Virus record (IMG/VR): IMGVR_UViG_3300035701_000113
Span: 1 to 39,022 of that record
Reading direction: 5' to 3' (one strand)
DNA length: 39,022 bases
Source of the DNA: a virus
In this document: positions 1 through 39,022 of the stretch, one piece after another
How the letters are laid out: each line of letters opens with the position of its first letter
Position numbering within the stretch: the stretch's first letter is position 1
The notes under the pieces: model-generated
The model's database searches: none
The model's input: the letters and a program-made list of their open reading frames with translations, nothing else
What the model was told of the DNA's origin: nothing
Program-made: the position numbers and the translations under genes

Positions 1-260
1 AATCGCTGTACCTTCAGTACGGCATAGTCGACGACAGACTTGAAGAGCTGGGAGAAGACTATACATCAACTGAATACCAGGATCTCTATTCCAAACGGTC
101 TTCTCTATCGGAAAAAATGGCCGCACTCGGGATGATGGTTACCTATGACAGCACTGGCAGGATAAGCGGAGTAAACACCGAGCTGGTTGAGAACGAGCTG
201 AAACTGAGCGACGAGCAACTTGGCAAAGAATTCAAGTCTCTCGAGACATTCAAAAAGTGA
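1..260 (+). CDS. C-terminal part of an unrecognised protein (truncated by window edge)
   Basis: An open frame enters from the left edge (codons begin at base 3) and ends at TGA 258-260, giving 85 residues. The visible part is charged and helical (for example EKMAALGMMVTYDSTGR, then a run rich in Glu, Leu and Lys) with no motif I recognise. The next gene starts within seven bases, so the two are probably co-transcribed. It may be the last part of an immunity-operon gene whose start lies beyond the window, or, if the molecule is circular, a gene downstream of the repressor at the right edge. Confidence 0.6.
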   Translation, partial: SLYLQYGIVDDRLEELGEDYTSTEYQDLYSKRSSLSEKMAALGMMVTYDSTGRISGVNTELVENELKLSDEQLGKEFKSLETFKK

Positions 261-266
261 GCGGTG

Positions 267-776
267 ATGAAAAAAATATTGTCACTTGTCGTTATCTCCC
301 TCTGTATCATAGTCATCCTGACCGCCTGTTGGGGTAGTAACCCATCGACTGATGAGCCGACGCCAAGTCAGCCGCAGGAAGTCCCGGTCAGCACACCGAT
401 AAGGGTCGGTGATGCAGTCTGGACCGTTACGGGTGTCGAGAAATCCCCTGTCTTTGGCGGGAATTCCGAACCGCCCAATGGTATTTACGTCGCTGTCCAT
501 ATCGCCCTGCAGAACGCCTCGAAGGAAACACAAACCGCACCCGACCTAACTGTCATAGATTCGCAGGGTAACAAAACAACATCTGTCACGGGCAAATACG
601 TGGATGCTCCCGAAAGTTGGGGTCCGCAATTGCTCATGGAAGGCATGGGCGGCGGTGCAGTCATCAACGGATTCTACCTGTTTGATATATTGCCCGATGC
701 CACCGGACTTAAATTACTTGTAAAGGGATGGTCCTGGACGGAAAAGCAAGAAGGCTATATCAATCTCGGTATATAG
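267..776 (+). CDS. Lipoprotein, DUF4352-like
   Basis: About 169 residues with a classic lipoprotein signal: two Lys, a hydrophobic stretch, then the lipobox LTAC at roughly residues 19-22, followed by a Ser/Pro/Thr-rich linker. The mature domain carries a beta-rich pattern with PPNGIYVAVHIALQN, typical of DUF4352 (telokin-like) exported domains. ATG 267 is preferred; GTG 264 is in frame just upstream. The stop abuts the integrase ATG with no gap, so they are probably one transcript. Such surface lipoproteins in temperate-phage lysogeny modules are often suspected in superinfection exclusion, but that role is inference here. A host gene is the alternative. Confidence 0.75.
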   Translation: MKKILSLVVISLCIIVILTACWGSNPSTDEPTPSQPQEVPVSTPIRVGDAVWTVTGVEKSPVFGGNSEPPNGIYVAVHIALQNASKETQTAPDLTVIDSQGNKTTSVTGKYVDAPESWGPQLLMEGMGGGAVINGFYLFDILPDATGLKLLVKGWSWTEKQEGYINLGI

Positions 777-2168
777 ATGAAAACCGCCCTCGGCTACATC
801 CGCGTCTCCCGCGACCGCGAGGGCGACAAGCTCTCCCCCGGCCTACAGCGCCAGCGCATCACCGACTACTGCTCCGCCAAGGGCTGGCGCCTTGTCAAGG
901 TGCACGAGGACATAAACGTCCCCGGCGGCTCCTTCGACCGCCCCGGCTGGTCGTCCCTCATGGCCGAGGTCGAGCCGGGTGACATCATCGTCTGCAACGA
1001 GTTCACGCGCATTGGCAGACACCTCAGAGAGACACTTGCGAGCATCGAGGACTTGCGCGATCGCGGAGTAGAAATCGTATCTCTGGAAGGCGAATTCGAC
1101 ACCACTACCGCCGCCGGTAAACTCCAGTATCAGATCCTCCTAGTCCTTGCCGAGTTTGAGCGGAACCGTATGTCCGAGAGGTTGAGGCAGGCCCATGACC
1201 AGATAGCCCATGAAGGACTCTGGAAGGGCGGCGGCATCCCCCCGCTAGGCTATTCGTACACCCCAGGAACGGGGCGGCTCGAAGTCGAGTCCGAGGAAGC
1301 CGATACCGTCAGACTGATATATGACTTGCGAGACAAGGGCTGGAGCATCCGCGCGATAGTGCGGCACCTGGCCGACCAGGGCACACCCGGCAAGAAGGGG
1401 CGCATGAACTATACGTCCGTTCGCTCTACGCTCCGCAACCCAGCCTATGTTTCAAAGAGGTTTTATCAAGGTGCACTTCTACCGATGAATCATGAACCGA
1501 TAATTCCCGCCGAACAATGGGAACGAGTCCAAGCTCGCAACAGAAGTTCCGACCAGAAGGCTCGAAAGTATCTGCTATCAGGCTTCCTCGTTTGCGGAGA
1601 TTGCGGAGCTCGCATGGTTCACCAAAGCCAGGGACCGGGTCGGCGACAATACTATGCCTGTAAAAGATATGCAGAGTTCGGGACCGGGCGGAGATTGACG
1701 GTTGAAGAACACGTTGCCGATCAGTGGGTTATTGAAAAATTCTTCGCGCATATCGACCCTGTTAAACTCGAAGCGGCAGAGAAGAAAATCCAAGGGCGAC
1801 AGCCGAAGAAATTTGTCAAGGTGGAGAAACTTGAAGCCCGCCTCCAAAGGTCCGAAGCCGCCCTGGATCGCTTGGTGACGGATTATTACGATTCCGATAC
1901 GCCACCCATACCCCCGGAACAGTTCCGCAACCAGATAACAGAGCTTGTCCGGCGGCGCGATACACTTGTGGGCGAATTGCAGAAATTCAAGGATGCGCGG
2001 CTACTCGAAACACCGCCACCCATTGGGCTAGTGGAGACTTGGCCCCTCATGACGCTTGACGAACGGCGCGAATCCCTGCGGCTGTTCATCGAGAAGATAA
2101 CCGTGATGCCCGTTCGTTCGGGTAAGCGTATCGACCCTGCGCGCCTGAAAATCAAGTGGAGATTTTAG
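777..2168 (+). CDS. int: Large serine recombinase (phage integrase)
   Basis: 463 residues. The N-terminal resolvase domain (about 1-150) starts with GYIRVSRDREGD, where Ser11 is the catalytic nucleophile, and includes the LLVLAEFERNRMSERL helix. A recombinase domain follows (about 160-260, with YTSVRSTLRNPAY). Next is a zinc-ribbon segment with CGDC near 273-276 and one more Cys near 295; I do not see a clear fourth Cys ligand. A coiled-coil stretch lies at about 345-410. Length and order fit a serine integrase catalysing attP x attB recombination. It starts directly after the lipoprotein stop and converges on the late operon. A candidate RDF partner is encoded at 36967-37977. Confidence 0.95.
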   Translation: MKTALGYIRVSRDREGDKLSPGLQRQRITDYCSAKGWRLVKVHEDINVPGGSFDRPGWSSLMAEVEPGDIIVCNEFTRIGRHLRETLASIEDLRDRGVEIVSLEGEFDTTTAAGKLQYQILLVLAEFERNRMSERLRQAHDQIAHEGLWKGGGIPPLGYSYTPGTGRLEVESEEADTVRLIYDLRDKGWSIRAIVRHLADQGTPGKKGRMNYTSVRSTLRNPAYVSKRFYQGALLPMNHEPIIPAEQWERVQARNRSSDQKARKYLLSGFLVCGDCGARMVHQSQGPGRRQYYACKRYAEFGTGRRLTVEEHVADQWVIEKFFAHIDPVKLEAAEKKIQGRQPKKFVKVEKLEARLQRSEAALDRLVTDYYDSDTPPIPPEQFRNQITELVRRRDTLVGELQKFKDARLLETPPPIGLVETWPLMTLDERRESLRLFIEKITVMPVRSGKRIDPARLKIKWRF

Positions 2169-2245
2169 CTGTCTTTTAGAATTCGCGGTTGCGCCATGGG
2201 TTATGAAGGGATGCTTTTGCGGCAGGGGAACCGGAAAATCCGTAC
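2169..2245. other. Integrase/lysis junction, expected attP region
   Basis: This 77-bp stretch lies between the integrase stop and the late-operon terminator and holds no gene. In temperate phages such as TP901-1 the attachment site lies at this junction, and in a prophage host DNA would interrupt it. Here the phage lysis genes follow directly. I could not pick out a convincing pair of attP half-site inverted repeats by eye, so the location is inferred from gene order only. Confidence 0.35.
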
Positions 2246-2278
2246 AAAAAAAAGAGGCCCCCCACGTGGAGGGGCCTC
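2246..2278 (-). terminator. Rho-independent terminator, end of late operon
   Basis: On the - strand GAGGCCCC pairs perfectly with GGGGCCTC around a short loop, followed by eight T residues. It lies just after the holin gene and stops late transcription before it opposes the integrase. The + strand copy of the hairpin has no T-tract. Confidence 0.92.
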
Positions 2279-2296
2279 AAACATCCGCTCTGGCAA

Positions 2297-2587
2297 TCAC
2301 TCAGGCACAACGGTCGTCTTACCGTCTATCCACTCGACCAGTTTGCTGTCGCGCCAATACGCCTGATATGCGACTTGCGCTGCCGAGAATATTATCGCTA
2401 CTGACACAATGATGGCCTGACCCGTCAGTTGACCTGTCGCGTAGGCCGTCAGGACTCCCGCACCGGCGCAGGCCGCCAGGGCGATAAGCAGGTTGACCTG
2501 CCGCGGCAGTCCCGCCTGTTTCAGCACGCTGACCAGCAGGGGCATGAGTATCCCCACGATCAGCGCCGCCGCCTCAACCTTTCCCAT
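2297..2587 (-). CDS. Holin-like small membrane protein
   Basis: 96 residues with hydrophobic segments at about 6-25, 33-53 and 57-75 and a charged C-terminus. The first two flank a basic turn (KQAGLPRQ). A strong ribosome site, AGGGAGG, precedes the ATG. It is the last late gene, in the same operon as the endolysin, which is the usual place for a holin: it would permeabilise the membrane and let the endolysin reach the cell wall. Assigned from topology and position, not from a specific family motif. Confidence 0.7.
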   Translation of the reverse strand: MGKVEAAALIVGILMPLLVSVLKQAGLPRQVNLLIALAACAGAGVLTAYATGQLTGQAIIVSVAIIFSAAQVAYQAYWRDSKLVEWIDGKTTVVPE

Positions 2588-2599
2588 GTCTGCCTCCCT

Positions 2600-2767
2600 T
2601 CAATATCTTCTGACCTCGTTGACCGCGCGCTCGAAATACTCTTTGCACCTCGCGAGATTCCTTCTCACGCGGGGATTGATTATCTGCTCCCTGTCGAGAA
2701 ACTCCAGAAAGCGGAATATGCCCGTCTCGACGACCTGGATTAACTCTTTGAGCTCGGCAGCCTTCAC
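2600..2767 (-). CDS. Small helical protein between endolysin and holin
   Basis: 55 residues from a GTG start (an alternative GTG lies at 2776). The sequence is almost wholly amphipathic helix (KAAELKELIQVVETG ... EYFERAVNEVRRY) with no membrane segment. It sits tightly between the endolysin stop and the holin ribosome site. Function unknown. It could modulate lysis, but nothing in the sequence shows that. Confidence 0.6.
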   Translation of the reverse strand: MKAAELKELIQVVETGIFRFLEFLDREQIINPRVRRNLARCKEYFERAVNEVRRY

Positions 2768-2779
2768 GAAATACACTTC

Positions 2780-3595
2780 CTATTTCGGAACCTCCCGCAG
2801 CGAGAACTTGCAGGGCGACTCCGCAGTCGCTATCAGCTTGACGCTGCCCTTGACATTCTTGAACCTCTCCTGCCTGAGGATGTCCTGAAGGTTGTGGGAC
2901 TTGATAAACTTGCCATCCTTGCCCGGTACGTCCTGAGGCTCCGTCGTGGCGTCTCCCCCGTCATGGCCTATCAGGCGGAATCGCACGTTGACGGCCTTGC
3001 CGGAACTAGCATCTGTAAGGATGTAGTACTCACATTTGTCCCTCCAGCAGTCCGGAAAGATGAAGGAACTATCGTCCACCTGATAAGGCTCACCCGAATA
3101 AAGAAACATCTCATCCTCCTTTGGTTTGTCCGACACCTCCGCGTACTTTGGCAGGATAAACCAGTGTGAACCGCCACCGGGTTTTCGGGTGACGCGCATC
3201 ACCTGATTATTGTGATTCCCCTCGATATTCACCCAACTGCCATCAGCGTTCACGGACTCGACAATGCCGACATGGTCGGTAAAGTCGGGTTTCCCGTCGA
3301 AGTCCATGACGTCGATAGCACCCGGCACAGGGCCGGGGACCATCAGGCCGTGCTGTTTTCCCATCGTCCTGAAGTCACCGCTATATCCCGACGGGTGATT
3401 ATAGATAAGTGCTGCACCACCCCCGGTATGATAGAACTCATAGGATACGGTCCATGAACACCATGCATCACCTGATGAATACCCGTACTGGGTCGCCCAA
3501 TCTGTTATCGGGTGGGCGATGTTTGAGCCATCCGGGGTTTCATGTATCCCGATGAGGCTCCGTGCTACATCCAATACGTTTTGAATCGTAGTCAT
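2780..3595 (-). CDS. CHAP-domain endolysin
   Basis: 271 residues. The N-terminal CHAP amidase/peptidase domain (about 1-150) shows the catalytic Cys46 in DAWCSWTVSYEF, His108 in TDHVGIVES, and the Glu/Asn pair in NIEGNHNN. The C-terminal part (about 165-271) is beta-rich with several Cys (DCWRDKCEYY) and probably binds the cell wall, though I do not recognise the family. No signal peptide is visible, so export would need the holin. It follows a terminator-like hairpin and precedes the small helical gene and holin. Confidence 0.87.
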   Translation of the reverse strand: MTTIQNVLDVARSLIGIHETPDGSNIAHPITDWATQYGYSSGDAWCSWTVSYEFYHTGGGAALIYNHPSGYSGDFRTMGKQHGLMVPGPVPGAIDVMDFDGKPDFTDHVGIVESVNADGSWVNIEGNHNNQVMRVTRKPGGGSHWFILPKYAEVSDKPKEDEMFLYSGEPYQVDDSSFIFPDCWRDKCEYYILTDASSGKAVNVRFRLIGHDGGDATTEPQDVPGKDGKFIKSHNLQDILRQERFKNVKGSVKLIATAESPCKFSLREVPK

Positions 3596-3609
3596 AATTT
3601 CTCCAACTT

Positions 3610-3632
3610 AAAAAGCCGCCCGTGAAGGCAGC
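3610..3632 (-). terminator. Weak terminator or attenuator upstream of endolysin
   Basis: On the - strand GCTGCC pairs with GGCGGC (one G-T wobble) around a short loop, then TTTTT. It lies between the coiled-coil membrane gene and the endolysin, inside the late operon, so it would attenuate rather than end transcription. Confidence 0.6.
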
Positions 3633-3649
3633 ATGGTTGACTTTCTTTC

Positions 3650-3949
3650 TCAATGGCGGGCAAGCAGGTATGTGAGGATAATCCCGCCGCCGCTCACAAG
3701 CAGCATCCCGAGCATCCCGGCCACCCACCAGGCGAAGGAGACGGAGCGCCTGTTGACCTTCTCGTTGATGTCAGCGTGCGCCTCGCCATGTTTCTCGCAC
3801 CACCCCTCGCGCTTCTCGGCCTCCTGTTCTAACAATGTGGCGAACTGCGAGTTCTGCTCGCGGATAATCTTGTTGGTCTCGTTCACCCTCGCCTCCAGCC
3901 GGACCAGGGAGCTATTCAATTCTGTCCGGGTCACGTATCGGCCCATCAT
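3650..3949 (-). CDS. Coiled-coil protein with C-terminal membrane anchor (lysis-accessory type)
   Basis: 99 residues from ATG 3949, which overlaps the previous stop in an ATGA. The N-terminal two thirds is a long charged helix (RTELNSSLVRLEARVNETNK); residues about 70-95 form one membrane segment (VAGMLGMLLVSGGGIILTYL). This layout resembles XhlA/hemolysin-type proteins that accompany holins in Gram-positive phages. Position next to the endolysin supports a lysis role. No diagnostic motif was found. Confidence 0.65.
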   Translation of the reverse strand: MMGRYVTRTELNSSLVRLEARVNETNKIIREQNSQFATLLEQEAEKREGWCEKHGEAHADINEKVNRRSVSFAWWVAGMLGMLLVSGGGIILTYLLARH

Positions 3950-4359
3950 GCCCTCGCCTTGTCTATCTTCAAACATCTTTGAGCAGTACTAATATTGGCC
4001 CCCACGTTGGTATGCGCGTACAAGTCATATGTATATGTTCCAGCCGGTACGTCTTCATCAATCCATGCTAGCATCCCAGCGCAACCTAATACCCCAGACT
4101 GACCGCCCATCCATCCAGTGACCAATTCCACGGTATCTCTGCGTATGTGGAAATCCCCGAATCCCATGTAAGCACCACTGCTGAATGCTGAACAATTTGC
4201 TTGTATCGCAACATGGCTTGTTTCGGTGAGTGTTACTGTGACAGAAGCTAGGACCGTACCCGCACCTATCGTTTGCCAACCAGGCTGAAAATCAAATCCT
4301 GCCGGCTGCCACACCGCGAGGGGTGGTTTGTCCAGTCCTCGGTCACTCTCCTTGAACAT
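3946..4359 (-). CDS. Small beta-rich virion protein, possible fibre accessory
   Basis: 137 residues with alternating hydrophobic strands (TVLASVTVTLTETSHVAIQA, then TYTYDLYAHTNVG). The pattern resembles jelly-roll or C1q-like domains found in phage fibre and baseplate accessory proteins. Its start shares a base with the stop of the preceding gene. It lies in the tail-tip to lysis transition of the late operon. Exact family not recognised. Confidence 0.55.
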   Translation of the reverse strand: MFKESDRGLDKPPLAVWQPAGFDFQPGWQTIGAGTVLASVTVTLTETSHVAIQANCSAFSSGAYMGFGDFHIRRDTVELVTGWMGGQSGVLGCAGMLAWIDEDVPAGTYTYDLYAHTNVGANISTAQRCLKIDKARA

Positions 4360-4721
4360 CAGCCCACCACGAAAGTGAATCTGCCTGTCTTGTTGGCGCC
4401 GCCGTTGGTGATGGCGATCTTTATGCTCTCCTTTGCCAGGAAGTAGCAGGTGGGCACATACCCCATCCCGGCGGAGTACAGGAGCACGGTACCCGCCGAG
4501 TCGTGCTGCTGGACTCCCGGGCAGATGCGCGTAGACGCGGTGACGTTTTCCTTCGTGAAGAGGTTCTGCCCCGTTGTCGTGGCCGTTATCGCAATGTCCA
4601 CGGTGTTCTCGTAGTCGACCTTCTCATAGGCGATGGCCTTGAGTGGGCCCTTCAGTGTGCTTGTGTAGACCGTGACGCTGCCGTCCGGGCCGGTCTTGAC
4701 GGTAAGTGTTTGACTTTCCAT
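4359..4721 (-). CDS. Small beta-sandwich late protein
   Basis: 120 residues from ATG 4721, chosen because AGGAGGCGAGGA precedes it; an in-frame upstream extension to 4769 is Arg-rich and unlike a protein N-terminus. Strands such as IAYEKVDYENTVDIAITATT and SIKIAITNGGANKTGRFTFV suggest an all-beta domain. It belongs to the tail-fibre end of the late operon. Function unknown; likely a virion component. Confidence 0.6.
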   Translation of the reverse strand: MESQTLTVKTGPDGSVTVYTSTLKGPLKAIAYEKVDYENTVDIAITATTTGQNLFTKENVTASTRICPGVQQHDSAGTVLLYSAGMGYVPTCYFLAKESIKIAITNGGANKTGRFTFVVG

Positions 4722-4731
4722 TCCTCGCCTC

Positions 4732-4914
4732 CTATTCCTTGTCCTCCGTTTTTTCCCCATCGGTCCCAAGTTCCTGCAGGACCCTCTCCAGACCGATGAT
4801 GCTGTTCACAAGTTGCTGCGCCCGCTGTTGGAGTATCTGCATTTCATTTTTGATGGAGTCAAGTTCTCGATTAGTCGCAGCCAGCTCTTCCTGATATTCC
4901 TCACGTGTCCTCAC
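4732..4914 (-). CDS. Short coiled-coil protein
   Basis: 60 residues, almost entirely one heptad-patterned helix (EELAATNRELDSIKNEMQIL, then QQRAQQLVNSIIGLE), ending in an acidic tail. Its ATG overlaps the stop of the preceding gene (ATGA). It could be a trimerising or chaperone element for the adjacent fibre proteins; that is inference. Confidence 0.62.
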   Translation of the reverse strand: MRTREEYQEELAATNRELDSIKNEMQILQQRAQQLVNSIIGLERVLQELGTDGEKTEDKE

Positions 4915-5174
4915 TTTGCCACCTTCTCGGTAACCGATGTGTCGGGATCAACAGACTTTGCCGCCCGCTGTTGCTCGTACATTTGCACCGCGTCGACGAT
5001 GAATCGATTGAGCTTTTCGGGCACCCATTCCTCCGGTCTGAACTCCGGTTCTGTCTCCCCGAGCTTCCCCGTGTCGCCCTCGAGGATGGCGACCGTGGGG
5101 ATGGGGTACAGGGCGCAGATGGCCTCTATCACCCTGGCCTCCTGGTCCTCGGGTATCTTTAGGGTTATCTCCAT
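4911..5174 (-). CDS. Small acidic protein next to tail fibre
   Basis: 87 residues, beginning EITLKIPEDQEARVIEAICA. It has a strand followed by a helix, an acidic middle and a helix with QMYEQQRAAKS. Tight spacing and overlap with neighbours on both sides mark it as a real late-operon gene. I do not recognise a family. It may be a fibre assembly protein. Confidence 0.6.
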   Translation of the reverse strand: MEITLKIPEDQEARVIEAICALYPIPTVAILEGDTGKLGETEPEFRPEEWVPEKLNRFIVDAVQMYEQQRAAKSVDPDTSVTEKVAK

Positions 5175-5182
5175 TCTGCCTC

Positions 5183-6424
5183 CTATGTGCTCGCCAGCAG
5201 TTTGTAGGTTGTGCCGTCAATCTTGATCGTGACGATTCCAGTCGCCGCAATCGCCCCGGCAGAATATGCACCCATGTCCCAGTACTTGTTTAGGACCGTC
5301 GCGATGGTCCCGCCAAACTTCGTGCCCTTGGCGTTCGGGTCGAATTGCCCGTGAGTACCGTCGTAACTCATGCCATACGCTGCCGTCTTGCCTGCGCCAA
5401 GCCAAATCTTTTTACTGTCAACGGGCAGGAAGACCTCCTGCCCACTGGTAGGCTGAAGCAACAATTCCCCCGTCGTATCGATCGCGGTCGCGTGGGTGGA
5501 GTCGTCGAAGTAGACGTGGAAATTGTTTCCATCTGTCGGATATCCCGAGTCTAGCAAGTAAAACTCTGCGGGTATTGCCCCGCCGGGAAAACCTACTATG
5601 TAGAGGCCGTTCATTAAAGCGAACTTGCCGTCGAAGGCCGGATTGCCCTGAGCCACCATGCTGATTCGGGGTATCCAGACACCAAACATGGTATTAACAT
5701 TCCACGAGGCGAAGGTTAATGCCGGGTTATAGATTAAGCCGGCCCCGCTCTCTATCTGCCAGCGGGTCAGCGTGCCGTCCGAGAACTGCTTGCTGTCGCA
5801 TCCCAGCGCGCCGCCGAGACCACCAGCTCCGTACTTCGTGGCCTTCGTGTCGGCCCACCTGAAATCACCCGTTAGCTCCGCGCCGGCCAGTTTTGCATAT
5901 CGGAGGTCACCGCGGACATCATTGTGGTATTGAGTGTGGTCGTCGTCGGCCAGCCCCGCGAGGCCGCCGTGGTCTATCTGCGCCCCGTCACCGCCCACAT
6001 GGTCGTGCGCATCGCCTCCGGTGACGTGCGCACCAGCAAGGGTGCCATGCCATGTCAGCGCCCGCCCGTCGGTATGGTATTGTAGGTGGTCATCATCACC
6101 AAGACCAGTAAGTAGACCATGATCGCCTACTCCGGCATCCCCAAAGTACGGGTCGGCTCCATGACCGCCTGAGAGGAGCGCCTGCCCCGCTACTCCATGG
6201 TGAAGGTTCAGCCAGTCGGTAAGACCGCGGAACGGGATGTCGCCTCTCTCAAGGTCGGTAAGGGTCACGTCCAGCAGGTCGCCGAGGTTGACTATCGGAC
6301 CAGGAGGTCCCTGCTCGCCCGCGTACTCGACTACGACCCGGTTGCCCTCCTGGACGACGACCTCTATCCCGTCGTCAAGCACCGTTACGTCTGGTCCGTT
6401 TTCCTCGACGATGATCTCTGTCAT
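5183..6424 (-). CDS. Tail fibre protein with His-rich HxH-type repeats
   Basis: 413 residues. The N-terminus contains a short collagen-like GEQGPPGP turn. From about 85 to 175 there are two copies of a repeat, DHGLLTGLGDDDHLQYH and DHGGLAGLADDDHTQYH, typical of trimeric phage fibre shafts in which His pairs bind metal along the axis. A beta-rich C-terminal half probably forms the receptor-binding head. It overlaps the neighbouring baseplate gene by four bases. No peptidase-type intramolecular chaperone domain is evident at the C-terminus. Confidence 0.8.
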   Translation of the reverse strand: MTEIIVEENGPDVTVLDDGIEVVVQEGNRVVVEYAGEQGPPGPIVNLGDLLDVTLTDLERGDIPFRGLTDWLNLHHGVAGQALLSGGHGADPYFGDAGVGDHGLLTGLGDDDHLQYHTDGRALTWHGTLAGAHVTGGDAHDHVGGDGAQIDHGGLAGLADDDHTQYHNDVRGDLRYAKLAGAELTGDFRWADTKATKYGAGGLGGALGCDSKQFSDGTLTRWQIESGAGLIYNPALTFASWNVNTMFGVWIPRISMVAQGNPAFDGKFALMNGLYIVGFPGGAIPAEFYLLDSGYPTDGNNFHVYFDDSTHATAIDTTGELLLQPTSGQEVFLPVDSKKIWLGAGKTAAYGMSYDGTHGQFDPNAKGTKFGGTIATVLNKYWDMGAYSAGAIAATGIVTIKIDGTTYKLLAST

Positions 6425-6756
6425 GCGACCTCGTCCTTCAACAGATAGTCCTCGCCCACGAACCAGGTTTCCTTGAACCCGTCCGCGTAGGTCACCCTGA
6501 ACAGAAACAGGTGCGAGGTCTCGGACGCGAGCGCCTCCATGAGGGTAGCCGACACGATGACCGTGGCGATGTTGTTTCCGGCGTTGAGGGTTATGGTCAC
6601 GCCCGGCGTCGACTGGTCGTAGGTGGCGATCTTGAACTCCAGGGTCGCGCCAGCAAGGACGACCTTATTACCGTCGTCGCCGATCTTGTATGTGACGACC
6701 TTGAACGAGTCGCCGTGGTATCTGTCCCATCTGAAGTCAGGCGGCTTCTGTGGCAT
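6421..6756 (-). CDS. Baseplate-associated Ig-like protein (BppU-N-like)
   Basis: 111 residues with the pattern of an upper-baseplate N-terminal domain: a receptor-like opening (FRWDRYHGDSFKVVTYKI), strands, a variable loop around STPGVTITLNAGN, and a closing ALASETSHLFLFRVTYADG. Phage proteins of this type link fibres to the tail tip. Its stop overlaps the fibre start (ATGA). Assignment rests on fold pattern and position. Confidence 0.6.
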   Translation of the reverse strand: MPQKPPDFRWDRYHGDSFKVVTYKIGDDGNKVVLAGATLEFKIATYDQSTPGVTITLNAGNNIATVIVSATLMEALASETSHLFLFRVTYADGFKETWFVGEDYLLKDEVA

Positions 6757-6770
6757 CTTCGTCCCCCGTC

Positions 6771-7874
6771 CTAGTATTGCGGCGGCGTATTCGCCTCTAT
6801 CCTCGCGAGCATCTTCTCCATCATGAGTCCCATGGTCCCCGGCGCTATCGTCAGGTCGATGTCGCCCACTCTGGTGACCTCGCAGTCGGTCTCGAATATC
6901 GGGAACGTGGAGAGCTCGTTGATTATCCTCTGGTCGTAGCGGCCCGGCTTCGTGGGGTACATGTTCTTGATGAACACCACGCTCCCCGCGCGAACGTCCT
7001 CCTTCGGGACCTCCTTGCCCGTAAGAGTGCTCGTTATGCGCTGGACCTTGAATGAGGTCTTTGGCCGCATCCTCTTCCGCTCGTTGAGAAACACGGTCGC
7101 CATCTGCTCGGCCTGCGATTGGTCCATCTTCCCCTGGTTCGCGAGGGTTCCGTCCCGCCTCCGGTAGAGCTCCGCGGACTCAGTGTCGGGTCCGCCCGCC
7201 GGCCAGCTGAAGTAGTCGTAGAGGCTTCCATTCGGGGTGTAGGAGACGCGCAGGTAATTGACGATCTCCTCGATCGAGTAATTGAGGGAGAACTTCGCGT
7301 CCTCCACCGTGACCTCGTATTCGGCCTCCTCCCCGAACGGGTGAAAGTGGAACTTGCGGTCTTCCCACACGCCGTAGAACCAGCCATTGGCCTTGTTTAT
7401 CTTGTCAAGCGTCTCGGCGAAGTAGCTCTGCGGGAACAGGTCGATGCCAAACGGGAACTCGTAGTCGTCGGTGTCTATCCTGCCCGCCTCGTAATCGAGG
7501 TCCGTGTCGGTGAGCATGTTCGCGAGCATCCAGGTCGAGCCCTTCGTCGTATCGCCAAAGGTAGCAAGAGACAAGCGCGTTGCGAGCCTGTAACCGGTGC
7601 CGTCACACTCGACCGGCATCTCGAAGCCCTCCTCTACCTCGACGCCGGGATTGGTTATCTCACCCTCCCACTTGGCGCGTCTTCCCCCGATTATCTTCAC
7701 CCTGTTTGTGGGCCGCAGGTCCGGCCAGTACTGCCTCGGCGAGCGCTTGAGTTTGAACGAGCAGGTCGAGAATCCGACGCCCAGCATCGTCCCGAACTTC
7801 AGCCCCTCGACCTCATCTGAAATCGAGGGGAACTTTTTGGTCTCGTCCTGGTTCCATATCTCCAGGCTAAGCAT
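6771..7874 (-). CDS. Tail-tip/baseplate hub protein (Gp37/gp27-like)
   Basis: 367 residues. Pattern and place fit the hub proteins that follow the distal tail protein in siphoviruses of Gram-positives: an early beta domain (FSTCSFKLKRSPRQYWPDLR), a central part with repeated strands and a helix around YFAETLDKINKANG, and a later repeat domain with TSFKVQRITSTLTG. No Zn-peptidase motif is visible, so a lytic role is not supported. It overlaps the end of the long distal tail protein. Confidence 0.68.
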   Translation of the reverse strand: MLSLEIWNQDETKKFPSISDEVEGLKFGTMLGVGFSTCSFKLKRSPRQYWPDLRPTNRVKIIGGRRAKWEGEITNPGVEVEEGFEMPVECDGTGYRLATRLSLATFGDTTKGSTWMLANMLTDTDLDYEAGRIDTDDYEFPFGIDLFPQSYFAETLDKINKANGWFYGVWEDRKFHFHPFGEEAEYEVTVEDAKFSLNYSIEEIVNYLRVSYTPNGSLYDYFSWPAGGPDTESAELYRRRDGTLANQGKMDQSQAEQMATVFLNERKRMRPKTSFKVQRITSTLTGKEVPKEDVRAGSVVFIKNMYPTKPGRYDQRIINELSTFPIFETDCEVTRVGDIDLTIAPGTMGLMMEKMLARIEANTPPQY

Positions 7875-10599
7875 GGAGCTTGTACCGTTTCCGATATCTC
7901 ACGGTGAGGTTCACCGTACCGACTCTCATGTCGTCGGACGCGTCATTTATAGCGACCAGGGTCATGTTCACTCCCGCCGGGTCCATTACGAATCGGGGCG
8001 AGCCCGTGACCTCCTGCGGGTCGTGGGTCATCGCGGTGGAGGGCCCGCCGTCTATCGAGTCCATGACGGCCTCCATGGTGGAGTCCACTATCAGGTAGTT
8101 GGAGTCGATCGCGCCGACGCTCGTGTAGCAGTCCAGGGGGACAAGGGCCACGTAGTCCAGCATGAGCTTGACCGCGCCGAGGGAGGCGTTCGCGATGACT
8201 TCTATAACCTGGTCGATGTTCCCGAGCATTGCGTCGTCGCTCACGAGGTGGGAGGAGACGTCCGCGTCCTCGAACGTGTCGTCGAGCAGGATTACTTCCT
8301 TCCACTTCCCGTTCGGGTTCCCGAGGTCTATCTCGTCGGACAGGTACTGCGCCGTTATCGCGTTGCCGTCCACCGTCTTGAGCAACAGATGTATTGTGCC
8401 CTTGTCGTAGGTCGTTGAGGCGCTGAAACTTATGCCCGCCGCTATCGCGTAACGGTTTCCGGCGTGGCCCGCGAGGTTGAAGAGGAACTCCGCCACGTCC
8501 GTCGCGGAGAGCTCCCGGTATGTCCCCCACCTGCGGTATGGATTGTATTTGAGAGTGCCCTCGGCGCACTCAACGACGGGGTTGAAGTCCTCGTGGTAAC
8601 CGTCGCGCTGGCCTATGACGAGGTCGGTGACTTCGAGGGCGCCGGGAGGGTAGATGCCCCTGAGGATAGTATTGCCTCCGCCCGTGGCCCAGATGTTGGT
8701 TGTGCTGTAACCGTCCAGGCCATATAAGGGATTCGTTTGGCCGGTGGACTGCATGGACCAGACCGAGCCGTTGTAGAACAGTATTGTCCCATTCACGCAG
8801 GTCACCCAAACGTGGGTTGAGTCGGCCGCGTAGACGCCCCACAGATGATTCGAGGTCCCGCTTGTCTGACTCCACCAGAAGGTGCCGTCCCAGAAGAGTA
8901 TCAGACCACCATAGCCGACCGCCCAGGCGTGGGTCGAGTCCAAGGCGAAGACGCCGTACAGGTCGGAGAAGCCTTGATTGTCTTGGAGATCCCAGTTCGC
9001 GCCGCCGTCTGTTGTTCGGATTATCGTGCTCATGAGCAGGCCGGCCATGCCGACCGCCCAGGCGTTGTTCGCGTCGATTGCCGTGACTGAGTATAGGTAC
9101 AGATAGCCGGAATCCGGATATTGCTGCACCCAGTCCGCGCCCCCGTTGACCGTTTTCAGTATGAGGCCGTACTCGCCCACTACCCAGGCCACGTTGGCGT
9201 TCACGGCGGACACGCTGTAAAGGTTCATCCCGTAGGAGCCGCTCGGCTGGAACACCCAGGTTGCCCCGCCGTCAGTCGTCTTTCGTATCTCGCCCCCGTT
9301 TCCGACGGCCCAGGCGACGGTCGCGCTCACCGCCGATACGCTTCTGAGGGTCAGGCTGGTCCCGCTGATCTGCGAGACCCACGAGGTGCCGTCATAGAAC
9401 AGGATCTTGCCGCTCTGGCCGACCACCCAGATATGGGTGCTGTCGAACGCGCAGACGCCGTAGATAGTGCCAACGTAGAAACCGCTATCCTGCAATCGCC
9501 ATGGGGGGGAGGTGAAGGGATTGGAAACATAGATGTCGCACAGCGCGGGCAGGTCGCCCTTGATGTCCCCCGGCGGTATGACAATCCCGACAACGCCGTC
9601 CATCGCCTTGTCCGGCACGTATTTGACGTTCGCGAAGATGATCTTGTCGACGTAGACCGTGCCGTTCTGCTCGAGCGAGAAGGCGAGCTTGACCTTCGCG
9701 GTGGCGGGCGGCCAGTCCTCGGGCCTTATGTAATAGCTCCAGTAGCCGCCTTGATGGTACAGGTACATATTCTCGCGGTCCCACGCCGTCCCGCCCCGCG
9801 TCATCCCCGTCCAAACCTTCATATCGAGATAGCTGTCATCCGCGTCGTAGCAGAGAGCGGCAATCGAGAGTATGAGACCGGCTGTCGAGTAGACATGGGC
9901 GTCCAGGCAGAACGGTTCGTTGGGATTAACGGAGATGAAACCTGTCGTGGTGAAATAGCATAAACCGCCGCTGCGCACCATCTTAACCGAGGCGGAGCCG
10001 TGGAACTTGATGGTCGTCTCTTTGGTGATGGTCGAGGAACCCGTAACGGTGCGGGTATAGTCGTCAATCTCAACGCCCGTCCAGTTGTCGAGGGAAGCAT
10101 TGGGGGCGAGGTTCTCAAGCGCGACCAGGGTCTCGACGGTCCCGAAACCGGGCGGCGCGTGAAGCTCGAAATCCACCACCCCGATGTTCCTGTCGGAATA
10201 GAACCTGGACCAGAAGCGGTCCGTGTCGAAGTCCACGGCGGGGTGCGCCGACCAGAATGTGATGTCGGAGTCTCCGTCGGGCGCGTAGAGGACGTAGACC
10301 GTGTCCCTGCGGGCCTCGTTTAGCAGTGCGTCCGCCTTCTCCTTGGCGCTAACAACCGCGTCGCCTATGCACTTTATGGAGAAGGGGAGCGTAACGTCCT
10401 CGAGCTTGCCGAGGCCGGGGTTGTATTTGGTCCCGTCGCGGAAGGGCGAGTCGGAGGTGGACTGCCTGGCAGTGGCCGGGCTCGGCTTGAAGCTGTCGAG
10501 CATGACCGCGTAGTTCACACCGTCATTGAGGTCGAGGATGACGCTCCCGCCCGAGCCGTCGGTCATGACGTAGTCGCGGTCTACGAGTCTCAGTATCAA
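7867..10599 (-). CDS. Distal tail protein with embedded seven-blade YCF48-like propeller
   Basis: 910 residues. Residues 1-150 look like a distal tail (Dit-type) domain. About 165-330 resembles a carbohydrate-binding jelly roll (LENLAPNASLDNWTG). About 369-650 contains seven repeats of roughly 40 residues with AWAVGxxGxIxxTTDGGxxW, the signature of YCF48/BNR beta-propellers. The C-terminal 250 residues are beta-rich. Start ATG 10599 overlaps the tape measure stop. Known family knowledge: YCF48-like propellers are protein or glycan interaction modules. Inference: the tail tip uses the propeller and jelly roll to bind the host surface. Confidence 0.75.
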   Translation of the reverse strand: MILRLVDRDYVMTDGSGGSVILDLNDGVNYAVMLDSFKPSPATARQSTSDSPFRDGTKYNPGLGKLEDVTLPFSIKCIGDAVVSAKEKADALLNEARRDTVYVLYAPDGDSDITFWSAHPAVDFDTDRFWSRFYSDRNIGVVDFELHAPPGFGTVETLVALENLAPNASLDNWTGVEIDDYTRTVTGSSTITKETTIKFHGSASVKMVRSGGLCYFTTTGFISVNPNEPFCLDAHVYSTAGLILSIAALCYDADDSYLDMKVWTGMTRGGTAWDRENMYLYHQGGYWSYYIRPEDWPPATAKVKLAFSLEQNGTVYVDKIIFANVKYVPDKAMDGVVGIVIPPGDIKGDLPALCDIYVSNPFTSPPWRLQDSGFYVGTIYGVCAFDSTHIWVVGQSGKILFYDGTSWVSQISGTSLTLRSVSAVSATVAWAVGNGGEIRKTTDGGATWVFQPSGSYGMNLYSVSAVNANVAWVVGEYGLILKTVNGGADWVQQYPDSGYLYLYSVTAIDANNAWAVGMAGLLMSTIIRTTDGGANWDLQDNQGFSDLYGVFALDSTHAWAVGYGGLILFWDGTFWWSQTSGTSNHLWGVYAADSTHVWVTCVNGTILFYNGSVWSMQSTGQTNPLYGLDGYSTTNIWATGGGNTILRGIYPPGALEVTDLVIGQRDGYHEDFNPVVECAEGTLKYNPYRRWGTYRELSATDVAEFLFNLAGHAGNRYAIAAGISFSASTTYDKGTIHLLLKTVDGNAITAQYLSDEIDLGNPNGKWKEVILLDDTFEDADVSSHLVSDDAMLGNIDQVIEVIANASLGAVKLMLDYVALVPLDCYTSVGAIDSNYLIVDSTMEAVMDSIDGGPSTAMTHDPQEVTGSPRFVMDPAGVNMTLVAINDASDDMRVGTVNLTVRYRKRYKLHA

Positions 10600-13500
10600 G
10601 CCCTCGCCCCCCTCATGACGCGTCCGAGGTGGGCGCCGCGCCTGGCGATCTTGTTCACGGTCAGCTCCACGAGCCTGTCGGAGTCGTAGTCGGGCGAGAC
10701 AGACTGCAGGATCACGTCCCCGATTGTTACGCTGCCTCCCGGGAAGGACCCGCTGTTGACCGCGTTCATGAAGCCGACGCCGTATTTGCGGACCGCGGAT
10801 TCCCGCATGACGAACTCACGCCTCTTGAGCATCGCTGCGACCTCGCCCCCGCCGTGGAGTGTGAGGCCTCCCGCGCTGGCACTGTTACCAGCTGAACCGC
10901 CCGTCGCGCCCTTTGCCATCTGCTCGTTGAGTTCTTTCTGCTTCGCGATCATCTGATCATAACGAGCAAGGAAGTTCTTCGCCATCTCCTCGACCTGCTC
11001 GCTGTAGGTGACGACGGCTTCACGGGCGAGGTCGTATTCAGCCTGTAGTCCTTGTATGAGTTTTTGCTCGGCTGTTATCTGATCGCCCGTGTCTCTTATC
11101 TGTCGATTCTTTTCTTCGATCTTCTTGTTGACTTCATCGACCTTGCCCTTCCAGAGATCCTCCTGGGCCCAGGCATCCTTGAGCCCCGCCACTATTTGGT
11201 CGAAGGACATAACCTCGCTCGAGCGATCCTCTTTCATCTGTTCTATCGCATGGAGCTGAGGATCGTAATCTACCTTGGTCTGGAGATCGTAAATCTCTTT
11301 CTCTTTCTCCAGGCGTTCTTTCTCGATATCCAGTTGGCGCAACTTCGTGAAATCTCGATCCCGCTCGGCCTTAAGCATCTCGAGGTTTATCTCATTGAGA
11401 CGTTGCTGCATCCCGAACGACCCCTCTTCGCGGGCTTCGACGGGAGCGAGGCGGGCGCTGCTAAACTTGTTCGCGAGCTCGTTTGCCGCCGTGAGGTTCT
11501 TCTGATAACCCTCGAGCTCATCCTGCAATCCGCGGAGCTCTAATTGCTGAGCCTCAAGGGTATTATTCAAGCCGTCGAGAATCCCCTGGTGGGTCTTGAT
11601 AGCTTCACCGAAATCTTTCATCGCGGTTTGCGCCTCTTCTAGTGCCGCGCGCGTATCCCGCCATGCAAGTATGGCGGGTTCCTGACCAGCCATCGAAGCC
11701 ATAACTTCGGCGTTCTTGGCGTTCCATTCAGCCGTGCCTTCCTTCAGTTTGCTCAAGTCTGTTATCAGTTGAACATAGTTACCGCCGAGTCGGGCAATAC
11801 CGCCTTCCATATCGCCGAACCGTTGGAGGGCGATTTCGGTATCTTTGTTCCAGCCGACAAGCGCGGTCTTGTTGAGTTCGTTCCAGGCGGCCTTGAGCTT
11901 ATCTATGTAGCCCTGGAGCCCGCCGCCCGCCATGGCTGCGCCCGCGCCGCCCGTGAAACCGGCCATGATATTTATGCTTGCCTTGGCCGCAGTTCCTCCC
12001 GCCGCGATCTCACTAGCGAGATATGCCCCGGCTTCATCGGCGTGATCCCAGAGTTTGGGGCTCGAGGTTGTCAGGATCTTCGCGAGGATGTTGACAGAAG
12101 CAAGGGTTTTTCCGTTTAATGCGGTTGCCGTTAATATGAAGTTCCCCAGCCTATTGAGAGCGGGTTGGTCTCCACCCGTAACCTCTATGTTCGGCTTCAC
12201 GCCGGCAAGTTTAATCGCCTCATCCTCGACCTTCTTTATCTTCGCCATCACGGTATCGGACGTTCCGGCGTCATCAAAGGCTATGGCGACCTTCCCCCCC
12301 GCCCCGGACAGCGCCTCCCCGATCTTCATGGTCATAAGTTTGTTTATGACTTCGTTTGCCTTCTGGACAATGGTATCCATCTGGTCCTTGATGGGCTTGG
12401 TCGGGTCCGCCTGCGAAAGCGCGGTTTCAAGCGCCTTGTAGAGCTCATCACCCTTGCCCTTCAGGGCGGGGATGGTGCTTTCCCAGACATCAACCTGGTC
12501 TTTGAGCCACTCCCTGCTGATTTCCGGTGGCTTGAAATCGCCAAAGGTATTGACGAGCATGCCGATCATATCCCTGGCGGCGCCACCCATGTCGCCGGCC
12601 TCGCCCCTGACAGACGCGACCATCGCGTTGACCATCGCTCTGACCTGGGATATTGGCAAACCGCTTTCCAACGCGATCTTTGCGGCCATTCTCTCGAGTT
12701 GTATCTTTGAGGCGATGGCCAGGTCGTCGGGCCTGATGTTCTTGACCATCACTTCGCTTAGCCTGGCGAATGCGTCCCCGGTTATGCCAACCTTTTCGCC
12801 CGCGATTCTCGCGATCTCCCCAAGTCCCGTATCGTAAAGCCGTTGCATCTCCGCCATGTTTGACGCGGTTTTGCCCGAAAGGTTGTCCAGCGTCTGATAC
12901 ATCTCGTATATCTGCGCCCTCCAGGCCTCTTGCTCCGCGCCCCTGGTCCCACTCTCCATCGCCTGCGCGATTATGAGTCGTACTTGGATGACTCCTTTAT
13001 AGAAATCTTTGAGGGCCTGGATGGATGATTGGATGATACTTATGAATGTCGGCATATTCCGGATGGCCCACTCGACCGCGGCCTTGAAGCCCTGAAGTAT
13101 TGGTCTCCCCAGGGGTTCGGCGGCGAGGTTGAGGATGTTCTTGAGCTGGTCGACCATTTGTCCCAGCGTCATTGTCCGGTTGGCGGTTTCGTTTATCGTC
13201 GGCCCGCCGCTCTTGAGGGATGACATGAAGTCGTCGACGTTGAGCTTGCCCTGCCTGATTGGCCCCACCAGCTGCCCGGCGACCCGTGCGCCGAACAGGC
13301 CGATGGCGATCTGTATCGCCTCAGTCTCGGTGCGGGCCCCCTTTATGGCGTCCATCATCTTCGGGAACTCGGTCTGCGGGTCCTTGCCGGCCTTCGCCAG
13401 TTTCCCGAGGGACATCTTCATCCCCATGAAGACCTTGTCGGCGGACAGGCCCTCCGCGGTGAGCTGCCCGGTCAAGGCGGCGGTCTTCTCGAAGGACCAT

Positions 13501-14096
13501 CCGAGCATCTGCGTTACCGGCGCCGCGGATCGGACCGTTTCTGCGAGCGCGTTGATGTTGGCCCCCGTCGAGGCCGAGACCTTGTACAGGTAGTCCAGTG
13601 CGGAACTCTGGTTCTTCGTGGAGATGTTCCACACGTTGAGGGCGCCGGTGACCGTGTCGACCATGGGTTTCACGTCCGAGTCGGTGATGCGGGCGAGGTT
13701 CAGGAATTGACGGGTCATGTCCTGAAGGGGCTTTCCTATCTCTCCCGTCCTCTGCCGTATGAGCGACATGGCCTCGCCGACGCTCTTGGCATCTTCCGGG
13801 ACCTGGCCGAGCACCTTTCGGTAGTCCTTGCCCAACTGTTCCAGGGCGGGTCCGACCTCGCCCGTGCGCTGCTTGATGATCCGGAAGCCGCTCCCCACGT
13901 ACTTGGCCGCGTCGATGGAGAACTTGGCGATGGCGACACCGGCGAGCACGAAAGCCGCAGGGATCAGCACTGCGCCGAAATGGGTTAACATCCCGCTCAG
14001 TTTCCCGATCATGGGACTGATGCCGGCGAAGCTCGAGGCAAGAGCGGAAGTGTCCCCCCCGACACCTACCATCAGTCTTTCAAGCTCTTCACCCAT
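10596..14096 (-). CDS. Tail tape measure protein (TP901-type)
   Basis: 1166 residues from ATG 14096, with AAGGTGAT upstream; a TTG two codons earlier is the alternative. The N-terminal half shows the TP901 tape measure pattern: SASTGANINALAETVRSAAP and KTAALTGQLTAEGLSADKV, followed by MMDAIKGARTETEAIQIAI. Hydrophobic segments lie near residues 40-65. The C-terminal third is long coiled coil (about 870-1080). It sets tail length during assembly; at about 1.5 angstroms per residue it predicts a tail near 170 nm. It follows the G/GT chaperone genes as expected. Confidence 0.92.
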   Translation of the reverse strand: MGEELERLMVGVGGDTSALASSFAGISPMIGKLSGMLTHFGAVLIPAAFVLAGVAIAKFSIDAAKYVGSGFRIIKQRTGEVGPALEQLGKDYRKVLGQVPEDAKSVGEAMSLIRQRTGEIGKPLQDMTRQFLNLARITDSDVKPMVDTVTGALNVWNISTKNQSSALDYLYKVSASTGANINALAETVRSAAPVTQMLGWSFEKTAALTGQLTAEGLSADKVFMGMKMSLGKLAKAGKDPQTEFPKMMDAIKGARTETEAIQIAIGLFGARVAGQLVGPIRQGKLNVDDFMSSLKSGGPTINETANRTMTLGQMVDQLKNILNLAAEPLGRPILQGFKAAVEWAIRNMPTFISIIQSSIQALKDFYKGVIQVRLIIAQAMESGTRGAEQEAWRAQIYEMYQTLDNLSGKTASNMAEMQRLYDTGLGEIARIAGEKVGITGDAFARLSEVMVKNIRPDDLAIASKIQLERMAAKIALESGLPISQVRAMVNAMVASVRGEAGDMGGAARDMIGMLVNTFGDFKPPEISREWLKDQVDVWESTIPALKGKGDELYKALETALSQADPTKPIKDQMDTIVQKANEVINKLMTMKIGEALSGAGGKVAIAFDDAGTSDTVMAKIKKVEDEAIKLAGVKPNIEVTGGDQPALNRLGNFILTATALNGKTLASVNILAKILTTSSPKLWDHADEAGAYLASEIAAGGTAAKASINIMAGFTGGAGAAMAGGGLQGYIDKLKAAWNELNKTALVGWNKDTEIALQRFGDMEGGIARLGGNYVQLITDLSKLKEGTAEWNAKNAEVMASMAGQEPAILAWRDTRAALEEAQTAMKDFGEAIKTHQGILDGLNNTLEAQQLELRGLQDELEGYQKNLTAANELANKFSSARLAPVEAREEGSFGMQQRLNEINLEMLKAERDRDFTKLRQLDIEKERLEKEKEIYDLQTKVDYDPQLHAIEQMKEDRSSEVMSFDQIVAGLKDAWAQEDLWKGKVDEVNKKIEEKNRQIRDTGDQITAEQKLIQGLQAEYDLAREAVVTYSEQVEEMAKNFLARYDQMIAKQKELNEQMAKGATGGSAGNSASAGGLTLHGGGEVAAMLKRREFVMRESAVRKYGVGFMNAVNSGSFPGGSVTIGDVILQSVSPDYDSDRLVELTVNKIARRGAHLGRVMRGARA

Positions 14097-14409
14097 TTTC
14101 AATCACCTTTCCCCCGAGTGCGGCGTTGATGGCCATGACCACCGTGAGCATCTCCTCGGGTGTTTGGTTTCTCTTTGGTTCTGCGGCGCGCGACGGCATG
14201 AAGTCGTCGATGGTGAACGGGGACCTGCGCTTCTTCTGGTCGCGGAATGCGTTGGCGAACAGGCATGCTATCTGGGCGGAGCGGAAGTCCTCTGCCTCCT
14301 CGTGGGCGAGGTGCTGCTTGCACAGCTCGTCGTACTCGTTGAACCAGAGGTCCCAGAAGTCATCCTCCGACAGTCCGAGGTCGTAGCGTCCAACGGCCCA
14401 CAGGCTCAA
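14089..14409 (-). CDS. Tail assembly chaperone, T part (also made as G-T fusion)
   Basis: 106 residues if started at ATG 14409, but the frame is open upstream through the slippery site in the preceding gene, so the functional product is probably the -1 frameshift fusion covering 14089-14732. The sequence has the Trp/Asp-rich opening (SEDDFWDLWFNEYDEL), a HEEAEDFRSAQIACLF helix and the KKRRSPFTIDDFMP segment typical of siphoviral T domains. It overlaps the tape measure start. Confidence 0.82.
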   Translation of the reverse strand: MSLWAVGRYDLGLSEDDFWDLWFNEYDELCKQHLAHEEAEDFRSAQIACLFANAFRDQKKRRSPFTIDDFMPSRAAEPKRNQTPEEMLTVVMAINAALGGKVIENG

Positions 14410-14732
14410 CCAGTCGACGTCCCCGTCTCTTTTGGGGGTTCCCCCTCCCCCTCAGAGGAAGAAGTGCCCATGAGTTCGCCGATCTTTTCCGTGTATTCGG
14501 GAAGGCGAGCAAAATCCAGAAATTCATCCGCCTGGTCTTGCGTGAGTTCAGGGTCGTCATCGAGCAACATGAGCCATATCAGGGTCGAAGCCTCCTCGAC
14601 CCCGAATCCACTGGACATGTCCAGGAGGCTCTTCCCGGTGATCTCCTTGAACTTCTTGCCCACTTTGAACGTGAGCGTCATGTAACGCGTTCGGTCGAGC
14701 TCGATCTCGACCCTCGGGACGTTTCTACCCAT
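14406..14732 (-). CDS. Tail assembly chaperone, G part
   Basis: 108 residues. A beta opening (VEIELDRTRYMTLTFKVGKK) leads to a helical core with STLIWLMLLDDDPELTQ, then a Ser/Glu/Gly/Pro-rich tail ending at TGA just past the CCCAAAA slip site. Most ribosomes would terminate here and make G; a minority shift -1 into the T frame. Located between tail tube and tape measure, as in lambda, HK97 and many siphoviruses. Confidence 0.85.
   Translation of the reverse strand: MGRNVPRVEIELDRTRYMTLTFKVGKKFKEITGKSLLDMSSGFGVEEASTLIWLMLLDDDPELTQDQADEFLDFARLPEYTEKIGELMGTSSSEGEGEPPKETGTSTG
14430..14436 (-). promoter_or_regulatory. -1 programmed frameshift site CCCAAAA
   Basis: On the - strand the zero frame reads C CCA AAA GAG, an exact X XXY YYZ heptamer (X=C, Y=A). 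After a -1 slip the frame continues CCC AAA AGA GAC and stays open into the T gene with no stop. The zero-frame stop lies only about 20 bases downstream. This matches the conserved G/GT recoding of siphoviral tail chaperones. Confidence 0.88.
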
Positions 14733-14744
14733 CTCTCCTCCCTC

Positions 14745-15476
14745 TTATGCCGAGGCCCTGGTCAGATGCACGGTGTATTCCTTGGCTACCTTGCCCGTCT
14801 CCTTCACGCTGATGACCGCCGTCACTATGGACCCGGCGGACCCGAGCGTTATCGCCGTTGACGGGTTACCCGACACGACAACCTGCGAGACCCCGTTGGC
14901 GGTGATCGTTATCACGCCCGCCGTCGCCGTCGGGGTGATCGTCACCGAGGACACGCCGGTCGCTATATCCGCGACGTACTCGTAGACCGCCCCCGCAGCT
15001 GCCGGGACTATAAGCGTGCCGGCTCCCGAGACCGTGAAGAACGGCGTGGTCAGGCCCGTCGAGAGCGTGATCGACAGCGTCGGCTGACCCGATATCTCGA
15101 GCTCCGCTTCGAACTTCTGCGTCCCGTCCACCTCCATCGGCGGCAAGGCCCACTTGGTCACGAGCGCGCTGAACGCGAAGGTCGATGATATCCCCGGAAA
15201 CTCGATCGTGAATGTCTGGAGCGTGCCCGCTGCCTGGTCCGTCATGAGGCCGATCTGCCCGAGCGTGTCACCGGGGATGAAGTTGCCCTCGCACGGGATG
15301 TTGCCCGCGTCGAGCACGGTCATGATCTTCTCCCGGAAGGCGGCCGTGGACTGGTGGGTCGTCACGTCCTCGAAGTCGGCGGTGATCTCTATCCCGCCGA
15401 TGCTCGTGAGCTCCCCGATCGCGTTTCCGTTCCTCTTGAGAATTGTCCCGTATGCCCGTTTCGCTGCTGTTACCAT
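14745..15476 (-). CDS. Major tail tube protein with C-terminal Ig-like domain
   Basis: 243 residues. The N-terminal 135 residues have the tail tube pattern: IGELTSIGGIEITADFEDVT and the later QTFTIEFPGISSTFAFSALV. Residues about 140-243 form a second beta domain (SSVTITPTATAGVITITANG) of the cadherin/Big type often displayed on the tube surface. Location between the completion protein and the G/GT genes supports this. A strong AGGAGGAGA-type ribosome site and a terminator hairpin lie upstream. Confidence 0.85.
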   Translation of the reverse strand: MVTAAKRAYGTILKRNGNAIGELTSIGGIEITADFEDVTTHQSTAAFREKIMTVLDAGNIPCEGNFIPGDTLGQIGLMTDQAAGTLQTFTIEFPGISSTFAFSALVTKWALPPMEVDGTQKFEAELEISGQPTLSITLSTGLTTPFFTVSGAGTLIVPAAAGAVYEYVADIATGVSSVTITPTATAGVITITANGVSQVVVSGNPSTAITLGSAGSIVTAVISVKETGKVAKEYTVHLTRASA

Positions 15477-15502
15477 CTCTTCTCCTCCTTTGTCGTCCCA
15501 CT

Positions 15503-15529
15503 AAAAAAGCCCCGCGATTGCGAGGCTTT
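15503..15529 (-). terminator. Terminator-like hairpin upstream of tail tube gene
   Basis: The - strand reads AGCCTCGC, a short loop, then GCGGGGCT followed by TTTTTT. The stem has one G-T wobble. It lies between tail completion and tail tube genes, so it should partly terminate or process the late mRNA. Confidence 0.78.
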
Positions 15530-15549
15530 GTCCTATATCCCGCTGTACC

Positions 15550-15930
15550 CTATTCCCTGAAGGCCACCATGAAGTCGAGGGGCGCCTGGTATATCCCGGC
15601 GGCCGGCTCATACATGTCGCGGTCGCCGACGCAGAGGCAGCTCCCGATCTCGGTGGTCCCCATCATTCCGGAGTATCCGTCGAGTACGTCTCTCAGCTCA
15701 CTTGCGATCTCGCGGACGTCCCCGTGCTTGACCGCCCAGCACGAGATCTGGAATCGGCACTTCGTGAGGTGGCTGAATCCCTGGTGCGAATAGATCGGAA
15801 CGGTCGAGACCCTGAAGAATGTGAGCGCCGGCAGGACCGCTTTTTGCGGCAGCTTCACCGAGTAGACCCTTCCTGCGACCAGGGTCACGTGAGCTGTGAG
15901 GTATGCTCCCAGAGCCTTCTCGATTTCCAT
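15550..15930 (-). CDS. Tail completion protein (gp17/DUF3168-like)
   Basis: 126 residues from ATG 15930, which shares one base with the preceding TGA. The opening EIEKALGAYLTAHVTL and KLPQKAVLPALTFFRVSTVP followed by CRFQISCWAVKHGDVREIAS match the siphoviral family that closes the tail terminus. An in-frame extension to 16044 overlaps the neighbouring gene and lacks protein character. It follows an HK97 gp10-like gene, the normal order. Confidence 0.8.
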   Translation of the reverse strand: MEIEKALGAYLTAHVTLVAGRVYSVKLPQKAVLPALTFFRVSTVPIYSHQGFSHLTKCRFQISCWAVKHGDVREIASELRDVLDGYSGMMGTTEIGSCLCVGDRDMYEPAAGIYQAPLDFMVAFRE

Positions 15931-16361
15931 CAGAGGCTCCTCAGGGCTTCCCTGATCTCCTTCACTATCGCGTCCTTGTTCTCGTCGAGCGCCGGGCGGA
16001 GGTAGGGCCGGGCCGGCATCTGCACGGAAGTAACGCTGTGCCACTCCCCGTCTCCCGTCCGGAACACCAGGTAGGGTCCGTTCTTGGCCTCAATTATACC
16101 GCCGAACTCGTGGATGGCGGCGTATTCGAGATTCGTTCCCACGGCCACAACGACCCTCTGGGCGCTCTTCTCGACCGTCTCGTGGTGTATCGAGCGCTTC
16201 AGCGTGCCGGTTTTGTAGGGGGCCTTGTCCTTAGCGTCGTTCTCGACCAAGAGTGCGGCGGATGTCACTGCGGCCTCGAGCTTGTCCGCGTATTCGTCCG
16301 ACTTCGCCTCGACCTTCTTGAGCAGTGACTCGGCCCCCATGAGGGTTAGCCAGCTCTTCAC
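15930..16361 (-). CDS. HK97 gp10-like neck/tail component
   Basis: 143 residues. The motif DAKDKAPYKTGTLKRSIHHE followed by VGTNLEYAAIHEFGG and PARPYLRPALDENKD is diagnostic for the HK97 gp10 family that joins head and tail. The coding sequence overlaps its neighbours by four and one bases. Confident from motif and order. Confidence 0.92.
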   Translation of the reverse strand: MKSWLTLMGAESLLKKVEAKSDEYADKLEAAVTSAALLVENDAKDKAPYKTGTLKRSIHHETVEKSAQRVVVAVGTNLEYAAIHEFGGIIEAKNGPYLVFRTGDGEWHSVTSVQMPARPYLRPALDENKDAIVKEIREALRSL

Positions 16362-16723
16362 GTCACCACCTCGCAGGCCAGCCTCGTCGTTTGCCCGTGG
16401 CTGTCGTGTTCCACGAGGAGTATGTCGAGCGTGATATCGTCCACCACGGCGCGCATCTTCTCGGTGATCTCGGGATAGTGCCCGGCCAGGGTGACCCGGT
16501 GGGTCGCCGGGACGTAGGTCATGTCGGGCCTCTTGACCTCCTGCCCCCCGGCCGCTGCCATGGCGCAGGGGATGTCCTCGTGCCCCAGCCTCGCGCTCCA
16601 GGCGCTCACCTCGTCGCGGTACTCGTCAACCGTGACGGTGGCTTCCTCGATCATGCACCTGGAGGGGAAGAAGCGGTGGAGGCTCTCGAGCATCTTCGGG
16701 TGTATGAGCGTCTCCTCGCTCAT
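16358..16723 (-). CDS. Head closure/head-tail adaptor protein
   Basis: 121 residues with the head-completion pattern: EEATVTVDEYRDEVSAWSAR early, a PCAMAAAGGQEVKRPDMTYV middle, and THRVTLAGHYPEITEKMRAV followed by a short beta closing section. It lies between the gp6-like connector and the gp10-like protein. The fold family is a good match, though no catalytic motif exists to confirm it. Confidence 0.75.
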   Translation of the reverse strand: MSEETLIHPKMLESLHRFFPSRCMIEEATVTVDEYRDEVSAWSARLGHEDIPCAMAAAGGQEVKRPDMTYVPATHRVTLAGHYPEITEKMRAVVDDITLDILLVEHDSHGQTTRLACEVVT

Positions 16724-17103
16724 GGGATCCCCCTTATCGCGTCCTTGGCGATCTTCTCCCTCAGGCTGAAGTCGTCGACGGGGTTCTCCGCCCAGTCCGG
16801 CACGTCGAAGATGGTCTCGCCCTCCTCCTCCAGAGCTTGCTTCCTCAGCTCCGCCGCGTGCTCCCTCAGGGCCTTCGCCTCGGAAGGCCCATCCGTTGAC
16901 AGATCAAGGAGCTTGATCCTCTTCTGGACGAGGACCTCATTGGAGGCTATGGTGTCCAAAGCCATCGCCGCAGCGTTCAGGATGCAGCTGTTCATGGTGA
17001 CGAAGGCCTCGATCTCGTCGTCGGAGAACATCAGGTGCTCGAAGTCCTTGTCGTTGACTATGAGGCGGACCTTGCCCACGTCGGTCGTCAGGTCGTATCG
17101 CAC
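16720..17103 (-). CDS. Head-tail connector (gp6-like)
   Basis: 127 residues from a GTG start preceded by GAGGGGGG. Helical, opening with KVRLIVNDKDFEHLMFSDDE and continuing IEAFVTMNSCILNAAAMALD, the usual connector pattern of acidic helix plus Ala-rich helix. It is the first gene after the capsid block. A very stable hairpin lies in its leader. Confidence 0.75.
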   Translation of the reverse strand: MRYDLTTDVGKVRLIVNDKDFEHLMFSDDEIEAFVTMNSCILNAAAMALDTIASNEVLVQKRIKLLDLSTDGPSEAKALREHAAELRKQALEEEGETIFDVPDWAENPVDDFSLREKIAKDAIRGIP

Positions 17104-17116
17104 GGTGTCCCCCCTC

Positions 17117-17138
17117 GGAGGGGGCTCGCGCCCCCTCC
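17117..17138 (-). promoter_or_regulatory. Perfect GC hairpin in connector leader
   Basis: GGAGGGGGC pairs perfectly with GCCCCCTCC around a TCGC loop. There is no T-tract on either strand, so it is not an intrinsic terminator. The following GAGGGGGG ribosome site could pair with the C-rich arm, so a translational or mRNA-stability role is possible. Confidence 0.6.
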
Positions 17139-17152
17139 CGGGTTAGCTTCTG

Positions 17153-17431
17153 CTACTTCTTTCCGGCCGGCTTTTTGGAAGGCTTCTTGGCCGGCTGCCT
17201 GGCTAACTTCTCCTCAGACTCCGGCTCCTCGGCCTTCTCGGGCGCCAGGATCTCCTCAGTTATCTCAGGCTTGGGCTCGGGCACCTTCGGCTTGGGCGGC
17301 TTCGCGAGGATGTCCTCGGCCTCGCCCCTCCCGATGAGGGCCTTCGCCAGGGAGTCCTGGACGTCGTATCTCTTGCCCTTCTCGAGCAACTGCCCGACGG
17401 TCCAGACTTCGCTCAGCATCTTTATGTGCAT
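17153..17431 (-). CDS. Small capsid-region protein with Lys/Pro/Ala-rich tail
   Basis: 92 residues. A short globular part (LSEVWTVGQLLEKGKRYDVQ, then DSLAKALIGRG) is followed by an extended tail of PKPK, EPE and KKPSKKPAGKK. It lies between major capsid and connector genes. The globular piece resembles small proteins found after the capsid in many siphoviruses. Function unknown; the basic tail could contact DNA in the head. Confidence 0.62.
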   Translation of the reverse strand: MHIKMLSEVWTVGQLLEKGKRYDVQDSLAKALIGRGEAEDILAKPPKPKVPEPKPEITEEILAPEKAEEPESEEKLARQPAKKPSKKPAGKK

Positions 17432-17482
17432 CTTGTCCTCCTCTCCGTTGTTTCGGGTTCCCGCTGTCGGGCCTGACGCGGC

Positions 17483-18619
17483 CTACGTGTGGACCTGGGC
17501 GTAGGCGAACCTCGGGTCCATCGGCGCGCCGCCCATGCAGTGCCTTACCCGGTAGAACACGTTGTCCGACTCGAAGTCGCCCTCGAGCGCCCCGATCGGC
17601 GCGCCCCCGGCGACGCCCACCTTGTTCGAGGCCTTCATGCAGACCTCCGGGCTCTCGTGGCCCCTCAGGTAGTCGAACTCCACCGCGACGCCCTGCGAGA
17701 GGTCCGCGAAGACGTACCACGTGCCGTCGTTATTGCCCGACGTGTCGATCACCGGCAACAGCGGGTTCACGTGCAGCTGCAGTCCCATCTGCGTCAGGAT
17801 GTTGGCGGTGGGCACGGGGATTCCTCCGCCGGCGCCGACCTCCGTCCACTGCTTCAGGACCGAGGTAAGGACCGCCCTCGCGGTCATCTCGAGCATCGGC
17901 GGGACCACCACGTGCCTGCCGACTACGCTGAGGGGCTTCCCGAGGACGTCCGTCTGGGCCGCCATCAGTCCCAGCGTCGCCTCGAGGTTCGCGATCGTCA
18001 GGGCCAGGACCCCCGTGTTCGTCACGTTCTGCCCGTCGACGTCCGCTATCGGCGCGCCGAAGAGCAGCGGGTTGGGACCCGCCGCCACGGCTATCTGGTT
18101 GGTCGCGACGTATGATTCCGTGTAGAGGGCGGCGTCGGAGAACCTCGCCGGGAAGTCGCTGAAGGCCCCGAGGTCGTCGTTTATGAGCGATTCCCAGGAG
18201 ATGTCGAACTGCCTCCCCCTCTTCTTGACGTTGATGTGATAGTGGGCGTCGGACATCGGGGCCACGAGGTACTCGCCCTTCTCGGCCACCTCGGGGAGCA
18301 GGCTGTCGTTCCCCTGCACCTTGTGGAGCTCCCTCTGCCGGAAGTCCCTGCAGGAGCCGACCTTGACGTAGGCCTTCCAGTCCGGCACCACCAGCTTGTA
18401 GCGGGCCAGGAGCTCGCGGTCGAGTATCCCGCCGAACAGGTACGGGAAGTCGGTGGTGGTGATGGCCTCCCGCATCAGGTACTCCCACCTGTGCATCGGG
18501 TGTCGGTCGGTGTTCATGAGCAGGTCGAGGGCGCGGGAGGTCGCCGCCTCGTTGACCTTTATCCCTCGGACGGGGTTATATCCCTCCCATCCCTCCATCA
18601 GTTCCATAAACTCAGGCAT
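17483..18619 (-). CDS. Major capsid protein (HK97-fold candidate)
   Basis: 378 residues with AAGGAGGAAAAA before the ATG. It has the pattern of phage major capsid proteins of the large Mu/HK97-like group: ATSRALDLLMNTDRHPMHRW, a long helix with REAITTTDFPYLFGG, a central AVAAGPNPLLFGAPIADVDG and a C-terminal beta region with VEFDYLRGHESPEV. Position after the decoration protein and before connectors is as expected. A terminator-like hairpin lies just upstream. Confidence 0.82.
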   Translation of the reverse strand: MPEFMELMEGWEGYNPVRGIKVNEAATSRALDLLMNTDRHPMHRWEYLMREAITTTDFPYLFGGILDRELLARYKLVVPDWKAYVKVGSCRDFRQRELHKVQGNDSLLPEVAEKGEYLVAPMSDAHYHINVKKRGRQFDISWESLINDDLGAFSDFPARFSDAALYTESYVATNQIAVAAGPNPLLFGAPIADVDGQNVTNTGVLALTIANLEATLGLMAAQTDVLGKPLSVVGRHVVVPPMLEMTARAVLTSVLKQWTEVGAGGGIPVPTANILTQMGLQLHVNPLLPVIDTSGNNDGTWYVFADLSQGVAVEFDYLRGHESPEVCMKASNKVGVAGGAPIGALEGDFESDNVFYRVRHCMGGAPMDPRFAYAQVHT

Positions 18620-18641
18620 TTTTTCCTCCTTGTTGGGTACT

Positions 18642-18665
18642 AAAAAACCCGCCTTTCGGCGGGCC
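18642..18665 (-). terminator. Terminator upstream of major capsid gene
   Basis: The - strand shows CCCGCC, a GAAA tetraloop, then GGCGGG and TTTTTT, a textbook intrinsic terminator. It lies between the decoration and capsid genes with no room for a visible promoter after it, so capsid mRNA must arise by read-through or processing. Confidence 0.88.
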
Positions 18666-18688
18666 TTTGCCTTGCGGTACGGGCTTGT

Positions 18689-19561
18689 CTATACCTTGGT
18701 CGCGGCGACTATCGTCGTTGGCAGCGAGTAGTAGACGGTCATCCGGGTGCGCCCGGCCGTGCCGGCACCCACCGATACCACAACGCCGCTGACCACACGC
18801 TCGGTTGCCAGGTAGCGCCGCCTCACGTGCGCGCCGGCTGCCGGCACGTCCACGTCGGCACCCTGCTTGCCACCGGTGTGGCTGAAGCTGATGGACTCGC
18901 CCGCCAGCAGGTCTGTGGCCTTGAGGTTCACGGCGGCAAAGAAGCCGTCAGGGTCGGCGGCGTCGCCGACATTCATGGCGGCCGAGGTCGCGGCATCCCA
19001 GAGGGCCACGGCGTGAACGATGACGTCTGTCAAGAAGGCACCGGCAGGCACGGTTATGGAGCCGGTGTATGTCCCCGCTCCGGTCTCCGTGAATGTGACC
19101 GCCTTCGCATAGATCAGGTCATTCGTGAGTACGTCGGGGTCCCAGTGAACCTTGATCGCGACGACGGCTGTGAGGCTGGAACCGACATCTCCCAATGCGT
19201 AGCCGAAGCGTGCATGGGTCGCCTGGTTGCGGATCTTCGATATGACTGCTGTGGTCTTGTTGATGTAGAGCTCGTCTCCCGGGGCTATGGCGCTGTTGCC
19301 GCCCTCGTCCACTGCGGTGGCGGTCAGGAACCATATTCCCTCGGTGTCGATGGCTATGAGGTCGGTCGCTGCCGAGGCGCTTGTGAAGGCCACGCCGACG
19401 ATGTTCTCGCCCACGAGAACAGGGTCGCCGCCGTCAACAAAGCCGTCCGCGTGGGTCGGGTGGATGAGATAGCTCTCCTCTAGGGTCAGGTGCCTACCCT
19501 CACCTGTGCTGGAGCATTCCTCTCCAGTCGTGTGTCCGGTTGCCAAATACTGTGCTGGCAT
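18689..19561 (-). CDS. Head decoration/capsid-stabilising protein (DUF2190-like N-terminus)
   Basis: 290 residues. The N-terminal 140 show the decoration pattern: DGGDPVLVGENIVGVAFTSA and later NSAIAPGDELYINKTTAVIS. The C-terminal half is a second beta domain (TYTGSITVPAGAFLTDVIVH). GAAGGAGGG precedes the ATG. It sits directly before the major capsid, the normal site for these proteins. Confidence 0.78.
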   Translation of the reverse strand: MPAQYLATGHTTGEECSSTGEGRHLTLEESYLIHPTHADGFVDGGDPVLVGENIVGVAFTSASAATDLIAIDTEGIWFLTATAVDEGGNSAIAPGDELYINKTTAVISKIRNQATHARFGYALGDVGSSLTAVVAIKVHWDPDVLTNDLIYAKAVTFTETGAGTYTGSITVPAGAFLTDVIVHAVALWDAATSAAMNVGDAADPDGFFAAVNLKATDLLAGESISFSHTGGKQGADVDVPAAGAHVRRRYLATERVVSGVVVSVGAGTAGRTRMTVYYSLPTTIVAATKV

Positions 19562-19613
19562 TTGTCCCTCCTTCTAGTCTCTTTATTGTCAGTCTCTCGC
19601 CGGGTTGTCCTGT

Positions 19614-21440
19614 CTAGCGGCCTTGGGCCGCGATCTCGGCCATCCTCTCAGCCTCCTCATCGGACCTGCCCTCACGGATGAAGGTGGCCTTGAAGGACTC
19701 CTTGAGCTTCGCCTTGCCGCTGTCGTCTCCGCCGGCCCCCATGCCGCGGATCTCGCCCGAGCCGGTTATCTTGGCTATGTAGTCGGATTCGGACTTGATC
19801 GCCTCTTCGATGTCCTTCTCGTACTCCTCCCGGTCGAGCTTGCCCTCCTTGATTGCGGGGCTCCTGACCAGGGTCTCGACGAGCCTGGCCCTCGTGATCT
19901 CCGGGAGGTCCGAGGCGCCCACCTTCTCGACCGCGGTGTCGCGCGCCTCCCTAAGGATGGCGGACTCCTTGAGCCTCGCGTTCTCCTCGGCGAGCTCCGT
20001 CTTCTCCCTCTCGAGCCCGGTCTTGGCCTCCTCGAGCTCCTTCACTTTCTCTTCTTCCATCCGTTTCGCCTCCTCCATCTCTACCTTTCCCTTGTCGCTT
20101 TCCCTGTCTTCCTCGCGTGCCCTGTCCCGCGCCGACTCGAAGAGCTGGACGACCTGGCCGCCGGCGCCCGGAGTGGTGATATAGTCGACCGACTTGGCCG
20201 CCACGAGCTTCTCGATGATCGGGCCCTTTCTTCCCTCCGCCTCGCCGGATACCGCCTTGCCGAGCGCCCTGTGCGATACGCCTATGTGCGGGGCGAGCTC
20301 CTCTATGGCTTCCCTGTAGGGCCCGAACACCTTGGCCTTGGCGTAGACGCCGGGACCCCTGGGGCCATCCTCCCTGAACGCCCCGGTGCTGATAAGCTCG
20401 CCGGCGAGGTCGCGCAGCGAGCGCTCGGGGCGCTCCCGGTCCTCGCTCTCGGTGGGGTGGTCCCAGTACATGTGCAGGCCCGGCTTGTAGATTGACGCGT
20501 CGCGCCTGAGCATCTCCTTTGAGTAGAAGCCGCTCGATCCCCAGCCGGGCTGTATGATCTTTATCTCCGCTGTCCCGTCCTTGGCGACCGCTTGTTCTGA
20601 AAGGGGGATGACGTCTCCGCCTATCGACTCGGCCACGGGCTCGTAGACGGTCCGCGCCACTACCTCCGTCGGGTCGCCGACCGTGATCTTGCCGTTGGCA
20701 TCCTCCGAGTAGTCAAGCTGGTAGGTCTTGCCGCCGAAGTCGTAGATGAGGTAGTCGTCGTAGACGTCCCTGACCCAGGGCCCCTCGGAGGCGCTGCCGA
20801 GGCCCATCCTGTCCCTGAGGGCGAGACCTAGCTGGCGCCTGAGCTCCTCGTGGGACTCGTCGCCCGCCTCCTTATAGGTCGGCAGGTTCTTCTTGGCGAG
20901 CGCCTGCGCCTTGGCCGTCGCCTTATCCTTCGCCGCTTTGTCGAGGCTTGACTGCGGTATCCTCGCCAGGGCGTTCCTCAGGTGCGGCAGGTTGAGGCTG
21001 CCCTCGGAGTCGTAGACCGGGAAGTAGCGCAGGGAGCGCGGCACCGTCTTCCCATCCTCGTCCTTCTCGCCGCCGGGGCCTACGTAGAGGAACGCAGAAT
21101 CCGGCAGGTCGTTGATATAGGCAACGTCCCACTCTGCCTCAGTGAGCCTTGCCAAGACTGACGGAAGCGCCACCAATGTGAGGGACTCTATCGCCTCCTT
21201 GTTCATCCCCGCTTCTTTCAGCTTTGCGATTATTCCTTCCCACATGTACACGTCTGCCTCCTTAACGTTCTTGGCCGCCGCGTTGGCGACCCTTATAGCC
21301 TGCGCGTCGCAATCCTTCTCGTCCCCGCCGCCCTCGACGCACCTATCCCTGGTGCTGTTCGCTATCTTCAGCCAGGCCGCCGCCTGCTTGGTGCTCAATC
21401 CCTTTATGTGCCTCTCGACATCCCCGGCCTTCCAGGGCAT
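19614..21440 (-). CDS. ChaB domain, capsid maturation protease and scaffold in one protein
   Basis: 608 residues. Residues 1-58 form a ChaB-like domain (VERHIKGLSTKQAAAWLKIA). Residues about 60-190 are a linker rich in charged helix. About 285-430 resembles a serine-type prohead protease, with His in LHMYWDHPTESEDRERPERS and a Ser-containing IGVSHRALG segment. About 435-608 is long coiled coil (EEEKVKELEEAKTGLEREKT) as in scaffolds. In related phages such fusions cleave themselves from the scaffold after assembly. The domain borders are my estimate. Confidence 0.75.
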   Translation of the reverse strand: MPWKAGDVERHIKGLSTKQAAAWLKIANSTRDRCVEGGGDEKDCDAQAIRVANAAAKNVKEADVYMWEGIIAKLKEAGMNKEAIESLTLVALPSVLARLTEAEWDVAYINDLPDSAFLYVGPGGEKDEDGKTVPRSLRYFPVYDSEGSLNLPHLRNALARIPQSSLDKAAKDKATAKAQALAKKNLPTYKEAGDESHEELRRQLGLALRDRMGLGSASEGPWVRDVYDDYLIYDFGGKTYQLDYSEDANGKITVGDPTEVVARTVYEPVAESIGGDVIPLSEQAVAKDGTAEIKIIQPGWGSSGFYSKEMLRRDASIYKPGLHMYWDHPTESEDRERPERSLRDLAGELISTGAFREDGPRGPGVYAKAKVFGPYREAIEELAPHIGVSHRALGKAVSGEAEGRKGPIIEKLVAAKSVDYITTPGAGGQVVQLFESARDRAREEDRESDKGKVEMEEAKRMEEEKVKELEEAKTGLEREKTELAEENARLKESAILREARDTAVEKVGASDLPEITRARLVETLVRSPAIKEGKLDREEYEKDIEEAIKSESDYIAKITGSGEIRGMGAGGDDSGKAKLKESFKATFIREGRSDEEAERMAEIAAQGR

Positions 21441-22247
21441 CTACTCCCCCTCGCTTCCGACCCGCCTATAAGCCGCATAACATCGGCATCCAGGGAAACG
21501 GGGCGGCTCGTCATCACCTGACGGGAATGATTCATCAAGCGGTATCCAGTCTGCATCTTGGTTTTCTTGACATTCCTCAGTTACGAGGTCATCTTGCATG
21601 GTGTTCCAGGAGTGCTCCATCTCGAGGCCGGCGGCCACGAGCTGGTCAATGCCCTGGCGGTTGCCCTGCTCGTAGGCGTTGGCGCTCTCTGTCACCGCGA
21701 CCAGGTGGGCCCGGCTCTCGATGTGGAGCTGCGGCTTGCCGACCGCGAACTCCTCGAAGCGCCCGCTGATCTCGCGGGCCGTGCGGTTGTAGGACCAGCC
21801 CTCCTCGACGCCCCGGGTCACGAGGCGGGCGATCTCGTCGCGGGTCGTCTGGTTTATCTTCGTGACCATCTCGGCGGCGTGCTCCTCGAGCCACTGGACG
21901 GCCCGTGGGTTCTTAAGGCCCAGGGCTACGCTCGCCCCCCACTCGGCCGAGGCCGACATGCCCGCCCTCATCGCCTCGCTCGTGCCGGACTGAATGGCGG
22001 CCGTCATGTCCTCGATGGTCTCGAGCTCGACGACGCCGAGTATCTTGTCTATCTCGGAGGGCCCTATCGCTTCGGCGAAAAGGCTCTTGTATTTCTCAAT
22101 GCCCTTCTTGAAGAGGCCGTCCTGCCTGCGGAAGACCTTCTGCATCTTCTTCTCGAGGCCGGAGGCGATCTTGACCAGTATCCTCTCGCGGGTGTATTCG
22201 CTCACCGCCTCCTTGAGGTTGGTGACCGCCTCAAGAAGAGCCGGCAT
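21441..22247 (-). CDS. Minor head protein (Mu F-like)
   Basis: 268 residues. The C-terminal region has GKPQLHIESRAHLVAVTESA followed by the Mu F-like ending with ESFPSGDDEPPRFPGCRCYA, the diagnostic HxxxRxxxxARTE-to-CRC layout with local variation. The helical N-terminus fits the family. It follows the portal, overlapping it by 17 bases. Likely enters the head and joins portal and shell. Confidence 0.88.
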   Translation of the reverse strand: MPALLEAVTNLKEAVSEYTRERILVKIASGLEKKMQKVFRRQDGLFKKGIEKYKSLFAEAIGPSEIDKILGVVELETIEDMTAAIQSGTSEAMRAGMSASAEWGASVALGLKNPRAVQWLEEHAAEMVTKINQTTRDEIARLVTRGVEEGWSYNRTAREISGRFEEFAVGKPQLHIESRAHLVAVTESANAYEQGNRQGIDQLVAAGLEMEHSWNTMQDDLVTEECQENQDADWIPLDESFPSGDDEPPRFPGCRCYAAYRRVGSEGE

Positions 22248-23805
22248 CCCTCACCGCCTCCTGGAGCTCCTTGACCGCGGCCACGAGTCTGGTCTCCGCC
22301 ACCGTCTCGCCCGCCGGGTAGAGCTGTTCGATCATCGCATCGATGTCCTCCTCGCCCAGGGCGGTCAGGAGCATCCGCGTGATCGTCGGCATGTCGAGCG
22401 TGCCGGCCGGAACCTGGCCCGAGAGAGTCGCTGCCTTGACCACCGCATCCACCGCCGAGGCCACGTCGTGCTCGAGGATCGGCGGGAAGGTTATCTTGAC
22501 AGAGGGGTCGACGCCTGTCGCAAACTCGAGATGCGGGGTGCCGTCCTCCTCCTCCGTGACGCTGCCTACTAACTTCTTTGCCTCGACCGCGCGCGCCAGG
22601 ACATAGCCGATTATGTCCCTGTGTATGTCGGCCCAGAGGGTCTGCCTCGAGACCATCATGAGCTCCGTCGGCCTGTCGAGGCTTTTCGCCGTGGCGAGCG
22701 TCCCGACCGAGGTGTCGCCGAAGAACGTCTCGGGCAGTCCTGTCGCGGCGGCCACCATGAGCAGCAGCCTCCTGCCGTCGTCGGCGGACGTCGTCGCCCC
22801 GGCTGTCCTAATCGGGTCCATCCTGATGCTGCCCGGCTCGATGAGCGTCGACGCGGTGAGCGGCGGCGGGTTCGTCTCCACGCCCGTTGGTAGCGTGCTC
22901 TCGAACTTCCTCTTCACGGCTTCGACTGCGGCCGCGCTTCCCGTCCCGCCCCTGATGCCCGAGACCCGCCAGGCGAACCTGGCGTACGCCTGGACGATGG
23001 TCGACCAGTTTTCGAGGAAGTCCTTGTATGCCCTCGCCCAGTCGATCGCCGCGTAGACCTCGGAGATCCCGAAGCTCATGCGGCCAAGTCCGCCGACCCT
23101 CACGTGGTAGACGGGGCTGTCCCACTCGATGTTCTTGTTGCCTATCGTCTTCGGCCTCTCGGACGACTTCGGCCTGTACCGCCAGTCGGGGTAGTAGGCG
23201 ACCTGCGGCGTCGTGCTGCTCATGCCCGTCTCGAGCTTGAGTTCCGACTTGCCCCACGATCGCTTGTAGTACCAGGGGTCCTTCGAGTCCTCCGGGTTCT
23301 TGATTATCTCCAAGACCTCGTCGACGGGGATTGTGCGGATGCGGACGCGCCCCGTCTCCTTGTTGGTGAAGAAGCAGAAGAAGATGTTGCCCTCGACCTG
23401 GAGGTCCTGCTCTTTGTACATCCTCGCCTGGTGGATTGTCAGCTCGGCCTTGTTCTTCGCGTCGTCGAGGAAGCCCTGGACCACCTCGTTAATCGCCTCG
23501 TCCTTCGCGCTGATGTTCATCCCCTGCCCGAAGACGTAGTAGACCTGGGCGTTGACCCCGCGCTGTATGAGGGGGTTCTTGAGGTAGGCGATGCGCGCGA
23601 GCTGGCATATCCTGGTCAGACCCTCGCGGGAGAACTCCTGCTCCGTCTCGAAGCCGAGACGCAACCATCCCTGATCCTCCAAAGCCAACTCTAAATCCGT
23701 GAGGCGTTCAGTGAGACTGACTAGATTGCCTTGCTCGGTCTCCAAGATCTCATTCAGTTCCACGTTGAGCTGTTCTGTCTCAGACAATCTTTGCCGAAGG
23801 CTCAT
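22231..23805 (-). CDS. Portal protein
   Basis: 524 residues from ATG 23805, chosen for the AGAGGAGG site just upstream; an extension to 23841 is possible. Helical N-terminus ([16 protein letters not shown]), then the portal core: [40 protein letters not shown] and the late stem region [20 protein letters not shown]. It forms the dodecameric DNA gate. It would follow the large terminase directly but for an inserted HNH gene. Confidence 0.93.
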
Positions 23806-24469
23806 GCTCCTCCTCTTGCTGAATGAAATCTCCATAGACATGCAGGATTTCCTTGGCCCATTTCACCAAGTCTTCCACTCGCTGTCCTGATCTCTGAGGG
23901 GTAACCCATAATTCAAGATTCTCTGGACGATTGTCTTGGCGGTCACCATTCTTGTGATGTACGCTCTCGTTTGCCATGAGTGGTCGCCCGATCATCTCAG
24001 ACATCACCAGCCGATGTTCATAGACATAACCCTTTGAGTTGGCATCGATGTGGCGTGGCAGATGGATACGTTTATAACCCTGGGATATTGATTCTTTCGG
24101 AGCTTTCTTTCGTAATGGCTGGATGTTCGCATCGCCGTGTTTTCGCCAACGCTTCCAATGCTTGTGACAATAACCACGAGCAATCTGTTTCTGAGTGCAT
24201 CCTTTTATGGTGCAAGATTGTTGATTGGCATGTATCTTCTCGGGCAAATCAAGGGAACCGTGTACTTTCAACCGCCGGAGATGTTTGTGGCAAAGGCCGT
24301 GCGCTGCAGACTTAGTTGAGCAGTCGGCAACAGTACATTCTTCCGGGTTTGGTCTTCGCCCCGTCCTTCCTAGAGGATCACCATTGCGACGCCAGAAATC
24401 ATAATGCTGACTACAATATCCTCTAGCTATAGATTCGTTTGGACAATTGCGAATCGCGCAGAGTGACAT
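23780..24469 (-). CDS. HNH homing-type endonuclease with three zinc knuckles
   Basis: 229 residues. Three copies of C-x4-C-x9-C-x2-H occur before about residue 105 ([18 protein letters not shown] and IARGYCHKH). An HNH nuclease domain follows: [17 protein letters not shown] and [20 protein letters not shown], with the His-His and Asn-rich motif intact. It lies between large terminase and portal and overlaps the portal start by 26 bases. Its DNA is more AT-rich than the flanks, as expected for an invasive gene. Free-standing homing endonuclease is the best call. Confidence 0.9.
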
Positions 24470-24478
24470 GTCCGTCTC

Positions 24479-25723
24479 CTATATGGGCGAAATTACATAT
24501 GGTTCGTAAAACTCTATAGTCTGCTCAGGCTCACCCTGCGGCGCGCCCTCGAGCGTGTGCAGGAGATAGCGTGCGCAATCAGGGATATGATCGTCCTTCT
24601 TGATCGGGTTCTCTGTTGATACATCTCCGGTCACGGGGTCCACGGGGAAGGAATAGCGCTCCATCTGGTCCACCAAGGCAGGGCACCTGCCGCGCATGAT
24701 CTTCAAGCGTCCAGTCTTAATGATGCCCGTCACCGTGACTATCCCGGCCAGGACCGCGTTGTTCGCCTTAACAAGGGGAACGATCCCATACTGTGCCAGC
24801 TCGTTGACATCCGTAAGCCTGGCCGGGTCGTATATCCACGCCTGCACCTGCCCCCTGACACTTGCCTTCAACTGCCCGGCGTGTTCTTTCGCCGAGGTCA
24901 GAATCTCCGTGTAGTAGTCCGAGTACGCGTAGTAGACGCCGTCATTCCATGCCAAGAACAGTGCTCCGAAGAACACACTCGGGTCGAGCCCGACATAAAC
25001 CGGCCAGTCGTCCGGGATCTCGAAGGGATCCACGAATAGGTGCTCGCCGAACTCGGGGTAGACAAGTCCAGCCGGTTTGCGGAACTTGCCGTCGTACCTC
25101 ATGTCGAACATCCAGCCGGGGAGTGTCGCCTTCGCCCTTTTATACTCACCTTTTGGGTAATTAGGGTTGTCGATCGAGCGGAACTGGATCACGTCGTAGT
25201 CTGGATCCCCCCGCTCCCACGCCTTGAAGATCTCGTGGTAATACCAGTTCATCGCCCATGGGTATCCCGTGAAAAGAACAGGAGCCTCGTGGTATCCGGT
25301 ACGCCCCTGGATTATCGGCCATATCAAGCCCTTCATCTGCCCCGGTTCATCGATCCAGGCGGCCCGGAAGTGGTGACCCTCTATCCTCTCGGGCTTGTCA
25401 GCTGAGCGGAAGTAGATTCTGCCTCCTGTAGGCAGCCTGTATATCCTTGCCTGCGCCTGCCATTCGCCTTGAAGGGAAGTCTCCGTATAGTGCTCATTCA
25501 AATATGGCAGCATCTGGTCGCGGGCCATCTCGGCAGTCGGACCCAGAGCGAGATACCGGGCATCTCTGATGCCGAGCTCATGGTCCCTGGAGATGATGTT
25601 CGCAAGCCACACCGGTGCCCACCAGGACTTCCCGCCTCCGGTCCCGCCAATCATGACTATGTATCGGGCTTTGCTGTCTAGCGCTTTCTCCTGAAACCAA
25701 TAGGGCCTAACTACTTTTGCCAT
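24479..25723 (-). CDS. terL: Terminase large subunit
   Basis: 414 residues. Walker A is GGTGGGKS at 26-33 and Walker B is IDEP at 124-127, within RAAWIDEPGQ. The RNase H-like nuclease starts near Asp247 (YVGLDPSVFFG) and ends with a KDDHIPDCARYLL motif. It pumps DNA into the procapsid and cuts it. It overlaps the small subunit by 17 bases. Length is near the usual 420-550 lower bound but all key motifs are present. Confidence 0.96.
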   Translation of the reverse strand: MAKVVRPYWFQEKALDSKARYIVMIGGTGGGKSWWAPVWLANIISRDHELGIRDARYLALGPTAEMARDQMLPYLNEHYTETSLQGEWQAQARIYRLPTGGRIYFRSADKPERIEGHHFRAAWIDEPGQMKGLIWPIIQGRTGYHEAPVLFTGYPWAMNWYYHEIFKAWERGDPDYDVIQFRSIDNPNYPKGEYKRAKATLPGWMFDMRYDGKFRKPAGLVYPEFGEHLFVDPFEIPDDWPVYVGLDPSVFFGALFLAWNDGVYYAYSDYYTEILTSAKEHAGQLKASVRGQVQAWIYDPARLTDVNELAQYGIVPLVKANNAVLAGIVTVTGIIKTGRLKIMRGRCPALVDQMERYSFPVDPVTGDVSTENPIKKDDHIPDCARYLLHTLEGAPQGEPEQTIEFYEPYVISPI

Positions 25724-26111
25724 TTCGCTGTATCACCAACGGGCCTATGATTTCGTGAGTCATCTTGGTACCTTGAGTGACCCGGTAATATCGCTCCATC
25801 GCCTTGGACTGCTCCTCAGCCAACTTCACGAGAGCACATCGTGTCTTGGCGTTGATGATGCCAGAATCTTCGGCCTGCTCTAGTAGTCTCTGTGTCAATG
25901 CCTCAATCAAAGCAACTGGACGCTTGAGATCGAGTAGTTCGTCTTCACTCAACAGCTCGCGCACTCTATCGCCAACGAGATTGCCCTTGTATTTCGAGTA
26001 CAAGCCGTGTATTGGCGGGCGCCCCTGGTGCATCCGACAGACGTCCTTGCCCTTCAGTGCATAGGCTCTGCAACGTTCTTGAGATCGTTTGCTCTTCGCC
26101 GTACACTGCAT
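25707..26111 (-). CDS. terS: Terminase small subunit (candidate)
   Basis: 134 residues. The opening MQCTAKSKRSQERCRAYALK followed by CRMHQGRPPIHGLYSKY is common in small terminase proteins of Gram-positive phages: a Cys/His site, then a helix-rich DNA-binding part (RVRELLSEDELLDLKRPVAL). It lies directly upstream of, and overlaps, the large subunit, and also overlaps the HNH-like gene by 58 bases. Confidence 0.8.
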   Translation of the reverse strand: MQCTAKSKRSQERCRAYALKGKDVCRMHQGRPPIHGLYSKYKGNLVGDRVRELLSEDELLDLKRPVALIEALTQRLLEQAEDSGIINAKTRCALVKLAEEQSKAMERYYRVTQGTKMTHEIIGPLVIQRNGKSS

Positions 26112-26365
26112 GGGTTATCCCGTGCCTCCATAGACGCAAGGGTTACTGCCTCCCTCGCCCTCTCAACTACATCCTCAAGCCCGTGGTTTGCGGCGAATCT
26201 GTCCCTGCCCTTTTGGTGCCAGGAGTCTCCCGAGAACACATGGTGATCGGCGCAACAGTAGAACTCGTTGGCCGGGACTCTTGCTCTATCGCCATGAGCC
26301 CCGACCGTAAAGACGTGATGCCGATGTTCAGCCAACTTGGGGCATCCGGGAACTTCGCACAGCAT
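26054..26365 (-). CDS. HNH-like nuclease at head of late operon
   Basis: 103 residues from ATG 26365 (GGGAGGG upstream; a TTG at 26422 is a worse start). It has C-x4-C (CEVPGC) followed by AEHRHHVFTVGAHG and NEFYCCADHHVF, then SWHQKGRDRF. The His-pairs and Cys clusters match small HNH proteins that sit before terminase genes in many siphoviruses and are needed for cutting DNA at packaging. It overlaps the small terminase gene. Confidence 0.75.
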   Translation of the reverse strand: MLCEVPGCPKLAEHRHHVFTVGAHGDRARVPANEFYCCADHHVFSGDSWHQKGRDRFAANHGLEDVVERAREAVTLASMEARDNPCSVRRRANDLKNVAEPMH

Positions 26366-26397
26366 AAAGAAAGACCCTCCCGGGTCGTTGATGTCAT

Positions 26398-26445
26398 GGG
26401 CCCGAAAGGGGTTCGGGCCCAACGCGGCTGCCCGCGTGCTGCGGG
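26398..26445 (-). promoter_or_regulatory. Paired hairpins in late operon leader
   Basis: A perfect 9-bp inverted repeat, GGGCCCGAA with TTCGGGCCC, spans 26398-26420. A second small one, CCCGC with GCGGG, spans 26431-26445. Neither is followed by a T-tract on the - strand. They lie between the early terminator and the first late gene and could be an antiterminator target or RNA-stability element. Confidence 0.55.
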
Positions 26446-26475
26446 CTTTCGGGGATCATGAATGAAGCGCCAAAG

Positions 26476-26499
26476 AAAAACCCGCCATCAAGGCGGGCC
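26476..26499 (-). terminator. Early operon terminator
   Basis: On the - strand CCCGCC, loop TTGAT, GGCGGG, then TTTTT. It follows the last early gene (HNH) and separates early from late transcription. No perfect sigma70 promoter follows; two CTTGACAA motifs lie just upstream of it at 26529-26536 and 26551-26558. Confidence 0.9.
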
Positions 26500-26553
26500 T
26501 CTTCAGACACTTCGAGTATCCGGTAAAATTGTCAAGGATGCGTCAGTGTTTTG

Positions 26554-26886
26554 TCAAGAGGCCGCTTCTTGTTTTTTTTGTTGCGGTGTTTTCCCAATCG
26601 AAACCCCTAACAACTTTTCTCTCAAGTGATGATAGAGATGCGCCTTGGCATGGCACGTCTCGCAAAGCGTCATCCCATTCCATAATTTGTATTTGAGTTC
26701 AGGATACTTCTCTTTCGGATAGACGTGATGAGCCTCAAGTTCTCCGCCTTTAGCCCCACATGATTGACAACGAAAGCAGTCTCTTTGGTAAACCATCTCC
26801 CGCCATATGTCAGATTTGCCTCCGCCTGACTTGCCGACATATTTCTCGTTTGTTCTACCCAATCGTGATCCCCCTCGCCATCTCAA
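26554..26886 (-). CDS. HNH endonuclease, last early gene
   Basis: 110 residues. The core is classic: RDCFRCQSCGAKGGELEAHH (two CxxC halves and a His pair), then KLWNGMTLCETCHAKAH with the second zinc pair. ATG 26886 gives the full length; a TTG near 26865 with GAGGGGG upstream is a possible alternative. It overlaps the upstream gene by 32 bases and is followed by the early terminator. Confidence 0.87.
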   Translation of the reverse strand: MRWRGGSRLGRTNEKYVGKSGGGKSDIWREMVYQRDCFRCQSCGAKGGELEAHHVYPKEKYPELKYKLWNGMTLCETCHAKAHLYHHLREKLLGVSIGKTPQQKKQEAAS

Positions 26887-27091
26887 GCCAGTACTCGTAC
26901 TCCGCGGACAGCTTACCGATTTTCCTGTCGAGCTCTTGCATCTTCTCGTGCGCCCTCGTGTCGTTTATCAGTATGCCGGTCCCGCCACGCTTGCCCTGCC
27001 TGAACGCCATGAACGCCTGTCGGTCGGCGGCGCCACGGTAGGCCAGGTACTTGATCGTCGCGTATGTTGCGTTCAGCCTCTCTATCGGCAA
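26855..27091 (-). CDS. Small conserved phage protein, start uncertain
   Basis: The convincing part is residues PIERLNATYATIKYLAYRGA onward to MQELDRKIGKLSAEYEYWLE. I place the start at TTG 27091, which follows GAGG and clears most of the neighbouring zinc-finger gene; a GTG at 27184 would give 109 residues but with a Gly/Arg-rich, shadow-like N-terminus. Ends in a coiled coil. Function unknown. Confidence 0.55.
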   Translation of the reverse strand: MPIERLNATYATIKYLAYRGAADRQAFMAFRQGKRGGTGILINDTRAHEKMQELDRKIGKLSAEYEYWLEMARGITIG

Positions 27092-27357
27092 AGCGACCTC
27101 ATCCTCGTAGCCACGTCCAGGAGTACCCTTTCCGCGTCCGGCCCCAGCGCGCGGAGCCTTCTCGCCGGCTGCTCCAGAAGCCACTCGACCTCCCTCTTTA
27201 TGCCATAAGCCACGTGCTCCACCAACGTCTTCTCCGGCCGCGAGTGGACCGCCTTCTGCCTCCTTATAAGATTAGCGTAGTCCCTCCGGCAGTCGTCGTG
27301 CCAGGGCGACCGCTTAGTGCTGTTCAGATCGCATCCGCAAAGGACGCAGTGTCTCAC
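27082..27357 (-). CDS. Zinc-finger protein downstream of the pentamer array
   Basis: 91 residues from GTG 27357 with GAGGTAG upstream. HCVLCGCDLN followed by SPWHDDCRRDY gives a likely zinc site (C-x2-C near the start, then H-x3-C). A long basic helical part follows (LIRRQKAVHSRPEKTLVEHV ... LLEQPARRLRAL). This is the first gene transcribed after the pentamer array, so its leader contains the array. A nucleic-acid-binding role is plausible but unproven. Confidence 0.65.
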   Translation of the reverse strand: MRHCVLCGCDLNSTKRSPWHDDCRRDYANLIRRQKAVHSRPEKTLVEHVAYGIKREVEWLLEQPARRLRALGPDAERVLLDVATRMRSLCR

Positions 27358-27386
27358 ATTAACTACCTCGTCGCTTGAAGTCTCTT

Positions 27387-27601
27387 AAGCCTTACCTTAC
27401 CTCGCCTGACATCACCAAACCCGGCCACATCCCACCCAAACTCACCCGACATCACCCGAACTTGCCCCACCATGCCTCTCCTCAACCGACCGCATCGGAC
27501 CCCACCTGGCCTAACCTGACCCCACCATGCCAAACCTTACCTTACATCGCCGCGCCCAGCCTGACGTCACCGGACCCATCCTCACCTAACACCAACTGAC
27601 A
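27387..27601 (-). repeat. Pentamer array: 43 in-phase units of GGYNN
   Basis: Read on the + strand in steps of five from base 27387, all 43 consecutive units fit NNRCC. Position 3 is A in 31, G in 10 and T in 2 units. Positions 4-5 are CC in 31 units, and each of the other 12 keeps C at one of the two positions. Positions 1-2 vary freely. The phase is never broken over 215 bp. On the transcribed (-) strand this is GGTNN repeated, so GG pairs recur every 5 nt. The array begins inside the last five codons of the 27586-28125 gene and ends about 30 bases before the next start. It is not CRISPR-like: there are no spacers. Confidence 0.95.
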
Positions 27602-28125
27602 ACCTTGAACCTGCCGAACTTCGGGCGGTAATCGCCGATACCAACGAAACTACCGGCTTGGTCTAAGACATCACGGACCACGCTCTTGTCAAGCTGCTCA
27701 TCAAGAACCTCGATCTCAAATGAAAGCCTCCACTTGTCCAAGCGAGGCCTGTATCTGAGAACCGCGTTCCGCTGGACGACGGCGCGCCTCTCATCGATCT
27801 CGTATTCGTTGATTTCGTGTGGAATCATAAATGGCTTTACGAAGACGGCGGCCTTGAACAGGTCCTTGTACGTCTTGTTCCTCTTGCCTGGTATGGTGAA
27901 ATTAGTGGCCGCCTTCACCATCGCAGACTCGATATGCTCCGCCGGCTGGACGAGATTGCCGCCCTCGTCCCTATACGCCGCCTTCTCGCCCTCCGCCTTC
28001 CAGTCGATGGTGCCGGTTTTTTTCCGGCCTTTGGATTCCGGCTCATCGGCGTTGAAATAGCGGTGCATCAACAGCGGCGCCGTCCCCTCGATAGTCACCT
28101 TAATCATGTTCCCGTTCCCTTTCAT
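27586..28125 (-). CDS. Conserved phage protein, possible Cas7/RAMP-like fold, function unknown
   Basis: 179 residues, ATG overlapping the preceding stop. The opening NMIKVTIEGTAPLLMHRYF, a Lys/Arg-rich loop, and the ending FVGIGDYRPKFGRFKVVSW (Gly-rich loop with Arg/Phe) resemble RAMP/Cas7-type RNA-binding proteins, but this is a weak visual likeness, not a family assignment. The stop codon lies inside the start of the pentamer array, so gene and array are physically linked. Sits in the early operon with small zinc proteins. Confidence 0.6.
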   Translation of the reverse strand: MKGNGNMIKVTIEGTAPLLMHRYFNADEPESKGRKKTGTIDWKAEGEKAAYRDEGGNLVQPAEHIESAMVKAATNFTIPGKRNKTYKDLFKAAVFVKPFMIPHEINEYEIDERRAVVQRNAVLRYRPRLDKWRLSFEIEVLDEQLDKSVVRDVLDQAGSFVGIGDYRPKFGRFKVVSWC

Positions 28126-28313
28126 GATTCCCCCTTTCTGTCCCTCGCCTCGAGCCTTAGTATCTCGACGAACATCAAAAGCCCCATGCCGAGCTGGTTT
28201 ACCCTGTCGGCGTCCTCGTTTGTCTGCTTCGTTATCGAGGCCAGCGCCTCCCCCAGGATCGCGGGCGTGACCACCACCTGGGCGGGGAAGGCGAGGTCGG
28301 GGTCGTCGGTCAT
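28122..28313 (-). CDS. Small helical protein of unknown function
   Basis: 63 residues. Two helices are apparent (VTPAILGEALASITKQTNED and NQLGMGLLMFVEILRLEARD). The stop overlaps the next ATG (ATGA), as does its own start with the previous stop. Probably translated by coupling in the early operon. No family recognised. Confidence 0.6.
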   Translation of the reverse strand: MTDDPDLAFPAQVVVTPAILGEALASITKQTNEDADRVNQLGMGLLMFVEILRLEARDRKGES

Positions 28314-28498
28314 TTCACACCCGGTTTGTGCTCGGGGCAGTACCTCGTTCCCGTATGGTTCTTAGGGACCATCATCTTCAGGCCGCAAACGATACAGTGA
28401 CGCTCTATCATGGCGTCGCCGTGCCCCTTCCAGCTTGCCATCTTGCAGGACGTCGCCTCCTTCGCGGGGTCAGGTTCGGGCCGGCAGAAGTCAGCCAT
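28310..28498 (-). CDS. Small zinc-finger protein
   Basis: 62 residues with HCIVCGLKMMVPKNHTGTRY followed by CPEH: a C-x2-C ... C-x2-H zinc knuckle. The N-terminal half also contains two Cys (ADFCRPEP, ATSCKMAS). Starts at a TAATG overlap. It belongs to a run of small Cys-rich early proteins that probably bind nucleic acid or host proteins; role unknown. Confidence 0.68.
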   Translation of the reverse strand: MADFCRPEPDPAKEATSCKMASWKGHGDAMIERHCIVCGLKMMVPKNHTGTRYCPEHKPGVK

Positions 28499-28668
28499 TA
28501 TTCATTCCTTGCCACTATGCACTCAGGACAATTTATAGGTTTCTTGGTCCGCTTCCAGACCGCGAAGGGCACCAGTTTCTTCCGCTTGCAGCTGACCTCG
28601 TATCCGCCCCTCGCCTTGACCCTGTGGCCGTGGTGAACCGGGCCGCCGTCACGCCTCTGGAGTCTCAC
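28498..28668 (-). CDS. Small basic Cys-containing protein
   Basis: 56 residues from GTG 28668. Basic throughout (VKARGGYEVSCKRKKL), ending with TKKPINCPECIVARNE, which has a CPEC zinc-type pair that may pair with the earlier single Cys. The stop shares a base with the next ATG (TAATG). It fills an otherwise empty slot exactly, which supports it. Confidence 0.6.
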   Translation of the reverse strand: MRLQRRDGGPVHHGHRVKARGGYEVSCKRKKLVPFAVWKRTKKPINCPECIVARNE

Positions 28669-28672
28669 TCAC

Positions 28673-28864
28673 TCATCTCCCGATTCTCTCGGCCTGCTCA
28701 AGCATTTTGTTTTCTACAACCTCATACAGGTCGCCCGGCTCAAGGAACACCTTGACCTCTATCTGCACAACCAACGCCTTGTGGCTAAATGACTTTTCAC
28801 CGATGCCGTTTGCGTAAATGTCATAGTCCTTTGTGATTCTGAAATCCTCCAATATGGACTTCAC
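28673..28864 (-). CDS. Small alpha/beta protein of unknown function
   Basis: 63 residues: LEDFRITKDYDIYANGIGEK, then a beta stretch ALVVQIEVKVFLEPGDLYEV and a terminal helix NKMLEQAERIGR. Its ATG overlaps the preceding stop by four bases. No family recognised. Operon overlap on the upstream side is the main support. Confidence 0.6.
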   Translation of the reverse strand: MKSILEDFRITKDYDIYANGIGEKSFSHKALVVQIEVKVFLEPGDLYEVVENKMLEQAERIGR

Positions 28865-29259
28865 TGCTCATTCACCACCTTGCTCTTGCCATAGAGAGCG
28901 CATCGTTCATACAACTCGCATGGCTTATCGTCATAGCGTGTTAGGCTGTTTTCTTTCTTGGAGCAACTGGGCCGAGAGTCAGTGCGAATATAACCTCCTG
29001 ATCCGTCGGGCCATGCCGTTTTGCTGCCGATGTAGAAATTGCAAAGTCCACACTTTTCTCCGGATTCGTCGTCCGGTATGCCCAGGGAGTTCAGGTAGCA
29101 GTCGGCGCAGATACCGTACTTGCCGGGCTTGTGCCTCTTGAGCTGCCATTCGGGAAGGTCAACCAAAACGCACCAGCTCGCCAGTACCCCGCCACCGAAG
29201 AGCTTGGGGTCGAGTCCCGTGTCGTAATCCATCTCGTCGCCACATACGCTGCACTTCAT
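28861..29259 (-). CDS. Cys-rich zinc-binding protein
   Basis: 132 residues with at least nine Cys. It opens KCSVCGDEMDYDTGLDPK (CxxC), continues GICADCYLNSLG and KCGLCNFYIG (more CxxC pairs), then RPSCSKKEN and KPCELYERCALYG. Enough ligands for two or three zinc sites. Translational coupling (ATGA) with the upstream gene. Function unknown. Confidence 0.65.
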   Translation of the reverse strand: MKCSVCGDEMDYDTGLDPKLFGGGVLASWCVLVDLPEWQLKRHKPGKYGICADCYLNSLGIPDDESGEKCGLCNFYIGSKTAWPDGSGGYIRTDSRPSCSKKENSLTRYDDKPCELYERCALYGKSKVVNEQ

Positions 29260-29675
29260 CAGACCTGCCTCCCACGGAAGAAACCGAGCAAATACGCCCT
29301 GGCCTCTTCGTCTGTGTTGAAGCCCCTGAGGACCCCGGCAATGTCCAGCAGGTCCTTGAGGCCCACTTGGAAAACAGGGTCCCTTTTCGGTGGAGGCGCT
29401 GTCTCTCTCTTCGCCTTGCCCGCCGGCTGTTTCTTCTTCGCATACTCCCTTTGCTTCTCGTTATAATGCTTCCGGCAGATGGCGCGGTTGGGTAACCTCT
29501 TCTCCGGGCAACCTTCGACCTCGCAGTTCTCTTCTTTCATTTCCTGCCTCCTCCTGTCCTCTCGCTCGACCGCGGCCATCAACACCCCGTGCCGTGTGTC
29601 TTCCGTCCCTTCCTGGGCCTCCTCGATCTTGGCGAATGCCTGGTCTATTGGTATCCACTTCTCCAATTGCGCCAC
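29259..29675 (-). CDS. Zinc-knuckle protein, start uncertain
   Basis: 138 residues from GTG 29675. An internal ATG has a far stronger ribosome site (AGGAGGAGGCAGGAA) and would give about 93 residues beginning MKEENCEVEGCPEKR. A C-x4-C-x10-C-x2-H knuckle (CEVEGC ... CRKHYNEK) resembles those in the HNH gene at 23780. The C-terminus ends in a helical GLKDLLDIAGVLRGF segment. Two products from the two starts are possible. Confidence 0.6.
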   Translation of the reverse strand: MAQLEKWIPIDQAFAKIEEAQEGTEDTRHGVLMAAVEREDRRRQEMKEENCEVEGCPEKRLPNRAICRKHYNEKQREYAKKKQPAGKAKRETAPPPKRDPVFQVGLKDLLDIAGVLRGFNTDEEARAYLLGFFRGRQV

Positions 29676-29683
29676 TCACGCGT

Positions 29684-29887
29684 CTACGGCAGGAACTCGA
29701 GCTCCTCAGCCGCCTTCCAGGTCACGAGGTCGCCACCTAAAACCGTTCCCTTGATCCAGTGGAATCTATTGCCCCAGAGATCACGTCCGAACATGGACTC
29801 TTTCTCCCCCCGCGACATCTCCCGCAGTATGGTCACCCTCTGCCCCACAAACCGCCCGTCGAGCGCGTCCCTTATCAACGCTTCCAT
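29684..29887 (-). CDS. Small early protein of unknown function
   Basis: 67 residues from ATG 29887 (AAGGAGG eight bases upstream, inside the preceding gene). A helix (MEALIRDALDGRFVGQRVTI) is followed by a basic, Trp-containing beta portion (DLWGNRFHWIKGTVLGG). No family recognised. Confidence 0.6.
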   Translation of the reverse strand: MEALIRDALDGRFVGQRVTILREMSRGEKESMFGRDLWGNRFHWIKGTVLGGDLVTWKAAEELEFLP

Positions 29888-30042
29888 GGCCCGGCCTCCT
29901 TGCGCTCGCAAGCTCTCGATTTGCAGTTGTCGCAGTTCACACAGTCGTTACATATCGGGCGGTCGGGTATCTCCTCCATGCTCCTTGCCTCTACCTTCAT
30001 GTCCTTCCCACATATCGAGCAGCAAACTTGGTAATCGACCAT
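29875..30042 (-). CDS. Small zinc-ribbon protein
   Basis: 55 residues. QVCCSICGKDMKVEARSM opens with CCxxC, and PICNDCVNCDNCKSRACERK supplies several more, giving two or three CxxC pairs as in zinc ribbons. ATG overlaps the stop of the lysozyme-like gene (ATGA) and the end overlaps the next gene by 13 bases. Probable nucleic-acid or protein-binding early protein. Confidence 0.65.
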   Translation of the reverse strand: MVDYQVCCSICGKDMKVEARSMEEIPDRPICNDCVNCDNCKSRACERKEAGPWKR

Positions 30043-30913
30043 CAGCCCCCCATCCCAGCGACAGCCTCGGCCAGCGGGTTCGGGTTGTAGGGCGGCACCT
30101 CTACCGCGTCTATCCTCTGCCTGCACCCCTCGACCGCCCTCACCCACTCAGCCGGGTGCCCCTCGCAGTAACCCTTCGTGTCATGCGCCGTTTGCGCCGG
30201 ACCCCAGAAGTGGAGCACGAAGTCAGCCGCGCCGCTTATAGCCGTCGGTATGTCGGGCCACGCGCACCAGCCGTTGCCGCTACCCCCGATACCAACTGAG
30301 CGTGTCCACTCGTTCGACTTCATGCACCAGTAGTTGAAATAGGCACAAGTGTAGCCGTTGGTGCCGAGCGATGTCTCGCGGGAGGTCAGTGCGCAAAGAA
30401 GATACGGATTGACCCCCGTCCTGTCGCCAGCGTCGATGAAGTTTCTGCCGTAACCACGCAAGGGGGATGAAGTAGGCGCGAGGTATCGGTTTATCTTCTC
30501 GGCCCTTGCGTTCTTCTCATACTCGGCCTTCCTGATCTCCTCCTGCCTCAATATCTCTTCGATGATCCAACTCCACTTGGAATGCTGGAGCTCGTTGAGG
30601 TACTCGTTGCCATCAGGCTGCCCGCCGGCCCCGGCACCGGAGGGTGCACCCGGGGGTACGGGTGGGGCCGGCGGCTCAACCTGCTCCGAGTCGGTAGGCT
30701 CGGATGGCAGCGGTGAAAACCTTAACTCCACACCTTTCGGGCGGCGTTGCTTCTCTCTCCTGATTGTCGATTCGACCGGTGATGCGTTGTAGACTATGAG
30801 CGCGAGCGCGAGTATCAGGAACGCGGCTGTGGCGGCTGCCCTTGAGACCTTGCGCTTGCGCTTTTTGCGAGCTCCTTTATTCTCTCGAGTAATGCGGCAT
30901 CAGCTCCCTTCAT
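30042..30913 (-). CDS. Membrane-anchored lysozyme/glucosaminidase-like protein, N-terminus in another frame
   Basis: The lysozyme-like part (30042-30731 and upstream) is clear: GRNFIDAGDRTGVNPYLLCA then TSRETSLGTNGYTCAYFN with the catalytic-type Glu, and later AISGAADFVLHFW. Reading upstream, the same frame holds a transmembrane segment (AAATAAFLILALALIVYNAS) with basic residues before it, yet no standard start codon. A start exists in the other frame (ATG 30913, MKGADAALLERIKELAK). A -1 shift at GCAAAAAG (about 30861-30868) would join them to one protein: helix, basic patch, TM anchor, Pro-rich linker, wall hydrolase domain. Without a shift the upstream frame ends after 32 residues. Confidence 0.68.
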
Positions 30914-30961
30914 CCGGGGCCAGTATTTGATTGCGATCCCTGCCCACCACTCGAGTGCGTC

Positions 30962-31054
30962 CTAGGTCTCCTTGCGCTTGAGGTGCTCGATGATCGCGAC
31001 CGCGGTTGTGATGGCTGCCAGGAGGATGAGGGGGATAACTATCTCTGCTGTCAT
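30962..31054 (-). CDS. 30-residue single-pass membrane peptide
   Basis: Starts at ATG 31054 after an ideal AAAGGAGG site and overlaps the replication protein stop (ATGA). It is TAEIVIPLILLAAITTAVAI plus a basic tail ending KRKET and TAG. After the TAG the same frame remains open into the ATG 30913 segment of the lysozyme-like gene, so it may be the leader of a longer protein broken by this stop. Confidence 0.65.
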   Translation of the reverse strand: MTAEIVIPLILLAAITTAVAIIEHLKRKET

Positions 31055-31914
31055 GAGGCCTCCTTTCTCTTCCAACCCTCGCTCGTGTGGATCAGCTCTT
31101 TCGCGCTGACCAGCTCCTCGAACTCTCTTCGCGGCAGCGTCTCCCCACCGAGAAGCTCGACCATGGGATCGCCGTGGTCATCGAGGGGTACTTCTTTCGC
31201 TGGTTCCTCTTCTCCCCTTCTTTTATAGCTGGAGAATGGGTCATTTTCGGGCAGAAACTTCTCCAGTCCACGCGCCATGAACTCGTCTATACGCCACTTG
31301 TAATTCATGAAGCACCCAGGGTCAGCGAGAATCATCGAGTAATTGTTAATGGACAACTCGATCTCTTCTACAGAGTAAATCTTGAGCTTCGCCTTGATGC
31401 TTGACTCATGCTTCTTCTCTAGGGAACGGTGTCGGATGAGATTGTCTTTTGAAATCCAGTGCTCGAAAATGCTATATATGTTTCTTTCTTCTGTATTTAT
31501 ATCTGACTCTGAATATAGTTTAAGGGTAGGGTTAACCCCTTCTTTAAGGGGTGGGTTAACCAACTGCGGATTGCCACCCTTCTTGCCTGCTCTCCTTGCC
31601 GCCTCTCTTTTTTCCCTGTCTTTACGCATTCTTTGCGAGTAGTACCCATGGTCGTCTTTCTTCAATACACCTTTCTCCGTGAGTTCTTTTAAACATGAAT
31701 TGCATGTCTTCTGGGGTATCCCGAGTATGTGAGATAACTGCAAACTTGTTATCTTTTTGCTATTAGAAGTCAGATACCCGTATGGCTTCGAGTGGTGAAG
31801 TATCCCTATCAAGCGTATAAAAAATCCCTGGGTCGATAGCCTGCAGGAGGCAAGTTCTATGTCACTATTCCAGTCATCTGGATAGAACTTTATCCAGGGT
31901 TCCCTCTCATCCAC
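31051..31914 (-). CDS. Replication initiator/replisome organiser (N-terminal winged helix, DnaD-like end)
   Basis: 287 residues from GTG 31914. The opening DEREPWIKFYPDDWNSDIEL and SLQLSHILGIPQKTCNSCLK form the winged-helix DNA-binding pattern of phage replication proteins. A Lys/Arg-rich, Pro/Gly-containing linker follows, and ends with IDEFMARGLEKFLPENDPFS, a DnaD-like tail that would load helicase. The segment is AT-richer than the surrounding phage, a sign of recombination. Confidence 0.7.
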   Translation of the reverse strand: MDEREPWIKFYPDDWNSDIELASCRLSTQGFFIRLIGILHHSKPYGYLTSNSKKITSLQLSHILGIPQKTCNSCLKELTEKGVLKKDDHGYYSQRMRKDREKREAARRAGKKGGNPQLVNPPLKEGVNPTLKLYSESDINTEERNIYSIFEHWISKDNLIRHRSLEKKHESSIKAKLKIYSVEEIELSINNYSMILADPGCFMNYKWRIDEFMARGLEKFLPENDPFSSYKRRGEEEPAKEVPLDDHGDPMVELLGGETLPRREFEELVSAKELIHTSEGWKRKEAS

Positions 31915-32464
31915 TTTCCTTCTCCTGCGCCGCCTTGAACAGGATGTTTATTGCTTCCTCCGCGCATCGGTTGGCGTTCTTAAAAATCTCAGAGCCGGTG
32001 AAATGTAGAATCGGAATGCCGGCATTCTGGAAGTCGCGGTCCCTGGCCTTGTCCTTGGCGGCCTGCTCCTTCGTCTTCTCGTGGAAATCGTGTCCGTCGC
32101 ATTCGATTGCAACAAGGATCTCGTCCTGCGGGTGTTTGCCGACATACATTGTGAGGAGAATGTCGACCCGGTACTTCTTCTTGCCAATCGCCATCTCAAA
32201 CTGCGGTTCGGTCTCGAAGTAAGCATCATATCCTTCGCGAGAAAGCAAAAGGCTGATTATCATGAGCTGCTCGATCGGTGATTCGCAAGACAGAATTAGT
32301 TCAAGTTCATTCTGAAGGTTCTCAACACTTGGCAGTATTCGGTCTTTAAGAAAAGCAAGAACCACATTTTCTGGAAGCTCGAGAAGACCTTGATACATTT
32401 CAATCGCATTAACCACAAGCTCTTTTTGATATTCTGGTTTTCCTCGTTTACTGCTCATCACCAT
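31907..32464 (-). CDS. DUF559-type PD-(D/E)XK nuclease
   Basis: 185 residues. A helical N-terminal half is followed by a Vsr/DUF559-like core: YFETEPQFEMAIGKKKYRVD (Asp), LVAIECDGHDFHEKTKEQAA (Glu/Cys, His) and KARDRDFQNAGIPILHFTGS. The E-x-D and DFQN parts match the family. It lies just after a terminator and its ATG follows a G-rich tract. Could be a Holliday-junction or mismatch-type nuclease or a defence-related gene; not decided. Confidence 0.7.
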   Translation of the reverse strand: MVMSSKRGKPEYQKELVVNAIEMYQGLLELPENVVLAFLKDRILPSVENLQNELELILSCESPIEQLMIISLLLSREGYDAYFETEPQFEMAIGKKKYRVDILLTMYVGKHPQDEILVAIECDGHDFHEKTKEQAAKDKARDRDFQNAGIPILHFTGSEIFKNANRCAEEAINILFKAAQEKESG

Positions 32465-32473
32465 TCCCCCCCC

Positions 32474-32503
32474 AAAAAGGGCCTCCGATGTTTCGAAGGC
32501 CCC
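32474..32503 (-). terminator. Terminator inside early region
   Basis: The - strand reads GGGCCTTCG, loop AAACAT, CGGAGGCCC (one wobble), then TTTTT and a G-run. It ends transcription from the switch after the small Cys-rich gene at 32534; the genes to the left need read-through or another promoter. Confidence 0.85.
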
Positions 32504-32533
32504 CTCAGGTTGTTTCCCCCGGCATGTACCATG

Positions 32534-32746
32534 TCAGTCATCCCATCCGCAGACGAAGTCGCAAGGATCGACATCGCACTCGAAACAGCATCCCTTATGG
32601 TCCATGGGGCAGTCGCGCGTCGGGTCGTTGCACCTGCCTCCGGGCGAATAGAGCTGGCAATCATCCGGTGGCTCGGGGTATCCGTCCTCGGGATTGTTGT
32701 GTGCTATGCCTTCTGCCACGTTGCCGTCGATGTAGTCCTGGTTCAT
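32534..32746 (-). CDS. Very Cys-rich small protein
   Basis: 70 residues from ATG 32746. About nine Cys lie in the last 45 residues (DDCQLYSPGGRCNDPTRDC, GCCFECDVDPCDFVC). The start overlaps the preceding stop (ATGA). Spacing suggests a zinc or disulfide-stabilised fold; no signal peptide, so zinc is more likely. Function unknown. Confidence 0.65.
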   Translation of the reverse strand: MNQDYIDGNVAEGIAHNNPEDGYPEPPDDCQLYSPGGRCNDPTRDCPMDHKGCCFECDVDPCDFVCGWDD

Positions 32747-32880
32747 CGCCTCTCCCCTTTGCATTTGCCGCACTCGCATTCCTCAGGGTGCTCTACCTTC
32801 CCGGACAGCTTGTCTCCGTTCTCGCGGATCTCCCTCTGGTGCTTCGGCTCTTTGCCCTTCCACCAGGGATGAGGTTTCAT
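32743..32880 (-). CDS. 45-residue basic protein with C-terminal Cys cluster
   Basis: Starts at ATG 32880 behind an AGGAGG site in the end of the previous gene. Sequence MKPHPWWKGKEPKHQREIRE runs into an ending with EECECGKCKGERR (CxC-x2-C). Stop overlaps the next ATG. It resembles small zinc-hairpin phage proteins; role unknown. Confidence 0.6.
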   Translation of the reverse strand: MKPHPWWKGKEPKHQREIRENGDKLSGKVEHPEECECGKCKGERR

Positions 32881-32882
32881 CT

Positions 32883-33239
32883 TCACGAGACCTCCTCCAG
32901 GTAAAACAGCCTCTGCTCTCCGAAGTACCTCTCCATGCCGGAATCGATCGCGTCGGCCACCTCGTGGTTGTCCCTGGCGACGTCGCGCCTCTGGGCTATG
33001 CAGTGCCGGTAAGCATCATCCCCCCACCCGATAGGCCAGGAGTAGCCACCGTCGAAGGTGCTCACGATCGGCTCCCCCAACTCGAGGCGCGCGTGCCGTA
33101 TGATGGTGCGCAGGTCCCGGTCGTTTGACAGCCCCAGGTACTTCATAAGGTGCGCTGCGCTGGCGGCCCGATCCTCTCCCCTGTGCAATAGCCTTATGTG
33201 TCCTGTCAGACTCCGGGCGAGGTGGTCGAGGTTGTCCAC
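32883..33239 (-). CDS. Winged-helix-like DNA-binding early protein
   Basis: 118 residues. AAHLMKYLGLSNDRDLRTII and RHARLELGEPIVSTFDGGYS have the helix-turn-helix plus wing pattern. The rest is basic and acidic helix. It lies directly after a 70-residue gene and before the small Cys-rich pair. Possible early regulator; the family is not certain. Confidence 0.65.
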   Translation of the reverse strand: MDNLDHLARSLTGHIRLLHRGEDRAASAAHLMKYLGLSNDRDLRTIIRHARLELGEPIVSTFDGGYSWPIGWGDDAYRHCIAQRRDVARDNHEVADAIDSGMERYFGEQRLFYLEEVS

Positions 33240-33452
33240 TCAGACCCCCGCCTTCTTCTTCTCGATCAGGCCGTAGAGGATCTCGAGGCGCTCCTGTATC
33301 CGCTCGATCCTATCGGCGATATGCCTCCTCCAATCGGTCGGCGCGCTCATGCGTAGGATGCGGACGTCGGAGTTGAGGCTGTGCATGACCGTCCTTATCT
33401 GTATGTCCGTTGGTTGCTCCGACAGGCCGGGACTGATGTCGTCTAGGTTCAC
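33240..33452 (-). CDS. Small helical early protein
   Basis: 70 residues: TDIQIRTVMHSLNSDVRILR and ADRIERIQERLEILYGLIEK form a probable helical hairpin with a basic end. The ATG overlaps the stop of the ATPase gene (ATGA). Function unknown. Confidence 0.6.
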   Translation of the reverse strand: MNLDDISPGLSEQPTDIQIRTVMHSLNSDVRILRMSAPTDWRRHIADRIERIQERLEILYGLIEKKKAGV

Positions 33453-35263
33453 TCGACCTCCTGCAGCAGACCGTCCGAGATCTGGAACACGCTAAGGTCC
33501 TCTAGGTGTGGGTTCTCAATCCCTTTCGGGCCGAGGGTGCTCATGACGAGGATCGTGTCGTAATCGTCCTTGATTGATACCAGTGTGTTGATCAGGAGTG
33601 CCCTGTTGTCGGGGTCGAGGACCTCGGCGTCGTCTATCATCATCACCCTGAGGCCTGAGAGCCTCGACACCGCGTCCTGTAGGATGACCCCTATCCTCAT
33701 TCTCTCTGACGAGGATAGGCGCGAGAGGTCGCTCTCGGCGCCGTCATGCGTCACGACGATTCGGAAGTCGGGGTCGACCAGAAATCCGAGTTCGTAGCGG
33801 CCGCCCGTCAAGAGGGACAGGCGCTCATTCGCCATCTTCTCGAGGGGGCCGATCGTCTCCGAGAGGAGCCTTCCCGGTATGCCCTTCGGCGAGGTGAGCT
33901 CCACCAGGCGCTCGAGCAGCCCTATGTCGGCCGAGAGCCTGGCGCGCTCCTCGCCTACCGCCTCCATCGCCTGGCGCGCGCCCTCGGCCCTGAGAATCTC
34001 CTCGAGCACAGCCCTTCCCTTGTCCAGCCTCTCCTGGAGCGTCTCGATCTCATCGGAGAGTCCCTTGCTTATCTCGACCTCGGGCAAGTCGTCGAGCTCC
34101 TCCTTGATCCGGTCCGCCCTTCCCTCTAGGTTCGCCCTGTCCGGGCCCGCAATCTCCAACTTCCGCTCGAGGTCCGCGGCCTTGCCGTCGACTTTGATGA
34201 TCTCGGCGTCCAGGTCCATGCTCCTCTTCTCTATCTCGGAGACGAGCGTGTCCCTCTTGGCCTTCCCGAGCGGGCAGGTGACGATCCCGGGCGCGAGCGG
34301 GCAGGTCCTCTCCGCCCCTGCAGCTGCGAGCGACTCGGCGGCCCTCATGAGGCCGACCGACTCCTCGGTCTTGGCCTTCGCCTGGGCCCGGAGCTCCTGG
34401 GCCTTGCCCCTGATCTTCTCCATGTCCGCGGCCGGGGGTCCCGCCTTCCCTAGCGAGTCCTGGACGTCCTCGAGCTCCGCCTCGAGCTCCGCTCTGCGGG
34501 TCCGCGTGGCCTGCCATTCCTGTTTGATGTCCACCTTCTCAGAATGCTCCTTGCGTAGGGTCTCGAGCTTCGCCTCGACCTCCTCCCTGGCCGGCATGTC
34601 GCCTTCCCTGGGTATCTCGACTGAGCCGAGCTCCTTGAGGCGCCGCTTCCAATTCCTCCTCAGCTCGTAGAAGTGCTTATAGAGGTTCTCGTAGGTCCTC
34701 CCGGTCCCGTCGAAGAGCTTCAGGGGGACCGCGTCGAGCATTTGAAGCGTCTGGGCCTCGAGATCGAGCGGGACCTCCTTTGCTATTTGTCGCTTGAGAT
34801 CCTCGGCCTCGAACGACAGCCCGAGCAGGCTGAACAGCAGGGACTTCTGGTCATCGGGCCTGAGGCCGAGGAAGCTCGAGGTGTTCAAAGCTGCCAGCAC
34901 CGCGCCCTGCTCCGCTCCGACCGCCTCGTACAGGTACTCCTGGAGGTTCTTCTGCGAGCTCTCCAGACCGTCGATATGGAGCCCGCCCGGGATCGTTCGC
35001 GTCATGTCATAGTCAGACCCGTTCATGGAGACGGTGAGGCCGATCTGTGCATCCCTCGCGCCGGTCCGTATCATCGCCTCGGCTCCCCGGCCGGCGGCGT
35101 CGGTCCTGGCGCACCTGCCGGCGAGCGCGTAGGTTATCGCGTCGATAATCGATGTCTTGCCCTCGGCGTTGCGGGCCACGATGACGTTTATCGTCGTGGG
35201 GAAGTCGGCGGTGAAGTTTCCATATTTAGTAAAATTTGAAAGATGCAGGCTACAAATTTTCAT
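33449..35263 (-). CDS. SbcC/Rad50-like ATPase (SMC family)
   Basis: 604 residues. Walker A is ARNAEGKTS near residue 30; the signature-type loop is LSRLSSSERMRIGVILQD and the Walker B is LRVMMIDDAEVLD near 540, with Asp-Asp in place of the usual Asp-Glu. The middle is coiled coil with one apex CPLAPGIVTCPLGK at about 317-328, a possible metal hook with wider Cys spacing than the Rad50 CxxC. Arms are short for Rad50. It probably works with the adjacent PD-(D/E)XK nuclease in recombination or replication. Confidence 0.85.
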   Translation of the reverse strand: MKICSLHLSNFTKYGNFTADFPTTINVIVARNAEGKTSIIDAITYALAGRCARTDAAGRGAEAMIRTGARDAQIGLTVSMNGSDYDMTRTIPGGLHIDGLESSQKNLQEYLYEAVGAEQGAVLAALNTSSFLGLRPDDQKSLLFSLLGLSFEAEDLKRQIAKEVPLDLEAQTLQMLDAVPLKLFDGTGRTYENLYKHFYELRRNWKRRLKELGSVEIPREGDMPAREEVEAKLETLRKEHSEKVDIKQEWQATRTRRAELEAELEDVQDSLGKAGPPAADMEKIRGKAQELRAQAKAKTEESVGLMRAAESLAAAGAERTCPLAPGIVTCPLGKAKRDTLVSEIEKRSMDLDAEIIKVDGKAADLERKLEIAGPDRANLEGRADRIKEELDDLPEVEISKGLSDEIETLQERLDKGRAVLEEILRAEGARQAMEAVGEERARLSADIGLLERLVELTSPKGIPGRLLSETIGPLEKMANERLSLLTGGRYELGFLVDPDFRIVVTHDGAESDLSRLSSSERMRIGVILQDAVSRLSGLRVMMIDDAEVLDPDNRALLINTLVSIKDDYDTILVMSTLGPKGIENPHLEDLSVFQISDGLLQEVE

Positions 35264-35936
35264 GATCCACTCCTTGGAGAGCTAATGGCAAAGGCAACGA
35301 CTCGCAGACCTGGCCTTTTTGTATATTCTCAGCAGCCCACAGAGGTTGAAGATTCCAAATGCTCCAACAGATCTTGAACTCGGGATCGTCCGGAGAATTA
35401 AAATTGAAATCAGCGATTGGTCTAATGTGGTCGATGTGCCAGTCCCCGTAATTCTCCCAAGTCATGCCCCTCTTAAACTGTGACTCAAGATGATCTTTTA
35501 GTTCGTTGAGCGTAAAATCCACCATCGATTCCCACTTCCCACCGCGTCCTGATCTCAGGGATTCGCGGATGTGGGCAGCAAGAAGATAGCTGATGCGATA
35601 TTTCGGGGTTGATCTATGTTTCTTTGCGCGAGCCAAAATATTCTCGCGACATGTTGCTTCGTACCATTTCCTATACTCAGCAACCTTCTCAGGGTGTCGC
35701 TCTCTATAGCGACACTGTGCTAATGCCATGTATTCAAGGTTTGCACAACGCCAGATCTCTTGTTGTTTTTTGCGTTTTTCTTTTTCAATAGGATTCATCG
35801 TCGCCCACTTAGTCTTGCCATAATCCGAAATACATTTCTTACACTTGCCAGAAAGCCCATCTTTTCGGATCTTGCAGCGATAGAAATATTCAAGTGTGGC
35901 GGGTAGCATTTGTCCGCACCCTGAACATTGCCTCAT
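35250..35936 (-). CDS. HNH endonuclease with N-terminal zinc finger
   Basis: 228 residues. CSGCGQMLPATLEYFYRCKI followed by GKCKKCISDYG gives two CxxC pairs. The nuclease part is WENYGDWHIDHIRPIADFNF followed by WNLQPLWAAENIQKG, the His-Asp-His and Asn motifs. It lies between the 4Fe-4S nuclease and the SbcC-like ATPase, overlapping both, in AT-richer DNA, which suggests a mobile insertion into a conserved gene pair. Confidence 0.87.
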   Translation of the reverse strand: MRQCSGCGQMLPATLEYFYRCKIRKDGLSGKCKKCISDYGKTKWATMNPIEKEKRKKQQEIWRCANLEYMALAQCRYRERHPEKVAEYRKWYEATCRENILARAKKHRSTPKYRISYLLAAHIRESLRSGRGGKWESMVDFTLNELKDHLESQFKRGMTWENYGDWHIDHIRPIADFNFNSPDDPEFKICWSIWNLQPLWAAENIQKGQVCESLPLPLALQGVDHENL

Positions 35937-36967
35937 TACCTCACCCCCCTTACCTCGAATCGGGAGGAGCTCTTGTCGATGGCTATGTCCTCGAGAGAAG
36001 CGGCGAGGCTTTCGTCCTTCTTGGCGAGCCGCTTGATTGCCGTCGTGTCGGCCTTGAGTGCGGAGGCCGGGTTCTGACCGCGCCCCTCGAAAAGGGCGAT
36101 CAGGCTGTTGGTGTCATAGCCGACCGACTTGCTCGTGTGATACCCGACGACCATGCCATTTGTATTTATGGAGCCCTCCCTCGTGCACCAGGGCTTGAGC
36201 ATCTCCTCAAGGGACTTGATACGCGCCTTGAGCGCTATGAGGCTAGAGGCCGCGCGCTCCGCGTCGTTGGGCCCGGTGATAACCTCGAGCTCGCCCTGGG
36301 CGATAACGGGGCAGGTCTCGGTCCAGGAGCACCAGGCGCACCGGGTGCCCGGCCGGGCCTTGAACTCCGTGTCTATCTCGATTAGTTCGATCGCTTTGAG
36401 GAGCTCGGCCTCTATGGCGATCATGTCCTCGCGGCTATAGGTGATGCTCCTGGTCACGCCATACCGGACGAAGTCGATTGAGCAGATGGCCTCTTGCGCA
36501 TTGGGATGCTTCTTAAGGGCCGTCCATGCGTAGTATCGGAGCTGCCTGTCGTGATTTACCTCCGTCTGGCTTCGTATCCGGTGGTCAGTCTTAGCGTCGC
36601 TGATGAATATCTGCTTACCGTCATCTCTCATAAGGTCGATGACTCCCCGCCACATGTGCCTCCCCAGGGGGATCTTCCATATCTTCTCGACGGTATAGTT
36701 GCCGCCATCGAACAGGTGCGTCTCGGCGTATGTCTCGAGGATCCCCCTGACCTCGTCAGTCCCGGAAAACGACCGTATGAAGTCGAGGTCCGTCTTCACA
36801 CCGGTGTCGATACAGTGCCTGGCATACTCGGCGACGGCCTCGTGCACCGCGGTTCCGCGCTCGAGGGCCTCGGAGGGTAGCTCTTGACGCTTGTCGATGT
36901 AGCGCATCTTGTAGGCCCTGGGGCACCCGTCATATAGGTCGAGCCTTGAGTAGCTGTAGTTACCCAT
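35936..36967 (-). CDS. PD-(D/E)XK nuclease with 4Fe-4S cysteines (Cas4/RecB-like)
   Basis: 343 residues from ATG 36967 (overlaps the RDF stop as TGATG). The nuclease motifs are WRGVIDLM (Asp) and ISDAKTDHR (Asp-x-Lys), followed by the QLRYYAW motif typical of RecB-type nucleases. One Cys near the N-terminus (DGCPRAYKMRYI) and three in RCAWCSWTETCP near residues 210-222 would hold an iron-sulfur cluster as in Cas4 and AddB. Probably processes ends for recombination. Confidence 0.87.
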   Translation of the reverse strand: MGNYSYSRLDLYDGCPRAYKMRYIDKRQELPSEALERGTAVHEAVAEYARHCIDTGVKTDLDFIRSFSGTDEVRGILETYAETHLFDGGNYTVEKIWKIPLGRHMWRGVIDLMRDDGKQIFISDAKTDHRIRSQTEVNHDRQLRYYAWTALKKHPNAQEAICSIDFVRYGVTRSITYSREDMIAIEAELLKAIELIEIDTEFKARPGTRCAWCSWTETCPVIAQGELEVITGPNDAERAASSLIALKARIKSLEEMLKPWCTREGSINTNGMVVGYHTSKSVGYDTNSLIALFEGRGQNPASALKADTTAIKRLAKKDESLAASLEDIAIDKSSSRFEVRGVR

Positions 36968-37977
36968 CAGAAACTCCACCCTTCCTGAGGCTTCGCGGGC
37001 TTGCCTTGGTTTGTCTCCGGCTTGGCGGCGGGAGCCGGCTTGGCGCCGTCCGCCCTGGCATTCAGGTATGCGAGTAGCGTCTCGGGATTTGACTTGTAGT
37101 GTTCGAGCAGATCCTCACGCTCCCCGTCGCCCATGCCGCAGACCTCGAAGCCGGTCAGTATGTCGGACCTCAAAGGTTCAGGCACGCTGGCCAGTATCGG
37201 CTCGGGAGGCTTGACCGGCGGGATCTCCGCCTGCTTTATAGAGCGTGGGTATTGGTCGTCCGCGCACTCCTCTGAAGCCGGCGGGAGCTCGAGGTGCTCG
37301 CCCCCTCCGAGGGTCAGCCTCTTGACCTCGAGCAGGGAGGCCGCGACATCGAGCCTTATGCAATGGTGGACCTGCTTATGGCTCTTCCCCTCGTCGTCCG
37401 TGTACTCGCTCGAGTAGGGCTCCCGGTACATCTTGAGCGGTATGCCGTCGATGCGCCCGAAGAGGTCGTCGAGAGTCTCGATCATGGCGAGGCAGTTCTC
37501 GATGGACCTCCAAGAGCTCGTCACTATGTCGTAGACGCACAGGCCGGGCACCAGGTAGCAGACGAAGGTGAGGCGCCCCTGGCGCTTGCATTTCTTCTCG
37601 GCCACCATCTTGCAGTCCTCGCCGGCGCAGTCGATCTCGTCGTCGACCTCGCGGTTGTAGGCGATCTCCCCGTTGCCCCGGCACTTCCAGCCCGTCTGCC
37701 CGTATGCCATGTAGCTCATGTCCAGGATCGTCCGGGGGTCGTTGACCGGGAAGATTATGTCGAGCTCCCGCAGCCTGAGGTCCTCCGGCTTCACCCCCTC
37801 CCTCACCGCGTAGAACTCCGCGATCCTCCGGGCGTCGGCCAGGTTGAGGTAGTCGAGCTCCCTCGGATACTCCTTGCCCCTCTCCGTTACCTGCTTCTCC
37901 CCAAGTCGGATCCTGCCCGCCCGGGGAAGGCGCCGCGGCCTGTCGAGAGCCGCGATCCCGTATGGCCTCTCCTTCAT
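36967..37977 (-). CDS. Candidate recombination directionality factor (phiC31 gp3-like)
   Basis: 336 residues. Basic N-terminus with a GIAALDRPRRLPRAGRIRLG opening and a KEYPRELDYLNLADARRIAE helix; then a Cys cluster (GWKCRGNGEIAYN, IDCAGEDCKMVAEKKCKRQG) and a YLVPGLCVYDIVTSSWRSIE segment. This order (basic helix, metal-type Cys site, beta part) recalls the gp3-like RDFs that turn serine integrases from integration to excision. It is an early gene near the switch, as expected. The family match is by eye. Confidence 0.6.
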   Translation of the reverse strand: MKERPYGIAALDRPRRLPRAGRIRLGEKQVTERGKEYPRELDYLNLADARRIAEFYAVREGVKPEDLRLRELDIIFPVNDPRTILDMSYMAYGQTGWKCRGNGEIAYNREVDDEIDCAGEDCKMVAEKKCKRQGRLTFVCYLVPGLCVYDIVTSSWRSIENCLAMIETLDDLFGRIDGIPLKMYREPYSSEYTDDEGKSHKQVHHCIRLDVAASLLEVKRLTLGGGEHLELPPASEECADDQYPRSIKQAEIPPVKPPEPILASVPEPLRSDILTGFEVCGMGDGEREDLLEHYKSNPETLLAYLNARADGAKPAPAAKPETNQGKPAKPQEGWSF

Positions 37978-38208
37978 GATTCCCCCTTTTGTTTCCCCTC
38001 ATCGCCGCGTAGCAGCCGCTGCAGCTCGAGCATGGCCTCCTTCTGCCTGCCCAGAGTCATCTCGAGGTCCTGCGCTATCGCCTGGACCTCCATGACCCCC
38101 TCGCTTATCCTCTTCATCCTCTTTGTCAGTTGGTCGTTGATCCGATATCCCCCTCAGAAATGCTCCCCATATAAGCGCCGCTAGGTTGTCGTAGGGGTCC
38201 CCTCTCAT
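37974..38208 (-). pseudogene. Small early gene apparently split by a frameshift in a G5 run
   Basis: The first 20 codons from ATG 38208 (DPYDNLAALIWGAFLRG) look coding, then the frame turns into a Gly/Arg/Asp-rich shadow. The other frame from the same point (YRINDQLTKRMKRISEGVME, then VQAIAQDLEMTLGRQ) is helical, coding-like and ends exactly at the ATGA overlap with the RDF gene. Deleting one G in the G5 run near 38150 joins the two into one 77-residue protein. Either a real or assembly frameshift, or +1 recoding. If no fusion exists, a 47-residue gene from ATG 38117 is the likely product. Confidence 0.5.
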
Positions 38209-38498
38209 CCAGCCTTCACCTTCTCCGGCACGTTTTCGTCATAAAACTCCCGCAGCCAGGCCATGCGTTCCGCTCCGAGGTTGTGCAGGAGAAAGTTAGA
38301 CTTGTTGCCTGGCATGATTCGATTTATGAACTCCCATATCTCCGGGTTTGAAATCAGGTAGAGGACCCTGCCGTAGGCCAGGTACCAACTATCGCTGTCC
38401 TCGGCGGTCGGATCGCTGAGAATGTCGATGTCGGCCTTCAGAGGGCCGTAGAGCCGCTGCAGCTTCAAAATGCTAGGTATGTACCGCGTTCCCGCCAT
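38205..38498 (-). CDS. First early gene, unknown function
   Basis: 97 residues from ATG 38498, just 22 bases after the predicted transcription start and after AAGAGGGG. An in-frame extension to 38597 would run through the promoter and operator, so it is rejected. The sequence (YGPLKADIDILSDPTAEDSD, NFLLHNLGAERMAWLREFYD) has no motif I know and no helix-turn-helix. As the promoter-proximal lytic gene it may be regulatory or anti-host. Confidence 0.65.
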   Translation of the reverse strand: MAGTRYIPSILKLQRLYGPLKADIDILSDPTAEDSDSWYLAYGRVLYLISNPEIWEFINRIMPGNKSNFLLHNLGAERMAWLREFYDENVPEKVKAG

Positions 38499-38526
38499 AT
38501 TGCCCCTCTTCATAGGTATCCATAGT

Positions 38527-38555
38527 ATTTTAGGACTATTATTATCATGTGTCAA
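38527..38555 (-). promoter_or_regulatory. Strong leftward early promoter
   Basis: On the - strand the -35 is a perfect TTGACA (38550-38555), the spacer is 17 bp, and the -10 is TAAAAT (38527-38532). Transcription would start near 38520, 22 bases before the first early ATG. This should drive the lytic/early operon. Confidence 0.88.
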
Positions 38556-38563
38556 TAGTCTTA
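38531..38563. promoter_or_regulatory. Operator-like inverted repeat over the early promoter
   Basis: TAGGACTATT and AATAGTCTTA form 10-bp arms with one mismatch around a 13-bp centre (inner 7-bp arms perfect). It covers the -35, spacer and -10, so a bound dimer would block the promoter. The adjacent XRE repressor is the obvious ligand. Confidence 0.72.
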
Positions 38564-38624
38564 GGTAAAAATCTGTTACCATTAAATTCCCCCTCATCCG
38601 GCCTTTTTATGGCAATATTTTGTC

Positions 38625-38999
38625 GTGGGAATAGCGGCTGACATAAAGAGGGAACTCAGAAGACGCAACTGGACCGTCTACAAACTTGCGAGGGAATCGG
38701 GCATCGAGGAGGGGACCCTTAGTAGCATAGTAAGGGATGACTCGAATCCTCGCATAGATACTGTTATACCCATAGCTAGGGCTTTCGGTATTACCATTGA
38801 TGAGCTGGTACAGAATCCGAAACCTTTGGAGAAGACCGGAAAAAAATCGATGTCTGTAAAAGATATGAAGAAGGTGCTTATCGAATATGGGCTTGAGCCT
38901 GATGATGTCGAAGTTGTTTCTGATGTCATCAGATCGATGAACAAGAAAAGGCAGGCAAAAGAGCGGGGGGAAGGGGAAGCGGAAGAAACTGCCCTGTGA
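38625..38999 (+). CDS. XRE-family repressor (CI-like)
   Basis: 124 residues from GTG 38625. The N-terminal 65 residues form an HTH_XRE domain (TVYKLARESGIEEGTLSSI, then RIDTVIPIARAFGITIDELV). The C-terminal part is a short charged helix ending in a Lys/Glu-rich tail, with no LexA-type peptidase domain. It is divergent from the early operon, across the operator, as a maintenance repressor should be. I find no clear sigma70 promoter on its own strand. Confidence 0.88.
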   Translation: MGIAADIKRELRRRNWTVYKLARESGIEEGTLSSIVRDDSNPRIDTVIPIARAFGITIDELVQNPKPLEKTGKKSMSVKDMKKVLIEYGLEPDDVEVVSDVIRSMNKKRQAKERGEGEAEETAL

Positions 39000-39022
39000 T
39001 ATACATGTATGAATGGATGAGG
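38996..39022 (+). CDS. Start of next gene after the repressor (truncated)
   Basis: A GTG at 38996 overlaps the repressor stop, with an ATG in frame at 39005 (MYEWMR to the window edge). Repressors of this type are often followed by an ImmA/IrrE metalloprotease gene, but six residues cannot show it. Confidence 0.3.

Follow-up and report, generated by a model that had tools for sequence, protein, structure and literature searches.

The window, by which we mean the whole stretch of 39,022 nucleotides analysed here (IMG/VR record IMGVR_UViG_3300035701_000113), is the 39-kb contig of a tailed virus carrying genes for a terminase, portal, capsid and SbcC-like ATPase, together with a tape measure, a serine recombinase and a RecB-like nuclease that were assigned by reading the translations. 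Seven proteins of the head module (15930-23841; portal, capsid and small neighbours) are 36-42% identical to those of Methanoculleus virus L4768/Blf4, a likeness hinting at a host that may be archaeal or of mixed lineage; Methanoculleus virus L4768 gave no Vipr match. The locus considered here comprises the following features:

27586-28125, minus strand: vipr gene encoding a predicted RAMP (Cas7-like) of 179 aa, phrog_4652, with the G-loop motif GIGDYRPKFGRF (AlphaFold, Foldseek, tblastn)
27387-27601, minus strand: array of 43 GGYNN pentamers in a single phase, a guide array of vrRNA type (phase-5 information and unit list)
27358-27386, minus strand: 29-nt stretch from the array end to the next gene, a candidate 3' tail, weakly folded
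27082-27357, minus strand: 91-aa ORF after the array, with a GTG start and a Cys/His-rich N-terminus, a candidate accessory gene by position only
26554-26886, minus strand: HNH endonuclease gene (Pfam HNH, E 1.2e-8)

Read on the minus strand from 27601 down to 27387, the array consists of exactly 43 pentamers of the form GGYNN in a single phase. G occupies position 1 in 37 units and position 2 in 37, no unit lacks both Gs and 12 of the 43 lack one, position 3 is a pyrimidine in 41, and the unit list shows positions 4 and 5 to be free, all of which agrees with the original prediction. The relaxed units are of the kinds TGY, GTY and GAY, which also occur in loci L252, L253, L256 and L118. Phase-5 information amounts to 123.4 bits, against 9.2 +- 3.8 (maximum 30.9) in 5,000 first-order Markov shuffles, and the array gives the top 5-nt phase signal of the window, with 75 bits per 120 nt vs 23.8 at the next unrelated site. 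Lag-5 identity within the array is only 0.50, and the units therefore truly differ; the earlier proposal that the spacing itself is selected, and that slippage did not produce the array, is borne out. At phase 10 the score is higher, at 134.7 bits, roughly as expected from the added parameters; period 10 was rejected for this reason, and no 10-nt super-period is claimed.

The first three units (27587-27601) overlap the 3' end of the upstream vipr gene, whose last codons are GTT GTC AGT TGG TGT TAG (stop codon 27588-27586), and therefore about 40 units are purely intergenic, leaving 29 nt up to the start of the following gene at 27357. An open frame on the plus strand (27375-27599) does not count as evidence of a gene, and a reading of the array as a coding repeat was likewise tried and rejected. 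A search of the array for internal duplication gave no convincing offset, the promoter and terminator scan found neither by the array, and Rfam, including a permissive search, returned no match for the array region.

The vipr gene lies directly 5' of the array and on the same strand. The AlphaFold model of its 179-aa product has a mean pLDDT of 89.6, and the top Foldseek matches in the PDB are all RAMP subunits, namely Csm3 and type VII Cas7, with E about 1e-6. Six residues of the G-rich motif are invariant (G158, G162, D165, R167, P168 and G171), and by tblastn the protein matches Escherichia phage SUSP1 (phiSUSP1 28501-29055) with E 3e-10 and 29.5% over residues 7-175. In size, predicted fold and G-rich motif the protein agrees with Vipr, a single RAMP of about 20 kDa with an RRM core and a G-loop. 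The window protein clusters in the Vipr tree with L121, its nearest relative, and with L249-L256 and L073, apart from SUSP1 and also apart from a clade holding array strips of 51, 140 and 175 units. Vipr relatives also occur among the laboratory phages of the phage collection, with 28 records from Mycobacterium phages and 8 from Gordonia phages.

A scan of viral contigs for the array alone, with eight consecutive RCCNN as the pattern, returned more than 120 loci, in which lag-5 identity ranges from 0.3 to 0.8 and no array is perfect; bacterial and archaeal genomes, scanned in a similar way, yielded mainly perfect repeats or 15-nt coding repeats. Taken together, 6,436 units give the profile G (95%), G (93%) and Y (96%) followed by two nearly free positions. 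Most of the viral loci in which gene direction is clear carry GGY on the sense strand of the adjacent genes. A single-sequence tblastn search with the 179-aa Vipr gave matches in 60-70 array loci, and a Vipr profile matched 88 of 120 viral array loci vs 4 of 120 chromosomal loci; all four of the latter have degenerate arrays, and none of the 73 chromosomal loci with regular repeats matches. Degenerate GGYNN arrays with Vipr homologues were noted in L156, L170, L185 and L195, on Aureimonas, Fibrobacteres, Patescibacteria and Selenomonadales contigs that are perhaps prophages. Another group of viral loci (L009, L019, L064, L094 and 28 others) has GGYNN arrays with no detectable Vipr within the fetched stretch, and these could be truncated contigs, loci with more divergent RAMPs, or stand-alone guide arrays.

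Because the profile was built partly from proteins first found through array linkage, the non-circular test of this association is a protein-only search. It found 33 viral Vipr loci, and in 32 of them, some near-identical so that independent cases are fewer, arrays lie within 1.5 kb of the gene and all on its sense strand; no array was found beyond that distance. In the lone exception, L279, the contig ends 507 bp after vipr, and its near twin L278 has an array at 512 bp. Some Vipr loci hold several separate arrays, part of them upstream of the gene. The original prediction was probably right in placing GGYNN on the transcribed strand. It had also named relatives with the same gene and no array as the observation that would count against the element; we looked for such relatives, and the array was present at all but the one truncated locus.

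A system with these components has been described in a 2026 preprint under the name VIPR, Viral Interference Programmable Repeat, with Escherichia phage SUSP1 as an example (PMC13142463, doi 10.64898/2026.04.26.720920). Its Vipr protein is a RAMP of about 20 kDa with an RRM core and a G-loop, the vrRNAs of characterised clades have 9-16 GGY/NN units and a conserved structured 3' tail, seven types are distinguished, the loci include a Vap accessory gene, and targets lie in competing phages (PMC13142463). Vipr grips GGY and leaves NN to pair with DNA, passing over one base of the target, and the effect is repression of transcription (PMC13142463). With SUSP1 as a positive control, our array finder returned one upstream and three downstream arrays, and so recovered the four published arrays in the same layout (PMC13142463).

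We are highly confident that the window locus is a phage-borne VIPR system and that the array is its guide-RNA part. The array, its phase, its strand and its adjacency to a predicted RAMP homologous to SUSP1 Vipr are established here. VIPR is a kind already described, and this locus is a further member of it with an atypical array length; the original statement that no named element resembles the array is accordingly out of date, the element being the vrRNA of VIPR systems (PMC13142463). The locus shares with SUSP1 VIPR a Vipr of predicted RAMP fold, a tandem GGY/NN array on the sense strand beside the gene, hypervariable NN and carriage by a phage. It differs in that its Vipr occupies a separate tree branch, in that one G is absent in 28% of units, and in having one unbroken array of about 40 units where the SUSP1 type has separate vrRNAs of 9-16 units with tails.

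The likeness to the RAMPs of class 1 CRISPR systems (Csm3/Cas7, types III and VII) extends to the predicted fold and the glycine-rich loop, and Vipr has in common with them a periodic protein contact along the guide RNA. Sequence identity between the window Vipr and Csm3/Cas7 is only 9-16%, however, the period is 5 and not 6, and the guide is noncontiguous. Tandem-repeat and Rfam scans of the window found no CRISPR repeat-spacer array, and family scans of the ten neighbouring genes and of other genes gave no cas family; with neither found, we do not assign the locus to class 1 CRISPR-Cas.

Other explanations of a pentamer array deserve consideration. A degenerate microsatellite, in which a GGTNN slippage array has decayed by point mutation, would fit a tandem, intergenic array of short units, and perfect pentamer microsatellites are present in bacterial chromosomes. 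Such decay would nevertheless affect all five positions, whereas about 95% of units retain GGY and NN comes close to random across the pooled 6,436 units; the viral loci contain no perfect arrays, the near-identical units of a microsatellite are not seen at the lag-5 identity of the window array, and the array is tightly linked to the RAMP gene and its strand, so that we give this explanation virtually no credence. The G-rich transcript with GG every five bases, and a strong skew at 27001-28000, might instead be viewed as an RNA or DNA G-quadruplex (two-layer, with 3-nt loops) or R-loop element acting as a control site of replication or transcription. We consider the chance of this vanishingly small, as a G-quadruplex needs neither a pyrimidine after GG nor an exact 5-nt step across 43 units, a dozen units have a single G only, and the neighbouring RAMP gene is not predicted by it. 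The original prediction had offered stacked two-layer G-quadruplexes and an R-loop-prone origin beside a ladder for a protein with a 5-nt footprint; the former two are unsupported, leaving the conserved pyrimidine, the adjacent RAMP gene and the strand rule unexplained, and it is the ladder that comes close to the VIPR mechanism.

The sites of TRAP, the trp RNA-binding attenuation protein, also consist of RNA triplets (G/UAG) with 2-nt spacers and a 5-nt period, a geometry shared with the window array; they number about 11 units, the protein fold differs from that of a RAMP, and they have no hypervariable guide role. A TRAP-like autoregulatory array, in which the RAMP would bind its own mRNA and would not be guided to DNA, is consistent with this triplet-and-spacer geometry and with an array that shares the strand of vipr and starts at its stop codon. 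It leaves unexplained why NN is hypervariable yet codon-like and why a locus can have several separate arrays, some of them upstream of the gene, and the SUSP1 homologue of Vipr is reported to target DNA (PMC13142463); we therefore regard autoregulation as very unlikely.

As a VIPR system, the locus would operate as follows. The 179-aa gene would give Vipr, and its transcript would run on through the downstream array, yielding GGYNN RNA. Each subunit of Vipr would grip one GGY triplet and present two variable bases, and the resulting RNP would recognise double-stranded DNA matching NNxNNxNNx, with two bases read and one skipped, mostly in codon register such that the wobble base is the one skipped. 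The outcome would be the repression or blocking of competing mobile elements. RNA binding, DNA targeting and interference by the window system are what we infer from the published SUSP1 work.

The variable bases themselves bear on this code. Over 5,917 units, NN usage tracks positions 1-2 of sense codons (r 0.57 across the 16 dinucleotides, p 0.02) and shows no correlation with the other five codon phases, and a mixture fit gives weights of 0.74 to sense-12, 0.23 to antisense-12 and 0 to other phases. A likeness to codon positions 1-2 is expected if skipped bases fall on wobble positions, and the family-wide statistics appear consistent with a 1-nt skip rule; part of the signal could come from the protein favouring a purine at N1. 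Exact 9-unit probes of viral contigs (n=5), which miss diverged targets and so carry little weight in either direction, matched 1, 0, 3, 1 and 0 loci, and these matches stop at or near the seed, with 38-40 of 86 positions agreeing over the full array, as by chance. The 43-aa peptide decoded from the array in the sense reading gave nothing significant against phages (best E 0.9). In a skip-rule search of 2.2 Mb of fetched loci with the window array (skips 0-4) nothing stood out, and when 468 unique arrays were used on the same loci (skips 0, 1, 2 and 4) the top matches came from the low-complexity array of L044 and the rest were at chance level. These searches found no target for the window array.

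The length of the array sets the locus apart from most others. Among 484 arrays, a count that leaves out those of fewer than 9 units, 83% fall in the range of 9-16 units and just six reach 40, and the longest arrays of the window's tree neighbours (L121, L249-L256 and L073) have 11-20. The window array has no phase break and is longer than one published vrRNA. In L121 there are two arrays, each followed by GGGATTATTTTCC, and no such interruption occurs in the window array. Beside the vipr genes of one clade, GGYNN strips run unbroken for 140 units (L029:6310-7012) and 175 units (L077:8058-8936); these two, and a strip of 51 units, have a separate origin, in a Vipr clade other than that of the window. 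Tentatively, and with somewhat less than even confidence, we view the intergenic array of the window as one very long guide (for a target of about 120 bp) or as a continuous strip yielding overlapping guides, and not as discrete vrRNAs of 9-16 units. Published architectures include staggered arrays with overlapping vrRNAs (PMC13142463), and this layout may be the window architecture.

Related loci have short hairpin-like tails right after their arrays. The 29-nt candidate tail had no Rfam match, and no convincing tail was found within or after the window array. The 91-aa ORF matched no family above the cut-off and has no homologue in related loci, and no gene near the array stood out as a convincing Vap accessory gene. 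The HNH gene lies 500 bp past the array and offers a weak lead as an accessory nuclease; it may be ordinary phage cargo. HNH frames related to it (E about 1e-3) were also noted between GGYNN arrays in two near relatives, L252:3109-3285 and L254:4858-5046.

VIPR systems, RNA-guided and only recently described, may be older than CRISPR. To this family the locus adds a separate Vipr branch and a guide array nearly three times as long as any published, and it makes the cutting and reading of long arrays directly testable. The family-wide NN statistics, for their part, lend sequence-only support to a wobble-skip code.
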